NCBI RefSeq assembly: GCF_018499875.1
Contig: NZ_JAHBAY010000013.1
Coordinates: 186,001 to 250,000, forward strand
DNA length: 64,000 bases
Origin: Kineosporia corallincola
GTDB taxonomy: Bacteria > Actinomycetota > Actinomycetes > Actinomycetales > Kineosporiaceae
Direction of reading: 5' to 3'
Shown here: positions 1 through 64,000 of the stretch, one piece after another
Numbering within the stretch: position 1 is the stretch's first letter
How the letters are laid out: each line of letters starts with the position of its first letter
Position numbers and translations under genes: made by a program
Notes under the pieces: model-generated
What the model saw: the letters and a program-made list of their open reading frames with translations, nothing else
What the model was told of the DNA's origin: nothing
The model's database searches: none

Positions 1-420
1 GTGCGGCACGCCCCGGCCCGAGCCCATGACGTCGTAGACGCCCATGCCCAGGGACACGTAGGCGTGGTCGAACGCCTTGGTCAGCGGATAGATGAACTCC
101 ACCGGGTGAACGAGGTGCGGGGCCAGGGTCTCCAGGTTGAGCGACCGCTCCTTCAGCGCCTCGAAGACGAGGGCGAAGTTGAACTGCTCCAGGTAGCGCA
201 GGCCACCGTGGAACAGCTTGGTCGAACGGCTGGAGGTGCCCGCCGCGTAGTCCCGCATCTCGACCAGACCGGTGTTCAGACCCCGGGTGACGGCGTCGAG
301 AGCCGCACCGGCCCCGACCACGCCACCCCCGATCACCAGGACATCGAGTTCCTCGCTCGCCAGCCGGGCCAGAGCGGCCTCACGGCCGGCCGGGCTGAAC
401 GGTTCCTGCGTGATACTCAC
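1..420 (-). CDS. glpD: Glycerol-3-phosphate dehydrogenase, N-terminal part (runs off left edge)
   Basis: FAD enzyme that oxidises sn-glycerol 3-phosphate to dihydroxyacetone phosphate at the membrane. The 140 visible residues contain the N-terminal dinucleotide-binding motif [15 protein letters not shown] (about residues 28-42) and the family hallmark stretch [20 protein letters not shown], both typical of GlpD/GlpA. The GTG start at 420 overlaps the glpK stop in a GTGA quartet, so the two are translationally coupled as last genes of glpF-glpK-glpD. The C-terminal three quarters lie outside the window. Confidence 0.93.
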
Positions 421-1931
421 TCCACGTCCACCCATCCCATCGTCCGGTCCACGGCCTTCTTCCAGCCCGCGTAACCGTTGGCGCGCTGCTCGTCGGACCA
501 CTCCGGCGTCCAGCGCTTCGACTCGTTCCAGTTCTGCCGCAGCTCGTCGGTGTTCTGCCAGAACCCGACGGCCAGGCCGGCCGCGTAGGCCGCACCCAGG
601 GCCGTGGTCTCGGCGACCACCGGACGGCTCACGGGCACGTTGAGGATGTCCGCCTGGAGCTGCATGCACAGCTCGTTGGCGGTGACCCCACCGTCGACCT
701 TGAGCACCTCGACGTGCACCCCGGAGTCGGCCTCCATCGCCTCGGAGACGTCGCGGCTCTGGTAGCAGATCGATTCCAGCGTGGCGCGTGCCAGGTGCGC
801 ATTGGTGTTGTACCGCGACATGCCGACGATCGCCCCTCGGGCGTCGCTGCGCCAGTAGGGCGCGAACAGGCCGGAGAAGGCCGGCACGAAGTACATGCCA
901 CCGGTGTCCTTGACCGAGCGCGCCAGGCTCTCGACCTCGGAGGCGCCGGAGATGATGCCCAGCTGGTCGCGCAGCCACTGCACGGCCGAGCCGGTGACCG
1001 CGATCGACCCTTCGAGGGCGTAGACCGGGGCGTTGTCGCCGAACTGGTAGCAGACCGTGCTCAGCAGGCCGTTTTTCGACCGGACCAGCTCGTTACCGGT
1101 GTTCAGCAGCAGGAAGTTGCCGGTGCCGTAGGTGTTCTTGGCCTCGCCGGCCGCGAAGCAGACCTGGCCCACCATGGCGGCCTGCTGGTCACCGAGGATG
1201 CCCGCGATCGGGACCCCGTTGAAGCCACCGGGGCTGACCACCTCGCCGTACCAGGACGGCTCCGACGACGGCCGGATCTGCGGCAGCATCTGGCGCGGGA
1301 TGTTGAAGAACCCGAGCAGTTCGTCGTCCCAGTCCAGGGTCTCGAGGTTCATCAGCATCGTGCGGCTGGCGTTGGTCACGTCGGTGACGTGCTTGCCGCC
1401 GTTGACGCCGCCGGTCATGTTCCAGACCAGCCAGCTGTCGGTGTTGCCGAAGATCGCGTCGCCCTTCTCCGCGTCTTCACGCGCACCGGGGACGTTCTCG
1501 AGGATCCACTGGATCTTGCCGGCCGAGAAGTAGGTGGCCGGCGGGATTCCCGCCTTCTGCCGGATCACGTCGCCCTTGCCCTCGCGCTCCAGGGCGGAGG
1601 CGATGCGGTCGGTGCGGGTGTCCTGCCAGACGATCGCGTTGTAGTACGGGCGACCGGTCTTCTTGTTCCAGACCACCGTGGTCTCACGCTGGTTGGTGAT
1701 GCCCAGCGCGGCCAGGTCGGAGGCCTGGAGACCGAGCCCGTTGAGGGTGTTGGTCATGACCGAGCGGGTGCGCTCCCAGATCTCCACCGGGCTGTGTTCC
1801 ACCCAGCCCGCGTGGGGCATGATCTGCTCGTGCTCGAGCTGGTGCTTGCCGCGCTCGTTGCCCTCGTGGTCGAAGAGCATGAACCGGGTCGACGTGGTGC
1901 CCTGGTCGATCGCACCGACGAGATCTGCCAT
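417..1931 (-). CDS. glpK: Glycerol kinase
   Basis: ATP:glycerol 3-phosphotransferase of the FGGY family, 504 residues, the usual length. The N-terminus has the phosphate-binding loop ([12 protein letters not shown]), then the conserved NQRETTVVW and VWQDTRT segments. The C-terminal FGGY domain carries KVDGGVTAN and [14 protein letters not shown]. It starts 3 nt downstream of glpF, and its stop overlaps the glpD start, so it is the middle gene of a glpFKD operon. Its product supplies GlpD with glycerol 3-phosphate. A second, distinct glycerol kinase lies at 3708-5246. Confidence 0.97.
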
Positions 1932-1934
1932 GAC

Positions 1935-2804
1935 TTAGAGCTCCTTTGCCTGAGCGACGGCGGGGGCGGGGGGCATGAACCGCTGGAGACCGAACTTGTA
2001 CAGAGCACCACCGACGAGCGCGCCGATGATCGGGCCGACGATCGGGACCCAGAAGAAGAAGTCACCGTTCTGATCTCGCATCGCCTGGCCGTAGCCGGTG
2101 ATGAAGGACGCCAGACGCGGGCCGAAGTCACGGGCCGGGTTGATGGCGTAGCCGGCCAGGGAGCCCCAGGCCATGCCGATCGCGACGACCAGCAGGCCGA
2201 CGATGAACGGCGCGAGGTTGGCCATCGGCGGCGCGTTGCGCACGTCGGAGAGCGCGAACAGGACGAAGACCAGGATGGCCGTGCCGATGATCTGGTCGCG
2301 CAGGGCGCCACCGGTGCCGATCGGCAGGTCGCCGTTGCCCGGCAGGGTGCTGAAGATGCCCTGGGTCTTGACCGTGTGGCCGGGGTCGACCATGGCGATC
2401 AGGTCGGTGTAGTTCCAGCGCACGACCAGAGCCGCCACGAAGGCACCCAGCGTCTGGGCCAGGGCGTAGGGGGCGACCTTTTTCCAGGGGAAGCCCTGGT
2501 AGGCGGCGAGTGCGATGGTCAGCGCCGGGTTCAGGTGGGCGCCGCTGATCTTGCCGGCGACGAAGGCACCCAGCATGACGCCGAAGCCCCAGGCCCAGGC
2601 GATGCTGTCGTGGTCGCCGATCCCGCCGGCCACGACCTGGGCCACGACACCGACACCGAAGAGGATCAGGACGAAGGTCCCGAAGAACTCTGCGGCCAGT
2701 TCACCCAGCAGGCTGGGGACCCGGGCGGTCGCGGACGGAAGTTCCGTGGCGGTCGGCGTTTCGGTTGCGGTCTTCTGACCGGTTTCGCTTGCCGTCTTTG
2801 GCAT
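1935..2804 (-). CDS. glpF: Glycerol uptake facilitator (MIP/aquaglyceroporin)
   Basis: Membrane channel of the major intrinsic protein family, 289 residues. Both NPA-type half-helix motifs are present: HLNPALTIAL and INPARDFGPR. The Asp after the second motif is the glycerol-facilitator form, unlike water-only aquaporins. I choose ATG 2804 because GAGGGTG sits about 8 nt upstream; the reading frame stays open to 2900, but that extension lacks a good ribosome-binding site. The first ~40 residues are a hydrophilic Thr/Ala-rich tail before the first membrane helix. First gene of the glpFKD operon, divergent from the IclR regulator. Confidence 0.93.
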   Translation of the reverse strand: MPKTASETGQKTATETPTATELPSATARVPSLLGELAAEFFGTFVLILFGVGVVAQVVAGGIGDHDSIAWAWGFGVMLGAFVAGKISGAHLNPALTIALAAYQGFPWKKVAPYALAQTLGAFVAALVVRWNYTDLIAMVDPGHTVKTQGIFSTLPGNGDLPIGTGGALRDQIIGTAILVFVLFALSDVRNAPPMANLAPFIVGLLVVAIGMAWGSLAGYAINPARDFGPRLASFITGYGQAMRDQNGDFFFWVPIVGPIIGALVGGALYKFGLQRFMPPAPAVAQAKEL

Positions 2805-2893
2805 TGCGTCACCCTCATCTGATGAATGTTGCCCCGATGTTTCGGGTCCTTCGACGCTATGAAGACCCAGGCCAAGGCAACAACGCTCGTCCG

Positions 2894-2906
2894 TCGACAT
2901 TGTCGA
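2894..2906. promoter_or_regulatory. Candidate GylR operator (inverted repeat)
   Basis: TCGACA-T-TGTCGA is a perfect 6-bp inverted repeat with a 1-nt centre. It lies in the 131-nt space between divergent glpF and the IclR-family gene. The position, midway between the two starts, fits an operator shared by both promoters. That the IclR protein binds here is inference. Confidence 0.4.
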
Positions 2907-2935
2907 ACATCCGTTGACCGGTCTAACTTGGCCGC

Positions 2936-3703
2936 ATGCCCGGCTCGATCCAGTCCATCGAGCGTGCCGCCGCGATCCTCCGTCTGCTCGCCGCGGCTCC
3001 CTCGCCTCTGCGCCTGACGGAGATCAGTTCATCCATTCAGCTCTCCCGTGGAACGGTGCACGGCATCCTCAGAACCCTGGGTGACGTCGGCTTCGTGGAC
3101 CAGGACCGGGTCACCGGCAGGTACCTGATCGGTGAGGGTCTGGCGGCCCTGGGCGGCAGGCACGTGGACCCGAACGAGCTGCGGGCGCGCTGCATGAACT
3201 GGGCCGACCCGCTGGCCGCGCGCAGTGGTGAGGCCGTTCGGGTGGCGGTGCTGGAGGGTGGCGACGCCCGCGTCGTCCACTATGTGTTCCGCCCGGACCA
3301 TTCGTCCCAGAAGGGTGACGTGGGGGCGTTGCTCCCCGGCCACGCCACGGCGCTGGGCAAGGTGCTGCTGGCCTTTCACCCGGCCGCCGCGCAGACCCTG
3401 ACCGACCCCACCCTGACCCGCTACACGCCCCGCACCATCACCTCGCGCAGCCTGCTGGTGGGGGAGCTGACCCAGATCCGGCGGCAGGGCTACGCGGTGG
3501 ACCGCGGCGAACGGCAGCTCGACCTGGCCGGTCTGGCGGCCCCGCTGACCGGCCTGGGCGGTCTGGTGGTGGGCACGATCGGCATCCACGGTGCGGTGGA
3601 CCGGATCTGCGACCCGGCCGGCGCACCCCGGCCGCGACTGCTCGCCCTGGTGCAGGAGTGCGCCCGCACCATCGGCCGCGAGCTGACGACATCGAGGACT
3701 TGA
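2936..3703 (+). CDS. IclR-family regulator, GylR type
   Basis: Transcription regulator of 255 residues with an N-terminal winged helix ([15 protein letters not shown] ... [13 protein letters not shown], about residues 3-55) and a C-terminal IclR effector-binding domain with the usual [13 protein letters not shown] and [19 protein letters not shown] segments. It is divergent from glpFKD and 4 nt upstream of a second glycerol kinase, the arrangement of GylR-type control of glycerol genes in streptomycetes. Glycerol or glycerol 3-phosphate as effector is inferred from context only. Confidence 0.9.
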
Positions 3704-3707
3704 TCGT

Positions 3708-5246
3708 GTGAAGCCACGTTTCGTGATGGCCATCGACCAGGGGACGACGAGCACCCGCTCGATCCTCTTCGACCACGGCGGTCAGCTGGTCGCCGTGGCC
3801 CAGCTGGAGCACCACCAGTACTACCCGAAACCCGGCTGGCTGGAACACGATGCGGCGGAGATCTGGCGCAACGTGGAGAAGGTGGTCAAGCGGGTGCTGA
3901 GCGACGTCGGCGCCACCGCCTCGGACATCGCCGCCGTCGGGATCGCGAATCAGCGCGAGACGATCGTGGTCTGGGAGAGGGCCACCGGAAAACCGGTGCG
4001 TCGCGCCATCGTCTGGCAGGACACCCGCACCGACGCGATGGTCGACGAGATGGCGCGCGCTCCCGGCGCCCGGAAGATCCCGCTGTTCAGCGGTCTTCCG
4101 CTGTCGTCGTACTTCAGCGCGCCGAAACTGCGCTGGATGCTGAACGAGACGCCGGGGCTGCGCGATCGGGCCGAGCGTGGCGAGGTGCTGGCGGGCACCA
4201 TGGAGTCGTGGCTGATCTGGAACCTCACCGGCGGCCCGGACGGCGGCGTGCACGTCACCGACGTGACCAATGCCAGCCGCACCCTGCTGATGAACATCCG
4301 TGCACTGGAATGGGATCCGGAGCTTCTGGAGTTCTTCGGCATCCCGGCCGCGATCCTGCCGGACATCCGCGGCTCGCTGGAGACCTACGGCACGGGGCAC
4401 GGCCCGCTCGCCGGGGTGCCGATCGCGGCGGCGCTGGGCGATCAGCAGGCAGCCCTGTTCGGGCAGACCTGCTTCTCCGCCGGCGAGGCCAAATGCACCT
4501 ACGGCACAGGTAGTTTCCTGCTGCTGAACACCGGAACCGAGCTGGTCGCCTCGACACACGGACTGCTCACCACGGTGGCCTACCAGGTGGCCGGGGAGCC
4601 CGCGCACTACGCGCTGGAGGGCTCGATCGCGATCGCCGGCTCGCTGGTGCAGTGGTTCCGCGACGGGCTGGGCCTGATCTCCAGCGCGGCCGAGATCGAG
4701 ACCCTGGCGCGCACGGTCGACGACAACGGCGGCTGCTACATCGTGCCCGCCTTCTACGGTCTGTTCGCGCCGCACTGGCGGCCCGAGGCCCGGGGCGTGA
4801 TCGCGGGCCTGACCAGCTACATCACGAAGGGTCACCTGGCCCGGGCGGTGCTGGAGTCGACCGGCTGGCAGACCCGCGAGGTGCTGGACGCGATGAACGC
4901 CGACTCCTCGCTGCGGCTCAGGGCGCTGAAGGTGGACGGCGGGATGACCTCCGACAACCTGCTGATGCAGTTCGTCGCCGACGTGCTCGACGTGCCGGTG
5001 GTACGGCCGATGGTGGCCGAGACCGTCTCCCTCGGAGCGGGTTACGCGGCCGGGCTGGCCGTCGGCTACTGGTCCGACCTGGAGGGGCTGCGCCGCAACT
5101 GGCACCTGGCCGCCGAATGGGTGCCGCAGATGGAGGGCACGCGCCGCGAGTCCGAGTACCGGAACTGGACCTACGCGGTCGAACTCACGCTGGACTGGAC
5201 CAACAAGGTGGGAGATGCCCGGCGGCCACCGCTCACCGCCTTCTAG
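3708..5246 (+). CDS. glpK: Second glycerol kinase (FGGY family)
   Basis: 512-residue FGGY kinase clearly paralogous to the product of 417-1931: same IDQGTTSTR loop, [27 protein letters not shown] and [10 protein letters not shown] segments, but diverged throughout and with a longer C-terminal tail. GTG 3708 lies 4 nt after the regulator stop, so the two genes form an operon. Having its own promoter region with the regulator, apart from glpF and glpD, suggests differential expression. Glycerol is the likely substrate because the residues around the active site follow glycerol kinases closely. Confidence 0.92.
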
Positions 5247-5419
5247 TGCCGAACAACGCAGGACCGGCGTGTGAACTCTTGGCCACCACAGGGATCAGGG
5301 GTGGGTCAGGGGGATTCCTGAGAGGTTTCCGGAGTAGCGAATTGATACCGTTCCGGCGATCGGTGGCAACAATTCCGGGCTTGTCGGGGAGGGGAATCCC
5401 GAGGGTGGGGGCAGTAAGG

Positions 5420-5438
5420 TTAGGTCAGCCTGATCTGA
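5420..5438 (+). promoter_or_regulatory. DtxR/IdeR-like iron box
   Basis: TTAGGTCAGCCTGATCTGA matches the DtxR/IdeR consensus TTAGGTTAGCCTAACCTAA at 15 of 19 positions by my count. It lies about 107 nt upstream of the desaturase start in a 298-nt intergenic stretch (5247-5544) in which I see no other feature. A very similar box sits at the fprA promoter (18067-18085). Confidence 0.55.
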
Positions 5439-5544
5439 GGTGATCAGGCGGCACCATCAGCCATGCAGTCAGCCAGGCGTTCGCGGGGCCCACGGGGGGA
5501 CCCGCGCGGCGAAAACGGAGGCGCAGACCGGCTATGAGGCACTC

Positions 5545-6657
5545 ATGACCATCATCACTTCGCGATTCGAGCGGCGGTCCGAGCGGCGTGCGGGGCGGGA
5601 AGACACGGAGTCTTCCGGCGGCACACGCAAACTCGGGGTCACCAGAAAACTCTCCACCCGCCGCAGCGACCGGCACCGTGGCGAACCCTGGCGGGACTGG
5701 GCCGCGATCGGCCTGCTCAACCACGGGCAGATGCTGCTGGTCGCGCTGATCGCACCGAGCTGGCCCTACCTGCTGCTGGCCGCCCTGCCGCTCAGCCTGA
5801 CCTTCGCCACCGGCACCCTGACCATCCTGCACGACGCCGGTCACCACCGCTTCGCCCGCAAGGTCTGGCCCAACGTGTTCGCCACCCAGACCGCCATCCC
5901 GCTGGGCTTCTTCGTGCAGCACTGGACGCTGAAGCACCGGGTGCACCACCGGTCCTCGCAGGTGTTCCCGATCGACGAGCCCACCCGCAACACCACGGTG
6001 CGCATGCACCAGGGCATCGAGCGCAAGCCGATCCACCGCTACCAGCACCTCTATGCCTGGTTCCTCTACGCGTTCGCCTGGGTCGGCGAGCTGGACAGCC
6101 AGATCACCTACGTGCGCAAGGGCAACATCGTCGGCCTGGAGGTGCCCCCGTTCCGGGTGCGGCTGGGTCAGTGGCTGTTCGAGAAGGCTTTCTGGGCGGT
6201 CGTGATCGCGCCGTACGTGTACTTGCTGGGCGCGGGAAAGTTCGCGCTCTACTTCATGGTGGCGATGAGCCTGGGGGCCGTGCAGGCCGCCGTCGTGCTG
6301 GTGGTCGGGCACATCAACGAAGGCCTGTACGCGCCCAGCGAGCAGCCCGCACCCAAGGACTGGTCCCGGCATCTGGTCGCCACCACGGCGTCGTTCAACA
6401 CCACCAGCCTGCCGATGCGCTGGCTCACCGGCGGCATGACCCATCACCTGGCCCACCACCTCAAGCCGGTGGCCCCGCGCTACCAGCTGCCGCAACTGCA
6501 CGACACCGTCGTGGCCAAGGTGGTCAAGGCGTCCGGCCTGCCGCACGTCGAGTACCCCACCCTGACCGCGGCCACCGTCAGCCACTACCGACGGCTGAGA
6601 GAACTGGGGCAGACCGACGGCGGTCCGCCCGTGGTGACCGGCCCGACCGCCTCCTGA
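5545..6657 (+). CDS. Membrane fatty-acid desaturase
   Basis: Di-iron acyl desaturase of the membrane-bound superfamily, 370 residues from ATG 5545 (GAGG 5 nt upstream; an in-frame GTG at 5440 is less likely). The three histidine clusters that bind the two irons are complete: HDAGHH, HRVHH and HHLAHH. Hydrophobic pairs flank them, as in FADS-type enzymes. The need for iron and for electrons from ferredoxin or flavodoxin fits the iron box upstream. Substrate and regiospecificity cannot be told from sequence. Confidence 0.88.
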   Translation: MTIITSRFERRSERRAGREDTESSGGTRKLGVTRKLSTRRSDRHRGEPWRDWAAIGLLNHGQMLLVALIAPSWPYLLLAALPLSLTFATGTLTILHDAGHHRFARKVWPNVFATQTAIPLGFFVQHWTLKHRVHHRSSQVFPIDEPTRNTTVRMHQGIERKPIHRYQHLYAWFLYAFAWVGELDSQITYVRKGNIVGLEVPPFRVRLGQWLFEKAFWAVVIAPYVYLLGAGKFALYFMVAMSLGAVQAAVVLVVGHINEGLYAPSEQPAPKDWSRHLVATTASFNTTSLPMRWLTGGMTHHLAHHLKPVAPRYQLPQLHDTVVAKVVKASGLPHVEYPTLTAATVSHYRRLRELGQTDGGPPVVTGPTAS

Positions 6658-6704
6658 GCCGGGCCCGATCTTCGAGAGAGCCATGAGATGCACGTGACCG
6701 AACG

Positions 6705-7592
6705 GTGAACGCGCCCGCCATCCTGGTCGCGTTCCTGGACGCGATCGCCTTCGGCGCGTCCACCGCACTGATGCACCACAGCGCCTCCCGGGCCCCCGAG
6801 GGTCCGGGAGGCGCTGCCGGGCTGCTGCACCTGCTGCGGCACCTGGCCACCCAGCCCAAGTGGCTGGCCGGCATCGGCGCCAGTCTGGCCGGTCTGGGCC
6901 TGCACTCGGTGGCCCTGGCCCTGGGGTCGCTCGCGGTGGTGCAGCCGATCGTGGTCACCGGCCTGGTGTTCGCGTTCGTCTTCCGGGCGTTCCTCGACCG
7001 CCGGTGGCCCCGGCCCCGGCTGATGGCCTGGGTGGTGGTGGTCGCGGCCGGCATCGCCGTGTTCCTCGTCGGTGCGCACAGCAGCGAGAGCTCGCCCGAC
7101 TTCAGTGCCACGTCGGCCCTGGTGTTCGTGGCGGTCGCGGGTCTGCTCGCGGCCGCGATCTGGTGGCTGGCGACCAAGACCGCCACCCAGCGGGCCGGGC
7201 TGCTGATGGGCGTCGCCGGCGGCCTGATCTTCGGCATGATCGCCTCGATGATCAAAGTGGTGACGTCGTCCGTCAGCGTCTGGGCGGCGCTGACCACCTG
7301 GCCGATCTATGCGCTCGCCGGGCTCGGTGCTGCCGGGTTCCTGAGCAATCAGTACGCCTACAACCGGGCGCCGCTGTCCAGCTCGCTGCCGGTGCTCAAC
7401 GTGATCAACCCGGTCATCGCCGTCACCTTCGGCATCCTGGTGTTCAACGAGGCACCCAGCTCCGGGCCGGTGCTGCTGGTGCTGGAGGTGATCGGCCTGG
7501 TCATGGTGCTCACCGGGGTGGCGTTCCTGGCCCGGGAGGACGACGAGCGCGCGGGTGACGGCGACGTCCTCAGGAACGCGGCGCGTACATGA
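6705..7592 (+). CDS. DMT-superfamily (EamA-like) membrane transporter
   Basis: 295 residues with about ten hydrophobic helices in two similar halves, as in drug/metabolite transporters. The segment [20 protein letters not shown] is typical of the actinobacterial DMT proteins. GTG 6705 is the first start after an in-frame stop. Its 3' end overlaps the convergent YnfA gene by 23 nt. Substrate unknown. Confidence 0.8.
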
Positions 7593-7902
7593 TCACCGAG
7601 ACCCCGAGCAGGCAGATCGCCGCCCCGGCCAGGTCGTAGCGGTCGGGGCGGTAGCCGTCCAGGGCGGCACCCCAGGCCAGCGACCCGACGATGAAGATCC
7701 CGCCGTAAGCGGCCAGGATGCGGCCGAATTCGGCGTCGGGCTGCAAGGTGGCCACCGCGCCGTAGAGGCCGAGGGCGACCACTCCGGCCCCCACCCACAG
7801 CCAGCCCCGGTGCTCGCGCAGTCCCTGCCAGACCAGCCAGGCCCCGCCGATCTCGGCGACCGCGGCCAGCACGAAGAGCAGCAGCGAGCGGGCGACGCTC
7901 AT
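7570..7902 (-). CDS. YnfA/UPF0060-family small membrane protein
   Basis: 110 residues, four hydrophobic helices, with the family signature ([50 protein letters not shown]). YnfA proteins resemble small multidrug-resistance pumps; transport activity here is inferred. Its start overlaps the TetR stop by 4 nt (ATGA), so it is cotranscribed with the repressor and is a likely target of the same signal. Confidence 0.9.
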
Positions 7903-8531
7903 CGGGCGCCCCGACTGGGCGTGCCGGCCACGATCGAGCGGTCCGCCCGGGAAGACTCCGAGGCCAGCTCCGCCACGGCGTCCGTGAGCTCGTCCAGCAC
8001 CTGCCGGGTGGTCTCGGCCAGGTTGTCCGGGGCGCCCGGCCGGGCCCAGCGGGCCATGGCCTCGTGCAGGGCCCGGCTCACCAGGTCGGCGGCGACTCCC
8101 GCGGCGGCGGCCGGAACACCGCGGGCGATCAGCGACTCCTCCAGCATCCGCGTCAGGTGCGCCCGCTTGAAGGCCGCTCGCTCCCGCAGGTCGTCGTGCG
8201 AGCCGATGACGGCCAGGATCCGGGCGGTCGGTTCCCGCCGCTCGTCGGGAAACATCTGCGCCACACTCACGACGGCCGCGGCGGCCGGCTCGAACGCACC
8301 CGCGCCGGCCGGGGCGGCGGCCACGGCCTCCCGCATCATCTGCTCCTGCTCGGCCTGACCGGCGAACAACACCTCACGCTTGTCGCTGAAGTGCCGGAAG
8401 AAGGTCATTTTCGACACCCCGGCCCGGGCCGCGATCTGCGCGACGGTGGTGCTCTCGTAACCGTCGGCGGCGAACAGCTCCACGGCCGCGTCGATCAGCT
8501 TGAGGCGTGTGTTCGGTTCCCAGCGGCCCAT
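7899..8531 (-). CDS. TetR-family regulator
   Basis: 210 residues with an N-terminal TetR helix-turn-helix (about residues 8-55: [18 protein letters not shown] ... [16 protein letters not shown]) and an alpha-helical ligand domain. It is divergent from an extended SDR gene, with an 18-bp inverted repeat in the shared promoter, and is followed by ynfA. Autoregulation and control of the SDR are inferred from that dyad. Confidence 0.93.
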
Positions 8532-8545
8532 GCGGACAGCTTAGT

Positions 8546-8596
8546 GACGTGACTGAGTAACATCGCAGTGCTAGAGTCATGTTACTCGGTCACGTC
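8546..8596. promoter_or_regulatory. Long dyad between TetR gene and SDR gene (operator)
   Basis: Left arm 8546-8563 and right arm 8579-8596 are inverted copies matching at 17 of 18 positions (GACGTGACYGAGTAACAT). The spacer is 15 nt and contains TAGAGT, a possible -10 for the SDR gene. Each arm is itself a weak palindrome (GTGAC-TGA-GTAAC). Two TetR dimers or one operator per promoter would fit. Confidence 0.7.
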
Positions 8597-8608
8597 AAGG
8601 AGGACGTC

Positions 8609-9487
8609 ATGCGCGTATTCGTCACGGGAGCCAGCGGCCACATCGGCTCGGCGGTGCTGCCGGAGCTGATTGCCGGTGGGCACGAGGTTTTCGGGCTCGC
8701 CCGCTCGGACGCCGCGGAGAAGAAGGTGCGTGAGGCGGGGGCCGGTGTGCGGCGTGGCTCGCTCGACGACCTCGATCTGCTGCGCGAGGCGGCCGGTGAG
8801 GCGGACGCCGTGATCCATCTGGCCTTCGGTAACGAGCTGATGATGAGCGGCGACTTCGCCGGGGCCGTGGCGCAGGACCTGATTCACGTGAAGGCCCTGG
8901 GTGACGCCCTGATCGGCACCGGAAAGGGGTTGTTCGGCATCGGGATGCAGCGCGCGGCCGACGCGGCCTACAACGCCACGATCGACACCAACCCGCGCAG
9001 TCAGGTCACCCGGCTGATCGTGGACTACGCGCGGCAGGGCGTGCGGGCTGCCACCTTCGCCGTCCCGCCGGTCACCCACAGCGACCTGGACCGGCACGGA
9101 TTCATCCCGATGCTGATCGGGATCGCCCGTCGCACAGGGGTTTCCGGATATCCCGGGGACGGCGCCAACACCTGGCCGGCCGCCCACACCCGGGACCTGG
9201 CCACGCTGTACCGGCTGGCCGTGGAGAAGGCGCCCGCCGGCGCGCAGCTGTACGCGGCCACCGAGGCCGGGGTGCCGCTACGGCAGATCGCCGAGGTGAT
9301 CGGCCGGCGCCTGGGGTTGCCCACCGTGAGCATCCCGCAGGAGGAGGTGGACCGGCACTTCGCCGGATTCCCCTTCGTGCGCATCGATTTCACCATGCCC
9401 AACGATGAGACCCGGGAGCTGCTGGGCTGGAACCCGCAGCACCCGGGCCTGATCGCGGATCTGGAGCAGGGGCATTACTTCGCCTGA
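8609..9487 (+). CDS. NAD(P)-dependent extended SDR/epimerase-like oxidoreductase
   Basis: 292 residues from ATG 8609, chosen over the in-frame ATG 8579 because AAGGAGG lies 4-10 nt upstream and the earlier codon sits inside the operator arm. N-terminal Rossmann motif VFVTGASGHIGSAV marks an atypical/extended SDR. Near the C-terminus NDETRELLGWNPQHPGL is typical of nucleoside-sugar-epimerase-like family members. Under likely TetR control. Substrate unknown. Confidence 0.85.
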   Translation: MRVFVTGASGHIGSAVLPELIAGGHEVFGLARSDAAEKKVREAGAGVRRGSLDDLDLLREAAGEADAVIHLAFGNELMMSGDFAGAVAQDLIHVKALGDALIGTGKGLFGIGMQRAADAAYNATIDTNPRSQVTRLIVDYARQGVRAATFAVPPVTHSDLDRHGFIPMLIGIARRTGVSGYPGDGANTWPAAHTRDLATLYRLAVEKAPAGAQLYAATEAGVPLRQIAEVIGRRLGLPTVSIPQEEVDRHFAGFPFVRIDFTMPNDETRELLGWNPQHPGLIADLEQGHYFA

Positions 9488-9498
9488 GCGTCCCCGGT

Positions 9499-10107
9499 CT
9501 AGCGGCCCTGCGCCTTCAGCATCTCCGCGAACGGGATCACCTGGGCGAAGGGATCTTTCGAACCGGTGGACGACGAGGGGCTGCCGGACACCAGCGCCGC
9601 CAGCTGACCCGCGGCGCGGGTGACCCGCCCGGCCAGTTCCCCGTCGCCCGTGGATGCCCAGTCCTCGCTGGCCGCGTACACCGCCGTCGGCACCACGACC
9701 GCCCGCAGGTAGCTGAACAGCGGCCGGACCGCGTGTTCCAGTGCCAGCGAGTGCCGGGCCGAACCACCGGTGGCGGCGATCAGCACCGGCTTGCCGTCGA
9801 GCGCGTCCGGGTCGAGCACGTCGAAGAACGACTTGAACAGGCCGCTGTACGACGCGCTGAAGATCGGGGTCACGGCGATCAGGGCATCGGCCGCGGTGAC
9901 CGTGGCCACCGCGGCCGACAGCGCCGGCGGCGGGAAGCCGGTGAGCAGGTTGTTCGTGATGTCGTGCGCCAGGTCGCGCAGCTCCAGCACGGTCACCTCG
10001 ACCGGCGTGCCGAGGGCGGAAACCACTGCGGTGCTGAGCTTGTCGGCCAACAGCCGGGTGGACGACGGCTGGCTCAGGCCGGCGCTGATCACGACCAGCG
10101 ATGTCAT
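9499..10107 (-). CDS. NADPH-dependent FMN reductase, CE1759 type
   Basis: 202-residue flavodoxin-fold reductase: LVVISAGLSQPSSTRLLADKL at the N-terminus binds flavin phosphate, and TPIFSASYSGLFKSFFDV is the conserved flavin-contact segment. It starts 3 nt after the upstream LLM oxidoreductase, the usual CE1758/CE1759 pairing in which the reductase feeds reduced FMN to the monooxygenase. Confidence 0.88.
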   Translation of the reverse strand: MTSLVVISAGLSQPSSTRLLADKLSTAVVSALGTPVEVTVLELRDLAHDITNNLLTGFPPPALSAAVATVTAADALIAVTPIFSASYSGLFKSFFDVLDPDALDGKPVLIAATGGSARHSLALEHAVRPLFSYLRAVVVPTAVYAASEDWASTGDGELAGRVTRAAGQLAALVSGSPSSSTGSKDPFAQVIPFAEMLKAQGR

Positions 10108-10110
10108 GGA

Positions 10111-11229
10111 CTACTCCCCGACGGTCACGAGAGGGGTGGACTCTTCTGCGGTCTTCGCGTCGTCCCTGCGCGCTTTGAGGGACGCGTGGGTCGGCGCGTC
10201 GGGCGTGCCCGGCGCGCGCCGGGCCGCGAACTCCTGACGCAGGGTGGGCAGGATCTCGCCGAGCAGGTCGAGCTGCTCCAGCACGGTCTTCAGCGGCAGG
10301 CCGGCGTGGTCGATCAGGAACAGCTGGCGCTGGTAGTCGCCCACGTAGTCGCGGAAACCGAGAGTGCGCTCGATGACCTGCTCCGGGCTGCCGACGGTCA
10401 GCGGGGTCTGCGAGGTGAAGTCCTCCATCGAGGGACCGTGCCCGTAGACCGGCGCGTTGTCGAAGTAGGGGCGGAACTCCTTCACCGCGTCCTGCGACTT
10501 CTTGCGCATGAAGAACTGCCCGCCCAGGCCGACGATGGCCTGCTCCGGCGTGCCGTGGCCGTAGTGCGCGAAGCGCTGCCGGTAGAACTGCACCATGCGG
10601 GCGCTGTGCTCGGCCGGCCAGAAGATGTGGTTGTGGAAGAAGCCGTCACCGTAATAGGCCGCCTGCTCGGCGATCTCGGGGCTGCGGATCGAGCCGTGCC
10701 AGACGAACGGCGGGATGCCGTCGAGCGGGCGCGGCGTGGAGGTGAAGCCCTTGAGCGGGGTGCGGAACTTGCCCTCCCAGTCGACCACGTCCTCGCGCCA
10801 CAGCTGGTGCAGCAGCGAGTAGTTCTCGATCGCCAGCGGGATGCCCTGCCGGATGTCCTGGCCGAACCAGGGATAGACCGGGCCGGTGTTGCCGCGGCCC
10901 ATCATCAGGTCGACGCGGCCGTCGGCGAGCTGCTGGAGCATCGCGTAGTCCTCGGCGATCTTCACCGGGTCGTTCGTGGTGATCAGCGTGGTGGAGGTGG
11001 ACAGGATGATCTTCTCGGTGGTCGCCGCGATGTAGCCGAGCATCGTGGTGGGGGAGGAGGGCACGAACGGCGGGTTGTGGTGCTCGCCCGCCGCGAAGAC
11101 GTCCAGACCCACCTCTTCGGCCTTCTGGGCGATGCGGACCATCGCCTTGATCCGCTCGCGTTCGGTCGGCTCCTGGCCCGTCGTGGGGTCCGGCGTGACG
11201 TCCCCGACCGAGAAAACTCCGAACTGCAT
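10111..11229 (-). CDS. LLM-class flavin-dependent oxidoreductase, CE1758 type
   Basis: 372-residue bacterial-luciferase-like TIM-barrel monooxygenase, from ATG 11229 with GGGAG about 6 nt upstream; the frame is open to 11283 but those residues would overlap a promoter dyad. Family marks include the GEHHNPPF segment and VDLMMGRGNTGPVYPWFG. Partner of the FMN reductase that follows. Substrate unknown. Confidence 0.9.
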   Translation of the reverse strand: MQFGVFSVGDVTPDPTTGQEPTERERIKAMVRIAQKAEEVGLDVFAAGEHHNPPFVPSSPTTMLGYIAATTEKIILSTSTTLITTNDPVKIAEDYAMLQQLADGRVDLMMGRGNTGPVYPWFGQDIRQGIPLAIENYSLLHQLWREDVVDWEGKFRTPLKGFTSTPRPLDGIPPFVWHGSIRSPEIAEQAAYYGDGFFHNHIFWPAEHSARMVQFYRQRFAHYGHGTPEQAIVGLGGQFFMRKKSQDAVKEFRPYFDNAPVYGHGPSMEDFTSQTPLTVGSPEQVIERTLGFRDYVGDYQRQLFLIDHAGLPLKTVLEQLDLLGEILPTLRQEFAARRAPGTPDAPTHASLKARRDDAKTAEESTPLVTVGE

Positions 11230-11250
11230 CACGAACTCCCTGCTCAGGCT

Positions 11251-11276
11251 GGATGTCACCACTGCTGGTGACATCC
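11251..11276. promoter_or_regulatory. Perfect dyad upstream of the LLM gene
   Basis: GGATGTCACC and GGTGACATCC form perfect 10-bp arms around ACTGCT, 22 nt upstream of the LLM start. The location suggests a repressor site. A second element, TTGACTGAGCAAC (11291-11303), resembles the arm of the TetR operator at 8550-8561. Confidence 0.5.
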
Positions 11277-11470
11277 TCTCCAATGGATCGTTGACTGAGC
11301 AACTACTTGGTGCCGTCAGTCATTCCCCGGTGCTTTCCGAGGCACGCCCGGTTCATGGCGGGCGCGTCGTGACCGGGTCGGCTAGCGTTCCTCGCCGTGC
11401 CCGGAGGCCGGTCCCCCCGAGGAGGGGGCCGGTTCGACCCGGGCGCGGTAGTGAACGGACGGACGTACAG

Positions 11471-12163
11471 ATGGTGAACAAGGTCGAAGTGTGGAACTCC
11501 GATGCACGCACCAGTAGTTATCCAGACATGAGTGAGTCACGAACGGCTCCTGTCGTGCAGTCCCCGCGCGCCTGGACCGTGCGTCGTGCCCGGCTCGTCG
11601 ACATCCCCGCCGTGTCCCGCATGCTCCGCGCACCGTCGCTGGCCGACTGGCCGCTGCCCGGTGGGGTCTCCGACGACGACCTGACCTCGGCCACCCGGCT
11701 GATGCTCACGCATGTCGGTCTGGAGCACGGCGAGTTCTGGGTGGCCGACGAGAACGACCAGGTCAGGGCCGCCGTGGTGCTGCTCCCGCCGGTGCTGCCA
11801 CCGGGTGAGCTCGAAGGTGCCCTCAAGCTCCAGCTCGGCCTGGCGCCGGGTCAGCCCGACGACACCGACATCACCCAGCTGGCCGCCCTGGCCGGCGCTC
11901 CCGAGACGCACTGGCTGCTGATGCCGCTGCACCAGCCCGGTGACGACGACGTGCTGGCCGCCCTGCTCGACGCCGCCCTGCCGGCGGTCGACGAGACCGG
12001 CATGCCGGTCATGAGCCTCGAACAGGGCGTCCCGGCCGCCGCGATCCGCGCCGCCGGGTTCGGGCCGCTGGCCGCGCCCGGCCACTTCGCGGTCACCGCC
12101 TCGTTGCGCCCGGGGGCCCAGGCCCCCGACGACGCCGGGTCGCTCTTCGCCGTCAGCCTGTAG
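11471..12163 (+). CDS. GNAT-like acetyltransferase-fold protein
   Basis: 230 residues from ATG 11471; ATG 11528 (MSESRT...) is an alternative. The middle follows a GNAT pattern: WTVRRARLVDIPAVSRML for beta1-alpha1, then FWVADENDQVRAAVVLLPP and, near the end, GMPVMSLEQGVPAAAIRAAGFGPL. The acetyl-CoA loop is poorly conserved, so activity is uncertain. It is monocistronic and ends at a strong hairpin. Confidence 0.6.
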   Translation: MVNKVEVWNSDARTSSYPDMSESRTAPVVQSPRAWTVRRARLVDIPAVSRMLRAPSLADWPLPGGVSDDDLTSATRLMLTHVGLEHGEFWVADENDQVRAAVVLLPPVLPPGELEGALKLQLGLAPGQPDDTDITQLAALAGAPETHWLLMPLHQPGDDDVLAALLDAALPAVDETGMPVMSLEQGVPAAAIRAAGFGPLAAPGHFAVTASLRPGAQAPDDAGSLFAVSL

Positions 12164-12171
12164 AAGTAGCC

Positions 12172-12216
12172 GCGCCCGCGTCGTCCTCCGGCAAAAATGG
12201 TGGACGACGCGGGCGC
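12172..12216. terminator. Hairpin terminator of the GGACGACG family
   Basis: Arms 12172-12186 and 12202-12216 are a perfect 15-bp inverted repeat (GCGCCCGCGTCGTCC / its complement) with a 15-nt loop that contains AAAAA. It lies 9 nt past the GNAT-like stop and faces the convergent SDR gene, so it may act in both directions. Confidence 0.75.
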
Positions 12217-12237
12217 CGCCGCATGCGGCCGGATTCC

Positions 12238-12291
12238 TCCGGATCAGCGCGGGGAATCCGGATCAGCGCGGATTCCGCCGGATCAACGCGG
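12238..12291. repeat. Three degenerate ~20-bp direct repeats
   Basis: TCCGGATCAGCGCGG occurs at 12238-12252 and 12257-12271, and a variant (CCGGATCAACGCGG) at 12278-12291. The last copy includes the stop codon of the SDR gene at 12283, so the other two look like duplications of that gene's 3' end. Confidence 0.55.
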
Positions 12292-13041
12292 GGGCATCCG
12301 GATGGCGCCGTCCATCCGCACCGTCTCGCCGTTGATGTAGTCGTGGTCGATCAGCATCAGGGCGAGCCTGGCGTACTCGTCCGGCCGGCCCAGCCGTTTC
12401 GGGAACGGCACCGCCTCGGCCAGCCCGGCCAGGTACTCCTCGGTGACGCCCGCCAGCATCGGGGTCTCGATCGTGCCCGGGGCGATGGTGTTCACCCGGA
12501 TGCCGTACTGCGCCAGGTCACGGGCGGCCGGCAGGCACAGCCCGGCCACGCCACCCTTCGACGACGAGTACGCGGCCTGACCCACCTGCCCCTCGAAAGC
12601 GGCCACCGAGGCGGTGTTCACGATCACGCCGCGCTGACCGTCGGCGTCCGCCTCGGTCTGCGCGATCCGCTCGGCGGCGTAGGTCAGCACGGTGAAGGTG
12701 CCGACCAGGTTCACCTGGATCACCTTGGCGTAGAGCGCGATGTCGTGCCGCCCACGCTTGCCCAGAATCCTTGCCGCCACGCCGATCCCGGCACAGTTCA
12801 CGACGCTGCGCAGGGGTGGGCCGGAAGAGGCGGCGACGGCCACGGCGGCCTCCACGGAGTCCGGGTCGGTGACGTCGACGGCCAGGTAGGTCACCCCCTC
12901 CACGGCGGGTGCCTTCTCCACCGCCGTCTCCAGGTCGAACCCGAAAACCCTGGCCCCGCCGGCCGCCAGAGCGGTCGCGGTGGCATGGCCCAGCCCCGAG
13001 GCCGCCCCGGTGACGACGGCCGCGGTGTTCGCGATCTGCAT
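12283..13041 (-). CDS. SDR dehydrogenase, 3-hydroxyacyl-CoA dehydrogenase (HSD10-like) type
   Basis: 252-residue classical SDR. TGAASGLGHATA binds the cofactor, NCAG follows strand 4, and the catalytic Ser and YSSSK are present (VIVNTASVAAFEGQVGQAAYSSSKGG). Sequence features match the type-2 3-hydroxyacyl-CoA / 2-methyl-3-hydroxybutyryl-CoA dehydrogenase group. Its ATG shares one base with the acyl-CoA dehydrogenase stop, so both enzymes are coupled. Together they could do the first oxidation and the third step of a beta-oxidation-like acyl-CoA degradation. Confidence 0.87.
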   Translation of the reverse strand: MQIANTAAVVTGAASGLGHATATALAAGGARVFGFDLETAVEKAPAVEGVTYLAVDVTDPDSVEAAVAVAASSGPPLRSVVNCAGIGVAARILGKRGRHDIALYAKVIQVNLVGTFTVLTYAAERIAQTEADADGQRGVIVNTASVAAFEGQVGQAAYSSSKGGVAGLCLPAARDLAQYGIRVNTIAPGTIETPMLAGVTEEYLAGLAEAVPFPKRLGRPDEYARLALMLIDHDYINGETVRMDGAIRMPPR

Positions 13042-14207
13042 CAGGATCCTTCCGCTGTCCGGATGGTGCCCTTCTCTTCCCTGGCGAGGGACCGCCCGAT
13101 CACCATCCGCTGGATCTGGTTGGTGCCCTCGAAGATCTGCATCACCTTCGCCTCGCGCATGTAGCGCTCCAGCGGGAAGTCCCGGGTGTAGCCGACCCCG
13201 CCCAGCACCTGTACGGCGTCGGTGGTCACCCGCATCGCGTTGTCGGTGGCCACCAGCTTGGCGATGGCGGCCTGCCGGGTGAACGGCAGACCGAGATCGC
13301 GGCGGCGGGCGGCGGAAAGGTAGGCGGCGCGCGAGGTCTCGACCGCTGCGGCCATGTCGGCGAGCAGGAAGCCCAGACCCTGGTGGTCGATGATGGCCCG
13401 GCCGAAGGTCTCGCGCTGCCGGGCGTAGGCCACCGCGGCGTCGAGGGCGGCCTGAGCCAGGCCGGTGGCCACCGCCGCGATGCCCAGCCGGCCGGAGTCC
13501 AGGCCGCGCAGGGCGATTCGCAGACCCTCGCCCTCGGCGCCGATGCGCCGTTCCACCGGCACCCGCACGTCGGTGAGCCGGATCGCGGTGGTGTGCGAGG
13601 CGGTCAGGCCCATCTTGCGCTCGGGCGGATCCGCCTCCAGGCCGGCGGTTTCCGCGGGCACCAGGAAGCAGGAGATGCCGTCACCGGTGCGGGCCATGAT
13701 CTTGTAGAAGTCGGCGTGGCCGCCGTGGGTGGTCCACGCCTTCACGCCGTTGAGCAGGTAGTCGTCGCCCTGCCGAACGGCTTTCGTGCGCATCGCCGCC
13801 GGATCGGAACCGGCGTGCGGCTCGGACAGGCAGTAGGCGCCGAGCAGCTCGCCGCCGAACAGGCCGGGCAGCCACTGCTCTTGCTGCTGCGGGGTGCCGA
13901 ACTCGGCCGGCCCGAAGCAGGACAGGACGTGCACGCTGACCCCGACGCCGACGCTGGCCCAGACGGTGGCGATCTCTTCGAGCACCTGGAGGTACACCTC
14001 GTAGGGCTGCTCGCCGCCGCCGTACCGCTCCGGGTAGGGCAGGCTCAGCAGGCCGGCCCGGCCGAGGATGCGGAAGGTGTCGCGGGGAAAGGTCTCGTGC
14101 GCCTCGTGGGCGTCGACCAGCGGTGCCAGCTCTCGCTGGGCGAGCTGCCGGGTGAGGACGATGAGGTCTGCGGCCTCGGCGGTCGGCACGACACGATCCG
14201 CTGGCAC
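13041..14207 (-). CDS. Acyl-CoA dehydrogenase
   Basis: 388-residue flavoenzyme with the full ACAD plan: N-terminal helical domain, GAYCLSEPHAGSD and AWTTHGG in the beta domain, then RETFGRAI and the terminal QIFEGTNQIQRMVIGR, whose Glu is the catalytic base in short- and medium-chain enzymes. GTG 14207 has GGGGAGG just upstream. First gene of a two-gene operon with the SDR. Chain-length preference not decidable. Confidence 0.95.
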   Translation of the reverse strand: MPADRVVPTAEAADLIVLTRQLAQRELAPLVDAHEAHETFPRDTFRILGRAGLLSLPYPERYGGGEQPYEVYLQVLEEIATVWASVGVGVSVHVLSCFGPAEFGTPQQQEQWLPGLFGGELLGAYCLSEPHAGSDPAAMRTKAVRQGDDYLLNGVKAWTTHGGHADFYKIMARTGDGISCFLVPAETAGLEADPPERKMGLTASHTTAIRLTDVRVPVERRIGAEGEGLRIALRGLDSGRLGIAAVATGLAQAALDAAVAYARQRETFGRAIIDHQGLGFLLADMAAAVETSRAAYLSAARRRDLGLPFTRQAAIAKLVATDNAMRVTTDAVQVLGGVGYTRDFPLERYMREAKVMQIFEGTNQIQRMVIGRSLAREEKGTIRTAEGS

Positions 14208-14292
14208 GGCACCTCCCCACTGAAGCGACGGCTCCCAGTATGCCGCTTCAGTGGGTTCAGGTCACTGCTTGAGGACGACGAACAGACCGGGA

Positions 14293-14544
14293 CTAACCGA
14301 CCTTGGCGACCTGGAGCTCCGGGTTGTGCACACGGGTGGTGGACGCCGGGAACTCGGTCAGCTTCTCCGCAGTCCGGATCGGGCGGGAGACCAGGTTGCC
14401 CTTGTCGTTCGGACACGCATTGTCAGCGAAGGACGCAGCGCAGTCGGTGCACCAGGTGCACTCGAAGGAGCAGATCCAGACGTCCGGCGAGTCGGTCGCC
14501 AGATCCTGGTCGCAGGATTCGCAGTTAGGCCGCAGCTCAAGCAT
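14293..14544 (-). CDS. DUF1272 small zinc-binding-like protein
   Basis: 83 residues beginning MLELRPNCESCDQDL and continuing with paired cysteines (CxxC, ICSFECTWCTDC, CPND). This is the DUF1272 pattern with presumably metal-binding cysteines, and RPIRTAEKL after them is also family-typical. The fourth CxxC is reduced to CPND, so one expected cysteine is missing. Function unknown. Monocistronic. Confidence 0.88.
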   Translation of the reverse strand: MLELRPNCESCDQDLATDSPDVWICSFECTWCTDCAASFADNACPNDKGNLVSRPIRTAEKLTEFPASTTRVHNPELQVAKVG

Positions 14545-14770
14545 GATCGGACGCTAACACGCTCCAGGACACGGATTTTCGGCCCCGATAATGCTCTCTT
14601 TACGTAGTCCCGTGATCACGGCCGGGTTTCGGGTCATTAGGGTCAGATCGACGCGTGCGTGGCACTCTTCGTGCCGGTGGTGCGGCGGAGGGTCGCGGCC
14701 GGAACTGAAAGAATTCTGAACTCACGCAAAGTAGTTCTGGTTTCAGAGGGTGAGCACTGTCCCCTTCGTC

Positions 14771-14814
14771 GTGATCATGCGATTCATCCCCTCGGAGACG
14801 AACCGCATGATCAC
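14771..14814. terminator. Hairpin of the GTGATCATGCG family
   Basis: GTGATCATGCG (14771-14781) pairs perfectly with CGCATGATCAC (14804-14814) around a 22-nt loop. It sits 11 nt past the stop of the convergent-side DJ-1/PfpI gene. The rest of 14545-14824 shows no gene. An almost identical stem ends mftM at 52628-52665. Confidence 0.6.
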
Positions 14815-14824
14815 GGAGGAGGGG

Positions 14825-15370
14825 TCAGAAGGCCTCGGCCAGGGCCTTCGAGAAGGCCGGGAGGTCGTCGGGCCGGCGGCTGGTGATCAGCGGGCCCGGG
14901 CCCTTCGTGTCGACCACGACCTCCTGGTCCACCCACTGCGCCCCGGCGTTGCCCAGGTCGGTGCGCAGGCTCGGCCAGGAGGTCAGGGTGCGGCCGCGCA
15001 CGGCGTCGGCCTCGATCAGCGTCCAGGGGGCGTGGCAGATCGCGGCGACCGGCTTGCCGGCGTCGAGGAAGGCCTTCACGAACGTCACGGCCTGCGGGTT
15101 GGTGCGCAGGGCGTCGGGGTTGGCCACGCCGCCGGGCAGCACCAGGCCGTCGTAGTCCTCCACCCCGGCCCGGTCGACGGACAGGTCGGCGTCGAAGGTG
15201 TCGGCCTTGTCCAGGTGGTTGAAGCCCTGCACGGTCGGGCTGTCGCTGCCGACCACCAGCACCGGCCGGCCGCCCTCCTTCTGCACGGCCTGCCAGGGAT
15301 CGGTGAGCTCGATCTGCTCCACGCCCTCGTCGGCGACCAGGAAGGCGATCTTCTTTCCGGAAAGTGACAC
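14825..15370 (-). CDS. DJ-1/PfpI-family protein (type 1 glutamine amidotransferase-like)
   Basis: 181 residues. LVLPGGVANPDALR and the nucleophile elbow AAICHAPWTLIEAD are the PfpI/YhbO signatures, and an N-terminal Glu (DEGVEQIEL) completes the family's Cys-Glu-His set. Such proteins act as stress-protective deglycase/glyoxalase-like enzymes or peptidases. GTG 15370 has AAGGAG 7 nt upstream. Divergent from a ferredoxin-reductase-like gene with 98 nt between. Confidence 0.9.
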   Translation of the reverse strand: MSLSGKKIAFLVADEGVEQIELTDPWQAVQKEGGRPVLVVGSDSPTVQGFNHLDKADTFDADLSVDRAGVEDYDGLVLPGGVANPDALRTNPQAVTFVKAFLDAGKPVAAICHAPWTLIEADAVRGRTLTSWPSLRTDLGNAGAQWVDQEVVVDTKGPGPLITSRRPDDLPAFSKALAEAF

Positions 15371-15468
15371 AGTGAAACTCCTTACCGCGTGTGTCCTGAG
15401 GTCACGAGTTAGAGACTGCTGCTGGGGCGACGGTTGCGCAGGCCGAGATGCGCGCGAGGATGACGGGT

Positions 15469-16632
15469 ATGACTGACCAGGTGGTGGATCTGCTGGTGAT
15501 CGGCGGGGGCCCGGCGGGGCTCGGCGCCGTGCGCGCCTACCGGGAGGAGGGGGGCAAGGGCCGGGTGGTCGTGCTCTCCGCCGACCCGGACTCGCCCTAC
15601 GACCGTCCGCCGCTGACGAAGGACTTCCTCCGGGGCGACAAGCCGGAGGACGAGCTCGGCCTGCTCGAGGAGGGGGAGCTGGCGAGCCTGGAGGTCACCT
15701 GGGCCCATGACCGGGCGGTGGCGGTGGACACCGCGGCGAAGCGGGTGGACACCCGTGACGGCTCCGGATTCACCTACACCTCGCTGGTTTTCGCCACCGG
15801 GTCGAACCCCGTCGACCTGCCGGTGCCGGGCGGCGACGAGAGCTCGCTGCTGCGCCTGCGCACCCTGGAAGACGGTCGCCGGCTGAAACAGGCCGTGGCG
15901 GGCGCGAAAACGGTCGCGGTGATCGGCTCCGGCTTCATCGGTTGCGAGGCGGCCTCGTCGCTGCGCCGGCTCGGGCTCGACGTGGTGCTGGTGACCAGTG
16001 ACTACGCGCCGCAGGAGGCCCGGCTGGGCGAGGACGCCGCGGCCCGGATCGCGGGCTGGCTGACCGGCGACGGCATCCGGCTGGTCACCGACGCCACCGT
16101 GACGGCCCTCGAGAGCACCGGTGCGGGTTTCACCGTGCGGATCGAGGGCAAGGACGACGTGAGCGCCGACCAGGTGCTGGTCGCCGCCGGGGTGCGGCCG
16201 GCCACCGAGCTCGCCGCCGCGGCCGGCCTGGAGCTGGAGGACGGCCGCATCGTGGTGGACTCGCACATGCGGGCGAGCGCGGACGGGGTGTTCGCCGCCG
16301 GTGACGTCGCCTACGCCCTCAACACCACTGCGGCCCGCCACCTCTCGGTCGAGCACTGGTTCGACGCCGAGGTGATGGGCAAGATCGCCGGGCGCACCGC
16401 CGCCGGCAGCCAGGACGCGGAATGGACCGACCCGCCCGGGTTCTGGAGCCAGATCGGTGACCGTTGGCTGAAGCACGCGGCCTGGGGCGACGGGTACCTG
16501 GAGGCCCTGTTCGAGGAGGGCGACGGCGAGGCCTTCACCGTCTGGTACGAGGACGAGAACGGCACCTGTGTCGGCGTCCTCACCCATCTGGCGGACGAGA
16601 ACTACGACAAGGCGTTCGATCTGCTCAGCTGA
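15469..16632 (+). CDS. FAD/NAD(P)-dependent ferredoxin-reductase-like oxidoreductase
   Basis: 387 residues from ATG 15469 (GAGG about 10 nt upstream; ATG 15448 and 15460 are in-frame alternatives). Two dinucleotide folds are visible: LLVIGGGPAGLGAV for FAD and VAVIGSGFIGCEAA for NAD(P)H. VFAAGDVAYA is the second FAD contact. The C-terminal ~70 residues replace the usual ferredoxin-reductase tail and are acidic. The Cys in GCEAA is not in a redox CxxC. Electron acceptor unknown. Confidence 0.85.
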   Translation: MTDQVVDLLVIGGGPAGLGAVRAYREEGGKGRVVVLSADPDSPYDRPPLTKDFLRGDKPEDELGLLEEGELASLEVTWAHDRAVAVDTAAKRVDTRDGSGFTYTSLVFATGSNPVDLPVPGGDESSLLRLRTLEDGRRLKQAVAGAKTVAVIGSGFIGCEAASSLRRLGLDVVLVTSDYAPQEARLGEDAAARIAGWLTGDGIRLVTDATVTALESTGAGFTVRIEGKDDVSADQVLVAAGVRPATELAAAAGLELEDGRIVVDSHMRASADGVFAAGDVAYALNTTAARHLSVEHWFDAEVMGKIAGRTAAGSQDAEWTDPPGFWSQIGDRWLKHAAWGDGYLEALFEEGDGEAFTVWYEDENGTCVGVLTHLADENYDKAFDLLS

Positions 16633-16647
16633 GGACGACCCGAAAAA

Positions 16648-16681
16648 GAAGGGCCCCGGCGCCAACCCGCCGGGGCCCTTC
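16648..16681. terminator. Bidirectional hairpin terminator
   Basis: Perfect 14-bp arms (GAAGGGCCCCGGCG / complement) around a 6-nt loop, between two convergent flavoprotein genes. On the minus strand it is followed by a T-rich run (CTTTTTC), so it is a good intrinsic terminator for fprA and may also stop the plus-strand gene. Confidence 0.85.
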
Positions 16682-16696
16682 TCTCACGAGGGATGA

Positions 16697-18064
16697 TCAG
16701 TCGAGCAGCTCGCGGCTGATCCGGACCATGTCCTCACGCTCGACCACCTTGATGCGCTCACGGCTGTGCGGCTCGCCGAGCTTCACCTCGTGCGCGTCCA
16801 GCAGGTCCCAGCCCGCCCAGGTGGTGTAGTTGACGCCCCGCAGTTCCAGGTGCGTGGTGATGTCGATGCCGCTCGGCGCCGGGGCGTCGGGCGAAACCTC
16901 TTTCAGGATGTGCGAAACCGTCTCGCTGGCGTCGCTCTTGGTGTGACCGATCAGGCCGACCGGGCCACGCTTGATCCAGCCGGTGCAGTACAGGCCCTCG
17001 ACCTGGTTGCCGTCGACGTCGAGCACCCGGCCGCCGTCGTTGCTGATCACGTGACGCGAGTCGTCGAACGGGATGCCGGGCAGCGAGGAGCTGCGGTAAC
17101 CGACGGCGCGGTAGACGGCCTGCACCGGCCAGTCGGTGAACTCGCCGGTGCCGCGCACCGATCCGTCACCGGTGAGCTCCATGTGCTCGGTGCGCAGGCC
17201 CACCACCTTGCCGTCCTCGCCCTGGATCTCGACCGGGGCCTCGAGGAAGTGGATGTGCAGGCGGTGGATCTTGCCCGTCGGGTCCTTGCCGACCCAGGCG
17301 TTCAGGGTCTTCATGACCTGCTTGACGTGCTTGTCCTCGTTCGCGGCGCGCATCGAGGCCTCGTCGAACTCGAAGCCCTCGGGGTGCACGACCACGTCGA
17401 CGTTGGGGGAGTGCGCCAGTTCGCGCAACTCCAGCGGCGAGAACTTGACCTGCACCGGACCGCGCCGGGCGAACACGTGGACGTCGGTGGCCTGATTGGC
17501 CTTCAGCCCCTGGTAGACGTTCTCCGGGATCTCGGTGACCAGCATCTCGTCGGCGGTCTTGGAGAGCACCCGGGCCACGTCGAGCGCCACGTTGCCGGCG
17601 CCCAGCACGGCCACGCTCTGCGCGGTCAGCGGCCACTCGCGCGGCACGTCCGGGTGGCCGTCGTACCAGGAGACGAAGTCGGCGGCACCGTAGCTGCCGT
17701 CGAGGTCGACGCCCGGGATGTCGAGGTCGCGGTCGGCGAAGGCACCGGTGGCGAAGATGACGGCGTCGTAGTGCGACCGCAGGTCTTCGAGCTGGATGTC
17801 GGTGCCGTAGTTGACGTTGCCGATGAAGCGGATGTTGTCGTGGTCCAGCACCCGGCGCAGGGCCTTGATGATCTCTTTGATGCGCGGGTGGTCGGGGGCC
17901 ACGCCGTAACGGACCAGACCGTACGGGGCGGGAAGTCGCTCGATCACGTCGATCTCGACGGGGACCTCGGACTTGGTCAGGATGTCTGCGGCGTAGATGC
18001 CCGCGGGGCCCGCACCGATCACCCCGATGCGCAGCGGACGGGGGGATGAAGTCTGCTCAGTCAT
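16697..18064 (-). CDS. fprA: Ferredoxin/adrenodoxin-NADP+ reductase, FprA type
   Basis: 455-residue adrenodoxin-reductase homologue moving electrons between NADPH and ferredoxin. GVIGAGPAGIYAAD binds FAD. The family-typical PYGLVRYGVAPDHPRIK follows, then GAGNVALDVARVL for NADP and, near the C-terminus, GWIKRGPVGLIGHTKSDA. Its promoter is overlaid by an IdeR-like box that begins 1 nt upstream of the ATG. Possible electron donor to iron proteins such as the desaturase at 5545; that link is inference. Confidence 0.94.
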   Translation of the reverse strand: MTEQTSSPRPLRIGVIGAGPAGIYAADILTKSEVPVEIDVIERLPAPYGLVRYGVAPDHPRIKEIIKALRRVLDHDNIRFIGNVNYGTDIQLEDLRSHYDAVIFATGAFADRDLDIPGVDLDGSYGAADFVSWYDGHPDVPREWPLTAQSVAVLGAGNVALDVARVLSKTADEMLVTEIPENVYQGLKANQATDVHVFARRGPVQVKFSPLELRELAHSPNVDVVVHPEGFEFDEASMRAANEDKHVKQVMKTLNAWVGKDPTGKIHRLHIHFLEAPVEIQGEDGKVVGLRTEHMELTGDGSVRGTGEFTDWPVQAVYRAVGYRSSSLPGIPFDDSRHVISNDGGRVLDVDGNQVEGLYCTGWIKRGPVGLIGHTKSDASETVSHILKEVSPDAPAPSGIDITTHLELRGVNYTTWAGWDLLDAHEVKLGEPHSRERIKVVEREDMVRISRELLD

Positions 18065-18085
18065 GGTTAGGTCACCCTAACCTTG
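18065..18085 (-). promoter_or_regulatory. IdeR/DtxR-like iron box at the fprA start
   Basis: GGTTAGG-TCAC-CCTAACC (18065-18082) is a perfect 7-bp inverted repeat; the 19-mer 18067-18085 matches the DtxR consensus at 15 of 19 positions by my count. It touches the ATG, and a TAGGAT hexamer (about 18088-18093 on the minus strand) could be the -10, giving a short or absent leader, so a bound repressor would block initiation. The rest of 18086-18329 shows no feature. Confidence 0.65.
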
Positions 18086-18329
18086 ATCCTATAGGAAATG
18101 GCAACATGAGAATCGTCACGTATTTTGTATCCAATGCGTAACGAGGCCGGATCCTTCGAGGTTTTCGTCGTCCACACGCCCTTGATCGGCGCTTCGGCCG
18201 ACATCTGACGGAAAGTTACCGGGCTGAAACCGTCTGCCTATTTTCGCAGGTGAATGTCCGCTATCGTCGGCGCTCCGCCGGTCCCACCGGCCCCTCCCGC
18301 ACCTTGGATGAAGCAGCAGGAGCGAGCGC

Positions 18330-19358
18330 ATGAACCGGAAGCCGGCCGGTCGGGCCGTCGTTGTCACCGTCCTTCTCACCACGGCCCTGGCCGCCTGTGG
18401 AAAGAGTGAGAGTGCGGGCAGTGTGCAGGTGGCCGGTGGCGGTGTGACCACGGTGCGCTGGATCTACGACTGGACGCCGACCTCGGCGGACCTGCCCGTG
18501 CTGAAGGGACTGGCGGAGGGCTGGTTCGAGGAGGCCGGGGTGAAGGTCGCCACCACCCCCGGCGGTGCGATCGACCAGCTGGAGTCGGTCGGCGCCGGGA
18601 ACCACGACATGACCGTCGGCGGCGGCGTCGAGCTCCTGGTCGACCAGGCCCGCGGTCTGCCGGTGAAGTCGGTCGGGCTGGTGCAGCCGGTGGCCCTGGG
18701 CGGTCTGGTCTGCAACCCCGACTCGGGGGTCAAGGACGGGGTACCGAAGACGCTGCTGGACCGGAAGCTGGCCACCGCGAGCTCCGACGCCGACGACGTG
18801 GTCTGGCAGATCTGGCGCGACCGGAACCAGCTCACCGGCAAGGTCACCGAGGTCTCCGCCGAGGCCGGGCCGGATCTGCTGTATCAGGGCGTCGTCGACT
18901 GCTTCCCGGACTTCCTCACCCTGGCCCCGCTGGAGGCGGAGAAGGAGTTCGGCGAGGCGCCGGTGCTCGTGCCGTACTCGAAGGAGCTCGGCGTGATCGG
19001 CCAGGTGCTCGACGTCAACACCGACTTCGCCCAGAAGAACCCTCAGGCGGTGCGGGCTTTCGTGGACGTCTACGCGCGCGGCATGGAGTGGGCCGCGAGT
19101 CACCAGGCCGACGCCGTGAAGCTGATGAAGAAGACCTACCCGGACATCGACGAGAAAATCACGGCCCAGGAACTGAAGTCGCTGGCCGGGTACTGGGCCG
19201 GCGGCTTCCAGCGGAAGAACGGCTACCTGAGCATGAACGACCACTCCTGGGCGGCGACGGTGGACGTGTTGCTCAAGGGCCGGGCGATCGACGAGGCGCC
19301 GGAGATGAGCTCGGTGTACACGACCGAGTACCTACCGTCGACGCCTTACCTGCCCTGA
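18330..19358 (+). CDS. Orphan ABC-type substrate-binding lipoprotein (NMT1/SsuA-like)
   Basis: 342 residues with a signal peptide ending in a lipobox (LAAC, Cys23). The core follows the NMT1/THI5-like or SsuA-like solute-binding fold: WIYDWTPTSADLPVLKGLAEGWF, then an SVGAGNHDMTVGGGVELL segment. Binding proteins of this group carry thiamine precursors, sulfonates or nitrate-like ligands. No permease or ATPase gene is adjacent, so its transporter is elsewhere or it has another role. Confidence 0.8.
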   Translation: MNRKPAGRAVVVTVLLTTALAACGKSESAGSVQVAGGGVTTVRWIYDWTPTSADLPVLKGLAEGWFEEAGVKVATTPGGAIDQLESVGAGNHDMTVGGGVELLVDQARGLPVKSVGLVQPVALGGLVCNPDSGVKDGVPKTLLDRKLATASSDADDVVWQIWRDRNQLTGKVTEVSAEAGPDLLYQGVVDCFPDFLTLAPLEAEKEFGEAPVLVPYSKELGVIGQVLDVNTDFAQKNPQAVRAFVDVYARGMEWAASHQADAVKLMKKTYPDIDEKITAQELKSLAGYWAGGFQRKNGYLSMNDHSWAATVDVLLKGRAIDEAPEMSSVYTTEYLPSTPYLP

Positions 19359-19593
19359 GCTCCGCCCGGATAACGAAATGCGGATCTGGCCGGATTCTCG
19401 GCGGGTCGAACAACCCTCGGGCGACGGGGGTGGCACGGCGGAAAACCGCACTCCCTCAAGCACAAGGGCGGTCATGTCCTATGAGTGACTTGAGTGTCAG
19501 CTGAGACTTATGCGCGCTTTGATGGGTCGCGCCGTACTTTGTTGGGCCCGGGCGCGGGCCGGCGCCCGCACCTCGTCGTGAACGGACTGCCGC

Positions 19594-20502
19594 ATGCCTC
19601 ATGTCGTCGTCATCAACCCGACCAGCTCGGCGGAGATCACCGCGGGAATCCAGGCGTCGCTGGACCAGACGGCCCAGCTGTGGGGTGTCACCGCCACCGC
19701 CGTCACCTCGTACGGCGGGCCCCGGGTGATCGAGTCGGACGACGACGCCCGGGTCGCGCTCAACCCGATGCTGGCCACCGCGGGGCAGCACCGGGCCGAC
19801 GCCTACGTGGTGGGCTGTTTCTCCGACGTCGGGGTGGACGAGCTGCGGGCCGCCGCCCCGGTGCCGGTGATCGGGATCGCCGAGGCCGCGCTGCTCTCGG
19901 CCATGGCCCACTCCCGGCGCATCGGTGTGGTGAGCACCCTGCCGATGGCGACCTTCCGGCACGAGCTGTACTGGGCCCGGCTGGGGGTGAGCGGCCGGGT
20001 GGTCGCCGACCTGGCGATCGGGCGCGGCTCGCTGGACCTGAACGGGCGTGACGCCGCGAACGCCGTGCTCACGGCCGCCCGGGAACTCACCGGGCGGCGG
20101 GGGGCCGAGGCGGTCATCCTGGGCAGCGCCGGGCTGGCCCATCTGCGGGACCCGCTGGCCGACGAGCTCGGGGTGCCGGTGATCGAGCCGTGTGCCGCCG
20201 GGCTGGCGATGGCTGCCCAGGCCCTGGCCGACTTCCCGCGGCTGACGCGCACCCCCGCCGCACCACCCGCGCCCGCGGCGCTGCCGGCCGCGGAGCCGCA
20301 GTATGCGCCGAGCTACTCCCAGGACTACGGGTCCCAGGGGTACGGGTCGCAGGGGTACGGGTCGCAGGGGTACGGGCAGGAGCCCGCCCGTGAGTACGGG
20401 TCCGGCACGCCGGGGCACGGCACGCCCGGCTACAGCACGCCCGGTTACGGCACCCCGGGACACGGCCGGCCGCAGTACGGTTCGCGGCAGGTCCACCAGT
20501 GA
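19594..20502 (+). CDS. Asp/Glu/hydantoin racemase-fold protein with low-complexity YGSQ/PGYGT tail
   Basis: 302 residues. Residues ~1-215 follow the hydantoin/Asp-Glu racemase fold: VVVINPTSS at the N-terminus and a first cysteine in VVGCFSDVGVDEL. At the second catalytic position the usual Cys is Ser (VILGSAGLAHL), so two-base racemisation is doubtful. After a Pro/Ala linker the last ~60 residues are repeats of YGSQG and TPGYG/TPGHG, a prion-like, disordered composition unusual for this family. ATG 19594 follows an unremarkable leader; 19359-19593 holds no other gene. Confidence 0.75.
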   Translation: MPHVVVINPTSSAEITAGIQASLDQTAQLWGVTATAVTSYGGPRVIESDDDARVALNPMLATAGQHRADAYVVGCFSDVGVDELRAAAPVPVIGIAEAALLSAMAHSRRIGVVSTLPMATFRHELYWARLGVSGRVVADLAIGRGSLDLNGRDAANAVLTAARELTGRRGAEAVILGSAGLAHLRDPLADELGVPVIEPCAAGLAMAAQALADFPRLTRTPAAPPAPAALPAAEPQYAPSYSQDYGSQGYGSQGYGSQGYGQEPAREYGSGTPGHGTPGYSTPGYGTPGHGRPQYGSRQVHQ

Positions 20503-20583
20503 GCCGGTGACGCCTGCCGCGATCTGGCACAGGGCCGGTGGGTACGGTCGGGGGAACGCGGATCGGCGCTGGAGGAGAGAACC

Positions 20584-21351
20584 ATGGGTGGATACCTGGT
20601 CGCGGCGGCCACATCGGGCCTCGGGCACGCGATCGCCCGGCAGCTGGTGCTGGCGGGGCACGACGTGTCGATCTGCGGGCGCACCGCCGAGCGCGTCGAG
20701 AAGGCGGTCACGGCGCTGAACGAGGGCGGGGTCAACGGCACCGCCACCGGCCGCCCCGTCGACCTGACCGACGGCGCCGCGGTGACCGGCTGGGTGCGCG
20801 ACGCGGCCTCCCGGTTCGACGGCCTCAACGGCGTGGTGATCAACACCGGCGGCCCGCCGGCCAAGGGCTTCGACGAAACCGATGACGACGACTGGCAGCT
20901 AGGGTTCGACCTGCTCCTGCGCCCGGCGGTGCGGCTGGCCCGGGCGGCCCGGCCGCACCTGATCAAGGGGGAGAGCAGCCTGCTGTTCTGCACCTCCAGC
21001 CAGGTGCGGGAACCGTCCGACGACCTGATCCTGTCCAGCGTGTTCCGCTCCGGCGTGGCCGCCCTGGCCAAGTCGCTGAGCAAGAGCTGGGCACCGGAGG
21101 TGCGGGTGAACCAGCTGATCCCCGGCCGGATCGCGACCGCCCGGGTGGAACAGCTCGACAGCGGCCGGTCGGAGCGCTCCGGGCTGTCGGTCGACCAGAT
21201 CAGGCAGGAGTGGGGCACGAAGATCCCGGCGGGCCGCTACGGCGAGCCGGACGAGTTCGCCGCCGCCGCGGTGTTCCTGCTCTCGCCCGCGGCCTCGTAC
21301 GTGACCGGGGTGAGCCTCCAGGTCGACGGCGGGCTGATGACGGGCATCTGA
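20584..21351 (+). CDS. SDR-family protein lacking the YxxxK catalytic pair
   Basis: 255 residues with an SDR fold: altered cofactor loop AATSGLGHAIA, INTGG in place of NNAG, and the C-terminal YVTGVSLQVDGG. Where YxxxK should stand the protein reads SSVFR, so both Tyr and Lys appear replaced, as in one FabG-like subgroup. It ends 2 nt before the alpha/beta hydrolase, forming an operon. Confidence 0.85.
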   Translation: MGGYLVAAATSGLGHAIARQLVLAGHDVSICGRTAERVEKAVTALNEGGVNGTATGRPVDLTDGAAVTGWVRDAASRFDGLNGVVINTGGPPAKGFDETDDDDWQLGFDLLLRPAVRLARAARPHLIKGESSLLFCTSSQVREPSDDLILSSVFRSGVAALAKSLSKSWAPEVRVNQLIPGRIATARVEQLDSGRSERSGLSVDQIRQEWGTKIPAGRYGEPDEFAAAAVFLLSPAASYVTGVSLQVDGGLMTGI

Positions 21352-21353
21352 TC

Positions 21354-22118
21354 ATGCCGACGCCGCTGATGTCCTTCACCGTGGACGGCGACCGGCAGGC
21401 CCCACCGCTCGTGCTGGGGCCCTCGATCGGCACCTCGGGGCGGGTCTGGTCACCACAGATCCCCGGCCTGGTGCAGGACTTCCGGGTGATCCGCTTCGAC
21501 CTGCCGGGCCACTTCGGCGAGCCCGCCGAGAAGGGGCCCTACACGGTGGCCGGGCTGGCCGAGGGGCTGCTGCGCGGTCTCGACGGGCTGGGCGTGGACA
21601 CCTTCGACTACTGCGGCCTCTCGATGGGCGGGGCGCTGGGGCAGCAGCTCGCGATCGACCACCCGGACCGGGTGAACCGGCTCGTGCTGGTCTGCACCTC
21701 GGCCACTTTCGGCGACAGCCCCCGGCCCTGGCTGGACCGGGCGGACCGGGTGCGGGCCGAGGGCACCGGTTTCCTGCCCGACCTGGCCCGGGGCCGCTGG
21801 TTCGCGCCCGACGTGCCGGTGCCGCCGCTGGGCCGGGAACTGCTCCAGGCCCAGACCGCCCTGGACCCGGAGGGGTACGCGGCCTGCTGCGAGGCCCTGG
21901 CCGCGTTCGACTCCCGCGCGGAGCTGGGCCGGGTGCGCTGCCCCACCCGGGTGGTGGCCGGGGCCGACGACCTGGCCACGCCGGTCGCGTCGGCGCAGGA
22001 GCTGGCCGCCGGCATCCCGGGCGCCGACCTGGTGGTGGTGCCGCAGGCCGCGCACCTGGCCCCGGTCGACCAGCCCGCCGCCGTGCTCCAGGCGATCCGG
22101 CGGCACCTGTTCCGCTGA
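21354..22118 (+). CDS. Alpha/beta hydrolase, 3-oxoadipate enol-lactonase-like
   Basis: 254 residues from ATG 21354. Nucleophile elbow GLSMGG, acid region GADDLATP and the terminal His in AAHLAPVDQP make a complete Ser-Asp-His triad. Overall order and LPGHF, IDHPDRVNRLVLVCTSA resemble PcaD-like lactonases. No other protocatechuate genes are nearby, so the lactone substrate is not assured. Confidence 0.85.
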   Translation: MPTPLMSFTVDGDRQAPPLVLGPSIGTSGRVWSPQIPGLVQDFRVIRFDLPGHFGEPAEKGPYTVAGLAEGLLRGLDGLGVDTFDYCGLSMGGALGQQLAIDHPDRVNRLVLVCTSATFGDSPRPWLDRADRVRAEGTGFLPDLARGRWFAPDVPVPPLGRELLQAQTALDPEGYAACCEALAAFDSRAELGRVRCPTRVVAGADDLATPVASAQELAAGIPGADLVVVPQAAHLAPVDQPAAVLQAIRRHLFR

Positions 22119-22323
22119 CGTTTCGGGGTTCTCGGGGTACCTGTGAACGTTCGGTTGAAAGTTCGGTGGACGTTCGGCGCGCCTTCTGCCGGGCGGTTCG
22201 GGGACGTCAGGGGAAGGGCGGGTGAACAGCGGGGTGAACGGCGCCTGAGCGCGCGGTGTCACCCCGGTGAGCGCCAGGTGTCGTGAGTGACTACAGTCGG
22301 GCGCCGACACCGGAGGTGCACGG

Positions 22324-22944
22324 ATGCGGCTCAGACTGACGCCGAGAGACACGACGATCATCGACCTGCTGGTCCAGGCCGGGAACGCGCTGGTCACCGG
22401 CGCGGATCTGCTGGAGGCCGTGATCATGTCAGGCCCGGAGGACCGGGCCGACCGGCTGGTCAAGGTGCGCGACGCCGAGCACGCGAGCGACGACATCGTG
22501 CATGCCACCATGCGCAAGCTGAACAGCACCTTCGTCACGCCCTTCGACCGCGAGGACATCTACGCCCTGGCCTCGGCGCTGGACGACGTCATGGACAACA
22601 TGGAGGCGGCCGCGGACATGGTGGTGCTGGCCAACCCGTCCCGGCTGCCCGACGGCGTGGAGACCCAGCTCTCGGTGCTGCGTGAACAGGCCGCGATCAC
22701 CGCGGCGGCGCTGCCCGGCCTGCACACCATGAAGGGCCTGGAGGAGTACTGGGTCGAGATCAACCGGCTGGAGAACGATGCCGACGAGGTCTACCGCGAC
22801 ATGCTGGCCGAGCTCTTCTCCGGCGCCTACGAGCCGCTGGAACTGCTCAAGGTGCGCGAGGTGATCGACGCCCTGGAAGACGCCGCGGACGCCTTCGAGC
22901 TGGTCTCGCACCACGTCGAGACGATCGCGGTCAAGGAGTCCTGA
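22324..22944 (+). CDS. DUF47 PhoU-like protein (Pit accessory regulator)
   Basis: 206 residues, all alpha-helical, with the DUF47 segments FVTPFDREDIYALASALDDVMDNMEAA and VEINRLENDADEVYR. These PhoU-like proteins sit directly upstream of PiT phosphate carriers and modulate them; here the spacing to the carrier gene is 4 nt. 22119-22323 upstream holds no gene. Confidence 0.92.
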   Translation: MRLRLTPRDTTIIDLLVQAGNALVTGADLLEAVIMSGPEDRADRLVKVRDAEHASDDIVHATMRKLNSTFVTPFDREDIYALASALDDVMDNMEAAADMVVLANPSRLPDGVETQLSVLREQAAITAAALPGLHTMKGLEEYWVEINRLENDADEVYRDMLAELFSGAYEPLELLKVREVIDALEDAADAFELVSHHVETIAVKES

Positions 22945-22948
22945 GAAC

Positions 22949-23947
22949 GTGTCGCTGACCCTGACCCTGGTGGTCCTGGTCGTGGCCGTTGCCCTGGTCT
23001 TCGACTACACCAACGGTTTTCACGACGCCGCCAACGCGATCGCCACGGCCGTCTCCACCCGGGCCCTGACCCCGCGCACCGCCCTGCTGATGGCCGCCGT
23101 CTTCAACGTCGTCGGCGCCCTGCTGGGCCACGGCGTGGCCGAGACCGTGGGCAGCGGCATCATCAGTCCCCCGGACGGCCACGAGGGCCTGCTCATCGTG
23201 TTCTCCGGACTGGCCGGCGCGATCACCTGGAACCTGTTCACCTGGGCGCTGGGGCTGCCCTCCTCGTCGTCCCACGCCCTGATCGGTGGGCTCGCGGGGG
23301 CCGCGGTGGTGGTCTCCTCGCCGGTGCACTGGTCGGTGATCCTCGACAAGGTCGTCATCCCGATGGTGCTGTCGCCACTGGTCGGGTTCGCCCTGGCGTT
23401 CGTGGCGATGGTCGGCGTGCTGTGGCTGTTCCGCCGGGCCCGGCCGACCCCGGTGACCCGCGGCTTCCGCACCGCCCAAATCGCCTCCGCCGCGGCGATG
23501 TCGCTCGGGCACGGCCTCCAGGACGCGCAGAAGACGATGGGCGTGATGACGCTCGCGCTGATCGCCGGCGGCTACCACAGCGGCACCGGGATCCCGCTGT
23601 GGGTCACGCTCTCGGCCGCCGCGGCGATCAGCCTGGGCACCGCGTCGGGCGGCTGGCGGATCATGCGCACCCTCGGGCGCGGCGTGATCGAGCTCGACCC
23701 GGCCCGCGGTTTCGTGGCCGAGACGGTGGCGTCGTCGGTGCTCTACACCACGGCCTACGCCTTCCACGCCCCGATCTCCACCACGCACACCATCACCGCC
23801 GCGATCATGGGCGTGGGTGCGACCAAGCGCCGCTCGGCGGTGCGCTGGGGCGTGGCCGGCGACATCCTCACCGCCTGGGTGCTGACGCTGCCGGCCGCGG
23901 CCCTGGTCGCCGGGTTGCTCAGTCTTCTTCTTCACCCTCTGGCGTGA
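22949..23947 (+). CDS. PiT-family inorganic phosphate transporter
   Basis: 332-residue membrane protein with duplicated PiT signatures: FDYTNGFHDAANAIATAVSTRAL near the N-terminus and SLGHGLQDAQKTMGVMTLAL in the second half. Transports metal-phosphate or phosphate by H+ or Na+ symport. The GTG start is 4 nt after the DUF47 stop. Its last 29 nt overlap the convergent DUF1810 gene. Confidence 0.94.
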   Translation: MSLTLTLVVLVVAVALVFDYTNGFHDAANAIATAVSTRALTPRTALLMAAVFNVVGALLGHGVAETVGSGIISPPDGHEGLLIVFSGLAGAITWNLFTWALGLPSSSSHALIGGLAGAAVVVSSPVHWSVILDKVVIPMVLSPLVGFALAFVAMVGVLWLFRRARPTPVTRGFRTAQIASAAAMSLGHGLQDAQKTMGVMTLALIAGGYHSGTGIPLWVTLSAAAAISLGTASGGWRIMRTLGRGVIELDPARGFVAETVASSVLYTTAYAFHAPISTTHTITAAIMGVGATKRRSAVRWGVAGDILTAWVLTLPAAALVAGLLSLLLHPLA

Positions 23948-24380
23948 CCTCGCCCAGCCTGGCCGTGGTGGCGTCGTCCTCCTCACCGTCGAAGAACTTC
24001 GACAGCACCGCCCGGAAGGTCTCCTGCTCGGGGTCGGCGTAGGCGAAAAGCGTCATCGAAGAACGCAGTTTCGCCGCGTCGATCTCGCCGAGCACGCCGG
24101 TGGCGGTCCGGCCGCTCAGGCCCAGCAGGATGGTCGCGCACTCCACCAGCCGCGGCCCGAGCACCGGATGGGCCAGGTAGGTGCGGGCCTCGGGCAGGCC
24201 GCTGATCGCGTACCGCACCGAGGTCGGGCTGAGCCCGAGCCCGGCGACCTGCGGAAACACGAACCACATCCAGTGGCTCGTCTTCGCCCCGGCGCGCAGC
24301 TCCCGCACGGCCTGGTCGTAGGTGCCGCCGGAGTCCTGGGCCTCGACGAATCTGGCGAGGTCGAAAGGGTCGTCGCTCAT
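23919..24380 (-). CDS. DUF1810 protein
   Basis: 153 residues from ATG 24380 (MSDDPFDLARFVEAQ). Conserved DUF1810 positions visible are KTSHWMWFVFPQVAGLG, YAISGLPEARTYLAHPVLGPRL and the FDDAM-like segment LRSSMTLFAYADP. The Asp before SMTL is altered. Function of the family is not settled. Confidence 0.9.
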   Translation of the reverse strand: MSDDPFDLARFVEAQDSGGTYDQAVRELRAGAKTSHWMWFVFPQVAGLGLSPTSVRYAISGLPEARTYLAHPVLGPRLVECATILLGLSGRTATGVLGEIDAAKLRSSMTLFAYADPEQETFRAVLSKFFDGEEDDATTARLGEVTPEGEEED

Positions 24381-24439
24381 GGGGCCCGAGCTTAGGGTCA
24401 ATGGTGGACGACGCCAGACCGCGCGCCGTTGCCCATGGG

Positions 24440-25009
24440 TCAACGACTCTCGCTGATCAGGGTGGCCAGCACACCCGGCGTCAGGGCCTGGAACATGTGC
24501 TCCACGTCGCCCGGGTAGCCCATGTAGTCGCCCGGGCCGAGCTCGACCGGGTTGCTGGTCGGTCCGACGAGAGCCCTTCCGGTGCCGATGATCACGTGCT
24601 CCACCACGCCCACCGCATGCGGTTCGGAGATCCGGCCGGGGCCGATCCCGACGTTCAGCCGGTACAGGTCACGCACGACGCCCGCCGGGCCCGCCGACAT
24701 CAGAAATGCCGCGTAATCGCCCTGTTCGGACAGCAGCGGGGTGCCCTCCCCGTTGCGGACCACCTCGATCTTCGGCCGGGGCGGGTCGACCAGCCGGCTC
24801 ACCGGCAGGTCCAGGGCCGCCGCGAGGGCCCACAGCGTCTCCACGTTCGGGTTGCCGGACCCCGACTCCAGCTGCGACAGCGTGGATTTGGCCAGTCCCG
24901 CCTGTTTGGCCAGCTCGCTCAGTGAGAGCCCGCCGCGCTCGCGCTCGCTGCGCAGGGCTGCGGCCAGCACGGCCTTGGGGTCGAGAGGGGCGTCGTCGTC
25001 GGGAAGCAT
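24440..25009 (-). CDS. XRE-family regulator with C-terminal cupin
   Basis: 189 residues from ATG 25009; ATG 25066 is also possible and no start has a strong ribosome-binding site. Helix-turn-helix at ~18-70 (GGLSLSELAKQAGLAKSTLSQLESG) and a C-terminal cupin (~120-188: VVEHVIIGTGRALVGP, VELGPGDYMGYPGDVEHMF). XRE-cupin regulators usually sense small metabolites. A dyad upstream (25079-25098) suggests autoregulation. Confidence 0.88.
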   Translation of the reverse strand: MLPDDDAPLDPKAVLAAALRSERERGGLSLSELAKQAGLAKSTLSQLESGSGNPNVETLWALAAALDLPVSRLVDPPRPKIEVVRNGEGTPLLSEQGDYAAFLMSAGPAGVVRDLYRLNVGIGPGRISEPHAVGVVEHVIIGTGRALVGPTSNPVELGPGDYMGYPGDVEHMFQALTPGVLATLISESR

Positions 25010-25078
25010 GGGCGTTCGGCACCGATCACTCGTTCTGCTGGGCTGAACGCCGGAGGGCGCGTTCATCCTCACGGACAC

Positions 25079-25098
25079 CCGTTCAGTATGGCGAACGG
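25079..25098. promoter_or_regulatory. Dyad upstream of the XRE-cupin gene
   Basis: CCGTTC and GAACGG flank AGTATGGC, a 6-bp perfect inverted repeat that overlaps the probable minus-strand promoter (ATACTG as -10). The remaining 25099-25467, the long leader of the acyltransferase gene, shows no structure I can name. Confidence 0.45.
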
Positions 25099-25467
25099 TG
25101 GATTTCGGGCGAGCCCGGGGGCGACGGCCGGGCGACGGTGCCCCGGCCAGCTGAAAATGCTTAACGGAGCACTGTGAGACTTGTCGCGGCAACCTTGGTG
25201 AACCAGCGTTTTCCCAGCATTCTCCCAAGGGTTCTGACCTGCGTGTAGGTGCGCTCCGCAGCCTTTGGGGCACCCCTGGTCATGCCCCTGACCAGGCAGA
25301 TCCCGGTTCCCGGATTGACCATGGATTTATGGCTGCTTGATTTCCTCCTGACGGGTGGGGGCGGAGCATTTCGGGGTAGTCGCCGGAAGTGTGGCTCGCC
25401 GTGAAATGACGATCAGATCGCGGACGACGCGAGAGCGGCCTGAACGCAGGCCGAGGGGAGAGGAACA

Positions 25468-27888
25468 TTGGTTTCGCAGGAGCCAACGCCGCTCCCGGTC
25501 CGGCCCCGGCTGGACTTCGAGGCGGGCCCGGTCACCGGAGCCACCCTGGCCACCGGCCAGATCCCGGTGATCGACCCGCAGGCCGGGCAGACGATCCAGG
25601 GCCAGCCGGTCGACCCGGCCGCCGAGAGCGGTGACGAGGAACCCGAGAGACAGCCGGAACCGCGGCAGATCGACGACGCCGCGTGGACCGCCAGCCTCAG
25701 GGTGATCGACGATTCCGAATGGGTTTCCGGGGGTGGGACTTCGGGATGGTCGTACCCGCAGATCTTCGATCCGGACCAGCCCGAGGCCGATTCCACCCCG
25801 CCTCTTCCCGGTCCCGGTCCTTCGACCGGCGAGATCCGGATGGCCGCCGAGATGCGCAAGGGCACGGCGGGGGCCCGGCCCCCGCTGGAGCCGGCGCCGC
25901 AGGTCGGTCGTGGCCGTGCCGCTGCTGAGAGTGCTGAGAAGGTTGACCACGGCCGGGTTTCGGCGCCGGCGACCGATCCGGCGAGGCGGCCGGGCGCGCT
26001 GGGCCGCGAGTCTGCGGCTGCGCCTGTTCGCACGGCGGCGGATCCCGCCCCGGCTGCTGAGCCGGGCGTGCAGGCGGCCATTTCGCTGCCTGGTGAAACG
26101 GTCACCGCCCCCAGCGGTATGCCTCTGATCGCTGCGTCGGCCGGTTCCGAGCCCCGAAACGCCCAGCCTCGAACCGCCCAGCCTGGCGGACCTGGGACCG
26201 GCGACACCGATATCCGCGCCACCGGAACGGGAAGCACCGCCACCACTGGCCGCCGCGCCGACAGGGCGCCCACCATCGGCGGCCCGAGTATTGGTGTCTC
26301 GGGTGCCGGTGCCTCGGGTGTCGGTGGCTGGGGTGTTGGTGTCTCGGGTGTCGGTGGCCCGAGTGTTGGTGGCCCGGGTGTCGGTGCCCCGAGCGTTGGC
26401 GGCCTCGCCGGCGGTATCCCCACCAGCGGTGCCCCCGCTACGAGCGCTCCCGAGGCGGTGGCGCTTGATGCGGCCCGCAGCAGCGCCACCTCCGGCAGCG
26501 ACTCGGTCGGCAACCCTGCTACCGGTAGCGCCCCGGCCGGCAATCTCACCACCGGCAATCCCGCCACCGGCAGCCCCGCCACCGGCAGCCCCGCCACCAC
26601 GGGCCCGGTGACGAATCCACGAGGTGTTTCGTCGTCCAGGATGTCCGGGCCGCCGACCGCCCCCACCACTGTGCTGCCGCTGCGGCGAGAGATTCGCCAG
26701 AAGCATCCTGACCCGCCGTTGCGGCGTTCGCGGTTCAAGATCCTGGTGCGGGTGCTGCGGGGAGCACTGGGGCGTCGGCGTCCTCGCCCGCACCGGGGCG
26801 GGGCCGACCCGAAAACCCTTGGCACGCGGTTCAAGTCCAAGGAGAATCATTTAGGCCTGATCCGACTGGTACTCGCACTGGCCGTCGGGGTCACGCACGC
26901 CACCCAGATCGGGTACGGCTGGCAGCCGGGGTTCGCTCACACTGGGCTCGGTGACCTCTGCGTCGACGGGTTCTTCGTGCTCAGCGGCTTCCTGCTGGTC
27001 GGCAGCTACCTGCGGCTCGACTCGGTGCGCCGCTACGCCTGGCACCGATTCCTCCGCATCATGCCCGGCTTCTGGGTCTGCCTGGTGGTCAGTGCCACCA
27101 TGCTGGCCCCGCTGATCGCCTGGGTCCAGGGCGTCCCGATGAGAACCCTGATCACCGGCCAGGACTCGTCGTTCGACTATGTCGTCCGCAACGCCGCGCT
27201 GATGATGCGGCAGTGGGGGATCAGCGGCCTGCCCAGCGACGTGGAGATGGCCGGCGTGCTGAACGGCTCGCTGTGGACGCTGTTCTACGAGGCCGCCTGC
27301 TACGCCTCGATCATCGCCCTCGGCGTGTTCGGCGGCCTGCGCCGCCGCCCGGTGATGACCCTCGGCGCGGTCGGCGCCCTCTGGGTGGTCACCGTGCTGA
27401 ACGACTACGGCATCCTGTATCTCGGCCAGGAGCGGATCATCCGGCTGGCCTTCATGTTCCTGATCGGCTCGGTGCTCTACCTGTACGCCCACCACGTGCC
27501 GGTGAACCGCTGGCTGACCCTGGCCTCGGCGGCCCTGGTGGTGGCCGGGATCGTGTTCTTCGAGGACTACCGGGTGCTCGCCGGGCCGGCCTTCGGCTAC
27601 CTGTGCCTGGCCCTCGCCGTCTCCCGGGTGCGGGTGCCCGAGCCGCGCACCGACATCTCGTACGGCCTCTACGTCTACCACTGGCCGTTGCTCCAGGTGT
27701 TCAACCTGGTCGGCGTATCCGCCTACGGCATCTGGGTCTTCGCGCCCGCCGGGCTGGCCGCCGCCTCGGTGGTGGCCCTGCTCAGCTGGAAGCTGGTCGA
27801 GAAACCGGCCCTGGGCTTCAAGGACGCCGGATGGGTCACCTGGAAGCTACCGGTGCCCCGGCCGGTCACCTCGTCGCAGACCACCTGA
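25468..27888 (+). CDS. Membrane acyltransferase (Acyltransferase_3) with ~450-residue disordered N-terminus
   Basis: 806 residues. From about residue 461 it is a typical Acyltransferase_3/OafA-type ten-helix domain (RLVLALAVGVTHATQIGYG with the family His, then VDGFFVLSGFLLVGSYLRL, HRFLRIMPGFWVCL, YGLYVYHWPLLQ). Such enzymes O-acylate sugars or lipids in the envelope. The N-terminal half is Pro/Gly/Thr-rich with short repeats (VSGVGGPSVGG; TGNPATGSPATG) and no domain I recognise. TTG 25468 follows GGGGAGAGG. Acceptor unknown. Confidence 0.82.
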   Translation: MVSQEPTPLPVRPRLDFEAGPVTGATLATGQIPVIDPQAGQTIQGQPVDPAAESGDEEPERQPEPRQIDDAAWTASLRVIDDSEWVSGGGTSGWSYPQIFDPDQPEADSTPPLPGPGPSTGEIRMAAEMRKGTAGARPPLEPAPQVGRGRAAAESAEKVDHGRVSAPATDPARRPGALGRESAAAPVRTAADPAPAAEPGVQAAISLPGETVTAPSGMPLIAASAGSEPRNAQPRTAQPGGPGTGDTDIRATGTGSTATTGRRADRAPTIGGPSIGVSGAGASGVGGWGVGVSGVGGPSVGGPGVGAPSVGGLAGGIPTSGAPATSAPEAVALDAARSSATSGSDSVGNPATGSAPAGNLTTGNPATGSPATGSPATTGPVTNPRGVSSSRMSGPPTAPTTVLPLRREIRQKHPDPPLRRSRFKILVRVLRGALGRRRPRPHRGGADPKTLGTRFKSKENHLGLIRLVLALAVGVTHATQIGYGWQPGFAHTGLGDLCVDGFFVLSGFLLVGSYLRLDSVRRYAWHRFLRIMPGFWVCLVVSATMLAPLIAWVQGVPMRTLITGQDSSFDYVVRNAALMMRQWGISGLPSDVEMAGVLNGSLWTLFYEAACYASIIALGVFGGLRRRPVMTLGAVGALWVVTVLNDYGILYLGQERIIRLAFMFLIGSVLYLYAHHVPVNRWLTLASAALVVAGIVFFEDYRVLAGPAFGYLCLALAVSRVRVPEPRTDISYGLYVYHWPLLQVFNLVGVSAYGIWVFAPAGLAAASVVALLSWKLVEKPALGFKDAGWVTWKLPVPRPVTSSQTT

Positions 27889-27895
27889 GAACGAT

Positions 27896-27930
27896 GGACG
27901 ACGCCGGGCCGCGAAAGCCCGGCGTCGTCC
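27896..27930. terminator. Bidirectional hairpin of the GGACGACG family
   Basis: Perfect 14-bp arms (GGACGACGCCGGGC and complement) with loop CGCGAAA, midway between convergent genes. Modest T content follows on the plus side. Same stem motif as hairpins at 12172, 32251 and 45978. Confidence 0.85.
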
Positions 27931-27945
27931 TCAATTCAACGGCAC

Positions 27946-29832
27946 CTAGGGCGATGGCGTGGCCGAGCCCGAAGGTGTGGAACCGGTGGCCTCGGACGGC
28001 GTCGAGTCGCCGGCGGTGGCCGCGATCGACGCGTCACCGGCCTCGTCGGCCGTGCTCACCGGTTCGGGGGTGACCTCGTCCGGCGTGGCCAGGGACTCCT
28101 CGGTCAGCTCGGCACTCGACCAGTCCTGCACCGTGGCCAGATTCGTGGCGCTGGCCGGCACCGGGGTGGCGATGCCGTCGTCGGCGGAGCAGGTGCGGTC
28201 GTCCTTGAGCTGCTGCGGCTCGAAGTAGTGCACGTCGAAAGCCGAGTTGTTGCCGTAGGTCTCGGCCCGGGTCTCGTCCGGCAGGGCCGGGTCGGCCAGC
28301 TGGTAGCGGATGATCCGGGTGTACTGGCAGTTCGTGCCCACCGACAGGATCGAGAACTCCATCGGGTCGCCGGCGTCGGCCAGCAGGCCGCCCAGGCCGG
28401 TGGTGCCCTCGACCAGGCGGATGTGGCCGCGGTCGTCGGTCTGGAGGTCCGCGGTGTCGTTCTGGTGGTGCACGTGTCCCGACGAGGTGGCGCGCACCGA
28501 CTGCCCCAGGGTGGTGGCCATCGCGTCGGCCATCACCGGCTCGTGCGCCAGCAGCAGGTCGAAATAGGTGTCCCGGTTCAGGTTCTCGACCGCCGAGGTG
28601 GCCGCTGCGGTCTCGATCCTGGTCACCGTGTCCACGTCGTCCGAACCGGCGTCACCGCCGGCGCCGTAGGTGCGCGGGTCGCCCACGCCGTAGATCTGGA
28701 GGCCCATCGCCGTCACGACCTCCTGATCGAGCACGGTGACGCCGGGGATCGCCCCGATCTTGCTCGCCACGCCCGCCGAGTCGTGGTTGCCCTTGATCCA
28801 GATCATCGGCGTCTTCTCGGTGATCCTCCGGATCGAGGCGACGTAGCTGTCGGTGAGTTCCGCGGTGTTGCCCACCAGCGTCTCGTCACCGTTGTTGATC
28901 AGCAGCTTGACGTCGTTCGCGTCGATGTACTCCTGGAGGTAGTTGTAGATGTCGCGGCGGTGCACGTCGGAGATGAACATGACGTTGTACGCGGTCTCGG
29001 GGGTGTTGGTGGACGTCGGTGGCCGGGTCAGCGCGTCTTGCAGCCGCAGCACCGCGCGCACCTTGTCGGCGGCACCCGCGTCACGCGCGTCCAGGGCCGC
29101 GAGTTTGTCCGGCGTGGCGGCGATGTCGGCCAGCAGCCCGGTCACGGCGTAGCGCTGCCACCAGTCCGAACGGTAGGTCAGGCCGACGGTGCCGCTCAGG
29201 GCCAGCACCGCGACCACCGTGGTGGTGCCGACCAGCGTTCCGGTGGCGGCCAGGCGGTGACGCCGGGTGCCGGCCCGGATCGGATCGGTCTTGGCCAGCA
29301 CCGACACCGCGCCGTCGACGATCAGGTCGCCGATCAGTGCCCCGATCGCCAGCCCCAGCACGGCCGCGCCGACGAAGTGCAGGATCATCGCCGGGACCTG
29401 GCTCTCCAGGTCGGAGCGGAACTCGCTGCTGAAGGCCGCCCCGCCGTCGGTGACCTCGCGCACCGCGTCGAGGTCGATGCGGGGGGTCACGTGCAGGCCG
29501 ATGGGCAGCGCGGTGACGTCGCGGAACTGGAGCGAGCCGAGGCTGGAGTCGACGGTGATCCCGCGGTGCGCCGGGGTGACCGAGCCGCTGACCACGATGT
29601 CGACGCTGGCCACGGTGGAGCGGTAGGGGTAGATCGAGACCGCGATGCCGGCCATCGCGAGCGCGGCGAACAGGGACACCAGGAAACGGGCCGCGGCCCG
29701 CCAGGGGTGTTCCGGCCGGCGGAACATCTGCCGCACGAGCCAGCGGCGGACGTCGGACGCCTTCTTCCGGAGGCGGCGGCTCACAGGGCTGGGAGCGGAC
29801 TGGTCCCGGGTGAGTGGGTCAGACTCGGACAT
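27946..29832 (-). CDS. Membrane-anchored metallophosphoesterase
   Basis: 628 residues. A basic N-terminus is followed by three hydrophobic segments (near residues 45-67, 150-172 and 208-226). The calcineurin-like phosphoesterase domain has all motifs in order: FISDVH, NNGDE, KGNHDSAG, LAHEP and SGHVHHQ, so two metal ions should be bound. The C-terminal ~60 residues are Ser/Thr/Pro/Glu-rich. The catalytic domain is predicted extracytoplasmic. Substrate unknown. Confidence 0.87.
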   Translation of the reverse strand: MSESDPLTRDQSAPSPVSRRLRKKASDVRRWLVRQMFRRPEHPWRAAARFLVSLFAALAMAGIAVSIYPYRSTVASVDIVVSGSVTPAHRGITVDSSLGSLQFRDVTALPIGLHVTPRIDLDAVREVTDGGAAFSSEFRSDLESQVPAMILHFVGAAVLGLAIGALIGDLIVDGAVSVLAKTDPIRAGTRRHRLAATGTLVGTTTVVAVLALSGTVGLTYRSDWWQRYAVTGLLADIAATPDKLAALDARDAGAADKVRAVLRLQDALTRPPTSTNTPETAYNVMFISDVHRRDIYNYLQEYIDANDVKLLINNGDETLVGNTAELTDSYVASIRRITEKTPMIWIKGNHDSAGVASKIGAIPGVTVLDQEVVTAMGLQIYGVGDPRTYGAGGDAGSDDVDTVTRIETAAATSAVENLNRDTYFDLLLAHEPVMADAMATTLGQSVRATSSGHVHHQNDTADLQTDDRGHIRLVEGTTGLGGLLADAGDPMEFSILSVGTNCQYTRIIRYQLADPALPDETRAETYGNNSAFDVHYFEPQQLKDDRTCSADDGIATPVPASATNLATVQDWSSAELTEESLATPDEVTPEPVSTADEAGDASIAATAGDSTPSEATGSTPSGSATPSP

Positions 29833-29992
29833 CTACTCGAGGCTAACGGGGCGGGTGATGATCGGCGCGCCGAAAACCCGAGGTCATGGCCATGAAGGCG
29901 GTTTGGGAGGGTGTGCCCCGTCACCTGGTGCCGGAGGGTGCGCGAACGATCACGCCGTGGTGCTGAAGTGGCGCGGGCTTTTTCCGACGCAA

Positions 29993-30006
29993 GGGACTTT
30001 CGCCCC
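29993..30006 (+). promoter_or_regulatory. DosR/DevR-box-like site upstream of usp
   Basis: GGGACTTTCGCCCC matches the mycobacterial DosR core GGGACTWWAGTCCC at 12 of 14 positions by my count, 66 nt upstream of the usp start. Similar sites precede the other stress genes (31431-31490). Confidence 0.6.
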
Positions 30007-30072
30007 GTCCGTGGGTGCTGTTCGCTGCTCACACTAAGCATGAACTCGGTTACGCATCCTGGAGGACTGGTC

Positions 30073-30468
30073 ATGACGTCTGCACCGTTCGACCCGATGG
30101 AGAGTCTGGCCGCGGACGTCGTGGTGGTCGGGGTGAGCGACTCGGTCTGCGGGCGCGGCGCCATCGTGTTCGCCGCCGACGAGGCCTACCGGCGGGGCGC
30201 GCAGCTGCGTCTGGTGCACGCCTGCGCACCCGCCGAGCAGGTCTCGGTGCAGGCCGATCTCGACCGTCTGGCCACCATGATCCGCGCCGAGTACCCCTGG
30301 CTGCCCGTCGTCACCAGCGCCCCGGCCGGCCGCACCGAGCAGATCCTGCTCGACGAGTCGGCCCGGGCGTCCCTGATGGTGCTGGACCCGGAGGCCAGCC
30401 GCGCGGTGGCCGGGGCCGCCGCCTGCCCGGTGGTGCGGGTGCGCCAGGTCCAGACTCCCTGCCCCTGA
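30073..30468 (+). CDS. Short universal-stress-protein-like protein
   Basis: 131 residues from ATG 30073 (GGAGG 7 nt upstream). VVVVGVSDSVCGRGAIVFAADEA and CPVVRVR frame a single UspA fold. The ATP-binding G-2x-G-9x-G(S/T) motif is missing at its usual place (LMVLDPEASRAVAG), so it is an ATP-independent or degenerate member. Behind a DosR-like box and next to a larger usp gene on the opposite strand. Confidence 0.8.
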   Translation: MTSAPFDPMESLAADVVVVGVSDSVCGRGAIVFAADEAYRRGAQLRLVHACAPAEQVSVQADLDRLATMIRAEYPWLPVVTSAPAGRTEQILLDESARASLMVLDPEASRAVAGAAACPVVRVRQVQTPCP

Positions 30469-30492
30469 ACGGGAACGGGCTCCAGACCGGCG

Positions 30493-31335
30493 CTAGGCCG
30501 CCGTCGTCGGGACCGGGAGCTCGCGGGGGATCGCCAGCACCGGGCACGGCGGGGCCTGGATCACGCCCCGGCTGATCGACTCGCGCACCGGGCGGTAGAG
30601 CTCGCCCGGGCGGCTGCCGACCACCAGAAGCTCGGCGTTCTGGCCCAGTTCGGCCAGTGCGTCGGCCGGGTCGCCGGTGGTGCGCACCACACTGAACTGC
30701 ACGTCCGGCACCTGGGCCACGGCGTCGGACACGCCCCAGCCGGTGTTGCCCCGGCTCGGCTCGACGTGCAGCACCTGGAGGTCGAAACCGCGGCGCCGGG
30801 CCTCCTGCGCGGCGGCCGTGACCACCTGGGCGTCGGTGGGATGCGAGCCGACCGCGGCCAGGATGAACGGGTGCGCCCCGAGCGGCCTGCGCGGTGCGCC
30901 CTCGGGCACCACCATCACCGGGCAGGTGGCGGCGCGCAGCAGGGCGGCGCTGACCGAGCCGGGTTCCCAGGCCGGGGCGTTGTAGCGACCGGTGGCCCCG
31001 ACGACCAGCAGCCTGGCGGCGCTGATCGGGAACGCGCCGGGGGTGATGTCCTCGTTGTCCAGGCAGTAGCCGCTGATGTTGGGCAGCGGGTAGCGCAGCC
31101 GTAGCGCCTCCACCGCGTCGGTCAGCCGGCGCCAGGCGGCGACCACACCGGGGGCGTCGTCCGTGCGTTCGTCGCGCGGGTCGAAACCCGCTCCGTTGCG
31201 CCGGCGCAGGTCGGTGATCAGCGTCAGCGGCAGATGACGGCGTTCGGCCTCCTGGGCCGCGCGGTCGAGCAACTGGGTGTGCTGCCAGCGGCCGTCGAAA
31301 CCGGCCACGATCCGCGGCGTGTACTCACCATTCAT
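30493..31335 (-). CDS. Tandem-domain universal stress protein
   Basis: 280 residues with two UspA domains. Domain 1 keeps the ATP motif (GATG, nine residues, then GS; ends CPVMVVPEG). Domain 2 (VVGSRPGELYRPVRESISRG ... CPVLAIPRE) has lost it. Tandem USPs of this type are prominent members of DosR-like dormancy regulons. It is divergent from a DevR-like regulator, and the shared 258-nt promoter region carries two DosR-like boxes. Confidence 0.9.
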   Translation of the reverse strand: MNGEYTPRIVAGFDGRWQHTQLLDRAAQEAERRHLPLTLITDLRRRNGAGFDPRDERTDDAPGVVAAWRRLTDAVEALRLRYPLPNISGYCLDNEDITPGAFPISAARLLVVGATGRYNAPAWEPGSVSAALLRAATCPVMVVPEGAPRRPLGAHPFILAAVGSHPTDAQVVTAAAQEARRRGFDLQVLHVEPSRGNTGWGVSDAVAQVPDVQFSVVRTTGDPADALAELGQNAELLVVGSRPGELYRPVRESISRGVIQAPPCPVLAIPRELPVPTTAA

Positions 31336-31430
31336 GGCCTACTCCCGTCGAGTGTCGATCCGGTCCGGAATCCTCGTTCCCAGAATCCGCTCCGTTACCA
31401 CAGGCGGTCAGAGGCGCTGGGCATCGGGGG

Positions 31431-31450
31431 TTCGGGACCTAGGTCCTGTC
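31431..31450. promoter_or_regulatory. DosR-box-like palindrome 1 (usp/devR intergenic)
   Basis: TTCGGGACCTAGGTCCTGTC matches the 20-bp DosR consensus TTSGGGACTWWAGTCCCSAA at 15 of 20 positions by my count and contains the perfect palindrome GGACCTAGGTCC. It is 96 nt upstream of the tandem usp and 144 nt upstream of the response regulator. Confidence 0.65.
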
Positions 31451-31470
31451 ACTCTCCGCGCACTCGGGGT

Positions 31471-31490
31471 CAAAGGACTTTCGACCTGCC
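31471..31490. promoter_or_regulatory. DosR-box-like site 2 (usp/devR intergenic)
   Basis: Core AGGACTTTCGACCT (31474-31487) matches the DosR core at about 10 of 14 positions and shares GGACTTTCG with the site at 29993. Its core starts exactly 40 bp from that of palindrome 1, close to four helical turns, which would favour cooperative binding on one DNA face. Confidence 0.5.
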
Positions 31491-31593
31491 ACCGGGTGCG
31501 CGGATACGGTGGTGCCACAGGCATTCCCGCAACCGGCGGAAGCCACAGCGGAACCGCCCGGCGGGCCGCACAGACGAAGGCGAGGAGAGGACT

Positions 31594-32235
31594 TTGATCA
31601 GGGTCTTCCTGCTCGACGACCACGAGGTCGTCCGTCGTGGGCTGGTCGCCCTGCTGGAGGCGGCCGGTGACATCGAGGTGGTCGGTGAGTCCGGCTCTGC
31701 CCAGGAGGCACAGCGCCGCATTCCCGCGCTGCGTCCCGACGTGGCCATTCTGGACGCCCGGCTGCCCGACGGCAGCGGTATCGACGTGTGCCGCGAGGTG
31801 CGCTCGGCCGACCCCAACATCAAGGCGCTCATCCTCACCTCCTACCAGGACGACGAGGCTCTGTTCAGCGCGATCATGGCGGGCGCCGCGGGCTACGTGC
31901 TCAAGCAGGTGCGCGGCACCGACCTGCTCGACGCCGTGCGCACGGTGGCCCAGGGGCAGAGCCTGCTCGACCCGGCCGTCACGCTGAAGGTGCTGGAGCG
32001 CATCCGCAACGGTGAAAAGCCCTCCGAGCCGGACCAGCTCGCGTCGCTCACCGCGCAGGAGAGGCGCATCCTCGAGCTGATCGCCCAGGGCATGACCAAC
32101 CGGCAGATCGGCGAGACGCTGTTCCTCGCCGAGAAGACGGTGAAGAACTACGTGTCCTCGCTGCTCGCGAAGCTGGGTGTGGAGCGCCGCACGCAGGCCG
32201 CCATCCTGGCCACCAAGCTGATCCGCGGCAACTGA
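31594..32235 (+). CDS. NarL/LuxR-type response regulator, DevR/DosR-like
   Basis: 213 residues from TTG 31594 (GAGGAGAGG upstream). Receiver domain with DDHE, phospho-acceptor Asp in AILDARLPDGSG, Thr in LILTSYQ and Lys in YVLKQ. The C-terminal LuxR helix-turn-helix (~145-210) has LTAQERRILELIAQGMTNRQIGETLFLAEKTVKNYVSSLLAKLGVERRTQAA, and its KTVKNYVS recognition helix is the DevR form. Likely partner is a GAF-type kinase such as that at 62723-64000. Confidence 0.92.
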   Translation: MIRVFLLDDHEVVRRGLVALLEAAGDIEVVGESGSAQEAQRRIPALRPDVAILDARLPDGSGIDVCREVRSADPNIKALILTSYQDDEALFSAIMAGAAGYVLKQVRGTDLLDAVRTVAQGQSLLDPAVTLKVLERIRNGEKPSEPDQLASLTAQERRILELIAQGMTNRQIGETLFLAEKTVKNYVSSLLAKLGVERRTQAAILATKLIRGN

Positions 32236-32250
32236 GCCTTCTTTCAATTG

Positions 32251-32291
32251 ATGGACGACGAGGAGCCCGTCACGAGCTCCTCGTCGTCCAT
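32251..32291. terminator. Strong hairpin terminator of the GGACGACG family
   Basis: Perfect 16-bp arms (ATGGACGACGAGGAGC and complement) with a 9-nt loop; flanking AATTG/TAATT extend the stem, and TTTT follows. It ends the response-regulator gene. The left arm is almost identical to that at 45978-45992. Confidence 0.9.
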
Positions 32292-32303
32292 TAATTTTGG
32301 CTC

Positions 32304-32792
32304 GTGAAGATTCGCGCTTTCGAAGACACCGACTGGCCTGCCGTGTACGAGATCGTTCGCGAGGTGATCGACGGCGGCGAGACCTACGCCTACGACCCGG
32401 ACTGGACCGAGCAGCGCACCCGTGAGGTCTGGGTGGAGCCGGCGCCCTCGATCACCGTGGTGGCGGTGCACGACGACGGCACGGTGCTCGGCACGGCGCA
32501 CTCCGGCCCGAACCGCCCGGGCCGCGGATCACACGTGGCCACAGCCAGTTTCATGGTGTCGTCGAAGGCCCGCGGCCAGGGCGTGGGCCGGGCCCTGGGT
32601 GAGTACGTGCTGGCCTGGGCCCGCTCCGGGGGCTATCACGGCATGCAGTTCAACGCCGTGGTCGAGACCAACACCGTGGCCGTGAAGCTCTGGCAATCAC
32701 TGGGTTTCGCCACGATCGGGATCGTGCCGGAGGCCTTCGACAGCAAGGCGCACGGGCTGGTCGGCCTGCATGTGATGTATCAGAAGTTCTAG
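32304..32792 (+). CDS. GNAT N-acetyltransferase (PhnO/RimI-like)
   Basis: 162 residues, GTG start. IRAFEDTDWPAVYEIVREV opens the fold, and the acetyl-CoA loop is well formed (VSSKARGQGVGRALGEYVL). NAVVETNTVAVKLWQSLGFATIGIVPEAF is the usual end of the fold. Resembles phosphinothricin or amino-acid acetyltransferases; substrate not decidable. Its last 4 nt overlap the convergent PsiE-like gene. Confidence 0.9.
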   Translation: MKIRAFEDTDWPAVYEIVREVIDGGETYAYDPDWTEQRTREVWVEPAPSITVVAVHDDGTVLGTAHSGPNRPGRGSHVATASFMVSSKARGQGVGRALGEYVLAWARSGGYHGMQFNAVVETNTVAVKLWQSLGFATIGIVPEAFDSKAHGLVGLHVMYQKF

Positions 32793-33451
32793 GAGTTCTC
32801 GCCGGCCTGGTGCTGTTTGGTGTTTCCGCTGTTCTTGTCGCGGGCGTTCTCCGGCACCGGGCCGACGCCGGCTGGGGGCTCGTCGTACTGCTGGTTGCGC
32901 TCGCCCTCCACCGGCTCCCGCTCCTTCATCCGCAGCAGCAGCACGCTGACCGCCAGCACGATCACCAGCAGCCCGAGAAGCGCGATCTGGAGCGCGAACT
33001 CGCTGGGGTCGCGGGTGCCCTCGGTGGTCGGCTCGCCCTCCAGCACGTTGGCCACCTCGACCGACAGCAGGATGATCTCCTTGATCGACACGATCATCCC
33101 GACGATCAGGAACGGCTCGGCCACGATCTCGCGCCGGCTCAGCGTCATCCGCACCGCGAAGATCAGCTCGACCAGGATGAAGACCAGCAGCAGCCGGTCC
33201 AGCAGGGCCAGCACCGCGGTGTCGGCCCCGTGGCCCAGGCCGCCGAGCTCGCCGGCCGCCTCCACCAGCAGCACCACCGCGCCGACCACGAGCAGCGCGG
33301 CCACGGCCACGTAGACCGCGTCCTCGGCCAGCCGCAGGGTGCGCTCGCCGATGTTCGCGATCCGGTGGCTGGAGCCGTCCACACCGTTCATGGCGCCGTC
33401 CACCACCCTGTCCACCTGGTCCGACGCATCCTGCTGTCCTGTGCTGGGCAT
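32789..33451 (-). CDS. PsiE-family membrane protein
   Basis: 220 residues with a hydrophilic N-terminus, four membrane helices between about residues 45 and 175, and a charged C-terminal tail. The core (LLLVFILVELIFAVRMTLSRREIVAEPFLIVGMIVSIKEIILLS) is that of phosphate-starvation-inducible PsiE proteins. Function of PsiE is not settled. The PiT system at 22324-23947 is the only other phosphate-linked locus here. Confidence 0.82.
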   Translation of the reverse strand: MPSTGQQDASDQVDRVVDGAMNGVDGSSHRIANIGERTLRLAEDAVYVAVAALLVVGAVVLLVEAAGELGGLGHGADTAVLALLDRLLLVFILVELIFAVRMTLSRREIVAEPFLIVGMIVSIKEIILLSVEVANVLEGEPTTEGTRDPSEFALQIALLGLLVIVLAVSVLLLRMKEREPVEGERNQQYDEPPAGVGPVPENARDKNSGNTKQHQAGENS

Positions 33452-33461
33452 GTCCCGAGTC

Positions 33462-34667
33462 TCAGGGGGAAATTGGATCTTCGCGACCGGACAATTCCGT
33501 CATGTCCCGCAGGCGCCCCGCGAATTCACGCATCCGGTCGCGCAGTTGCGGTGGCTCCTCCAGCACGAACGGCAGGTCCAGCCCGGCGATCAGGGCCGGC
33601 ACCCAGTCCAGCCGCTCGGCATTGAGTCGCACCCGTACCTCGCCCACCTCAGCCGCCTTGCCCGCCTCAGCCGCCTTGCCCGCCTCAGCCGCCTTGCCGG
33701 CCTCGCCGCCGGGCAGCGCCTCGCCGCCGGGCAGTGGCTCGACGATCGCCAGGCCGAGGGGTAGGCGCCGCCTCACGGTCTCCGCCTCGCCGCGCACCCG
33801 GAACACCACCCGGTGCTGCCAGGGGGTGGCGGCCAGGGAACGCAGCACGGCGCCGGCGGGGTCGGAGGCGGTGTCTGGGCCGGTGGCGGTGGCGGTGGCG
33901 GTGTCTGGGTCGGTAGCGGTGCCGGTCGGTGCGTTGCGGGCGCTTGCGGCCCGGCGGTCCCGGACCACGGTGGTGGCCTCGGGGGCGGCGGTTCTCGGGG
34001 CGGCGGTTCTCGGGGTGATGGCCTCCGGGGTGGTGACGGCCTGGGCGTGGGTGATGCGGTCCAGGCGGAAGGTGCGGGGTTCGCCGACAGCCAGGTCGGT
34101 GGCGGTCAGGTACCAGTGGCCCGCGTGGGCGACGATTCCGCCGGGCCGGACGGCCCGCACACTCGCCCGCCCGTGCCGGTCCAGATACCCGATTTCGGTG
34201 GGTCGTCCTTCGTGCGTACAGGTGGCGAGGGTCAGCAGCACGGCCAGGTCGGCATCGGCCGGATCCCGTGCCGGGGTGGTGAAAGACACCGTGGCGAGCA
34301 GGGCTTCGAGCCGGGGGCGCAGCGTCGCGGGCAGTACCCGGCGCAGTTTGGCCAGCGCGCCGGCCGAGGCGGACGAGCGGGGCAGCAGCCCGGCCCGGTC
34401 GCCCACCACCAGCCCGACCAGCACGGCCGCGGCCTCGTCGTCGGTGAGCATCAGCGGTGGCATGCGGTAGCCGGGCGCCAGGTGGTAGCCGCCGTAGCGT
34501 CCTCGCACCGACGTCACCGGGATGCCGAGGTCGAGCAGGTGCTGCACGTAACGACGCACGGTGCGCTCGTCCACACCCAGGCGGTCGGCCAGGTCGGCCA
34601 CCCGCCGGGTGCCACCGGCCTGGAGCATCTCCAGCAGGGCGAGCACGCGCGAGGTGGGCCGGGTCAC
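33462..34667 (-). CDS. HTH-WYL (YafY-type) transcription regulator with repeat insertions
   Basis: 401 residues, GTG start. N-terminal HTH_11 (RVLALLEMLQAGGTRRVADLADRLGVDERTVRRYV), then the conserved SVRGRYGGYHLAPGYRMPPLMLT and a WYL-like sensor domain (RPGGIVAHAGHWYLTATDL). The C-terminal part is interrupted by Ala/Thr/Pro-rich low complexity (~residues 215-265) and by a GKAAEA run repeated three times (coded near 33650-33700), which makes it longer than the usual ~320 residues. Divergent from a VOC gene it may control. Confidence 0.88.
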   Translation of the reverse strand: MTRPTSRVLALLEMLQAGGTRRVADLADRLGVDERTVRRYVQHLLDLGIPVTSVRGRYGGYHLAPGYRMPPLMLTDDEAAAVLVGLVVGDRAGLLPRSSASAGALAKLRRVLPATLRPRLEALLATVSFTTPARDPADADLAVLLTLATCTHEGRPTEIGYLDRHGRASVRAVRPGGIVAHAGHWYLTATDLAVGEPRTFRLDRITHAQAVTTPEAITPRTAAPRTAAPEATTVVRDRRAASARNAPTGTATDPDTATATATGPDTASDPAGAVLRSLAATPWQHRVVFRVRGEAETVRRRLPLGLAIVEPLPGGEALPGGEAGKAAEAGKAAEAGKAAEVGEVRVRLNAERLDWVPALIAGLDLPFVLEEPPQLRDRMREFAGRLRDMTELSGREDPISP

Positions 34668-34728
34668 CGCCGAAGACTGTCACGGAATCCGGGCGGATGC
34701 TGTCCGGTATCCCTCCTACGGTCGAGCC

Positions 34729-35133
34729 ATGACCATCAGCTTCGCCTCCGTCCGCCTGATCACCGCCGACGTCGCCGCCACGACCGCCTTCTACGAGAGG
34801 GTCACCGGTGCCACGGCCGCCCGGCACACCGACCAGTTCTCCGAGATCCGCATCGGCGGGCTGGCTCTCGCCGTCGCCGGCACGCCCACGCTGGCTCTGT
34901 TCGGCGAGCGGGTGGCCGAGCCCGCCGCCAACCGGTCGCTCATCGTCGAGTTCCGCGTCGACGACGTGGACGCCGAGTACGAGCGGCTGCGTGACGGTCT
35001 CGACGACGTGGTGCAGGAACCCACCACCATGCCCTGGGGCAACCGCTCGCTGCTGTTCCGCGACCCGGAGGGGAACCTGGTGAACCTGTTCACGCCGGTG
35101 AGCGCCGAGGCTCGGACCCGGTTCGGGATCTGA
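34729..35133 (+). CDS. VOC-family (glyoxalase/bleomycin-resistance-fold) protein
   Basis: 134 residues from ATG 34729. SVRLITADVAATTAFYERVTG opens the first beta-alpha-beta-beta-beta module and SLLFRDPEGNLVNLFTP closes the second, as in vicinal-oxygen-chelate proteins. The metal ligand Glu-type position in the last strand is replaced by Asn, so a binding rather than enzymatic role is possible. Divergent from the WYL regulator with 61 nt between starts. Confidence 0.87.
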   Translation: MTISFASVRLITADVAATTAFYERVTGATAARHTDQFSEIRIGGLALAVAGTPTLALFGERVAEPAANRSLIVEFRVDDVDAEYERLRDGLDDVVQEPTTMPWGNRSLLFRDPEGNLVNLFTPVSAEARTRFGI

Positions 35134-35144
35134 GTCCCCGGCCG

Positions 35145-35537
35145 TCAGCTCCGGTCGGCTGCCCCGGCCGGGGGCTTCACCGCCACCACCGGGCACCCGG
35201 CCTCCAGCAGCACCCGCTGGGAGGTGCTGCCGAGCAGCAGCTTGCCCACCGGCGACCGCCGGCGCAGGCCGATCACCAGCAGGGTGACGCCGTCGGCGTA
35301 CGAGGCGTCGATGAGCTCCGCCGCCATGCCGTCCCCGGAGGCCTGCCTCGTCGTCACACTCCCACTGGCCCCGTCGAGACCGTCGGTGCTGTTCAGGGCG
35401 TCGCGTTCGCAGGCCTCTGCGTCACCGGGTTCGCTGATCACCAGCAGATCGGTGCGGTGATGCCGGGCCTCGGCCGCGCCGTGCCGCAGCGCGGCGCGTC
35501 CCTCGGCCGTGGGCCAGTAGCCGACGACGATGCTCAT
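35145..35537 (-). CDS. Universal stress protein (ATP-binding type)
   Basis: 130 residues, one UspA domain with an intact G-2x-G-9x-G-S/T motif (GLRRRSPVGKLLLGSTSQRVL). It starts 14 nt after the 2-hydroxyacid dehydrogenase and is therefore probably the last gene of the aldarate operon, not of the stress cluster. No DosR-like box lies directly upstream. Confidence 0.9.
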   Translation of the reverse strand: MSIVVGYWPTAEGRAALRHGAAEARHHRTDLLVISEPGDAEACERDALNSTDGLDGASGSVTTRQASGDGMAAELIDASYADGVTLLVIGLRRRSPVGKLLLGSTSQRVLLEAGCPVVAVKPPAGAADRS

Positions 35538-35551
35538 CCACGGATTCCCTT

Positions 35552-36484
35552 CTAGTAGACGGGGTTCAGCACGGTGCCCGAGCGCAGGAAGCTGTCCAGG
35601 TTGGCCAGCGTGAGCTCCTCCATCGCGGCCCGGGTCTCCACCGAGCCGCTGCCCATGTGCGGCAGCAGCACCACGTTGTCCAGGCCGAGCAGGGCCGGCG
35701 GCACGTGCGGTTCGTCGGCGAACACGTCCAGCCCGGCCCCGGCCAGGCCGCCGTCGCGCAGCAGGCCGACCAGCGCGTCCTCGTCCACCACGCTGCCGCG
35801 CGCGATGTTGACCAGGTAGCCCTGCGGCCCGAGGGCGGTGAGCACCTCCCGGCCGACCAGCCCGGCGGTGCCCTTGCCACCCGCCGCCGCGACCACGAGA
35901 ACATCTACCTCCCGCGCCATCTCGACCAGATCGGGCCGGTAGCGGTACCGGCTGCCGGGCACCTGGTTGCGGTTGTGGTAGCTGATCGTGCAGCCGAAGG
36001 CCTCCAGCCGGTGGGCGATCGCGCCGCCGATCCGGCCCAGCCCGACAATGCCCACCCGGCGGCCGCTGGCCTGCCGGGTCAGCGGGAACCTGCCCTCGCT
36101 CCAGCGCCCGGCCCGCACGAACCGGTCGGCGGCGCTGAAACCCCGCATCACGTCGATCATCAGGCCCACCGCCGTGTCGGCGACGCAGTCGGTCAGCACG
36201 TCGGGCGTGTTGCTCACCAGGATGCCGCGCCGGGCGGCGGTGTCCACGTCGGTGGTGTCGTAGCCCACCCCGAAGTTCACGATGGCGCCCAGCCGCGGCA
36301 GTTCCGCCATCAGGTCGGCCCGCACCCCGTGGCCTCCCGACGTCACCGCCGCCCTCACGGCACCACCCTGCTCGGCCAGGAACGCCTCCCGGGCCTCGCC
36401 CTCCGGCAGCACCATCGCCCGGTAGCGCCGTTGCAGGGTCTCGGCCAGGGACGGCATCAGCTGGCCGACCTGTAGCACTGTCAT
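35552..36484 (-). CDS. D-2-hydroxyacid dehydrogenase (hydroxypyruvate/glyoxylate reductase-like)
   Basis: 310 residues from ATG 36484 (GGGGAG 7 nt upstream; ATG 36499 is in frame). NAD(P) site GIVGLGRIGGAIAHRL, then NIARGSVVDEDAL, the catalytic Glu in LDVFADEPHVP and His in VLLPHMGSGS complete the family set. In the aldarate operon it could reduce tartronate semialdehyde/hydroxypyruvate or oxidise a sugar-acid side product; the reaction is inference. Confidence 0.88.
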   Translation of the reverse strand: MTVLQVGQLMPSLAETLQRRYRAMVLPEGEAREAFLAEQGGAVRAAVTSGGHGVRADLMAELPRLGAIVNFGVGYDTTDVDTAARRGILVSNTPDVLTDCVADTAVGLMIDVMRGFSAADRFVRAGRWSEGRFPLTRQASGRRVGIVGLGRIGGAIAHRLEAFGCTISYHNRNQVPGSRYRYRPDLVEMAREVDVLVVAAAGGKGTAGLVGREVLTALGPQGYLVNIARGSVVDEDALVGLLRDGGLAGAGLDVFADEPHVPPALLGLDNVVLLPHMGSGSVETRAAMEELTLANLDSFLRSGTVLNPVY

Positions 36485-36509
36485 CGCGGTACTCCCCATC
36501 CAGATCGCC

Positions 36510-37856
36510 TCACCGGTCCAGGGCCGGTCGTTTCGGATCGAACGACCACCCCGGGATCAGATACTGCATGGAGACGGCGTCGTCACGCGCGCCGAGCGCG
36601 TTGCGGCGGTACAGATCGTGCGCCCGGTCGAGCCGTTCCTCGTCCAGCCGGACCCCGAGGCCGGGTGCCGTGGGCACGCGGATGCCGCCCTTCTCGATCA
36701 CCGGCGGTCGCCGGGTGAGGCGCTGGCCGTCCTGCCAGATCCAGTGCGTGTCGATGGCCGTGATCTCGCCCGGTGCCGCGGCCGCGACGTGGGTGAACAT
36801 GGCCAGCGAGATGTCGAAGTGGTTGTTCGAGTGCGAGCCCCAGGTCAGACCCCAGGCCTCGCACAGCTGCGCCACCCGCACCGAGCCGGCCATCGTCCAG
36901 AAGTGCGGGTCGGCCAGCGGGATGTCGATCGCGCCGGCCCGGATCGCGTGGCCCAGCTGCCGCCAGTCGGTAGCAATCATGTTGGTGGCCGTGGGCAGGC
37001 CGGTGGCTCGGCGGAACTCGGCCATCACCTCCCGGCCGGAGAACTCGGCCTCGGCACCGCACGGGTCCTCGGCGTAGGCCACGACTCCCCGCATCCGCCG
37101 CCCGTGCGTCACGGCCTCCTCCAGCGGCCAGGCGCCGTTCGGGTCGAGCGTGATGCGGGCCTCGGGAAACCGCTCGTGCAGCGCGACGACGGCGTCCACC
37201 TCGTCCGCACCGGACAGCACCCCGCCCTTGAGCTTGAAGTCGCCGAACCCGTACCGCTCGTGCGCGGCCTCGGCCAGCGCCACCACGGCCTGAGGGGTCA
37301 GGGCCTCCCGGTCGCGCAGTACCTCCCAGGCGTCCCCGCTGCCGGTGCGGCGGTAGGGCAGTCCGGTGCGCGCCGCGTCACCCACGAAGAACAGGTACCC
37401 GAGCACCGGCACGACCTCACGCTGCCGCCCGTCGCCGAGCAGGTCCGCCACCGGCACCCCGAGGAACTGCCCGAGCAGGTCGAGCAGAGCCGACTCCAGT
37501 GCCGTCACCACGTGCACGGTGGTGCGCAGGTCGAAGGTCTGGAGGCCGCGGCCCCCGGCGTCGCGCCCGGCGAAGGCGGTGCGCACCTGCCGCAGCACGG
37601 CGTTGTACCGGCTGACCGGCTGCCCCACCACGAACGGCTCACTGTCGGCCAGCGTGGCCCGGATCGCCTCGCCGCCCGGCACCTCGCCCAGGCCGGTGTT
37701 ACCCGCGCTGTCGGTCAGGATCACCACGTTGCGCGTGAAGTAGGGGCCGTGCGCGCCGCTCAGGTTCAGCAGCATGCTGTCTTCGCCCGCCACCGGCACC
37801 ACCCGCAGGGCGGTGACCACGGGGACGCCCGTGGTCACCTCCGGCTCCACCGCCAT
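36510..37856 (-). CDS. gudD: D-glucarate dehydratase
   Basis: 448-residue enolase-superfamily enzyme that dehydrates D-glucarate (and usually L-idarate) to 5-keto-4-deoxyglucarate. The active site is complete and very close to E. coli GudD: KLKGG (KxK base), [22 protein letters not shown] and the His base in [14 protein letters not shown]; the tail [23 protein letters not shown] is also typical. ATG 37856 has GGGAG 6 nt upstream and is preferred to 37889, which overlaps the preceding gene. In operon with the semialdehyde dehydrogenase and KdgD. Confidence 0.95.
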
Positions 37857-37885
37857 CGAACTCTCCCTCACCGCCTCAGAACCGT

Positions 37886-39478
37886 TCACGCCCGGCCGAA
37901 CTCGCCGTCCAGCTGGCGCACGATGCCCAGCTCGTTCGCGTCGTCGAGCCCTGCGGGCCGCAGTCCGGCGGGCAGGTCCTGGTAGGCCACCGGGCGCAGG
38001 AACCGCTCGATCGCCAGCGTGCCGACCGAGGTGCTGCGCCCGTCGGACGTGCTCGGGTAGGGACCGCCGTGCACCATGGCATGCCCCACGTCCACGCCGG
38101 TGGGCCAGCCGTTGAAGATCAGCCGCCCGGCCTTGAGCTCCAGCGTGGGCAGCAGCTCACGAGCCAGGCCGAGATCGTCGTCAGTGGCGTGCACCGTGGC
38201 GGTGAGCTGACCCTCCAGAGCCTCCACCACGCGCGGCAGCTCCTCGTCGTCCATGATTCTGACAACCAGGGACGACGCACCGAAAACTTCCTCGTGCAGG
38301 GAGGTATCGGCCAGGAACGCGCTACCGGTGGTGGTGAAGAGGTGGGTGACCCCCTCGGCATCGATCGAGTCGTCGCGGCCACCGGCCGCCACCTCGGTGA
38401 CGTCGGGACGGGAGGCCCGGCGGCGCACACCCTCGTCGTACGACGAGCAGATGCCCCGGCTCAGCATCGGCGCCGCGCCGGTGGCCCGCACCGCCTCTGC
38501 GGCCGAAGCGAGAAACCGCTCCAGGTAGGGAGAATCGAGTGCGAACACCAGTCCCGGGCTGGTGCAGAGCTGACCGGTCCCGGTGGTGAGCGAGGCAACG
38601 AAGGCCCGGCCGAGCTCCTCCGGCGCCGCCGCCAGCGCGCCGGGCAGCAGGAAAACCGGATTGACGCTGGACATCTCGGCATAGACCGGGATCGGGACCG
38701 GCCGCGCCGCCGCGGTGGCCACCAGGGCCAGGCCGCCGGCGCGGGAACCGGTGAACCCCACCGCGCGCACCCGGGGATCGGAGACCAGCGCGGTGCCGAG
38801 CGTCGACCCGCCGCCGAACAGCAGCGAGAAAACCCCCTCCGGCAGCCCGGATTCGGCCACAGCCGCCTGAACGGACCGGCCGACGAGCTCCGAGGTGCCC
38901 GGGTGCGAGCTGTGCGCCTTCACGATCACCGGGCAGCCCGCCGCCAGCGCCGAGACGGTGTCGCCACCGGCCACCGAGAAGGCCAGCGGAAAGTTCGAGG
39001 CGCCGAACACCGCCACCGGCCCCAGCGGGATCTTGCGCTGACGCAAGTCCGGGCGAGGCAGCGGGGTGCGCCCGGGCAGCGGCGGCTCGATCCGTGCGCC
39101 GATCCAGCTGTCCTCGCGCAGCACCCGGCCGAACAGCCGCAACTGGTTCACCGTGCGGGCCAGCTCGCCCCGCACCCGCGGCTGCGCGATCCCGGTCTCG
39201 GCGACGACCCGCGCCACCAGCTGCTCCGACACGTCCTCCAGGTTCGCGGCGATCCGGTCGAGAAAGGCCGCCCGCCGCTCGCCGTCGGTGTGCCGGTACT
39301 CGTCGAAGGCCGTCCACGCCAGCGCGGCGGCTCGCGCCACCTCCGGCGGACCACCCAGTCCGTACACCGGTTTCAGCTCCTCGCCGGTGCGCGGGTCGCG
39401 GGCGGTGAAGGTGCCGCTGTCGCCCGGCACGGCGGCGGCACCGATCAGCATCTCGCCGGTGAGTTCCACGGTCGGCAT
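37886..39478 (-). CDS. 2-oxoglutarate semialdehyde (2,5-dioxovalerate) dehydrogenase
   Basis: 530-residue NAD(P)-dependent aldehyde dehydrogenase of the KGSADH type: [10 protein letters not shown] and [19 protein letters not shown] for cofactor, catalytic Glu in [11 protein letters not shown] and Cys in [10 protein letters not shown], then [11 protein letters not shown]. The type-III oxoglutarate-semialdehyde dehydrogenases share these features. Placed between gudD and kdgD, it would oxidise the semialdehyde made by KdgD to 2-oxoglutarate. Starts 3 nt after kdgD. Confidence 0.92.
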
Positions 39479-39481
39479 GGT

Positions 39482-40393
39482 TCAGACCACCTTCTTGACC
39501 AGGTCGGTGAGGTCGGACAGTTCCTCGGCGGTGAGGTCGACCAGCGGCGGGCGCACCGCCCCGGCCGGCCGGCCGACCGCCGCCAGACCCGCCTTCACGA
39601 TCGAAACCGCGTATCCGGCACGGCGATTGCGGATCTCCAGATAGGGGAAGACGAACTCGCGCAGTCGGCGGTACACGTCCTCGCGGTCGCGCTCCCGCAC
39701 CGAGCGGTAGAACTCACCGGCCCAGCGCGGCGCGAAGTTGTAGATGGCGGACGAGTACGTGGTGGCGCCCAGCTCCAGGTACGGCAGCGCGTAGGTCTCG
39801 GCCGTGGGCAGCCCGCCGACGTAGACCAGGCGCTCGCCGTGCGTGGCGTAGAGGTTGGCCATCAGGTCGATGTCGCCGATGCCGTCCTTGAAGCCGATGA
39901 AGTTGCCGAACTCGGCCACCAGCCGGTTCACCGTCCGGGCGGTGAACCGGGCGTTGGCCCGGTGATACACCACCACCCCCAGCGAGGTGGAGGAGCAGAC
40001 CCGGGCCACGTGCTCGTACAGCCCCTCCTGCGTCATCTCGGTGAGATAGGGCGGAAGCAGGAAAATGCCGTCCGCACAGGCTCTTTCGGCGGCCTGGGTC
40101 ATGTCCACGGCGATGCCGGTGCCGTAGCCGGCCGGGCCGACCACCGGTACCTCGGTGACCTCCTCGGAGCTGATCCGCACCACGCGCTCCACCTCGGCCG
40201 GGGTGAGCGCGAAGAACTCGCCCGTGCCACCGGCCGCGAACAGCCCGGCCGCGTCGAACTGCCGCAGGTGACGCAGGTGCTCGCGCAGGCCGTTCTCGTC
40301 CAGGGCCAGGTCGGCGTCGGTGTGCGTGACCGGGAACGACAGCAGGCCCGACCCGAGGGCATCGCGCAGTTCGGTGGGCGAGTAACGAGACAT
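39482..40393 (-). CDS. kdgD: 5-dehydro-4-deoxyglucarate dehydratase
   Basis: 303-residue DapA-superfamily lyase that dehydrates and decarboxylates 5-keto-4-deoxyglucarate to 2-oxoglutarate semialdehyde. The Schiff-base Lys lies in [10 protein letters not shown], the Tyr in [10 protein letters not shown], and [15 protein letters not shown] near the N-terminus is characteristic. ATG 40393 has CAGGAG 6 nt upstream. First gene of the minus-strand operon kdgD-ALDH-gudD-2HADH-usp, divergent from the ABC importer. Confidence 0.94.
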
Positions 40394-40553
40394 CGACGGC
40401 TCCTGAAAGTCGTGGGTTCCATCCACGCTAGGCAGCCCTTTCGATACCTGTCCAAGCCAACTTCGGCATGGCGCAATACCTATCCGGTATCACAATCCAG
40501 TGGTTGACGTCACATAAGACCCCACTTACCGTACGTCTACGAATCCAGATCGC

Positions 40554-40569
40554 GTCCACATCTGTGGAC
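40554..40569. promoter_or_regulatory. IclR-type operator, site 1 (importer/kdgD intergenic)
   Basis: GTCCACA-TC-TGTGGAC is a perfect 7-bp inverted repeat in the 193-nt gap between divergent kdgD and the importer operon, 18 nt before the lipoprotein ATG. Related dyads at 48292-48307 and 49230-49245 precede the GlucD-like gene and the IclR gene. Confidence 0.75.
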
Positions 40570-40586
40570 ACCTGGGAAGGAACTCA

Positions 40587-42143
40587 ATGTTGAGCCCACC
40601 ATTTTCGCGATCCCGGGGCCGTTTCGGCGTGGTCGGTGTGCTGGCTCTGGCCCTTCTGGCGAGTGGCTGCACGGTCGCCAACTCGGAGTACGTCACCGGC
40701 GGTGGGGCAGGCGGTCTGCGCATCGTTCTGCCCCAGGAACCCCCCACCCTGGAGGCGTGCCAGAGCTCGCTGACCGCCACCGGCGTGGTCATCCGCTCGA
40801 ACATCACCGAGCCGCTGGTCGAGCGGGACGCCGACTCCGGCGAGCTACGGCCGAAACTCGCCACCGCGTGGGAACAGACGTCCGACGAGACCTGGACCTT
40901 CACCCTGCGCGAGGGGGTCACCTTCACCGACGGCACCCCCTTCGACGCCGCGGCCGCGGCCTTCACCATCGACCGCGCGGTCAACTCCGACCTCGGATGT
41001 GAGGTCGAGGGTTACGTTTTCGGCGACACCGACCTCGATGTGGAGGTCGTGAACGACACCACGCTGGCCGTCAGCACCCCCGAGCCCGACCCGATCCTCC
41101 CGCTGCGTCTCTCGTTCGTCGAGATGGTCTCCACCCGGACCAGCGCGACCGAGAAGGTGCGCGTCCCGATCGGCACCGGCCCCTACCGGGTGGCCGACTG
41201 GCAAGCAGGACAGAGACTTTCGCTGGAGTCCAACCCAAGCTACTGGGGTGACGCGCCGGCCTATCAGAACGTGAACTACGTCTGGCGGGCCGAGGGCAGT
41301 GTGCGGGCCGCCATGGTGACCAACGGCGAGGCGGACATCGCCACCAGTCTGGCGCCCGAGGACGGCGCCGGCGAGCTGGCCGTGGCCTACCGCAACAACG
41401 AGACCACAGCCCTGCGGATGCAGTCCGACGAGCCGCCGCTCGACGACCTCCGGATCCGGCAGGCCGTCAACTACGTCATCGACCGGAACACCCTGGTGCG
41501 CTCTCTCTTCGAGAACCTGGCCACGCCGGCCGGTGAGCTGATCCCCGAGGGCATCGTGGGCTACAACCCGGACGAGAGGGTCTGGCCCTACGACCCCTCT
41601 CGTGCGAAACAGCTGGTGGACGACGCGCGGGCGGACGGAGTGCCGGTGGACACCGAGATCCGGCTGATCGGGCGCACCGCCCAGTTCCCCCGGATCGAGG
41701 AGACGATCGAGGTGATCCAGAACGAGCTGGAGAAGATCGGTCTGAACGTCAAGATCCAGATGATGGACACGAGCACCCAGCTGACCTATCAGATCCGGCC
41801 GTTCCCCGAGGACACCGGGCCGTACCTGCTGATGATCATGCACGGGAACCAGGCCGGTGACGCGGCTTTCACGCTGGATCAGTACATGCTCGCCGAGGGA
41901 TACCAGAGTTCTTGGGGCACAGCGGAGTTCGACAGCCTGATCGATGCCGCCGAGGCGCTGAAGGGCGACGACCGGCAGGCCGCGTTCGAGAAGCTCTGGC
42001 CCTACGAGCAGGAGAAGGTGGTTCAGTACGCCTACATCGCGCACATGAGCGCGATCCTGGCCAAGTCCGCGAGCGTCTCGTACCAGCCGGACTCGGCCAC
42101 CGGTGACGAGATGCGGCTGGCAGAAATGAGTCCCGTGTCATGA
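40587..42143 (+). CDS. ABC importer solute-binding lipoprotein, family 5
   Basis: 518 residues with a lipoprotein signal (LLASGC, Cys28). SBP_bac_5 features: LRPKLATAWEQTSDETWTFTLREGVTFTDGTPFDA and GTGPYRVADWQAGQRLSLESNPSYW. The family binds di/oligopeptides but also opines, nickel and some sugar acids or oligosaccharides. Its place opposite kdgD and behind the shared IclR-like operator argues for an aldarate or uronate-derived ligand; that is inference. Confidence 0.92.
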   Translation: MLSPPFSRSRGRFGVVGVLALALLASGCTVANSEYVTGGGAGGLRIVLPQEPPTLEACQSSLTATGVVIRSNITEPLVERDADSGELRPKLATAWEQTSDETWTFTLREGVTFTDGTPFDAAAAAFTIDRAVNSDLGCEVEGYVFGDTDLDVEVVNDTTLAVSTPEPDPILPLRLSFVEMVSTRTSATEKVRVPIGTGPYRVADWQAGQRLSLESNPSYWGDAPAYQNVNYVWRAEGSVRAAMVTNGEADIATSLAPEDGAGELAVAYRNNETTALRMQSDEPPLDDLRIRQAVNYVIDRNTLVRSLFENLATPAGELIPEGIVGYNPDERVWPYDPSRAKQLVDDARADGVPVDTEIRLIGRTAQFPRIEETIEVIQNELEKIGLNVKIQMMDTSTQLTYQIRPFPEDTGPYLLMIMHGNQAGDAAFTLDQYMLAEGYQSSWGTAEFDSLIDAAEALKGDDRQAAFEKLWPYEQEKVVQYAYIAHMSAILAKSASVSYQPDSATGDEMRLAEMSPVS

Positions 42144-43069
42144 CCGGATTCCTGCGCCGCCGGGCGTTCACCAGTCTGCTGCCGCTGATCGCCGTGCTGC
42201 TGGGGGTCTTCTTCCTGGCCCGGCTGACCGGCGACCCGGCCAACCTCTACCTGCCGGTCTCGGCCACGCCCGAGCAACGGCAGCAGTTCATCGAGCGCAA
42301 CGGCCTCGACGACCCGGTCTGGGCCCAGATGTGGGACTACCTCGGCGGGGTGCTGCGCCTGGACTTCGGCGAGTCGCTGCGCACCGGGGAATCGGCCGCC
42401 ACCATGGCGTTACGGGCCTTCCCGGCCACGCTCCAGCTGGCGTTCTCCACCATGCTGATCGCGGTCGTCGGGGCCGTGGTCATCGGCAGCTGGGCGGCCT
42501 ACCGGCCGAACTCGTTGGCCGACCGGATCTCCGGCTTCCTGTCGATGACCGCGGCCAGCGTGCCGGACTTCTGGTTCGCCGTCATCGGGGTCTGGGTCTT
42601 CGCCGTCGGCCTGGGCTGGCTGCCCACCTCGGGCGTCACCGGGGGGATGGCGTCCTGGGTGCTGCCCGTGGCCACGCTGGTGATCCGGCCGCTCGGGGTG
42701 CTCACCCAGGTGGTGCGCGGGGCCATGGTGTCGGCGCTGTCCGCTCCCTACGTGCGGCTGGCCCGCTCGAAGGGGGCCGGTGACCTGCGTGTGGTCACGC
42801 ACCACAGCCTGCGCAACGCCGCGGCGCCGGCGCTGACCGTGGCCGGCGACCTGATGGTCGGCCTGATCAACGGCGCCGTGGTGGTCGAGACCATCTTCGG
42901 CTGGCCGGGGATCGGCAAGCTGATGATCGACTCGATCCTGGGTCGCGACTTCGCCGTGCTCCAGGCCTGCGTGCTGCTGACGGCGGTCTCCATCTTCGTC
43001 CTCAACATCCTCATCGACATCGGTTACGCACTGCTGGACGCACGGGTCAGGGAGAAGGTGCCGGCATGA
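42140..43069 (+). CDS. ABC importer permease, DppB-like
   Basis: 309 residues, about six membrane helices, with the N-terminal signature FFLARLTGDPANLYLP and the EAA-loop region RLARSKGAGDLRVVTHHSLRNAAAPALTV that contacts the ATPases. ATG overlaps the binding-protein stop (ATGA). Confidence 0.93.
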   Translation: MTGFLRRRAFTSLLPLIAVLLGVFFLARLTGDPANLYLPVSATPEQRQQFIERNGLDDPVWAQMWDYLGGVLRLDFGESLRTGESAATMALRAFPATLQLAFSTMLIAVVGAVVIGSWAAYRPNSLADRISGFLSMTAASVPDFWFAVIGVWVFAVGLGWLPTSGVTGGMASWVLPVATLVIRPLGVLTQVVRGAMVSALSAPYVRLARSKGAGDLRVVTHHSLRNAAAPALTVAGDLMVGLINGAVVVETIFGWPGIGKLMIDSILGRDFAVLQACVLLTAVSIFVLNILIDIGYALLDARVREKVPA

Positions 43070-43998
43070 CGGCCGTGGTGGAGAGCCGGGTGGAGGAAAC
43101 GGTTTCGAGCCGTGTCCCGCTGTGGAGACTGTTGCTGCGCGACCGGGTGGCCACGCTCGCCGCGCTGGTGCTCACGTTCGTCGTGCTGGTGGTGCTGATC
43201 GGCCCGGTGTTCGTGGGTGACGAGGCGGGGGAGCAGAACCTGCTGAACGCCAACGCCGAGCCGTTCAGCCTGGCCGACGGCTGGCTCAACCTGCTCGGTA
43301 CGGACGCCCTCGGGCGCAGTGTGCTGGCCCGGCTGATCGTGGCCGGCCGCACCACGCTCTCGGTGGCGGTGCCGGCGGTGCTGCTGTCGCTGGTGATCGG
43401 CTCGCTGGTCGGCATGTGGGCCGGCTACCACCGGGGCTGGCGGGAGACCGTGGTGATGCGGGTGGCCGACATCATCCTCAGCTTCCCGTCGCTGCTGATG
43501 GCCGTGGTGGTGCTGTACATCTTCTCGCCGAGTTCCGCGAATCTGGTTCTGGTGCTGACCATCACGCGGATCCCGATCTACCTGCGCACCGCCCGGGCCG
43601 AGTCCGCCGAGCTCCAGAGCCGGTTGTTCGTCGACGCCGCGCGCACCTTCGGCACCCGGCCCTCGGCGGTGATCCTCCGGCACGTGCTGCCGGTCACCCT
43701 GCCCACCCTGCTGACCGTGGCCACGCTCGACTTCTGCTTCGTGATGCTGTCCGAGTCGTCGCTCAGCTTCCTCGGGATCGGCATCCAGCCGCCGTCGGTG
43801 AGCTGGGGCCTGATGGTGGCGCAGGGCCGCACCTACCTCCAGACCGCCTGGTGGCTCTCGTTCTTCCCGGGTCTGGCCATCGTGGTGACCACCGTGTCGG
43901 CCACCGTGCTGGCGTCCTGGGCCCGGCTGGCCACCGACCCGGCCCAGCGCTGGCGACTGGCCCTGCCCCGGCGCAGGCGCCGGAAGGGGGTGCGGTGA
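43066..43998 (+). CDS. ABC importer permease, DppC-like
   Basis: 310 residues, six predicted helices. LLGTDALGRSVLARLIVAGRTTLSVAV is the DppC/OppC signature and FVDAARTFGTRPSAVILRHVLP the EAA loop. Overlaps the previous gene by ATGA. Confidence 0.94.
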   Translation: MTAVVESRVEETVSSRVPLWRLLLRDRVATLAALVLTFVVLVVLIGPVFVGDEAGEQNLLNANAEPFSLADGWLNLLGTDALGRSVLARLIVAGRTTLSVAVPAVLLSLVIGSLVGMWAGYHRGWRETVVMRVADIILSFPSLLMAVVVLYIFSPSSANLVLVLTITRIPIYLRTARAESAELQSRLFVDAARTFGTRPSAVILRHVLPVTLPTLLTVATLDFCFVMLSESSLSFLGIGIQPPSVSWGLMVAQGRTYLQTAWWLSFFPGLAIVVTTVSATVLASWARLATDPAQRWRLALPRRRRRKGVR

Positions 43999-43999
43999 C

Positions 44000-44983
44000 A
44001 TGAGCACCGCCGTACTGAACGTCACCGGTCTCACAGTCGACATCGAGACACCCTCGGGCACCCTGCGGGCGGTGGACGGCGTCGGGTTCGAGGCCGTCCG
44101 CGGCGAGACGCTGGCCCTGCTGGGCGAGTCCGGCTGCGGCAAGTCGATGACCGCGCAGGCGATCGCCGGTCTGCTCGACCCGGTCGCCTCGGTCACCGGC
44201 GGGTCGGTCACGCTGAACGGCACCGACCTGGTCACCGCCTCGCGCCGAAAGCGCCGGGCGCTGGCGGGCACCGAGCTGGCCATCGTGTTCCAGGACGCGC
44301 TGACCGCGCTGAATCCGGTGTACCCGGTGGGGACGCAGCTGGCCGAGCCGTTCCGCATCCACCGGCGGATCTCGGCGAGGGCGGCCCGGACCGAGGCGAT
44401 CGAGCTGATGCGCCGGGTCGGCATCCCGCATCCGGAGTCCCGGGTGGACGCCTACCCGCACCAGTTCTCCGGCGGCATGCGGCAGCGGCTGCTGATCGCG
44501 ATGGCGGTGGCGCTGAATCCCACGGTGCTGCTGGCCGACGAGCCGACGACCGCACTCGACGTCACCGTGCAGGCCCAGATCATGGCGCTGCTGCGGGAAC
44601 TGCGGGCCGAGCGCGAGATGGCCGTCGTGCTGATCACCCACGACCTGGCGCTGGTGGCCGAGGAGGCCGACCGGGTGGCGGTGATGTACGCCGGGCACGT
44701 GGTCGAGACCGGGCGGGTATCAGAGGTTTTCGGGTCGCCACGGCATCCGTACACCAAGGGCCTGCTCGACTCGGTGCCGGTGCACGTGGCGCGTGGCGAG
44801 GAACTGGCCTCGATCGGCGGCACCCCGCCCGACCTGGCGTCGATCCCGGCCGGCTGCGTGTACCAGGCCCGGTGCCCGCTGGCCCGGGAGCGCTGCGCGT
44901 CCGAACGTCCCGTCCTGCGCGAGGTGGCCCCGGGCCACACCGCCGCCTGTCACTTCACCGAGGAGGTGGCCGATCATGACTGA
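44000..44983 (+). CDS. ABC importer ATPase, DppD-like
   Basis: 327 residues. Walker A GESGCGKS, signature FSGGMRQRL, Walker B LLADEPTTALD, switch His in LITHDLA. The C-terminal oligopeptide/dipeptide domain has CVYQARCPLARERC and CHF. One nt after the permease stop; its end overlaps the next ATPase by 8 nt. Confidence 0.95.
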   Translation: MSTAVLNVTGLTVDIETPSGTLRAVDGVGFEAVRGETLALLGESGCGKSMTAQAIAGLLDPVASVTGGSVTLNGTDLVTASRRKRRALAGTELAIVFQDALTALNPVYPVGTQLAEPFRIHRRISARAARTEAIELMRRVGIPHPESRVDAYPHQFSGGMRQRLLIAMAVALNPTVLLADEPTTALDVTVQAQIMALLRELRAEREMAVVLITHDLALVAEEADRVAVMYAGHVVETGRVSEVFGSPRHPYTKGLLDSVPVHVARGEELASIGGTPPDLASIPAGCVYQARCPLARERCASERPVLREVAPGHTAACHFTEEVADHD

Positions 44984-45971
44984 TCTGCTGGAGGCCGACG
45001 GCCTGAGCAAGACCTTCGACGTGCGCGACGGTTCGCGCCGGGGCCGGCTGAAGGCGCTGGACGGCGTGTCGTTCCGGCTCGGCCGGGGCGAGACGCTCGG
45101 GCTGGTGGGCGAGTCCGGTTGCGGCAAGTCGACGCTGGCCCGCACCCTGCTGATGCTGGAGCGACCGGACGAGGGCACGGTGCGTTTCGACGGCACCGAT
45201 CCGTTCGCCCTGCGCGGCAAGCAGTTACTGGCCTGGCGACGCCGGGTGCAGATGGTGTTCCAGGACCCGTACGGCTCACTGAACTCGCGGATGACGGCCG
45301 GCCAGATCATTGCCGAACCCTGGAAGACGCACCGGCATCTGTACGCGAGCTCCCGCGACCGGGCCGCCCGGGTGCGGGAGCTGCTGCACCTGGTGGGGCT
45401 GCGTCCCAGTGACGCCGGGCGGTATCCGCAGGAGTTCTCCGGCGGTCAGCGGCAGCGGCTGGGCATCGCCCGGGCCCTGGCCCTGCGGCCCGACGTGATC
45501 ATCTGTGACGAGCCGGTTTCCGCGCTCGACCTGTCGGTGCAGGCGCAGGTGCTGAATCTGCTCAACGACCTGCAACGGCAGCTCGGCGTGTCGTACGTGT
45601 TCATCTCGCACGATCTGTCGGTGGTGCGGCACGTGGCCGACCGGGTGGCGGTGATGTATCTCGGCCGGATCGTCGAGCAGGGTCCCACTGAGGCGGTTTT
45701 CGATCGGCCACGGCATCCGTACACCGCCGCGCTGATGTCCGCCGCGCCGAAGCTGCACGAATCCGACCGGGGCGAGCGGATTCTGCTGGAGGGTGAGATC
45801 CCCTCGCCACTGAACCCGCCCTCGGGCTGCCGGTTCCGCACCCGCTGCTGGAAGGCCACGGACGTCTGCGCCACCACGGCCCCGTCGCTCACCCGTGACC
45901 CGTCGGCCCCGGACCACGACGCCGAGTGTCACCACCCGCTCCAGGCCTCGAAACAAGCTGTGCCGGCGTGA
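44976..45971 (+). CDS. ABC importer ATPase, DppF-like
   Basis: 331 residues from ATG 44976, with Walker A GESGCGKST, signature FSGGQRQRLGIARAL, Walker B IICDEPVSALD and FISHDLSVV. Completes a five-gene importer with two permeases and two ATPases. Followed by a hairpin terminator. Confidence 0.95.
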   Translation: MTDLLEADGLSKTFDVRDGSRRGRLKALDGVSFRLGRGETLGLVGESGCGKSTLARTLLMLERPDEGTVRFDGTDPFALRGKQLLAWRRRVQMVFQDPYGSLNSRMTAGQIIAEPWKTHRHLYASSRDRAARVRELLHLVGLRPSDAGRYPQEFSGGQRQRLGIARALALRPDVIICDEPVSALDLSVQAQVLNLLNDLQRQLGVSYVFISHDLSVVRHVADRVAVMYLGRIVEQGPTEAVFDRPRHPYTAALMSAAPKLHESDRGERILLEGEIPSPLNPPSGCRFRTRCWKATDVCATTAPSLTRDPSAPDHDAECHHPLQASKQAVPA

Positions 45972-45977
45972 AATTGA

Positions 45978-46016
45978 TGGACGACGAGGGGCTGGTCGCG
46001 GGCTCCTCGCCGTCCA
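45978..46016. terminator. Bidirectional hairpin of the GGACGACG family
   Basis: TGGACGACGAGGGGC (45978-45992) pairs with GCTCCTCGCCGTCCA (46002-46016), 13 of 15 pairs, between the last importer gene and a convergent dehydrogenase gene. The left flank AATTGATGGACGACGAGG repeats that of the terminator at 32251. Confidence 0.8.
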
Positions 46017-46031
46017 GCATGATTGCCGCGG

Positions 46032-46991
46032 TCAGGATTTCGGGTACACCAGGTTCCGCAGCGGCAGACCCGTGGCCAGGGCCTGCACGTTGGCCGCGAT
46101 GTCGAGGGCCCGGCCGTGGAAGGTCTCCTCGGTGTGGCCGGACTGGTGCGGGGTGAGCACCACGTTGTCGAAGCCGGTGAAGTCCAGGTGCGAGGGCGGC
46201 GGGGCGCCCGGGTCCCGCGGGTTGCGCCACCAGACGTCGATGGCCGCGCCTCCGATCGTGCCCCGGCTCAGGGCGTCGTGCAGGGCCTGCTCGTTCACCA
46301 CGGCGCCGCGCGCGACATTGACCAGAATCGCGTCGTTCTTCATGGTTTTCAGAGCTTGTGCGTCGATCAGGTCGCGGGTGGCCCCGCTCAGCGGAACGGT
46401 GACCACCACCACGTCGCCGGCCGCGAGCAGCTCGGGCAGCCGGTCGGGGGTGCCCATCCACTCCACACCCTCGGCCGGCCGACCGGAATGCCGCACCGCC
46501 CGCACCCTCATCCCCAGGGCCCGGGCGAGAAGTGCCACCTGGGTACCGATCTCACCGAAGCCGACCAGGCCCAGGGTGCGGCCGGCCAGCACGCCGCCGA
46601 ACGGGACCGTGGGGTCGGTCGTCACCGTGCGCCATCGGCCTTCGCCGAGTTCGCGCCGGGCTCGCGGCACGTGCCGCAGCAGCATCATCGAGACCATCAT
46701 GACGTGCTCGGCGATCGACCGGCCGTGGTGAGAAGTATTGGCCAGCACCACGTTCGGGGGGAGATCCGCGACCTTGTCGGTGCCGGCGCCGGTGACCTGC
46801 ACGAGCCGAAGGGCCGGGCCGCAGGCCTCGATCAGCCGGGCCGGAACCGAGGCACCCACCAGGATCTCGGTGCCCGGCGCTGCCGCCACGGCCTGTTCCA
46901 AGCCATGTGTGAACACCCAGTCGTGGGCCGGGCCGGCGGTGAGCACGGGCCGGAACCGCTGCATGACCTGTTCCGTCACCAGCACTCTCAC
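46032..46991 (-). CDS. Second D-2-hydroxyacid dehydrogenase
   Basis: 319 residues from GTG 46991, whose GTGA overlaps the stop of the GlucD-like gene. LGLVGFGEIGTQVALLARAL binds NAD(P), followed by NVARGAVVNEQAL and His in LTPHQSGHT. The usual Glu of the catalytic triad region is replaced (IDVWWRNPRDP instead of xDVFxxEP), so catalysis may differ. Cotranscribed with a glucarate-dehydratase-like enzyme. Confidence 0.85.
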   Translation of the reverse strand: MRVLVTEQVMQRFRPVLTAGPAHDWVFTHGLEQAVAAAPGTEILVGASVPARLIEACGPALRLVQVTGAGTDKVADLPPNVVLANTSHHGRSIAEHVMMVSMMLLRHVPRARRELGEGRWRTVTTDPTVPFGGVLAGRTLGLVGFGEIGTQVALLARALGMRVRAVRHSGRPAEGVEWMGTPDRLPELLAAGDVVVVTVPLSGATRDLIDAQALKTMKNDAILVNVARGAVVNEQALHDALSRGTIGGAAIDVWWRNPRDPGAPPPSHLDFTGFDNVVLTPHQSGHTEETFHGRALDIAANVQALATGLPLRNLVYPKS

Positions 46992-48250
46992 CAGCGGGGC
47001 GCCTTCCAGTCCGGGTTCACCCGGCGCATGTAGCCGGTGTCGTCGCGGTTGCGGATGCCGGAGTCCAGGTACTGCTGGTGCAAGCGGGCCAGGGCGTCCC
47101 GGTCCAGCTCCACTCCCAGGCCGGGTTTCACCGGCACCTTCACCGCGCCGTTCTCGAAACCGATCGCCCCGGGCACGATCACGTCGTCTTCCGGGTCTTT
47201 CCACGGCCAGTGTGTGTCGCAGGTGTAGTCCAGATTGGGGGTGGCGGCGGCCAGGTGCACCATCGCGGCCAGGCTGATGCCCAGGTGCGAGTTGGAGTGC
47301 ATGGACAGGCCCAGGCCGAAGGTGTCGCAGATGGCGGCCAGCGACTGGGACCGCCGCAGGCCGCCCCAGAAGTGGTGGTCGGCGAGCACCACGCCGACGG
47401 CCTGTTGCCGCACAGCCGGTTTCAGGTGGTCGAAGGCGACGACGCACATGTCGGTGGCGAGCGGCATCGGCACCTCACGCGCCACCGCGGCCATCTCCGG
47501 AATGCCGGCGGCCGGGTCTTCGAGGTACTCCAGCACGCCGTCGAGTTGCAGGCCGACCTTGATCGAGGTCGGCACGGTCCACACCGCGTTCGGGTCGAGG
47601 CGCAGAGGGGTGTGCGGGAAGGCCTGCCGCAGGGCCTGGATCGCGGCCACCTCCTGGTCCGGAGGGAATACGCCGCCCTTCAGCTTGAGTGACGAGAAGC
47701 CATACTCGTGGATCATTTTCGTGGCCTGCCGGACGATTCCACCGGGGTCCAGGGCGGCGCCCCAGCCGTCTTCGTCGTGCCCGGGGTGGGCGGCCCACTT
47801 GTAGAACAGGTAGCCGGTGAAGCTGACTCGGTCGCGGACCGCCCCACCGAGCAGGTCGCTGACCGGCCGCCCGACGATCTTGCCCTGGAGATCCAGGGCG
47901 GCCACCTCGAACGGTGAGAGCACCCGGTCGGTGGTGGACGATGTGGTGACCATGCCAGCCATGCCGTGCCCGCCGGCCTGGTCGTCGTGATCCAGGGAAA
48001 CGGCCACCCGGCGCCGGATTTCGTGAAGGTCGAAGATGTCGGTGCCGATCAGCGCCGTGCCGGCGCGTTCGATCCGGCGCAGATGCGGTTCGTCGCCGTA
48101 GGTCTCACCGAGCCCGTAGAGCCCGCTGCCGGTGACGATTTCGACGATCGTGCGGAGCGCGAACGGCTCGTGCACGCCAACACTGTTGAGCAGCGGGAGG
48201 TCTCGGAAGGCCACCGGCGTCACGCGGACGGCAGAGATCAGCTCGGACAT
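46988..48250 (-). CDS. Glucarate-dehydratase-like enolase-superfamily enzyme (substrate uncertain)
   Basis: 420 residues. It keeps the KxK base (KLKGG), metal ligand regions LDPNAVW and LEDPAAG, and the His base in SMHSNSHLGISLAAM, so an acid-sugar dehydratase is likely. Where GudD has ATNM it has ATDM, and the HFW loop is HHFWGGLRRSQ rather than [10 protein letters not shown]. The C-terminal GWSF tail is absent. It therefore probably acts on a different aldarate or aldonate. First gene of a two-gene operon; an IclR-type dyad lies 42 nt upstream. Confidence 0.88.
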   Translation of the reverse strand: MSELISAVRVTPVAFRDLPLLNSVGVHEPFALRTIVEIVTGSGLYGLGETYGDEPHLRRIERAGTALIGTDIFDLHEIRRRVAVSLDHDDQAGGHGMAGMVTTSSTTDRVLSPFEVAALDLQGKIVGRPVSDLLGGAVRDRVSFTGYLFYKWAAHPGHDEDGWGAALDPGGIVRQATKMIHEYGFSSLKLKGGVFPPDQEVAAIQALRQAFPHTPLRLDPNAVWTVPTSIKVGLQLDGVLEYLEDPAAGIPEMAAVAREVPMPLATDMCVVAFDHLKPAVRQQAVGVVLADHHFWGGLRRSQSLAAICDTFGLGLSMHSNSHLGISLAAMVHLAAATPNLDYTCDTHWPWKDPEDDVIVPGAIGFENGAVKVPVKPGLGVELDRDALARLHQQYLDSGIRNRDDTGYMRRVNPDWKAPRW

Positions 48251-48291
48251 GGCTACCCTTCATCGGGAGACGTCCTCAGCATCCTGACACG

Positions 48292-48307
48292 GTTCACATG
48301 TGTGGAC
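48292..48307. promoter_or_regulatory. IclR-type operator, site 2
   Basis: GTTCACA-TG-TGTGGAC, 6 of 7 pairs, in the 90-nt gap between the IclR stop and the GlucD-like start. A weaker echo (GTCGCGTGTGTAGAC, 48312-48326) follows directly. Confidence 0.7.
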
Positions 48308-48340
48308 AAGGGTCGCGTGTGTAGACGCGGGGGATGCGGA

Positions 48341-49183
48341 TCAGGCGCCCTGCACCCAGGCGGTGCCCAGCGAAACCGGTGTGACGACACGGGCGATCCG
48401 GTCACCGGCACGGCGCAGGGCCTGAATCACCTCGGCCTCGCGCTGAGGATTCAGCCGGGCGATCGGGATCGAGGCGCTGATCGCGTCCACGGCGGGTTCG
48501 GCGTAGCCCAGCGGAACCGCGAAACACTTCAGCCCGAGGCTGTTCTCCTGGTTGTCCACGGCATGGCCGCGCTGCCGGGTGGCCGCCAGGTCCTGGTACA
48601 GGGCCGGGCGGTCGACGATGGTGTGCGGGGTGAGGGCCCCGAGCTCGGCGGGCAGGTGCTGCTCCAGCTCGTCACCGGTGCGGGCGCTGAGCAGGGACTT
48701 GCCCAGGGAGGTGCTGTAGGCCGGGAGCCGGCGCCCGACCCGGCTGTAAGGCCTGAGGTGCTGGCTGGATTCGCGGGTGGCCAGGTACACCACGTCCTGG
48801 CCGTCGAGGCGGCCGAAGTGGAAGGTCTCGTCCAGCTGCTCGCGCAGTTCGTCGAGCACCGGCAGCACCAGCGGAAGATAGGGGTCGGTGTCCAGGTAGC
48901 TGGTGCCGGCCAGCAGGGCGCGGATCCCGATGCCGTAGAGCGTGCCGGTCGGATCGGCGCGAACCCACCCGTACTTGGCCAGGGTTCGCAGCAGGGCGTG
49001 CAGGCTGCTGCGGGGAACGCCCAGCGCCTCGCTGAGTTCGCGCAGCCGGGCGGGACGGTTCTGCCGTGCGGCCAGGAATTCGAGCAGTTCGACGGTGCGG
49101 GCGGCCGACTTGACCTCCCGAACGCCGCCGGCACCGGCCGGTTCGGCGTCGTCCCCCAGGGAATCCTGACCAGACCCGGACAC
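48341..49183 (-). CDS. IclR-family regulator of the aldarate island
   Basis: 280 residues. Winged helix at ~20-75 (ARTVELLEFLAARQNRPARLRELSEALGVPRSSLHALLRTLAKYGWV) and an IclR effector domain (VGRRLPAYSTSLGKSLLSA, RGHAVDNQENSLGLKCFAVPLG). A dyad of the same type as those at the importer and GlucD-like promoters sits 47 nt upstream of its start, so autoregulation and control of the island are likely. Effector presumably an aldarate. Confidence 0.92.
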   Translation of the reverse strand: MSGSGQDSLGDDAEPAGAGGVREVKSAARTVELLEFLAARQNRPARLRELSEALGVPRSSLHALLRTLAKYGWVRADPTGTLYGIGIRALLAGTSYLDTDPYLPLVLPVLDELREQLDETFHFGRLDGQDVVYLATRESSQHLRPYSRVGRRLPAYSTSLGKSLLSARTGDELEQHLPAELGALTPHTIVDRPALYQDLAATRQRGHAVDNQENSLGLKCFAVPLGYAEPAVDAISASIPIARLNPQREAEVIQALRRAGDRIARVVTPVSLGTAWVQGA

Positions 49184-49229
49184 GGGCGCTCCTATCGGTG
49201 AGACGCGGCGGTCAGACGATAACAGAGCG

Positions 49230-49245
49230 GTTCACATATGCGGAC
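49230..49245. promoter_or_regulatory. IclR-type operator, site 3
   Basis: GTTCACA-TA-TGCGGAC, 5 of 7 pairs, upstream of the IclR gene. It overlaps the last codons of the neighbouring GNAT gene (stop at 49232), so that gene's end and the IclR promoter share DNA. Confidence 0.6.
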
Positions 49246-49786
49246 GGGACGCCGGGCGGGTGGCTGCCCGGAGAGACGTGTAGCTGACCCAGGTCTCAAG
49301 ATCGTCGGAGTGATCACTCTCGTACGAGAATCCGGCCTCGCCGAACAGGCGCTTGCTGGCGGTGTTTCTGCGATCGATGCGGGCCTGTACGAGAAGGCGC
49401 CCGGAGCCGGCTGCGGCGGCCGCCTCGGTCATCGCGTTCATGGAGACCTGTACCGCCTCCCTCGCCCAGCCCCAGCCCCGGCCCCGGCCTCGGTAACGGG
49501 TCGTGACGGCGATCAGTTGCAGCAGCCACTGGCCCGGGTCGGGGTAGCGGCTCCAGGCCACGACGGCGCCGATTCCGCGGTCATCGAGGCCGAGGTACAT
49601 CTGGTCGCCGTGCGCCGCGCGCGGTCGGTGCCTGCGCACAGCGCTCTGGACCGTGTACTCCCAGGGGCGCGGATGTGTCTTCTTGCTCCCGTCCCAGATT
49701 TTGCTCTCGGGGTCGGTGCAGACGAACCGCGCGAGGGCGGGACGGTCGGACTTCTCGAAAGGCCGCCAATCGAGCAGATCGGTCAC
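49232..49786 (-). CDS. GNAT N-acetyltransferase
   Basis: 184 residues from GTG 49786. LLQLIAVTTRYRGRGRGWGWAREAV is the acetyl-CoA loop; RLLVQARIDRRNTASKRLFGEAGFSYE is the typical fold end. The start overlaps the stop of the small upstream gene (GTGA). Acceptor unknown. Confidence 0.87.
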   Translation of the reverse strand: MTDLLDWRPFEKSDRPALARFVCTDPESKIWDGSKKTHPRPWEYTVQSAVRRHRPRAAHGDQMYLGLDDRGIGAVVAWSRYPDPGQWLLQLIAVTTRYRGRGRGWGWAREAVQVSMNAMTEAAAAAGSGRLLVQARIDRRNTASKRLFGEAGFSYESDHSDDLETWVSYTSLRAATRPASRPHM

Positions 49787-50001
49787 GCCTCAGTGTTGCG
49801 TGACTCCTTCTCGAGCCGAGCCTTCAGGCGAGCTTCCAAAGCATCCATCTCGGCCTGAGAGGACTTGCGGCCCGCGGTGTTCATGTACTCCCGCGCCAGG
49901 CGCCTACGCTCGCGGCGGGTCAGGCCGTCGTCGCCGATACGGCCGCTGAACAGGGAGAACCGAGAAAAGCGCGGGAAACCTTGAGCGTGCGTCTGGGCCA
50001 T
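49783..50001 (-). CDS. Small charged protein of unknown function
   Basis: 72 residues from ATG 50001, preceded by GGGGGGA. The second half is helical and strongly charged (TRRERRRLAREYM, EMDALEARLKARLEKE), a likely coiled coil. Translationally coupled to the GNAT gene, so perhaps its partner. Not recognised. Confidence 0.6.
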   Translation of the reverse strand: MAQTHAQGFPRFSRFSLFSGRIGDDGLTRRERRRLAREYMNTAGRKSSQAEMDALEARLKARLEKESRNTEA

Positions 50002-50031
50002 GATGTGCGCGTCCCCCCTCTCGATCCCGGT

Positions 50032-50047
50032 TACCGTTCGAACGGTA
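50032..50047. promoter_or_regulatory. Perfect 16-bp palindrome upstream of the small protein/GNAT operon
   Basis: TACCGTTCGAACGGTA, 31 nt before the start of the small charged protein. The geometry (ACCGTTC-GAACGGT) is that of TetR-type operators. No regulator gene lies beside it. Confidence 0.6.
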
Positions 50048-50158
50048 CCCGCCATCGTCCGTGACCGTCCACTGATCATGAGTGCAGTACCAGGGCCTGA
50101 GCAGCAAGAGGCTCCCCCGGCCGAGGTGCGCCGGGGGAGCCTCCAGGAGTGTTGCCGA

Positions 50159-51199
50159 TCAGGCGGCGCGGGTGGGTTCGTCGTCCTTGCTCGCGACCGC
50201 ACCCTCGGCCAGGGCGGCGGTGCGGGCGTCGCGCCGGTTGGCCATGGTGCTGGTCACCGTGACCACGCCGAGCACACCGATGATGAAGCCCAGCGAGAGC
50301 CAGGTGGGCACCACTGGTACGGCGTGGATCGGGTCGCCGCCGTTGAGGAACGGCAGGTTGTTGTCGTGGAACGCCTCCATGATCAGCTTCACGCCGATGA
50401 ATGCGAGGATGATCGACAGGCCGGTGTCCAGGTGGCGCAGGCGGTCGAGCAGGTCGCGCACCACGAAGAACAGCTGGCGCAGCCCCATCAGGGCGAAGGC
50501 GTTGGCCGTGATCACCAGGAACGGTTCCTTGGTCAGGCCGAAGATCGCCGGGATCGAGTCCAGGGCGAAGAGGACGTCGGTGATGCCGATCGCGATCATC
50601 GTGATCAGCATCGGGGTGGCGATCCAGCGGTGGTTCTGCTTGATCACCGGCCGGGCGCCGTGCCAGATCGGCGTGCTCGGGATGACCCGGCCGATCCAGC
50701 CGACCACCGACGGGGGTGCTTCCTCACCGGCGTCGCTGTCTTCGTCGTGCCCGGAACGCAGCAGGTTCCAGGCGGTGTAGAGGAGGAAGGCGGCGAAGAT
50801 GAAGAAGACCCAGGAGAACTGGTGGATGGCCGCGGCACCGAGGGCGATCAGGCCGGCCCGCAGCACCAGGGCGATCATGATGCCGATGGTCAGCACCCGT
50901 AGTTGCAGGTATTCGGGCACCGAGAACCTGGTCATCAGCACCAGGAAGACGAAGAGGTTGTCGGCGCTCAGGCTGTATTCGGTGAGCCAGCCGGCGATGA
51001 ACTGACCGCCGTAACTCGCCCCGAAGTCGATGAAGATCGCCACGCCGAAGGCGAGGGCGACGGCGACGTAGAACAGCACCCACCGCACCGCGTGCTGGAT
51101 GGAGATGTGTGTCTGACCGCGGTTGAGAACCAGGTCGACGGTCGTGATCCCGAGGACCAGGACGATGGTGGCGATCCACCAGGTCGCGCTGACGTGCAT
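50159..51199 (-). CDS. TerC-family membrane protein (Mn2+ exporter-like)
   Basis: 346 residues, about nine membrane helices. Family marks are FIAGWLTEYSLSADNLFVFLVLM, RAGLIALGAAAIHQFSWVF and, in the second half, ITDVLFALDSIPAIFGLTKEPFLVITANAFALMGLRQLFF, with the two acidic helix motifs SADN and FALDS. TerC/Alx/MeeY proteins export Mn2+ or load secreted metalloenzymes. The upstream yybP-ykoY riboswitch supports a role in manganese homeostasis. Confidence 0.93.
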   Translation of the reverse strand: MHVSATWWIATIVLVLGITTVDLVLNRGQTHISIQHAVRWVLFYVAVALAFGVAIFIDFGASYGGQFIAGWLTEYSLSADNLFVFLVLMTRFSVPEYLQLRVLTIGIMIALVLRAGLIALGAAAIHQFSWVFFIFAAFLLYTAWNLLRSGHDEDSDAGEEAPPSVVGWIGRVIPSTPIWHGARPVIKQNHRWIATPMLITMIAIGITDVLFALDSIPAIFGLTKEPFLVITANAFALMGLRQLFFVVRDLLDRLRHLDTGLSIILAFIGVKLIMEAFHDNNLPFLNGGDPIHAVPVVPTWLSLGFIIGVLGVVTVTSTMANRRDARTAALAEGAVASKDDEPTRAA

Positions 51200-51229
51200 T
51201 CCAGGGCCTCCGGCTTCTTCCCATGCGAA

Positions 51230-51400
51230 AGAACCGGAGGTCTCCTCCGCCCGGCAGACGTCGGCGCATCCGAGGGATGTGCCGGATCTGATTGATCCGA
51301 GCCGATGACGCCGGGCACGACCGGGCTGCGTTGACCGGTCTGGTGTCGAGATGCCGTGTTGACGACGTCACCGTTCTAGGGAGTACTCCCCTCCACTGTC
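51230..51400 (-). promoter_or_regulatory. yybP-ykoY manganese riboswitch upstream of terC
   Basis: Read on the minus strand, the leader of the TerC gene has the conserved pieces in order: GGAGGGGAGTACTCCC (51394-51379), GTCGTCAACACGGC, CCAGACCGGTCAACGCAGCCCGG, the CCGGCGTCATCGGC / GCCGACGTCTGCCGG pairing, and GGAGGAGACCTCCGG (51248-51234) next to the start region. This matches actinobacterial yybP-ykoY leaders as I recall them. The exact ends are approximate. Confidence 0.72.
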
Positions 51401-51730
51401 GCTCAGTCTGCTCCGCCCCTAGGGGCAGCGTCCACTTCCGGTGAAGAATGACACAAGCGGTAGGGGGAACTTTACAAACCGTGAATCCGCGTGTGTCATA
51501 CCAGCCAGTTCAACACCATTTGGCCGGATCTCGATTCCAGAGGGCCGACGGGGACGGCGAAACGGCCGGTCGAGTGCAGCGTCCCTGGCCGCAGACGCAG
51601 GTGGGGCCGGGTGTGGGTGACCGGAAGGGGCGCCGGCCTTGAGTTCTCCCGAGTGGCTGCCGAGGCGATCTGGTGGCACGGGACCAGGCGGGTCGGGAGC
51701 GGACGTCGTCCACCATTCTGGAGCACTGCG

Positions 51731-52633
51731 ATGAGCGAAACCCTGCGGACGGTCTCCGGTCCGCCGCCGATCGACCCGTTCGCCCCGGCTCCTGGCGGGT
51801 GTTACACGGACGGCGTGGTCACCGTGGCGCGCCGGGATTCCCTGCGTGGCCTCGACGCTGAACAATGGACGACGACGGGCTCTTTCGCGATCGGCCGGGC
51901 GTCCGGGCATCTGGCCGTGCTGCACGCGCTGCCCGATGCCTCGATCGACCGCGACGTCCTGACCGGCCTGCTGCGTCGCGAGCTGGGGCCAGGGTGGATC
52001 CATGGCGCGGACGGTTTCGAGCGGATCCTCACCGGCGTGGTGCTGAGCTGCCGGCCCGACCCGATGGAAGCCTGGGAGTTGTTCTACCGCAACACCTTAC
52101 GTGGCCTGGGTGAGCCCGGTACGGACGGGCTGGCGGCGGTCTACCGGCACGCCGAGGAACTGCTGGCCGGTTCGGTCTCGGCCTCGCTGCTCGACCTGGG
52201 CAGCTCTTTCGGCTTCTTCCCGTTGCGGGTGCGCTCGGGCTCGCTCGGCCGACCGGTCCAGGTGCTGGCCTCCGACCTGCTGCCGGGAGCCGGCGCGCGG
52301 CTCGGCCGGGTCTCGGCCCGGCTGGGGCTGAGCCTGCCGGTGCTGTGCTGCGACGCCGGTGCGGTGCCGCTGCCGGACCGCAGCGTGGACACCGTGACCC
52401 TGCTGCACCTGCTGGAGCACCTCGACGAGGCGCACGGCGACCGGGTGCTGGCCGAGGCGCTACGGCTGGCGCGGCGGCAGGTGATCGTGGCGGTGCCGCC
52501 GGAGGCCGGGCCCGTACGCACCCTGGGCCTGGCCGGGCTGCGGGAGGCCGGGGCGCGCGCCTGCCCGCCCGGCGGGCGCTTCCGGGTGCACGAGCACGCC
52601 GGTGGATGGCTGGTGTTCAGCACCTCGCCGTGA
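51731..52633 (+). CDS. mftM: Mycofactocin oligosaccharide methyltransferase, MftM-like
   Basis: 300-residue SAM-dependent methyltransferase from ATG 51731 (GGAG 7 nt upstream). The N-terminal half has the MftM-typical VLHALPDASIDRDVLTGLLRREL, FERILTGVVLSC and ELFYRNTLRGL. The methyltransferase half has LLDLGSSFGFFPLR (SAM loop), LLHLLEHLDEAHGDRV and the terminal VHEHAGGWLVFS. MftM methylates the glucose chain on the redox cofactor mycofactocin. No other mft gene is in the window. Recognition is from memory of the family. 51401-51730 holds no other gene. Confidence 0.75.
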   Translation: MSETLRTVSGPPPIDPFAPAPGGCYTDGVVTVARRDSLRGLDAEQWTTTGSFAIGRASGHLAVLHALPDASIDRDVLTGLLRRELGPGWIHGADGFERILTGVVLSCRPDPMEAWELFYRNTLRGLGEPGTDGLAAVYRHAEELLAGSVSASLLDLGSSFGFFPLRVRSGSLGRPVQVLASDLLPGAGARLGRVSARLGLSLPVLCCDAGAVPLPDRSVDTVTLLHLLEHLDEAHGDRVLAEALRLARRQVIVAVPPEAGPVRTLGLAGLREAGARACPPGGRFRVHEHAGGWLVFSTSP

Positions 52634-52665
52634 TCATGCGCGAGTGGTCCCGCGCATGATCACGG
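52628..52665. terminator. Bidirectional hairpin of the GTGATCATGCG family
   Basis: CCGTGATCATGCGCG (52628-52642) and its perfect complement (52651-52665) with an 8-nt loop lie between convergent genes. The left arm contains the mftM stop codon. Same stem core as 14771-14814. Confidence 0.8.
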
Positions 52666-52677
52666 CAGTGGCGAGGT

Positions 52678-54201
52678 TCAGCGGGCGGCGAGGGCCAGGT
52701 CCTGGCGCGGGGCCTGCTCCAGCGCCGGGCCGCCGAGCAGGTAGTCCAGGGCCTGGCGGGCGTTCCAGCCGTTCGGGTGGCGGCGCAGCAGCTCCTTGGC
52801 GGCGGTGAGGTCGGAGCCCAGGGTGAGCAGGGCGTCCTCCTCGATGCCGGCCCGCACCTGGGGCATGCCGACGGTCGCCATCAGGCCGTTGCACAGGCAC
52901 TTACGGCCGACGGTGTTCTCCAGCTCGCCGCCCTTGCGCACGTAGTCGTCCTCCGGCTCGGAGGGGCAGCGGTAGCCGAGCTTGCCCGGGCTGCGCTCGA
53001 ACGGGGTGCGCAGGTAGGCCAGGTCGCAGATTCGGCCGCGGGCCGCATAGGTCTCGTCGCCGCCGATCGTGCCATCCATCGGGACGACCTTGAACGGGAA
53101 GCCGGTGGGGGAGGCGAGGGCGTCGGTCTTCACCTGGAGCCGGTCCTCGGCGAGCGCGTCGAGCAGCTTCTGCCGGTTCTCCGGGGTGGTGCCGGAGTCG
53201 CTGCTGAGGGCGAAGATCGTGCCGACCTGCACGCCCACGGCGCCCATCGCCCGGGCCTCGGCCACGTGCTCGGGGGTGGCGTAGGCGCCGGCCACCCAGA
53301 ACGGCAGGCCGTACTTGGCGATCTTGGCCAGGTCGGCCTCGTCGCGGGTGCCGTACACCGGCTCGCCCTCGTCGGTGATCGTCATCCGGCCGCGCGGCGG
53401 GGTGTTGTGGCCACCGGCCACGTGCCCCTCGACGACGAAGCCGTCGGGCGTGGTGATCGTTTCTTTGGTCAGGTAGGCCGCGAGCGGGTGCGACGAGATG
53501 ATGGCCAGCATCTTCGGGCGCTTCAGCGGCGGCAGGGTGCCCCGGGGCACGACCAGGTCGGGGTCGAGCGAGGTGGCGTAGGTCTGGGTGGCGCCGTCGA
53601 CGTGGATCTCCATGTCGGACTGCTCGTGCCGGGCCAGCTGGTCGAGCAGACGCGGGATCTTGGACGGGATGCCCGCCCCGACCAGCACGTAGTCGACGCC
53701 GGCCAGCATCGCGCCGTAGAGACCGGGAACGATGGCGAGCTGGATCTTCTCCAGCATGTTGATGCCGACGACCCCGTCGTGCCCCTCCTTGGCCAGCCAG
53801 ACCTCGGCGAAGGCACTGAGGATCTGGAGCTCACGGCTGCGGGCGACCGGGCTGATGGTCAGGTTCGGCACCGGCACGTAGGCCTGGTCCCGCTCGCGGC
53901 CGCCGGGCCGGAAGAACTTCTCCAGCGCGCGCTCTGCCACTTCCTGCACCGGGAAGGCCGCGAAGGCGCGGCGGATGTGGCCACCCGGGTCGCCGTCCTG
54001 GAGACGGCGGGCCACCACGGTGTCGAGGGCGACGCCGGACACCACACCGAGCTGACCGGCCTGGGACACCTGCTTGGCCAGGACCCAGTTGGAGACGGCT
54101 GCGCCCATGCCGCCCTGGATGACGGTGGGGAGCTTTTCGTCGGTCGCCGGGCTCGGGGTCTGCGCCACGTCGGTTCCGGGCAATGACTGTCCAGTCTGCA
54201 C
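52678..54201 (-). CDS. Nitronate monooxygenase (2-nitropropane dioxygenase family)
   Basis: 507 residues from GTG 54201 (GGAAGG 7 nt upstream; a TTG at 54231 is less likely). FMN TIM-barrel features: IQGGMGAAVSNWVLAKQVSQAGQLGVVSG, VEGHVAGGHN, GLPFWVAGAYATPEHVAEARAMGAVGVQVGTIF. Longer than class I enzymes by a C-terminal Cys-containing region (GRKCLCNGL). Oxidises alkyl nitronates or related FMN-dependent substrates. Confidence 0.88.
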   Translation of the reverse strand: MQTGQSLPGTDVAQTPSPATDEKLPTVIQGGMGAAVSNWVLAKQVSQAGQLGVVSGVALDTVVARRLQDGDPGGHIRRAFAAFPVQEVAERALEKFFRPGGRERDQAYVPVPNLTISPVARSRELQILSAFAEVWLAKEGHDGVVGINMLEKIQLAIVPGLYGAMLAGVDYVLVGAGIPSKIPRLLDQLARHEQSDMEIHVDGATQTYATSLDPDLVVPRGTLPPLKRPKMLAIISSHPLAAYLTKETITTPDGFVVEGHVAGGHNTPPRGRMTITDEGEPVYGTRDEADLAKIAKYGLPFWVAGAYATPEHVAEARAMGAVGVQVGTIFALSSDSGTTPENRQKLLDALAEDRLQVKTDALASPTGFPFKVVPMDGTIGGDETYAARGRICDLAYLRTPFERSPGKLGYRCPSEPEDDYVRKGGELENTVGRKCLCNGLMATVGMPQVRAGIEEDALLTLGSDLTAAKELLRRHPNGWNARQALDYLLGGPALEQAPRQDLALAAR

Positions 54202-54243
54202 GGTGGGGCCTTCCTGCCGGGATGTCGGCAACCTACGTTTTCG

Positions 54244-54271
54244 TAAGTTACGCCTTCGGAAGCGTAACCTA
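54244..54271. promoter_or_regulatory. Dyad upstream of the nitronate monooxygenase gene
   Basis: TAAGTTACGC (54244-54253) and GCGTAACCTA (54262-54271) pair at 9 of 10 positions around 8 nt, 42 nt upstream of the start. TACG-TTTT-CGTA lies beside it (54234-54245). TetR- or MarR-type operator geometry. The rest of 54272-54438 shows nothing. Confidence 0.55.
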
Positions 54272-54438
54272 CGCGGACGGAGGTTGTCTGGCTAGGCCAC
54301 AGTGCCGGTGCAGTCGGCGAACGGCCGCCGCACCGGTCGCGTATGCCCTGCTCAACGGCCCTCCGGAGAGTTCGGTGCCCGACCCGGGCGAGGGAAAGCT
54401 CACCCCGAATTCATGGGGCACAAGCCTTTTCAAGATCA

Positions 54439-55125
54439 TCACAGGTATCCGAGCTTGCTGGCGGTGTACACCGCCTCGGCCCGGCGGGACACGTCGAGCT
54501 TGCGCATCAGATTGCTGACGTGGAACTTCACCGTGGTCTCCGAGATGTACAACCGGCTGCCGATCGCCCGGTTGGAGTAGCCCTGGGCCAGTAGTCGCAG
54601 CACCTCCGTCTCGCGCTCGGTCAGCCGTGGGCGGGCCGGGTCGGCACCCGGGCTGAGGCTGCGCACCATGGCGGCGGTGCTGCGGGCGTCCAGGGCGCTG
54701 TCGCCCCGCCCGACCGCCCGGATCGCCCGCACCAGCTCGGCGGTGTCCACGTCTTTCAGCAGGTAACCCCGTGCGCCGTGCTGGATCGCTGACAGCACCA
54801 GCCGGTCGTCCAGCAGCGTGGTCAGCACCAGTACTCCCAGACCGGGGAACCGGGCGGTCAGCGCCGCGCAGACGGCCAGGCCCTCGGTGTCCGAGGTGGC
54901 CGACAGCTTCAGATCCAGAAGGACGACGTCGGGCCGCGACCGCTCGACCACGGCCCGCACCCCGGCCGCGGACGACGCCTCACCCACCACGCGCAGGTCG
55001 TGCTCCCGCTCCAGCACCGCCCGCAGACCCTGCCGGACCACGGCATGGTCGTCGACCAGCACGATCCGGATCTCGCTGGTGCTGCTCGCGCTGGGTGTCG
55101 TCATCGGCACCGGCGTGGTGGTCAT
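54439..55125 (-). CDS. NarL/LuxR-type response regulator (orphan)
   Basis: 228 residues from ATG 55125 (AGGAGG 7 nt upstream). Receiver with VDDHAVVRQGL, phospho-acceptor in VLLDLKLSAT, LVLTTL and YLLKD. The LuxR domain reads LTERETEVLRLLAQGYSNRAIGSRLYISETTVKFHVSNLMRKL. No kinase gene is adjacent. The output surface VKFHVSNLM is the standard NarL form, unlike the DevR-like regulator at 31594. Confidence 0.9.
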   Translation of the reverse strand: MTTTPVPMTTPSASSTSEIRIVLVDDHAVVRQGLRAVLEREHDLRVVGEASSAAGVRAVVERSRPDVVLLDLKLSATSDTEGLAVCAALTARFPGLGVLVLTTLLDDRLVLSAIQHGARGYLLKDVDTAELVRAIRAVGRGDSALDARSTAAMVRSLSPGADPARPRLTERETEVLRLLAQGYSNRAIGSRLYISETTVKFHVSNLMRKLDVSRRAEAVYTASKLGYL

Positions 55126-55248
55126 CGCGCATCCTCCTGATGGTTGACCGGATCCATGGGCCCGGATCCATGGGATCGCCCGGTGCGGGCACCCTCGCCC
55201 ACGTCCGGACCGGGCTGCGCCGGAACTCCCGGCGGTACGGGTGTCTTC

Positions 55249-55287
55249 GCCTGTGGACGCCTGTGGACGCCTGTGGACGCCTGTGGG
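55249..55287. repeat. Short tandem repeat, 10-bp unit
   Basis: CGCCTGTGGA is repeated nearly four times in tandem, then decays into GTGTCGGTG-type repeats up to about 55335. It lies within the 668-nt gap 55126-55793. Confidence 0.7.
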
Positions 55288-55386
55288 TGTCGGTGAGCGT
55301 CGGCGGGGTGTCGGTGGGGGTCGGTGAGGAGCCGGGGACGACGGGGGCGTCGGTGAGAGGGCGAGCTCGGGTCGCCCGGGTGCTCG

Positions 55387-55443
55387 ATCGCGGCGCGCCA
55401 CACGGCCGGGGTGGTGCACCGCGACCTGGAACCGGCCAACGTG
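55387..55443 (+). pseudogene. Remnant of a Ser/Thr protein kinase catalytic loop
   Basis: In one plus frame this stretch reads IAARHTAGVVHRDLEPANV, matching the kinase subdomain VIb loop (AAHAxGVVHRDLKPANV) except that the catalytic-loop Lys is Glu. No flanking kinase sequence stays in frame, and the gap contains tandem repeats. It looks like a decayed fragment of a bacterial eukaryotic-type kinase gene. The rest of 55126-55793 has no supported gene. Confidence 0.5.
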
Positions 55444-55793
55444 CCGGGAACGGCGTGTGCGGGGTGGCTGTGCCGGTGCCCGTGCCGGGGGCTGTGCCGG
55501 TGGCCTGCGGATCCGGTGCCGGGCCGGCGTCGTCCATCGTTGTCGTCGTTGTGCCGGGCGGGCCGGACGGGGCCGTGAATCCCGGCCCGGTGTGCGGGGC
55601 GGCGTGCCACCTGACCGCTCGTGGTGAGCTCGGCACGCGCGGCCCCCTGCGACGGTCGTCCTCGGCCCTCGTTCCCAGTGACGGTAGGCCGGTGCGCGCC
55701 TCACGTAAAGAGGCCACCGCAGAGCGTCACCAGAGGGTCGCCTCTTACCCGATTGGCTAGGAGATGAAACCTCTGTGCCTAGTCTTTCCTGTT

Positions 55794-56372
55794 ATGACGG
55801 TTGAACGGTCCTGGGCGACGATCATGGACTGGTGCCGGGTGAACGCCCCGGTGTCGGCGGGCCTGGTGCGCCCACCGGCTGGTGAGGCGGCGTTGCGGGC
55901 GGCCCAGCAGGTCATGCCGCGACCCTGGCCGGACGACCTCAGACGCTGGTACCAACTGCACGACGGGGTGGACGAGCTGCCGTTCCTGCTGCCCGGTTAC
56001 GCCCCTCTGTCGCTGGAGCAGATCGTCGGGGACTGGCGTACCTACCAGGGGCTCTACGCCGAGGCCGACCACGACTGGGTGGTCGACGCCTACGAGGCCC
56101 AGGACGCCGGCACGCCGTCCGGCGGTTTCCTGCCCTCGTTCGTGCCGTTCGCCGGCGACGGGGCCGGATGGGGTCTGTACGTGGACACCCGGCCCGGTCC
56201 GCACCACGGGTGCGTGACCGAGTTCCAGAAGGACGACGACGGCCGGCCCGGGCTGCGCTGGCCGTCGATCGAGCGGATGCTGCGCGACGTGGCCGACAGC
56301 CTGCTGCACGGCCGGTCGATCGTGCGGGACCGGCCCCGGGTCACCAACGGAGAACTGGACTGGGGCCTGTGA
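55794..56372 (+). CDS. SMI1/KNR4 (SUKH)-family protein
   Basis: 192 residues from ATG 55794; TAGTCT 8 nt upstream would allow a leaderless message (ATG 55764 is in frame but badly spaced). The SUKH core reads MPRPWPDDLRRWYQLHDGVD near the N-terminus, then FLPSFVPFAGDGAGWGLYVDTRPGP and VTEFQKDDDG. SUKH proteins are often immunity proteins for nuclease or deaminase toxins, but no toxin gene is adjacent. Confidence 0.8.
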   Translation: MTVERSWATIMDWCRVNAPVSAGLVRPPAGEAALRAAQQVMPRPWPDDLRRWYQLHDGVDELPFLLPGYAPLSLEQIVGDWRTYQGLYAEADHDWVVDAYEAQDAGTPSGGFLPSFVPFAGDGAGWGLYVDTRPGPHHGCVTEFQKDDDGRPGLRWPSIERMLRDVADSLLHGRSIVRDRPRVTNGELDWGL

Positions 56373-56393
56373 CCCGGCTCCGGGTCTGATGGC

Positions 56394-57992
56394 TCAGCCC
56401 CGGTAGAGCACCTTCATCGCACCCTTGCGGGCCGCCTTCACCGGCCGGCCCAGCCGGCCCTCCGCGGCCAGGGCCGAGCGGGCCGCGATCCACCCGCAGG
56501 CGCCGTGCACGCCGCCGCCCGGGTGCGTGGCCGCGCTGGCCAGATAGAGGCCGTCGATCACGGTCTCCGGCCGGCCCAGCCCGGTGGCCGGGCGGAACAC
56601 CAACTGCTGGTGCAGCTGGGCGGTGCCACCGTTGATCGCCCCGTGGTGCAGGTTGCCGTCCGCGGCCTCCAGATCGCCCGGATGCTGCACGGTGCGGTGC
56701 CGCACCCGCTCGCGGAAGCTGGGGGCCATCCGCTCCAGGGTCTCGTCGAGCCGGTCGGCGACCTTCCCGGCATGCGCGTCGTCGTGTCGGTCGCGCGGCA
56801 GATGGGTGTAGGCCCAGACACTTTCGGTGCCTTCCGGCGAGCGGGCCGGATCGGCCGTGGTCATCTGCCCGAGCAGGGCGAACACCTCGTCCGGCGCGCG
56901 GTTCGCGGCCAGGTCGGACGACCAGCGCGAGAGCCCGGACAGGTCGGTGCCGAAGTGCACGGTGCCCGCTGTGCGGGCCGCCTGGGCCCGCCACGGGATG
57001 CCGCCGTCCACCAGCCAGTTCACCTTCACCGTGGGCAGGTCCCACTCGAAGCGGCCGAGGTCGGCGCGCAGCCGGGCCGGCAGGTGCTCCGGCCCGACCA
57101 GGTCGTTGAACAGGCGCGGTGCGTCGACGTCCGCCAGCACCACCCGGCGCACCCCGACCTCTCGCCCGGTCGCGGTGCGCACGGCCGTCGCCCGGCCGCC
57201 GCGCACCACCACGTCGGTCACGTTCTCACCGGTGTCGATGCGGGCCCCGGCCGCCTGGGCCCGCCGGGCCATCGCCTGCGACAGCATCCCGGCCCCGCCC
57301 TGCGGCACCGGGAAACCGACGTCCTGCGCCAGCATCACCAGCAGCCAGCCGAACAGGCCGCTGCCCGGCGCCTCCATCGGCACGTCCGCGTGCATCGCGT
57401 TGCCCGACACCAGCAGCCGGCCGTGCTCGCCGCCGAACCACTCCTGGGTCAGCCGGATCACCGGGGCGGCCGCGATCCGGGCCAGGTCGAGGGTGTCGTG
57501 CGCACCCGCTCGCCACAGCAGCTTCGCGCCCGAACGAACCGGCGGGAACGGGGTGAACAACGCCTCCAGCAGCGGGTCGCGCAGCCGTTGCCACTGCTCG
57601 AACAGCTTCAGCCAGGAGTCGCCGTCACCGGCGTGGTCGCGATCCAGCGCGGCTGCGGTGTCGGCGGGGTCACGGTGGACGACGGCGCAGTCGTCCTCGT
57701 CCGGCGTGGCCACGTGGGCGATCACGCTGGGCGCCTGCACCCAGGTCAGGCCGTGCTTCTCCAGCTCCAGCCGCCTGATCACCGGCGACGCCGCGGCCAG
57801 CGGGTAGAAGGCGCTGAACAGGTCGGACGTGACGTCGGGGCTCTCCGGCCAGAGCGAGCCGGACCGCACGGCGCCACCCACCTCGTCCTGCGCCTCCAGC
57901 ACCAGCACGTCCCAGCCGGCGTCGGCCAGGGCCGCGGCGCCGACCAGCCCGTTCGGCCCGGCACCGATCACCACGGCGTCAACGGTCTCCAC
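56394..57992 (-). CDS. FAD-dependent oxidoreductase, CrtI/phytoene-desaturase-like
   Basis: 532 residues. VVIGAGPNGLVGAAALADAGWDVLVLEA is the FAD motif, VGGAVRS follows, and the C-terminal LYLASAATHPGGGVHGACGWIAA is the CrtI-like flavin contact. Length and layout match the actinobacterial phytoene-desaturase-like oxidoreductases, many of which are not carotenoid enzymes. No other carotenoid gene is nearby. Confidence 0.9.
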   Translation of the reverse strand: METVDAVVIGAGPNGLVGAAALADAGWDVLVLEAQDEVGGAVRSGSLWPESPDVTSDLFSAFYPLAAASPVIRRLELEKHGLTWVQAPSVIAHVATPDEDDCAVVHRDPADTAAALDRDHAGDGDSWLKLFEQWQRLRDPLLEALFTPFPPVRSGAKLLWRAGAHDTLDLARIAAAPVIRLTQEWFGGEHGRLLVSGNAMHADVPMEAPGSGLFGWLLVMLAQDVGFPVPQGGAGMLSQAMARRAQAAGARIDTGENVTDVVVRGGRATAVRTATGREVGVRRVVLADVDAPRLFNDLVGPEHLPARLRADLGRFEWDLPTVKVNWLVDGGIPWRAQAARTAGTVHFGTDLSGLSRWSSDLAANRAPDEVFALLGQMTTADPARSPEGTESVWAYTHLPRDRHDDAHAGKVADRLDETLERMAPSFRERVRHRTVQHPGDLEAADGNLHHGAINGGTAQLHQQLVFRPATGLGRPETVIDGLYLASAATHPGGGVHGACGWIAARSALAAEGRLGRPVKAARKGAMKVLYRG

Positions 57993-58189
57993 GGGGCGGC
58001 TCCCTCATCATGCGCGGCTGCTGGTGCTGGTCCGGTCTCATACCAGCAGGCCGCCCGGCCGGGCGCGAGCCGGGCCGACCCCTCGTCGTCCGCTCGTCGT
58101 CCCCTTACCGGCCCGGGGACGAACCGGCCCGGAACCGGCCGGACGGGTGCGGACGGGCGCCCGGTTGTGACCGATCGTCGACTACGTCT

Positions 58190-58250
58190 TGCAGTCAGGC
58201 GTATCCGCAGGGAAAGCTTGGGGGACCCAAAGACGGGTGAAGTGGAGGAA
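58190..58250 (+). promoter_or_regulatory. 5' half of a c-di-AMP (ydaO/yuaA) riboswitch-like leader
   Basis: GCAGGGAAAGCTTGGGGGACC followed by CAAAGACGGGTGAA (58207-58241) resembles the first conserved block of actinobacterial ydaO leaders (GGGGGACCCA then GGGTGAA). The second block (CCG..CAGCTAACC..GTAGGC) is not found downstream, and no plus-strand hydrolase gene follows. Probably a truncated element in the 512-nt gap 57993-58504. Confidence 0.4.
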
Positions 58251-58252
58251 CG

Positions 58253-58339
58253 ATGGCTTGCCAGACCAGCGCCGCGCTCAGACGCACCGTTCCGACCGCC
58301 GGCCGCGACGCACTGAGACGCCGCCCCGCCCGCACCTGA
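58253..58339 (+). CDS. 28-codon ORF with strong ribosome-binding site
   Basis: ATG 58253 has GGAGG 4 nt upstream and encodes a 28-residue Arg-rich peptide (starts MACQTSAALRR). It directly follows the riboswitch-like leader, so it may be the surviving start of a lost gene or a leader peptide. No family recognised. Confidence 0.25.
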   Translation: MACQTSAALRRTVPTAGRDALRRRPART

Positions 58340-58504
58340 AGCCTTGCACCGGAACAGATCCCGCGGGAGTCGCCGGATCGGCCCGGACACCGAGATCGGC
58401 CAGAATCCACCGGCATCATCCGCCGTCCCGTGGGAAACAGGCTGGCAGCCAGGTCGCCGCCCGCCTGTCACCCGCACGACGATCCGGGTCTGCGCCCGTT
58501 CCGC

Positions 58505-59959
58505 TCAGGCACCCACCGGCCGGGCCGCCAGTCGCAGTTGCTCCAGCACCGCCTCCACGGCGGGCACGCCGTGGCTGCTCGGCGCCAGCACGGCCGACAC
58601 CGTACGTGCCGGGTAGTCTTCCAGGGGAAGCACTTTCACGGCCGGATTGAGGCTTGCCGCCAGTGCCATGCCGGGCAGGGTAGCTACCGCGATCCCGGCC
58701 GCCACCAGGGCCTGCACCACCACGTAGTCGTCAGTGCTGTGCCGGATGTCGGGCGTGAAACCGGCTTTCACCGCCTCCCGCACGAGATGCTTGCGGCACG
58801 AGACACATCCGGCGATCCAGCGCTGCCCGGCCAGGTCGGTCAGGGTGACCGACTCCCGCCCGGCCAGGGCGTGCCCCGGCCCCAGCACGGCCCGCAGCGG
58901 GTCGCGCAGCAGCTTCACGGCCTCCAGCGGGCCGCGCTCGAAATCCTCACCCGGGTAGTCGAACACGATCGCCAGGTCGCACTGACCCTCGGCCAGCAGC
59001 ACCAGTGCCTCGGGCGGCTCGACCTGGGTCAGGCGCACGTCCAGGCCCGGGTGCTCGGAGCTCAGGTTCATCAGGGCGGTCGAGACCAGGGTGGCGCTCG
59101 CGGACGGGAACGCCGCGATCCGCACCCGTCCGGTGCGGCGGCGGGCCAGGTCGGCCAGGGCCTCGCCCGCCGCCTCCAGCCGGGCGTCGATGGCGTCGGC
59201 GTGGCGCAGCAGCAGCTGGCCCGGATCGGTGAGCGCGATGCCGCGCCCGACCCGGGTGATCAGGGCCAGGCCGAGATCCTTCTCCAGCTTGCGGATGTGC
59301 TGGCTGACCGCGGGCTGGGTCCAGCCCAGGGTGCGGGCGGCCGCGGCCATCGAGCCGGAGTGCGCCACCTCGCGGAACACCAGCAGGCGTCGTGGGTCCA
59401 GCCGGGCGGTGGCCGTTCCCTCGGCCAGCACCGGGCGGTCGGGGACGTCGGTGGCGGCTTCGCCGGTCCCCTCGCCCTCGTCGGGGTCGTGGGGTTCGAG
59501 CGGCTCGGCGATCCCGTCGGCCGGCGCCGCGGTTCTGGTGGCAGCAGTTCTGGCTGTCGTGCCCTCGGTCACCGTGCCTCCCGTCTCTACCGTTGCGGCG
59601 CCCTCTCCGGTCTTTCCGGTCACCTTGCTGTTACCTGACTGCCCGTGTGTTCCCGTTTCGGTCCGGTGCTGCGGTGCATCGCCGACCTGGCCCGCCGACC
59701 TGACCGCCCCCGGCCCGGTGCCCGACCTCGGCACTCGGCCTGCGCCCGTCGCGCCGGCCCCGAGAACGGTCTCCTCCGGTCCCTCGACGGCCGGGATCGT
59801 CCTGGTCAGCCGCTGGGTGGGGCGTTCGGACGCCGGATGCGCGACAGCGTGGCGCGGAGCCCGGCCACCGGCCCAGGCCGTGCCCGCCTCCGGGTCCGGC
59901 ACGGCGTGGATGTGGGCTGCGGGCTTCTCGTCGTCCCCAATTGCTGCCATGGGACCCAT
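58505..59959 (-). CDS. LysR-family regulator with a ~175-residue disordered N-terminal extension
   Basis: 484 residues from ATG 59959 (GGAGG upstream). The canonical LysR HTH begins only near residue 188 (RLLVFREVAHSGSMAAAARTLGWTQPAVSQHIRKLEKDLGL), followed by the full effector domain (GRVRIAAFPSASATLV, DDYVVVQALVAAGIAVATLPGMALA). The extension is rich in Gly, Thr, Pro, Glu and has no cysteine or helix pattern I recognise. Divergent from an Asp/Glu racemase gene that it probably controls. Confidence 0.87.
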   Translation of the reverse strand: MGPMAAIGDDEKPAAHIHAVPDPEAGTAWAGGRAPRHAVAHPASERPTQRLTRTIPAVEGPEETVLGAGATGAGRVPRSGTGPGAVRSAGQVGDAPQHRTETGTHGQSGNSKVTGKTGEGAATVETGGTVTEGTTARTAATRTAAPADGIAEPLEPHDPDEGEGTGEAATDVPDRPVLAEGTATARLDPRRLLVFREVAHSGSMAAAARTLGWTQPAVSQHIRKLEKDLGLALITRVGRGIALTDPGQLLLRHADAIDARLEAAGEALADLARRRTGRVRIAAFPSASATLVSTALMNLSSEHPGLDVRLTQVEPPEALVLLAEGQCDLAIVFDYPGEDFERGPLEAVKLLRDPLRAVLGPGHALAGRESVTLTDLAGQRWIAGCVSCRKHLVREAVKAGFTPDIRHSTDDYVVVQALVAAGIAVATLPGMALAASLNPAVKVLPLEDYPARTVSAVLAPSSHGVPAVEAVLEQLRLAARPVGA

Positions 59960-59984
59960 TGAGCCACACCTCCGACAGAAGACA

Positions 59985-59995
59985 AAGCTGAGCTT
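59985..59995. promoter_or_regulatory. Candidate LysR half-site palindrome
   Basis: AAGCT-G-AGCTT, perfect 5-bp arms, in the 129-nt gap between the divergent LysR and racemase starts, 25 nt from the LysR start. Confidence 0.3.
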
Positions 59996-60088
59996 GGGGA
60001 ATCCTCCGACCAAGTCGTTCTTGCGGCACCTTCAAAGGTTGCGGAACTGTGAAAGCGGTCAAGGACGGCGCGCTTGAAGGAGACGGAC

Positions 60089-60796
60089 ATGCTGACGATC
60101 GGTTTGCTCGGTGGGATGAGCTGGCAGTCGACGGTGGAGTACTACCGGATCGCGAACGAGATGGTGGCCCAGCGGCTCGGCGGTCTGCACTCGGCCAAGC
60201 TCGTGATGACGTCCGTCGACTTCGCCGAGATCGGCAAGCTCCAGCGGGCCGGCCGGTGGGACGAGGCCGGCCGGGTGCTCGCCCGGGAGGCCAAGGGGCT
60301 GGAGGCGGCCGGCGCCGACATGGTGCTGATCTGCACGAACACCATGCACAAGGTGGCCGACGCGGTTGCCGGTGCGATCAGCGTGCCGCTGCTGCACCTG
60401 GCCGACACCACCGCCGGTGCGGTGCGTGGCGCGGGCGTGCGCAAGGTCGCCCTGCTCGGCACCGCGTTCACCATGGAGCAGGACTTCTACAAGGAGCGTC
60501 TGGCCACCCAGGGCCTGGAGGTGCTCGTGCCGTCGGCCGAGGACCGCGCCGTGGTGCACCGGGTGATCTTCGAGGAGCTGTGCGTCGGCATCATCAAGGA
60601 GGAGTCGCGCCAGGCCTACCGCGACATCATCGCCGGTCTGGTGGCCCAGGGAGCCGAGGGCGTGATCCTCGGCTGCACCGAGATCGAACTGCTGATTTCC
60701 CAGGCGGACAGCGCGGTTCCGGTGTTCCCGACCACGCGCCTGCACATCGAGGCCGCGGTGGAGAAGGCCCTCGTGCCGGAGCCGGCCCTGGTCTGA
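60089..60796 (+). CDS. Aspartate/glutamate racemase-family enzyme
   Basis: 235 residues from ATG 60089 (AAGGAG 6 nt upstream). LGGMSWQSTVEYYRIAN opens the fold, and both catalytic cysteines are present (LICTNTMHKVAD and VILGCTEIELLI), in contrast to the racemase-like protein at 19594. Belongs to the YgeA/aspartate-racemase group of broad amino-acid racemases. Confidence 0.92.
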   Translation: MLTIGLLGGMSWQSTVEYYRIANEMVAQRLGGLHSAKLVMTSVDFAEIGKLQRAGRWDEAGRVLAREAKGLEAAGADMVLICTNTMHKVADAVAGAISVPLLHLADTTAGAVRGAGVRKVALLGTAFTMEQDFYKERLATQGLEVLVPSAEDRAVVHRVIFEELCVGIIKEESRQAYRDIIAGLVAQGAEGVILGCTEIELLISQADSAVPVFPTTRLHIEAAVEKALVPEPALV

Positions 60797-60822
60797 CCGA
60801 GCTGATCGGTGACCGGCGCGAA

Positions 60823-60863
60823 CGGAGCCGGAGGTCCGCCCCCGTGGCGGACCTCCGGCTCCG
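60823..60863. terminator. Strong bidirectional hairpin
   Basis: Perfect 18-bp arms (CGGAGCCGGAGGTCCGCC and complement) around a 5-nt loop between convergent genes at 60796 and 60882. Confidence 0.88.
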
Positions 60864-60881
60864 TCGTTCGGGAGGGGCGGA

Positions 60882-61670
60882 TCAGCTGACGGTGACGTGC
60901 ACCGGGGTGCTGGCCGAGGCCCCGCTGTGCAGGTCCCCCTTGAAATGCGCCCGGTAGTCACCGGTCTCGGTGGCCGTGGCGAAGGTGCTGTCGTCGAAAC
61001 CGTGCGTGGACACCTTGCTCCAGGTCTTGCCGCCGTCGCTGCTGAACTGGAGGTCGAGGAAGCCCGCGCCGCGGAACGTGTCCCACGTGCGGGTGTCCCA
61101 GTTGGCCCGCTCGGCCGCGGCCGAGAACTTGATCGAGGCGCCCTTGGTCACCGTGGTGGTGGGGGTGCTGAAGATGCCGACCCGGGTCTGCCGCAGCTGC
61201 GTGATGGTGCCGGACCAGCCGAAGGTGGGCTCGTCGGTGAGCTTGTCGTCGCCGTCGGCATCGACGAAGCCCGAGATGCTGACCGGCATCGGGATGCCCG
61301 CCAGGTCGTTCTTCGGTGAGAAGGCCGGCATGTAGACCTTGCCCTCGTCGCTGTGGTTGAACTTGGGCGAGTCACCCTGGAAGGTGGTGAACATCGAGTA
61401 GGGGTTGGTCTCGATCCGGGTGACGCCCTCCGGCCAGGCGATGGAGCCGTGCCACTCCACCTGGCTGCCGGCCGGGCAGTCGGTCTTGAGGGTGACCACG
61501 GTCTCGATGTCGGCCTTCACGCCGCGTGAGATCACGCTGGGCGTGATGCCGGTGGCGGCGCACTCGGCATCGGCGGCCTGGGCCGTGCCGGAGGTCACGA
61601 ACGAGGCGGCGAGCAGTGCGCCGGCGGCCGCCATCAGGGCCGTGGTGCGGCCAATGTGGCTCTTCTTCAT
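60882..61670 (-). CDS. Secreted protein of unknown function with a Ca2+-loop-like motif
   Basis: 262 residues with a Sec signal peptide (KKSHIGRTTALMAAAGALLAASFVTSGTAQAADA, cleavage near AQA-AD). The mature part has two cysteines (ECAATG, TDCPAG) that could form one disulfide, a beta-rich composition, and DADGDDKLTDE, a dockerin/EF-hand-like calcium loop. FSSDGGKTWSKVS is a BNR-like turn. No family I can name. Confidence 0.75.
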   Translation of the reverse strand: MKKSHIGRTTALMAAAGALLAASFVTSGTAQAADAECAATGITPSVISRGVKADIETVVTLKTDCPAGSQVEWHGSIAWPEGVTRIETNPYSMFTTFQGDSPKFNHSDEGKVYMPAFSPKNDLAGIPMPVSISGFVDADGDDKLTDEPTFGWSGTITQLRQTRVGIFSTPTTTVTKGASIKFSAAAERANWDTRTWDTFRGAGFLDLQFSSDGGKTWSKVSTHGFDDSTFATATETGDYRAHFKGDLHSGASASTPVHVTVS

Positions 61671-61819
61671 GGCGATTCAGCTCACCTCAGATCGGGGAAA
61701 AGGGGTACTCACAGAACCCCCACAGGAAGCATGAAAGCCGAAGATCATCGGGTTCGCAGCGGTTTGAGTAACAAATAACTGGATTCGAGCGATCGGATAT
61801 CGGGCCGGCTTCTAGCTGT

Positions 61820-61851
61820 GACCGGCCGAACACGCTTTCTGCTGGCCGGTC
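61820..61851. terminator. Possible weak terminator
   Basis: GACCGGCC (61820-61827) pairs with GGCCGGTC (61844-61851) across a 16-nt loop, downstream of the small basic ORF. The remainder of 61671-61932 shows no gene. Confidence 0.3.
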
Positions 61852-61932
61852 TTCGGAAACCGGGCGGCAAACGAAAGAACCGGGGGTGCGCCCGTGCGGC
61901 GAACCTCCGGTCTGGGGACGGAGCGGGAAGAG

Positions 61933-62160
61933 TCAGTCGTCAAGGCGGCCCACCCTGCGGCGGGCCCGGCGCCGGCTGTTCTCGGCGCGGCGGTTGCGGC
62001 GTGCGCCGTCACCGTTCGCGGCGGCGGCGATCCGGCTCAGCAGCAGCCGGTGCTGGATCTCCTCGGGTGTCATCGCCCGGCCGGCGACGAGTTGCCCGTC
62101 GGTCCAGGTCTTCGTGAGTCTCATGCCGCCACGGTCGGGCCTGGAGGGGCCGGTTGTCAT
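61933..62160 (-). CDS. Small basic protein, unknown
   Basis: 75 residues from ATG 62160; ATG 62124 or 62196 are alternatives and none has a clear ribosome-binding site. TWTDGQLVAGRAMTPEEIQHRLLLSRIAAAAN is helical, and the C-terminus is Arg-rich (RRNRRAENSRRRARRR), suggesting nucleic-acid binding. Not recognised. Confidence 0.4.
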   Translation of the reverse strand: MTTGPSRPDRGGMRLTKTWTDGQLVAGRAMTPEEIQHRLLLSRIAAAANGDGARRNRRAENSRRRARRRVGRLDD

Positions 62161-62245
62161 CCGGTTTTCCGGCCGGTCGTACGTGACCGGGGTCATCGGG
62201 CCGCCGCCGGTGCGCAGCGGCCCGGCATGCCTAGGATCGGATGAC

Positions 62246-62713
62246 ATGAGCGGACCGGAAGTACGACCGGCCGAGACCGGTGATCTGCCTGCCCTGGTCG
62301 GGCTCCGCGCCGAGATGTTCAAGGCCATGGGGGTGCCGGAGACCGAGCCGCAGTGGCGTGCCCAGGCCGCGCTCTGGCTGGGCGAGCGGATCGATCACCC
62401 GGATCACCACCTGGTCGTGGTGGAGCACGAGGGCCGGGTGGTGTCGTGCGCCCTGGGCTCGCTCACCGAGTCGGCGCCCACTCCGGCCCGGGCCTGGGGT
62501 TGGGACCTGCACGTCAGCAACGTCTGCACGCACCCCGACCACCGGGGGCGTGGCTTCGGCCGCATCGCCCTGCGGGCCGTGCTCGACTGGGGCCGCTCCC
62601 AGCCCGGCCCCGTGCGGGCCAAGCTGTTCGCCACCGCGTTCGGCCGGGCGATGTACGAGAAGGCCGGCTTCGCCGAGGTCACCTGGCCGGCGATGCGTGC
62701 GGACCTGAGCTGA
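62246..62713 (+). CDS. GNAT N-acetyltransferase
   Basis: 155 residues from ATG 62246. VRPAETGDLPALVGLRAEMF opens the fold; VSNVCTHPDHRGRGFGRIALRAVL is the acetyl-CoA loop; FATAFGRAMYEKAGFAEV ends it. Monocistronic, 9 nt from the convergent kinase gene. Acceptor unknown. Confidence 0.9.
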   Translation: MSGPEVRPAETGDLPALVGLRAEMFKAMGVPETEPQWRAQAALWLGERIDHPDHHLVVVEHEGRVVSCALGSLTESAPTPARAWGWDLHVSNVCTHPDHRGRGFGRIALRAVLDWGRSQPGPVRAKLFATAFGRAMYEKAGFAEVTWPAMRADLS

Positions 62714-62722
62714 GCGTCGTCC

Positions 62723-64000
<1,278 letters not shown>

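Follow-up and report, generated by a model that had tools for sequence, protein, structure and literature searches.

A racemase-fold protein of Kineosporia with a single catalytic cysteine and a tyrosine-rich disordered tail

We analyzed a 64,000-nucleotide stretch of the Kineosporia corallincola genome (RefSeq assembly GCF_018499875.1, contig NZ_JAHBAY010000013.1, positions 186,001 to 250,000; hereafter the window) and in particular a gene encoding a racemase-fold core followed by a tyrosine-rich tail (Table 1). The gene order at the locus is pyridine-nucleotide oxidoreductase, NMT1-type substrate-binding protein, racemase-fold gene, short-chain dehydrogenase, alpha/beta hydrolase, PhoU-like protein and phosphate permease; the oxidoreductase was assigned by Pfam and is ferredoxin reductase-like by eye, and the last two were named by eye only. 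The oxidoreductase and the hydrolase stand beside the gene in all six Kineosporia species compared, the NMT1-type protein and the dehydrogenase in every species except K. babensis, where both are absent, and the PhoU-like protein and the permease are nearby in four, within the stretch read. The chromosomal place of the gene is stable; as a clue to a pathway, it is not decisive.

Table 1. Features of the racemase-fold locus, in window coordinates
Feature	Position	Strand	Basis
NMT1-type substrate-binding protein, upstream neighbor	18330..19358	+	Pfam; adjoins gene in 5/6 species
Whole gene, racemase-fold core and disordered tail	19594..20502	+	ORF, ATG start, 302 aa
Asp/Glu/hydantoin racemase-fold core, residues 1-213	19594..20232	+	PF01177, pLDDT, structure match
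Codon of Thr10, replaces third residue of NPN motif	19621..19623	+	Thr in 6/6 Kineosporia
Codon of Cys75 (TGT), first catalytic cysteine, retained	19816..19818	+	Orthologue comparison
Codon of Ser178 (AGC), replaces second catalytic Cys	20125..20127	+	Orthologue comparison
Disordered Tyr-rich tail, residues 214-302 (89 aa, 10 Tyr)	20233..20499	+	pLDDT 42-68, composition
15-nt tandem array, GSQGY-type repeats	20317..20376	+	4 copies, 93% matches, in frame
Second 15-nt tandem array, GTPGY/GTPGH-type repeats	20403..20466	+	79% matches, in frame
Short-chain dehydrogenase, downstream neighbor	20584..21351	+	Pfam; adjoins gene in 5/6 species
Alpha/beta hydrolase, downstream neighbor	21351..22118 (start approximate)	+	Pfam; 6/6 species

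The window protein matches the Pfam profile PF01177 (Asp_Glu_race) over residues 4-207 and profile positions 1-211 of 211 with 149.6 bits (cut-off 31), and by this whole-domain score it is a member of the superfamily; no NCBIfam family matched it at E up to 0.001. The closest solved structures by sequence are those of the Klebsiella allantoin racemase (3qvj, E 1.9e-14, 30% identity; 3qvk, E 1.4e-13), and the Pyrococcus hydantoin racemase 2eq5 comes next. In the AlphaFold model (23 aligned sequences), residues 1-210 have a block-mean pLDDT of 90-98, which falls to 42-68 in the remainder. The model matches allantoin racemases with Z scores of 31.6-32.4 and the G74C/C188S double mutant of the decarboxylase AMDase (3ixl) with a Z score of 19.6, at 16% sequence identity. 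Fold and overall similarity, with the best PDB matches in both sequence and structure, place the protein among the allantoin/hydantoin racemases, in agreement with the racemase fold proposed in a preliminary description of this DNA. Altogether, the gene is real and its core is closest to the allantoin racemases.

We searched 13 genomes for the family, six of them from Kineosporia (window genome included). An orthologue was recovered in each of these six, the other five being 79-85% identical to the window protein (K. rhizophila 85%, K. mesophila 83%, K. babensis 79%; the remaining two genomes are designated G008 and G009); none was found in the seven non-Kineosporia genomes of this search, two of which have a distant match. 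The window protein does not have the two catalytic cysteines of the allantoin/hydantoin racemases. Every one of the six orthologues has exactly one of them, never both and never none: positions 75/178 are Cys/Ser in K. corallincola, K. rhizophila and K. babensis, Thr/Cys in K. mesophila and G008, and Ser/Cys in G009. The codons are AGC, AGT and AGC for the three Ser178 residues, TGT, TGT and TGC for the three Cys178 residues, and ACC, ACC and TCC at position 75 where Cys has been lost. The replacement of the second catalytic cysteine by Ser, noticed in the preliminary description, is thus there in the window protein, and it is combined with a tail in K. rhizophila and K. babensis as well, but the other three orthologues have a tail, keep Cys178 and have lost the first cysteine instead. 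On the sequences compared, what the orthologues have in common is a single catalytic cysteine and not a C-to-S change at the second one.

Outside Kineosporia, Cys75 and Cys178 are both present in 77 of 77 relatives, a count biased upwards for Cys75 because one of the six patterns of the underlying scan includes that residue (position 178 is in none of them), and made up of relatives that are not independent because many are related Acetobacteraceae. These 77 come from among the 80 best of the 112 relatives in the pattern scan, and were obtained from 96 rows by removing 5 duplicates, 8 distant Kineosporiaceae rows (six two-cysteine paralogues and two loci of another genus) and 6 Kineosporia rows counted apart. 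In a pattern-free protein search of 394 genomes from the class, 22 (window genome included) match at E up to 1e-18; the 21 loci from the other genomes, with one locus from an order search, make up a more distant sample of class and order members, and all 22 have a Cys/Cys dyad. One relative outside the genus (L007, 53% identity) has two cysteines and no tail; from such tailless two-cysteine relatives, both the single cysteine and the tail look derived in Kineosporia. Two loci from another genus of the same family (L090 and L091, in genomes G010 and G012; 30-31% identity) show a Gly75/Cys178, AMDase-like arrangement and are without the Kineosporia tail. All six Kineosporia species also have a separate two-cysteine paralogue, once per genome. 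The window contains a second PF01177 protein at 60074-60796 (+ strand, 146.8 bits), of the aspartate-racemase type by eye with CTNT and GCTE loops, adjoined by a LysR-type regulator at 58505-60013 (- strand).

The cysteines are not the only active-site positions that differ. Position 10 is Thr in all six Kineosporia orthologues vs Asn in 77/77 outside relatives and in 22/22 class and order members, so that the N-terminal NPN motif, defined here by conservation among the relatives examined and not by a published criterion, reads NPT in Kineosporia and NPN in the 77. In the PDB alignment, whose entry numbering is shifted by 2, this position aligns with Asn12 of the Klebsiella enzyme KpAllR, and Ser114/Thr115 align with its Thr118/Thr119; Asn12, Thr118 and Thr119 are all named as pocket residues (PMC12661438). 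Position 79 is Val, Thr or Ala in the six orthologues vs Pro in the 77 relatives; among the 22 class and order members, 20 have Pro there and two have Thr. Asp78 is replaced by Glu in two orthologues, Ser77 by Gln in one and Cys200 by Thr in one; all six retain Gly94, Arg122, Gly177 and Gly180. Pairwise dN/dS values for the 210-residue core are 0.07-0.29 (15 pairs, simple NG86 counts), and the neighbors have means of 0.07 (permease), 0.14 (dehydrogenase), 0.16 (PhoU-like protein), 0.23 (ferredoxin reductase-like protein), 0.38 (hydrolase) and 0.49 (binding protein). Purifying selection thus acts on the core about as strongly as on a middling neighbor, and the gene is not a decaying pseudogene.

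In a protein tree computed without the two catalytic columns, the Cys178-keeping orthologues form a clade (99/96) nested inside a Cys75/Ser178 grade, and a tree of codon positions 1+2 without the catalytic codons gives the same nesting but another branching order within it. A constraint that unites the three Ser178 species is not rejected (p-AU 0.166 and 0.108). Two scenarios therefore stand, by hand-made parsimony on cysteine gain and loss: two independent losses from a Cys/Cys ancestor, or a loss of Cys178 followed by its regain and the loss of Cys75. Opposite losses in two independent lineages are expected by chance half the time. G009 groups with the Ser178 species in an rpoB+gyrA tree (support 94) vs with K. 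mesophila and G008 in the gene tree, where the species-tree grouping is disfavored when forced (p-AU 0.034); in a tree of five neighboring genes the K. mesophila/G008/G009 group has a support of 36. This conflict over G009 (L102 vs L099-L101 and L103) hints that the racemase-like gene could have been exchanged within Kineosporia.

As the preliminary description had it, the tail is of low complexity: composition and the low pLDDT beyond residue 210, not a prion-propensity score, define it as disordered and Tyr-rich. Among 349 rough gene models, obtained by crude ORF picking and not from a curated gene set over 464 kb (about 5.7%) of the window genome, the last 80 residues of this protein rank first for Tyr (10; the next two have 6). 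All six orthologues have a tail, of 89 residues in the window species, 82 in K. rhizophila, 43 in both K. mesophila and G008, 252 in G009 and 111 in K. babensis. Tyr makes up 11-15% of each tail vs 1.4% of each core, the median Tyr spacing is 5-6, and Trp and Cys are absent from all six tails. Gly and Gln together account for 29% of the tail in the window species vs 8% in K. rhizophila, where Glu and Arg increase, and the Gly/Ser/Gln character is therefore particular to the window species. It has six [GS]Y[GS] motifs vs 1, 0, 0, 2 and 0 in K. rhizophila, K. mesophila, G008, G009 and K. babensis. Calling the tail prion-like, of a YGSQ/PGYGT kind, is consequently apt for the window species and not for the other five; as far as sequences can tell, the property common to the tails is the density and spacing of Tyr. 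The C-terminal ends are alike in four of the six (SEVYQ, SEVYQ, SQVYH, RQVHQ), and this end is possibly a docking motif.

A tailless orthologue with its cysteine restored, the counter-case named in the preliminary description, was not found among the six Kineosporia genomes. The longest C-terminal extension among the 77 outside relatives is 17 residues; class members have 21-48 residues past the match, mostly of the same canonical kind as the ends of the two-cysteine paralogues, whose 26-37 C-terminal residues are unlike the Kineosporia tail. We also considered a remnant of a longer tail downstream of the short-tailed genes of K. mesophila and G008, and ruled it out, as reading about 330 downstream bases in three frames gave no Tyr-rich continuation and no SEVYQ-like end. 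Elsewhere in the window genome, YPQGYP-type repeats occur in a protein some 640 residues long (L120:15578-17500, contig C11) that has no Pfam match at E 0.001, and the window has other dense short tandem repeats, with periods of 6 to 45 nt, at 26276-26404 and 33638-34015.

The reading that we prefer, with a probability of about 0.46, is that these proteins form a genus-specific offshoot of the allantoin/hydantoin racemases, in which a single thiol transfers protons on one side and the tail is multivalent. The two-thiol proton relay would have turned asymmetric in this offshoot: on one face of the pocket the remaining cysteine would act as general acid/base, and the opposite face would carry Ser or Thr. 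Such an enzyme would still be catalytic, and a stereospecific deprotonation or protonation could give a biased isomerization, an elimination or a decarboxylation. By the logic of AMDase, where shifting the cysteine (G74C/C188S or G74C/C188G) inverts enantioselectivity (PMC6563808), the Cys75-keeping and the Cys178-keeping species may act on opposite faces. The Tyr-rich tail could localize the enzyme through weak multivalent self-association or docking. What we observe is the predicted fold, the one-cysteine dyad, N10T and the Tyr-spaced disordered tail in all six species, and purifying selection on the core; together with the pocket alignment, the constancy of tail Tyr and the one-cysteine precedents, these observations argue for the one-sided reading. 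Since a two-cysteine paralogue is present in all six species, the one-cysteine copy would be free to specialize. Moreover, EcL-DER from E. coli, an L-Asp/Glu racemase with a Thr83/Cys197 dyad, is active (PMC8142540, PMC12661438, PMC12838360), as are RacX and AMDase, and the loss of one cysteine thus does not prove that catalysis is lost. Against the one-sided reading stand the even odds of opposite losses by chance and a tail chemistry that varies widely between species. A bolder form of it, in which a single catalytic thiol has been relocated between active-site faces among orthologues, would give mirror-image (enantiocomplementary) one-base enzymes, as engineering has done with AMDase, here with an assembling Tyr-sticker tail; we consider it improbable.

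On the other hand, one would also wonder whether catalysis is gone. The core would then be a pseudoenzyme, a small-molecule binding or dimeric scaffold presenting the Tyr-rich tail, for instance as a ligand-gated assembly or a regulatory protein. This main rival is possible, if on the unlikely side. The loss of Asn10 and Pro79 in all six orthologues, added to the loss of one cysteine by either route, and Asp78 to Glu in two of them, could be active-site decay and count against the one-sided reading. So do, by analogy, the Cys-to-Ser mutants of relatives: EcL-DER C197S is inactive and RacX C193S markedly reduced (PMC12838360), and OpaE keeps 4.8% activity as C90S and 0.3% or less as C199S (PMC12661438), a loss of at least 95% that makes full catalytic loss a serious rival. 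In addition, the natural one-cysteine enzymes EcL-DER, RacX and AMDase, as described in the passages of the papers cited, all retain the second cysteine, whereas the window protein retains the first. Cysteine-shifted AMDase does work, though at a cost in rate: against the corresponding unshifted enzyme, one variant is slower by a factor of 25-65 (PMC6563808). The two-cysteine paralogue could retain the ancestral reaction in every species, and purifying selection on the core is compatible with a scaffold. A decayed site, however, should eventually lose both cysteines, which is seen in none of the six (a small sample), and Gly94, Arg122, Gly177 and Gly180 have remained intact.

Whatever the core does, the tail could be a selectively neutral repeat expansion that arose by DNA slippage and has no role. 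The two 15-nt arrays of the window tail and the variation of length and composition between species speak for it. A 215-residue part of the G009 tail, searched against the genus, does not match the other five orthologue tails, which makes it less likely that the repeats themselves are homologous; apart from itself, its six weak hits, with E values between 2.7e-7 and 8.9e-4, were spread over five of the six genomes, none at a racemase locus. We nevertheless hold this neutral origin to be rather unlikely. Tyr density and spacing are constant in all six tails, the C-terminal end is similar in four, and in a neutral simulation of four of the tails (without K. mesophila and G008; 0.2-0.3 changes per site, point mutation only with slippage left out, a 72% GC equilibrium vs 70% in the window, present tails as ancestors) Tyr dropped to 5.6-9.1% and a premature stop arose in 79-100% of runs. 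This result favors maintenance of the tail.

A third reading, that racemization in both directions has been retained with Ser, Thr or water in place of the missing thiol, is quite improbable. RacX of Halocola ammonii, with Ala79 at the first position and Cys193, is active both ways (PMC12838360). YgeA, which is equated with EcL-DER (PMC12838360), is listed as accepting homoserine in its S and R forms alike (PMC8142540), which by analogy also speaks against strict one-sidedness. However, EcL-DER is reported as L-specific on Asp and Glu (PMC8142540, PMC12838360), the OpaE mutants lose nearly all activity, and for a protein without the second cysteine the passages of the papers cited give no natural active precedent. 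The earlier statement that classical racemization is unlikely is thus a fair prediction, but it has to be set beside the published racemase activity of the one-cysteine members EcL-DER/YgeA and RacX. Finally, an assembly or annotation artefact behind the tail, including the frameshift raised in the preliminary description, can be discarded because the five other Kineosporia assemblies, in each of which the orthologue has its own Tyr-rich tail, in frame and free of stops, make it very unlikely, and one of the six genomes is a single contig.

One-cysteine superfamily members are already known. As far as our searches show, neither the mirror-image dyads within one genus nor the Tyr-spaced tail has been described in open-licence papers. 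In that literature we found no racemase with Tyr-rich low-complexity disorder; by title, the papers on Kineosporia and racemases were unrelated and none of those on Tyr-rich tails concerned a racemase. The six orthologues constitute a natural series for studying what becomes of a two-base racemase when it loses one base, and whether the stereochemistry follows from which cysteine is kept. The tail, whose length and composition change between species while its Tyr density and spacing do not, offers a case in bacteria for testing the conservation of stickers and spacers on the fold of a metabolic enzyme.

Several parallels can be drawn with known systems. The allantoin racemases (KpAllR, 3qvj/3qvk; Pseudomonas AllR, 5lg5/5lfd) and the hydantoin racemase 2eq5 resemble the window protein in fold, core length and catalytic positions (Z 25-32), but they have two cysteines where it has Cys75/Ser178, NPT and a tail; the motif is NPN in 3qvj and 3qvk, the two entries aligned there. 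The tail resembles the Tyr-rich low-complexity domains of eukaryotic condensate proteins in its regular Tyr spacing, its disorder and, in the window species, its Gly/Ser/Gln spacers. This likeness is one of resemblance, and the Kineosporia tails differ in that their spacer chemistry varies between species. The unbalanced Thr/Cys dyad of EcL-DER is the arrangement of K. mesophila and G008 (Thr75/Cys178); the window protein, with Cys first and Ser second, is its mirror in a different branch of the superfamily. EcL-DER is not known to have a tail. RacX has one cysteine like the window protein, but belongs to the amino-acid racemase branch and retains the second one. AMDase has Gly74/Cys188, with Cys188 as sole proton donor (PMC4996985). 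Membership of the window protein in that family is ruled out by its Cys-first, Ser-second order and by its loops, which read VVGCFSDV and VILGSAGL vs the AMDase motifs LMGTSLSF and ILLSCGGL (PMC4996985). AMDase nevertheless shares with it a single acid/base cysteine, and the engineered double mutant 3ixl has the same arrangement of Cys at the first position and Ser at the second.
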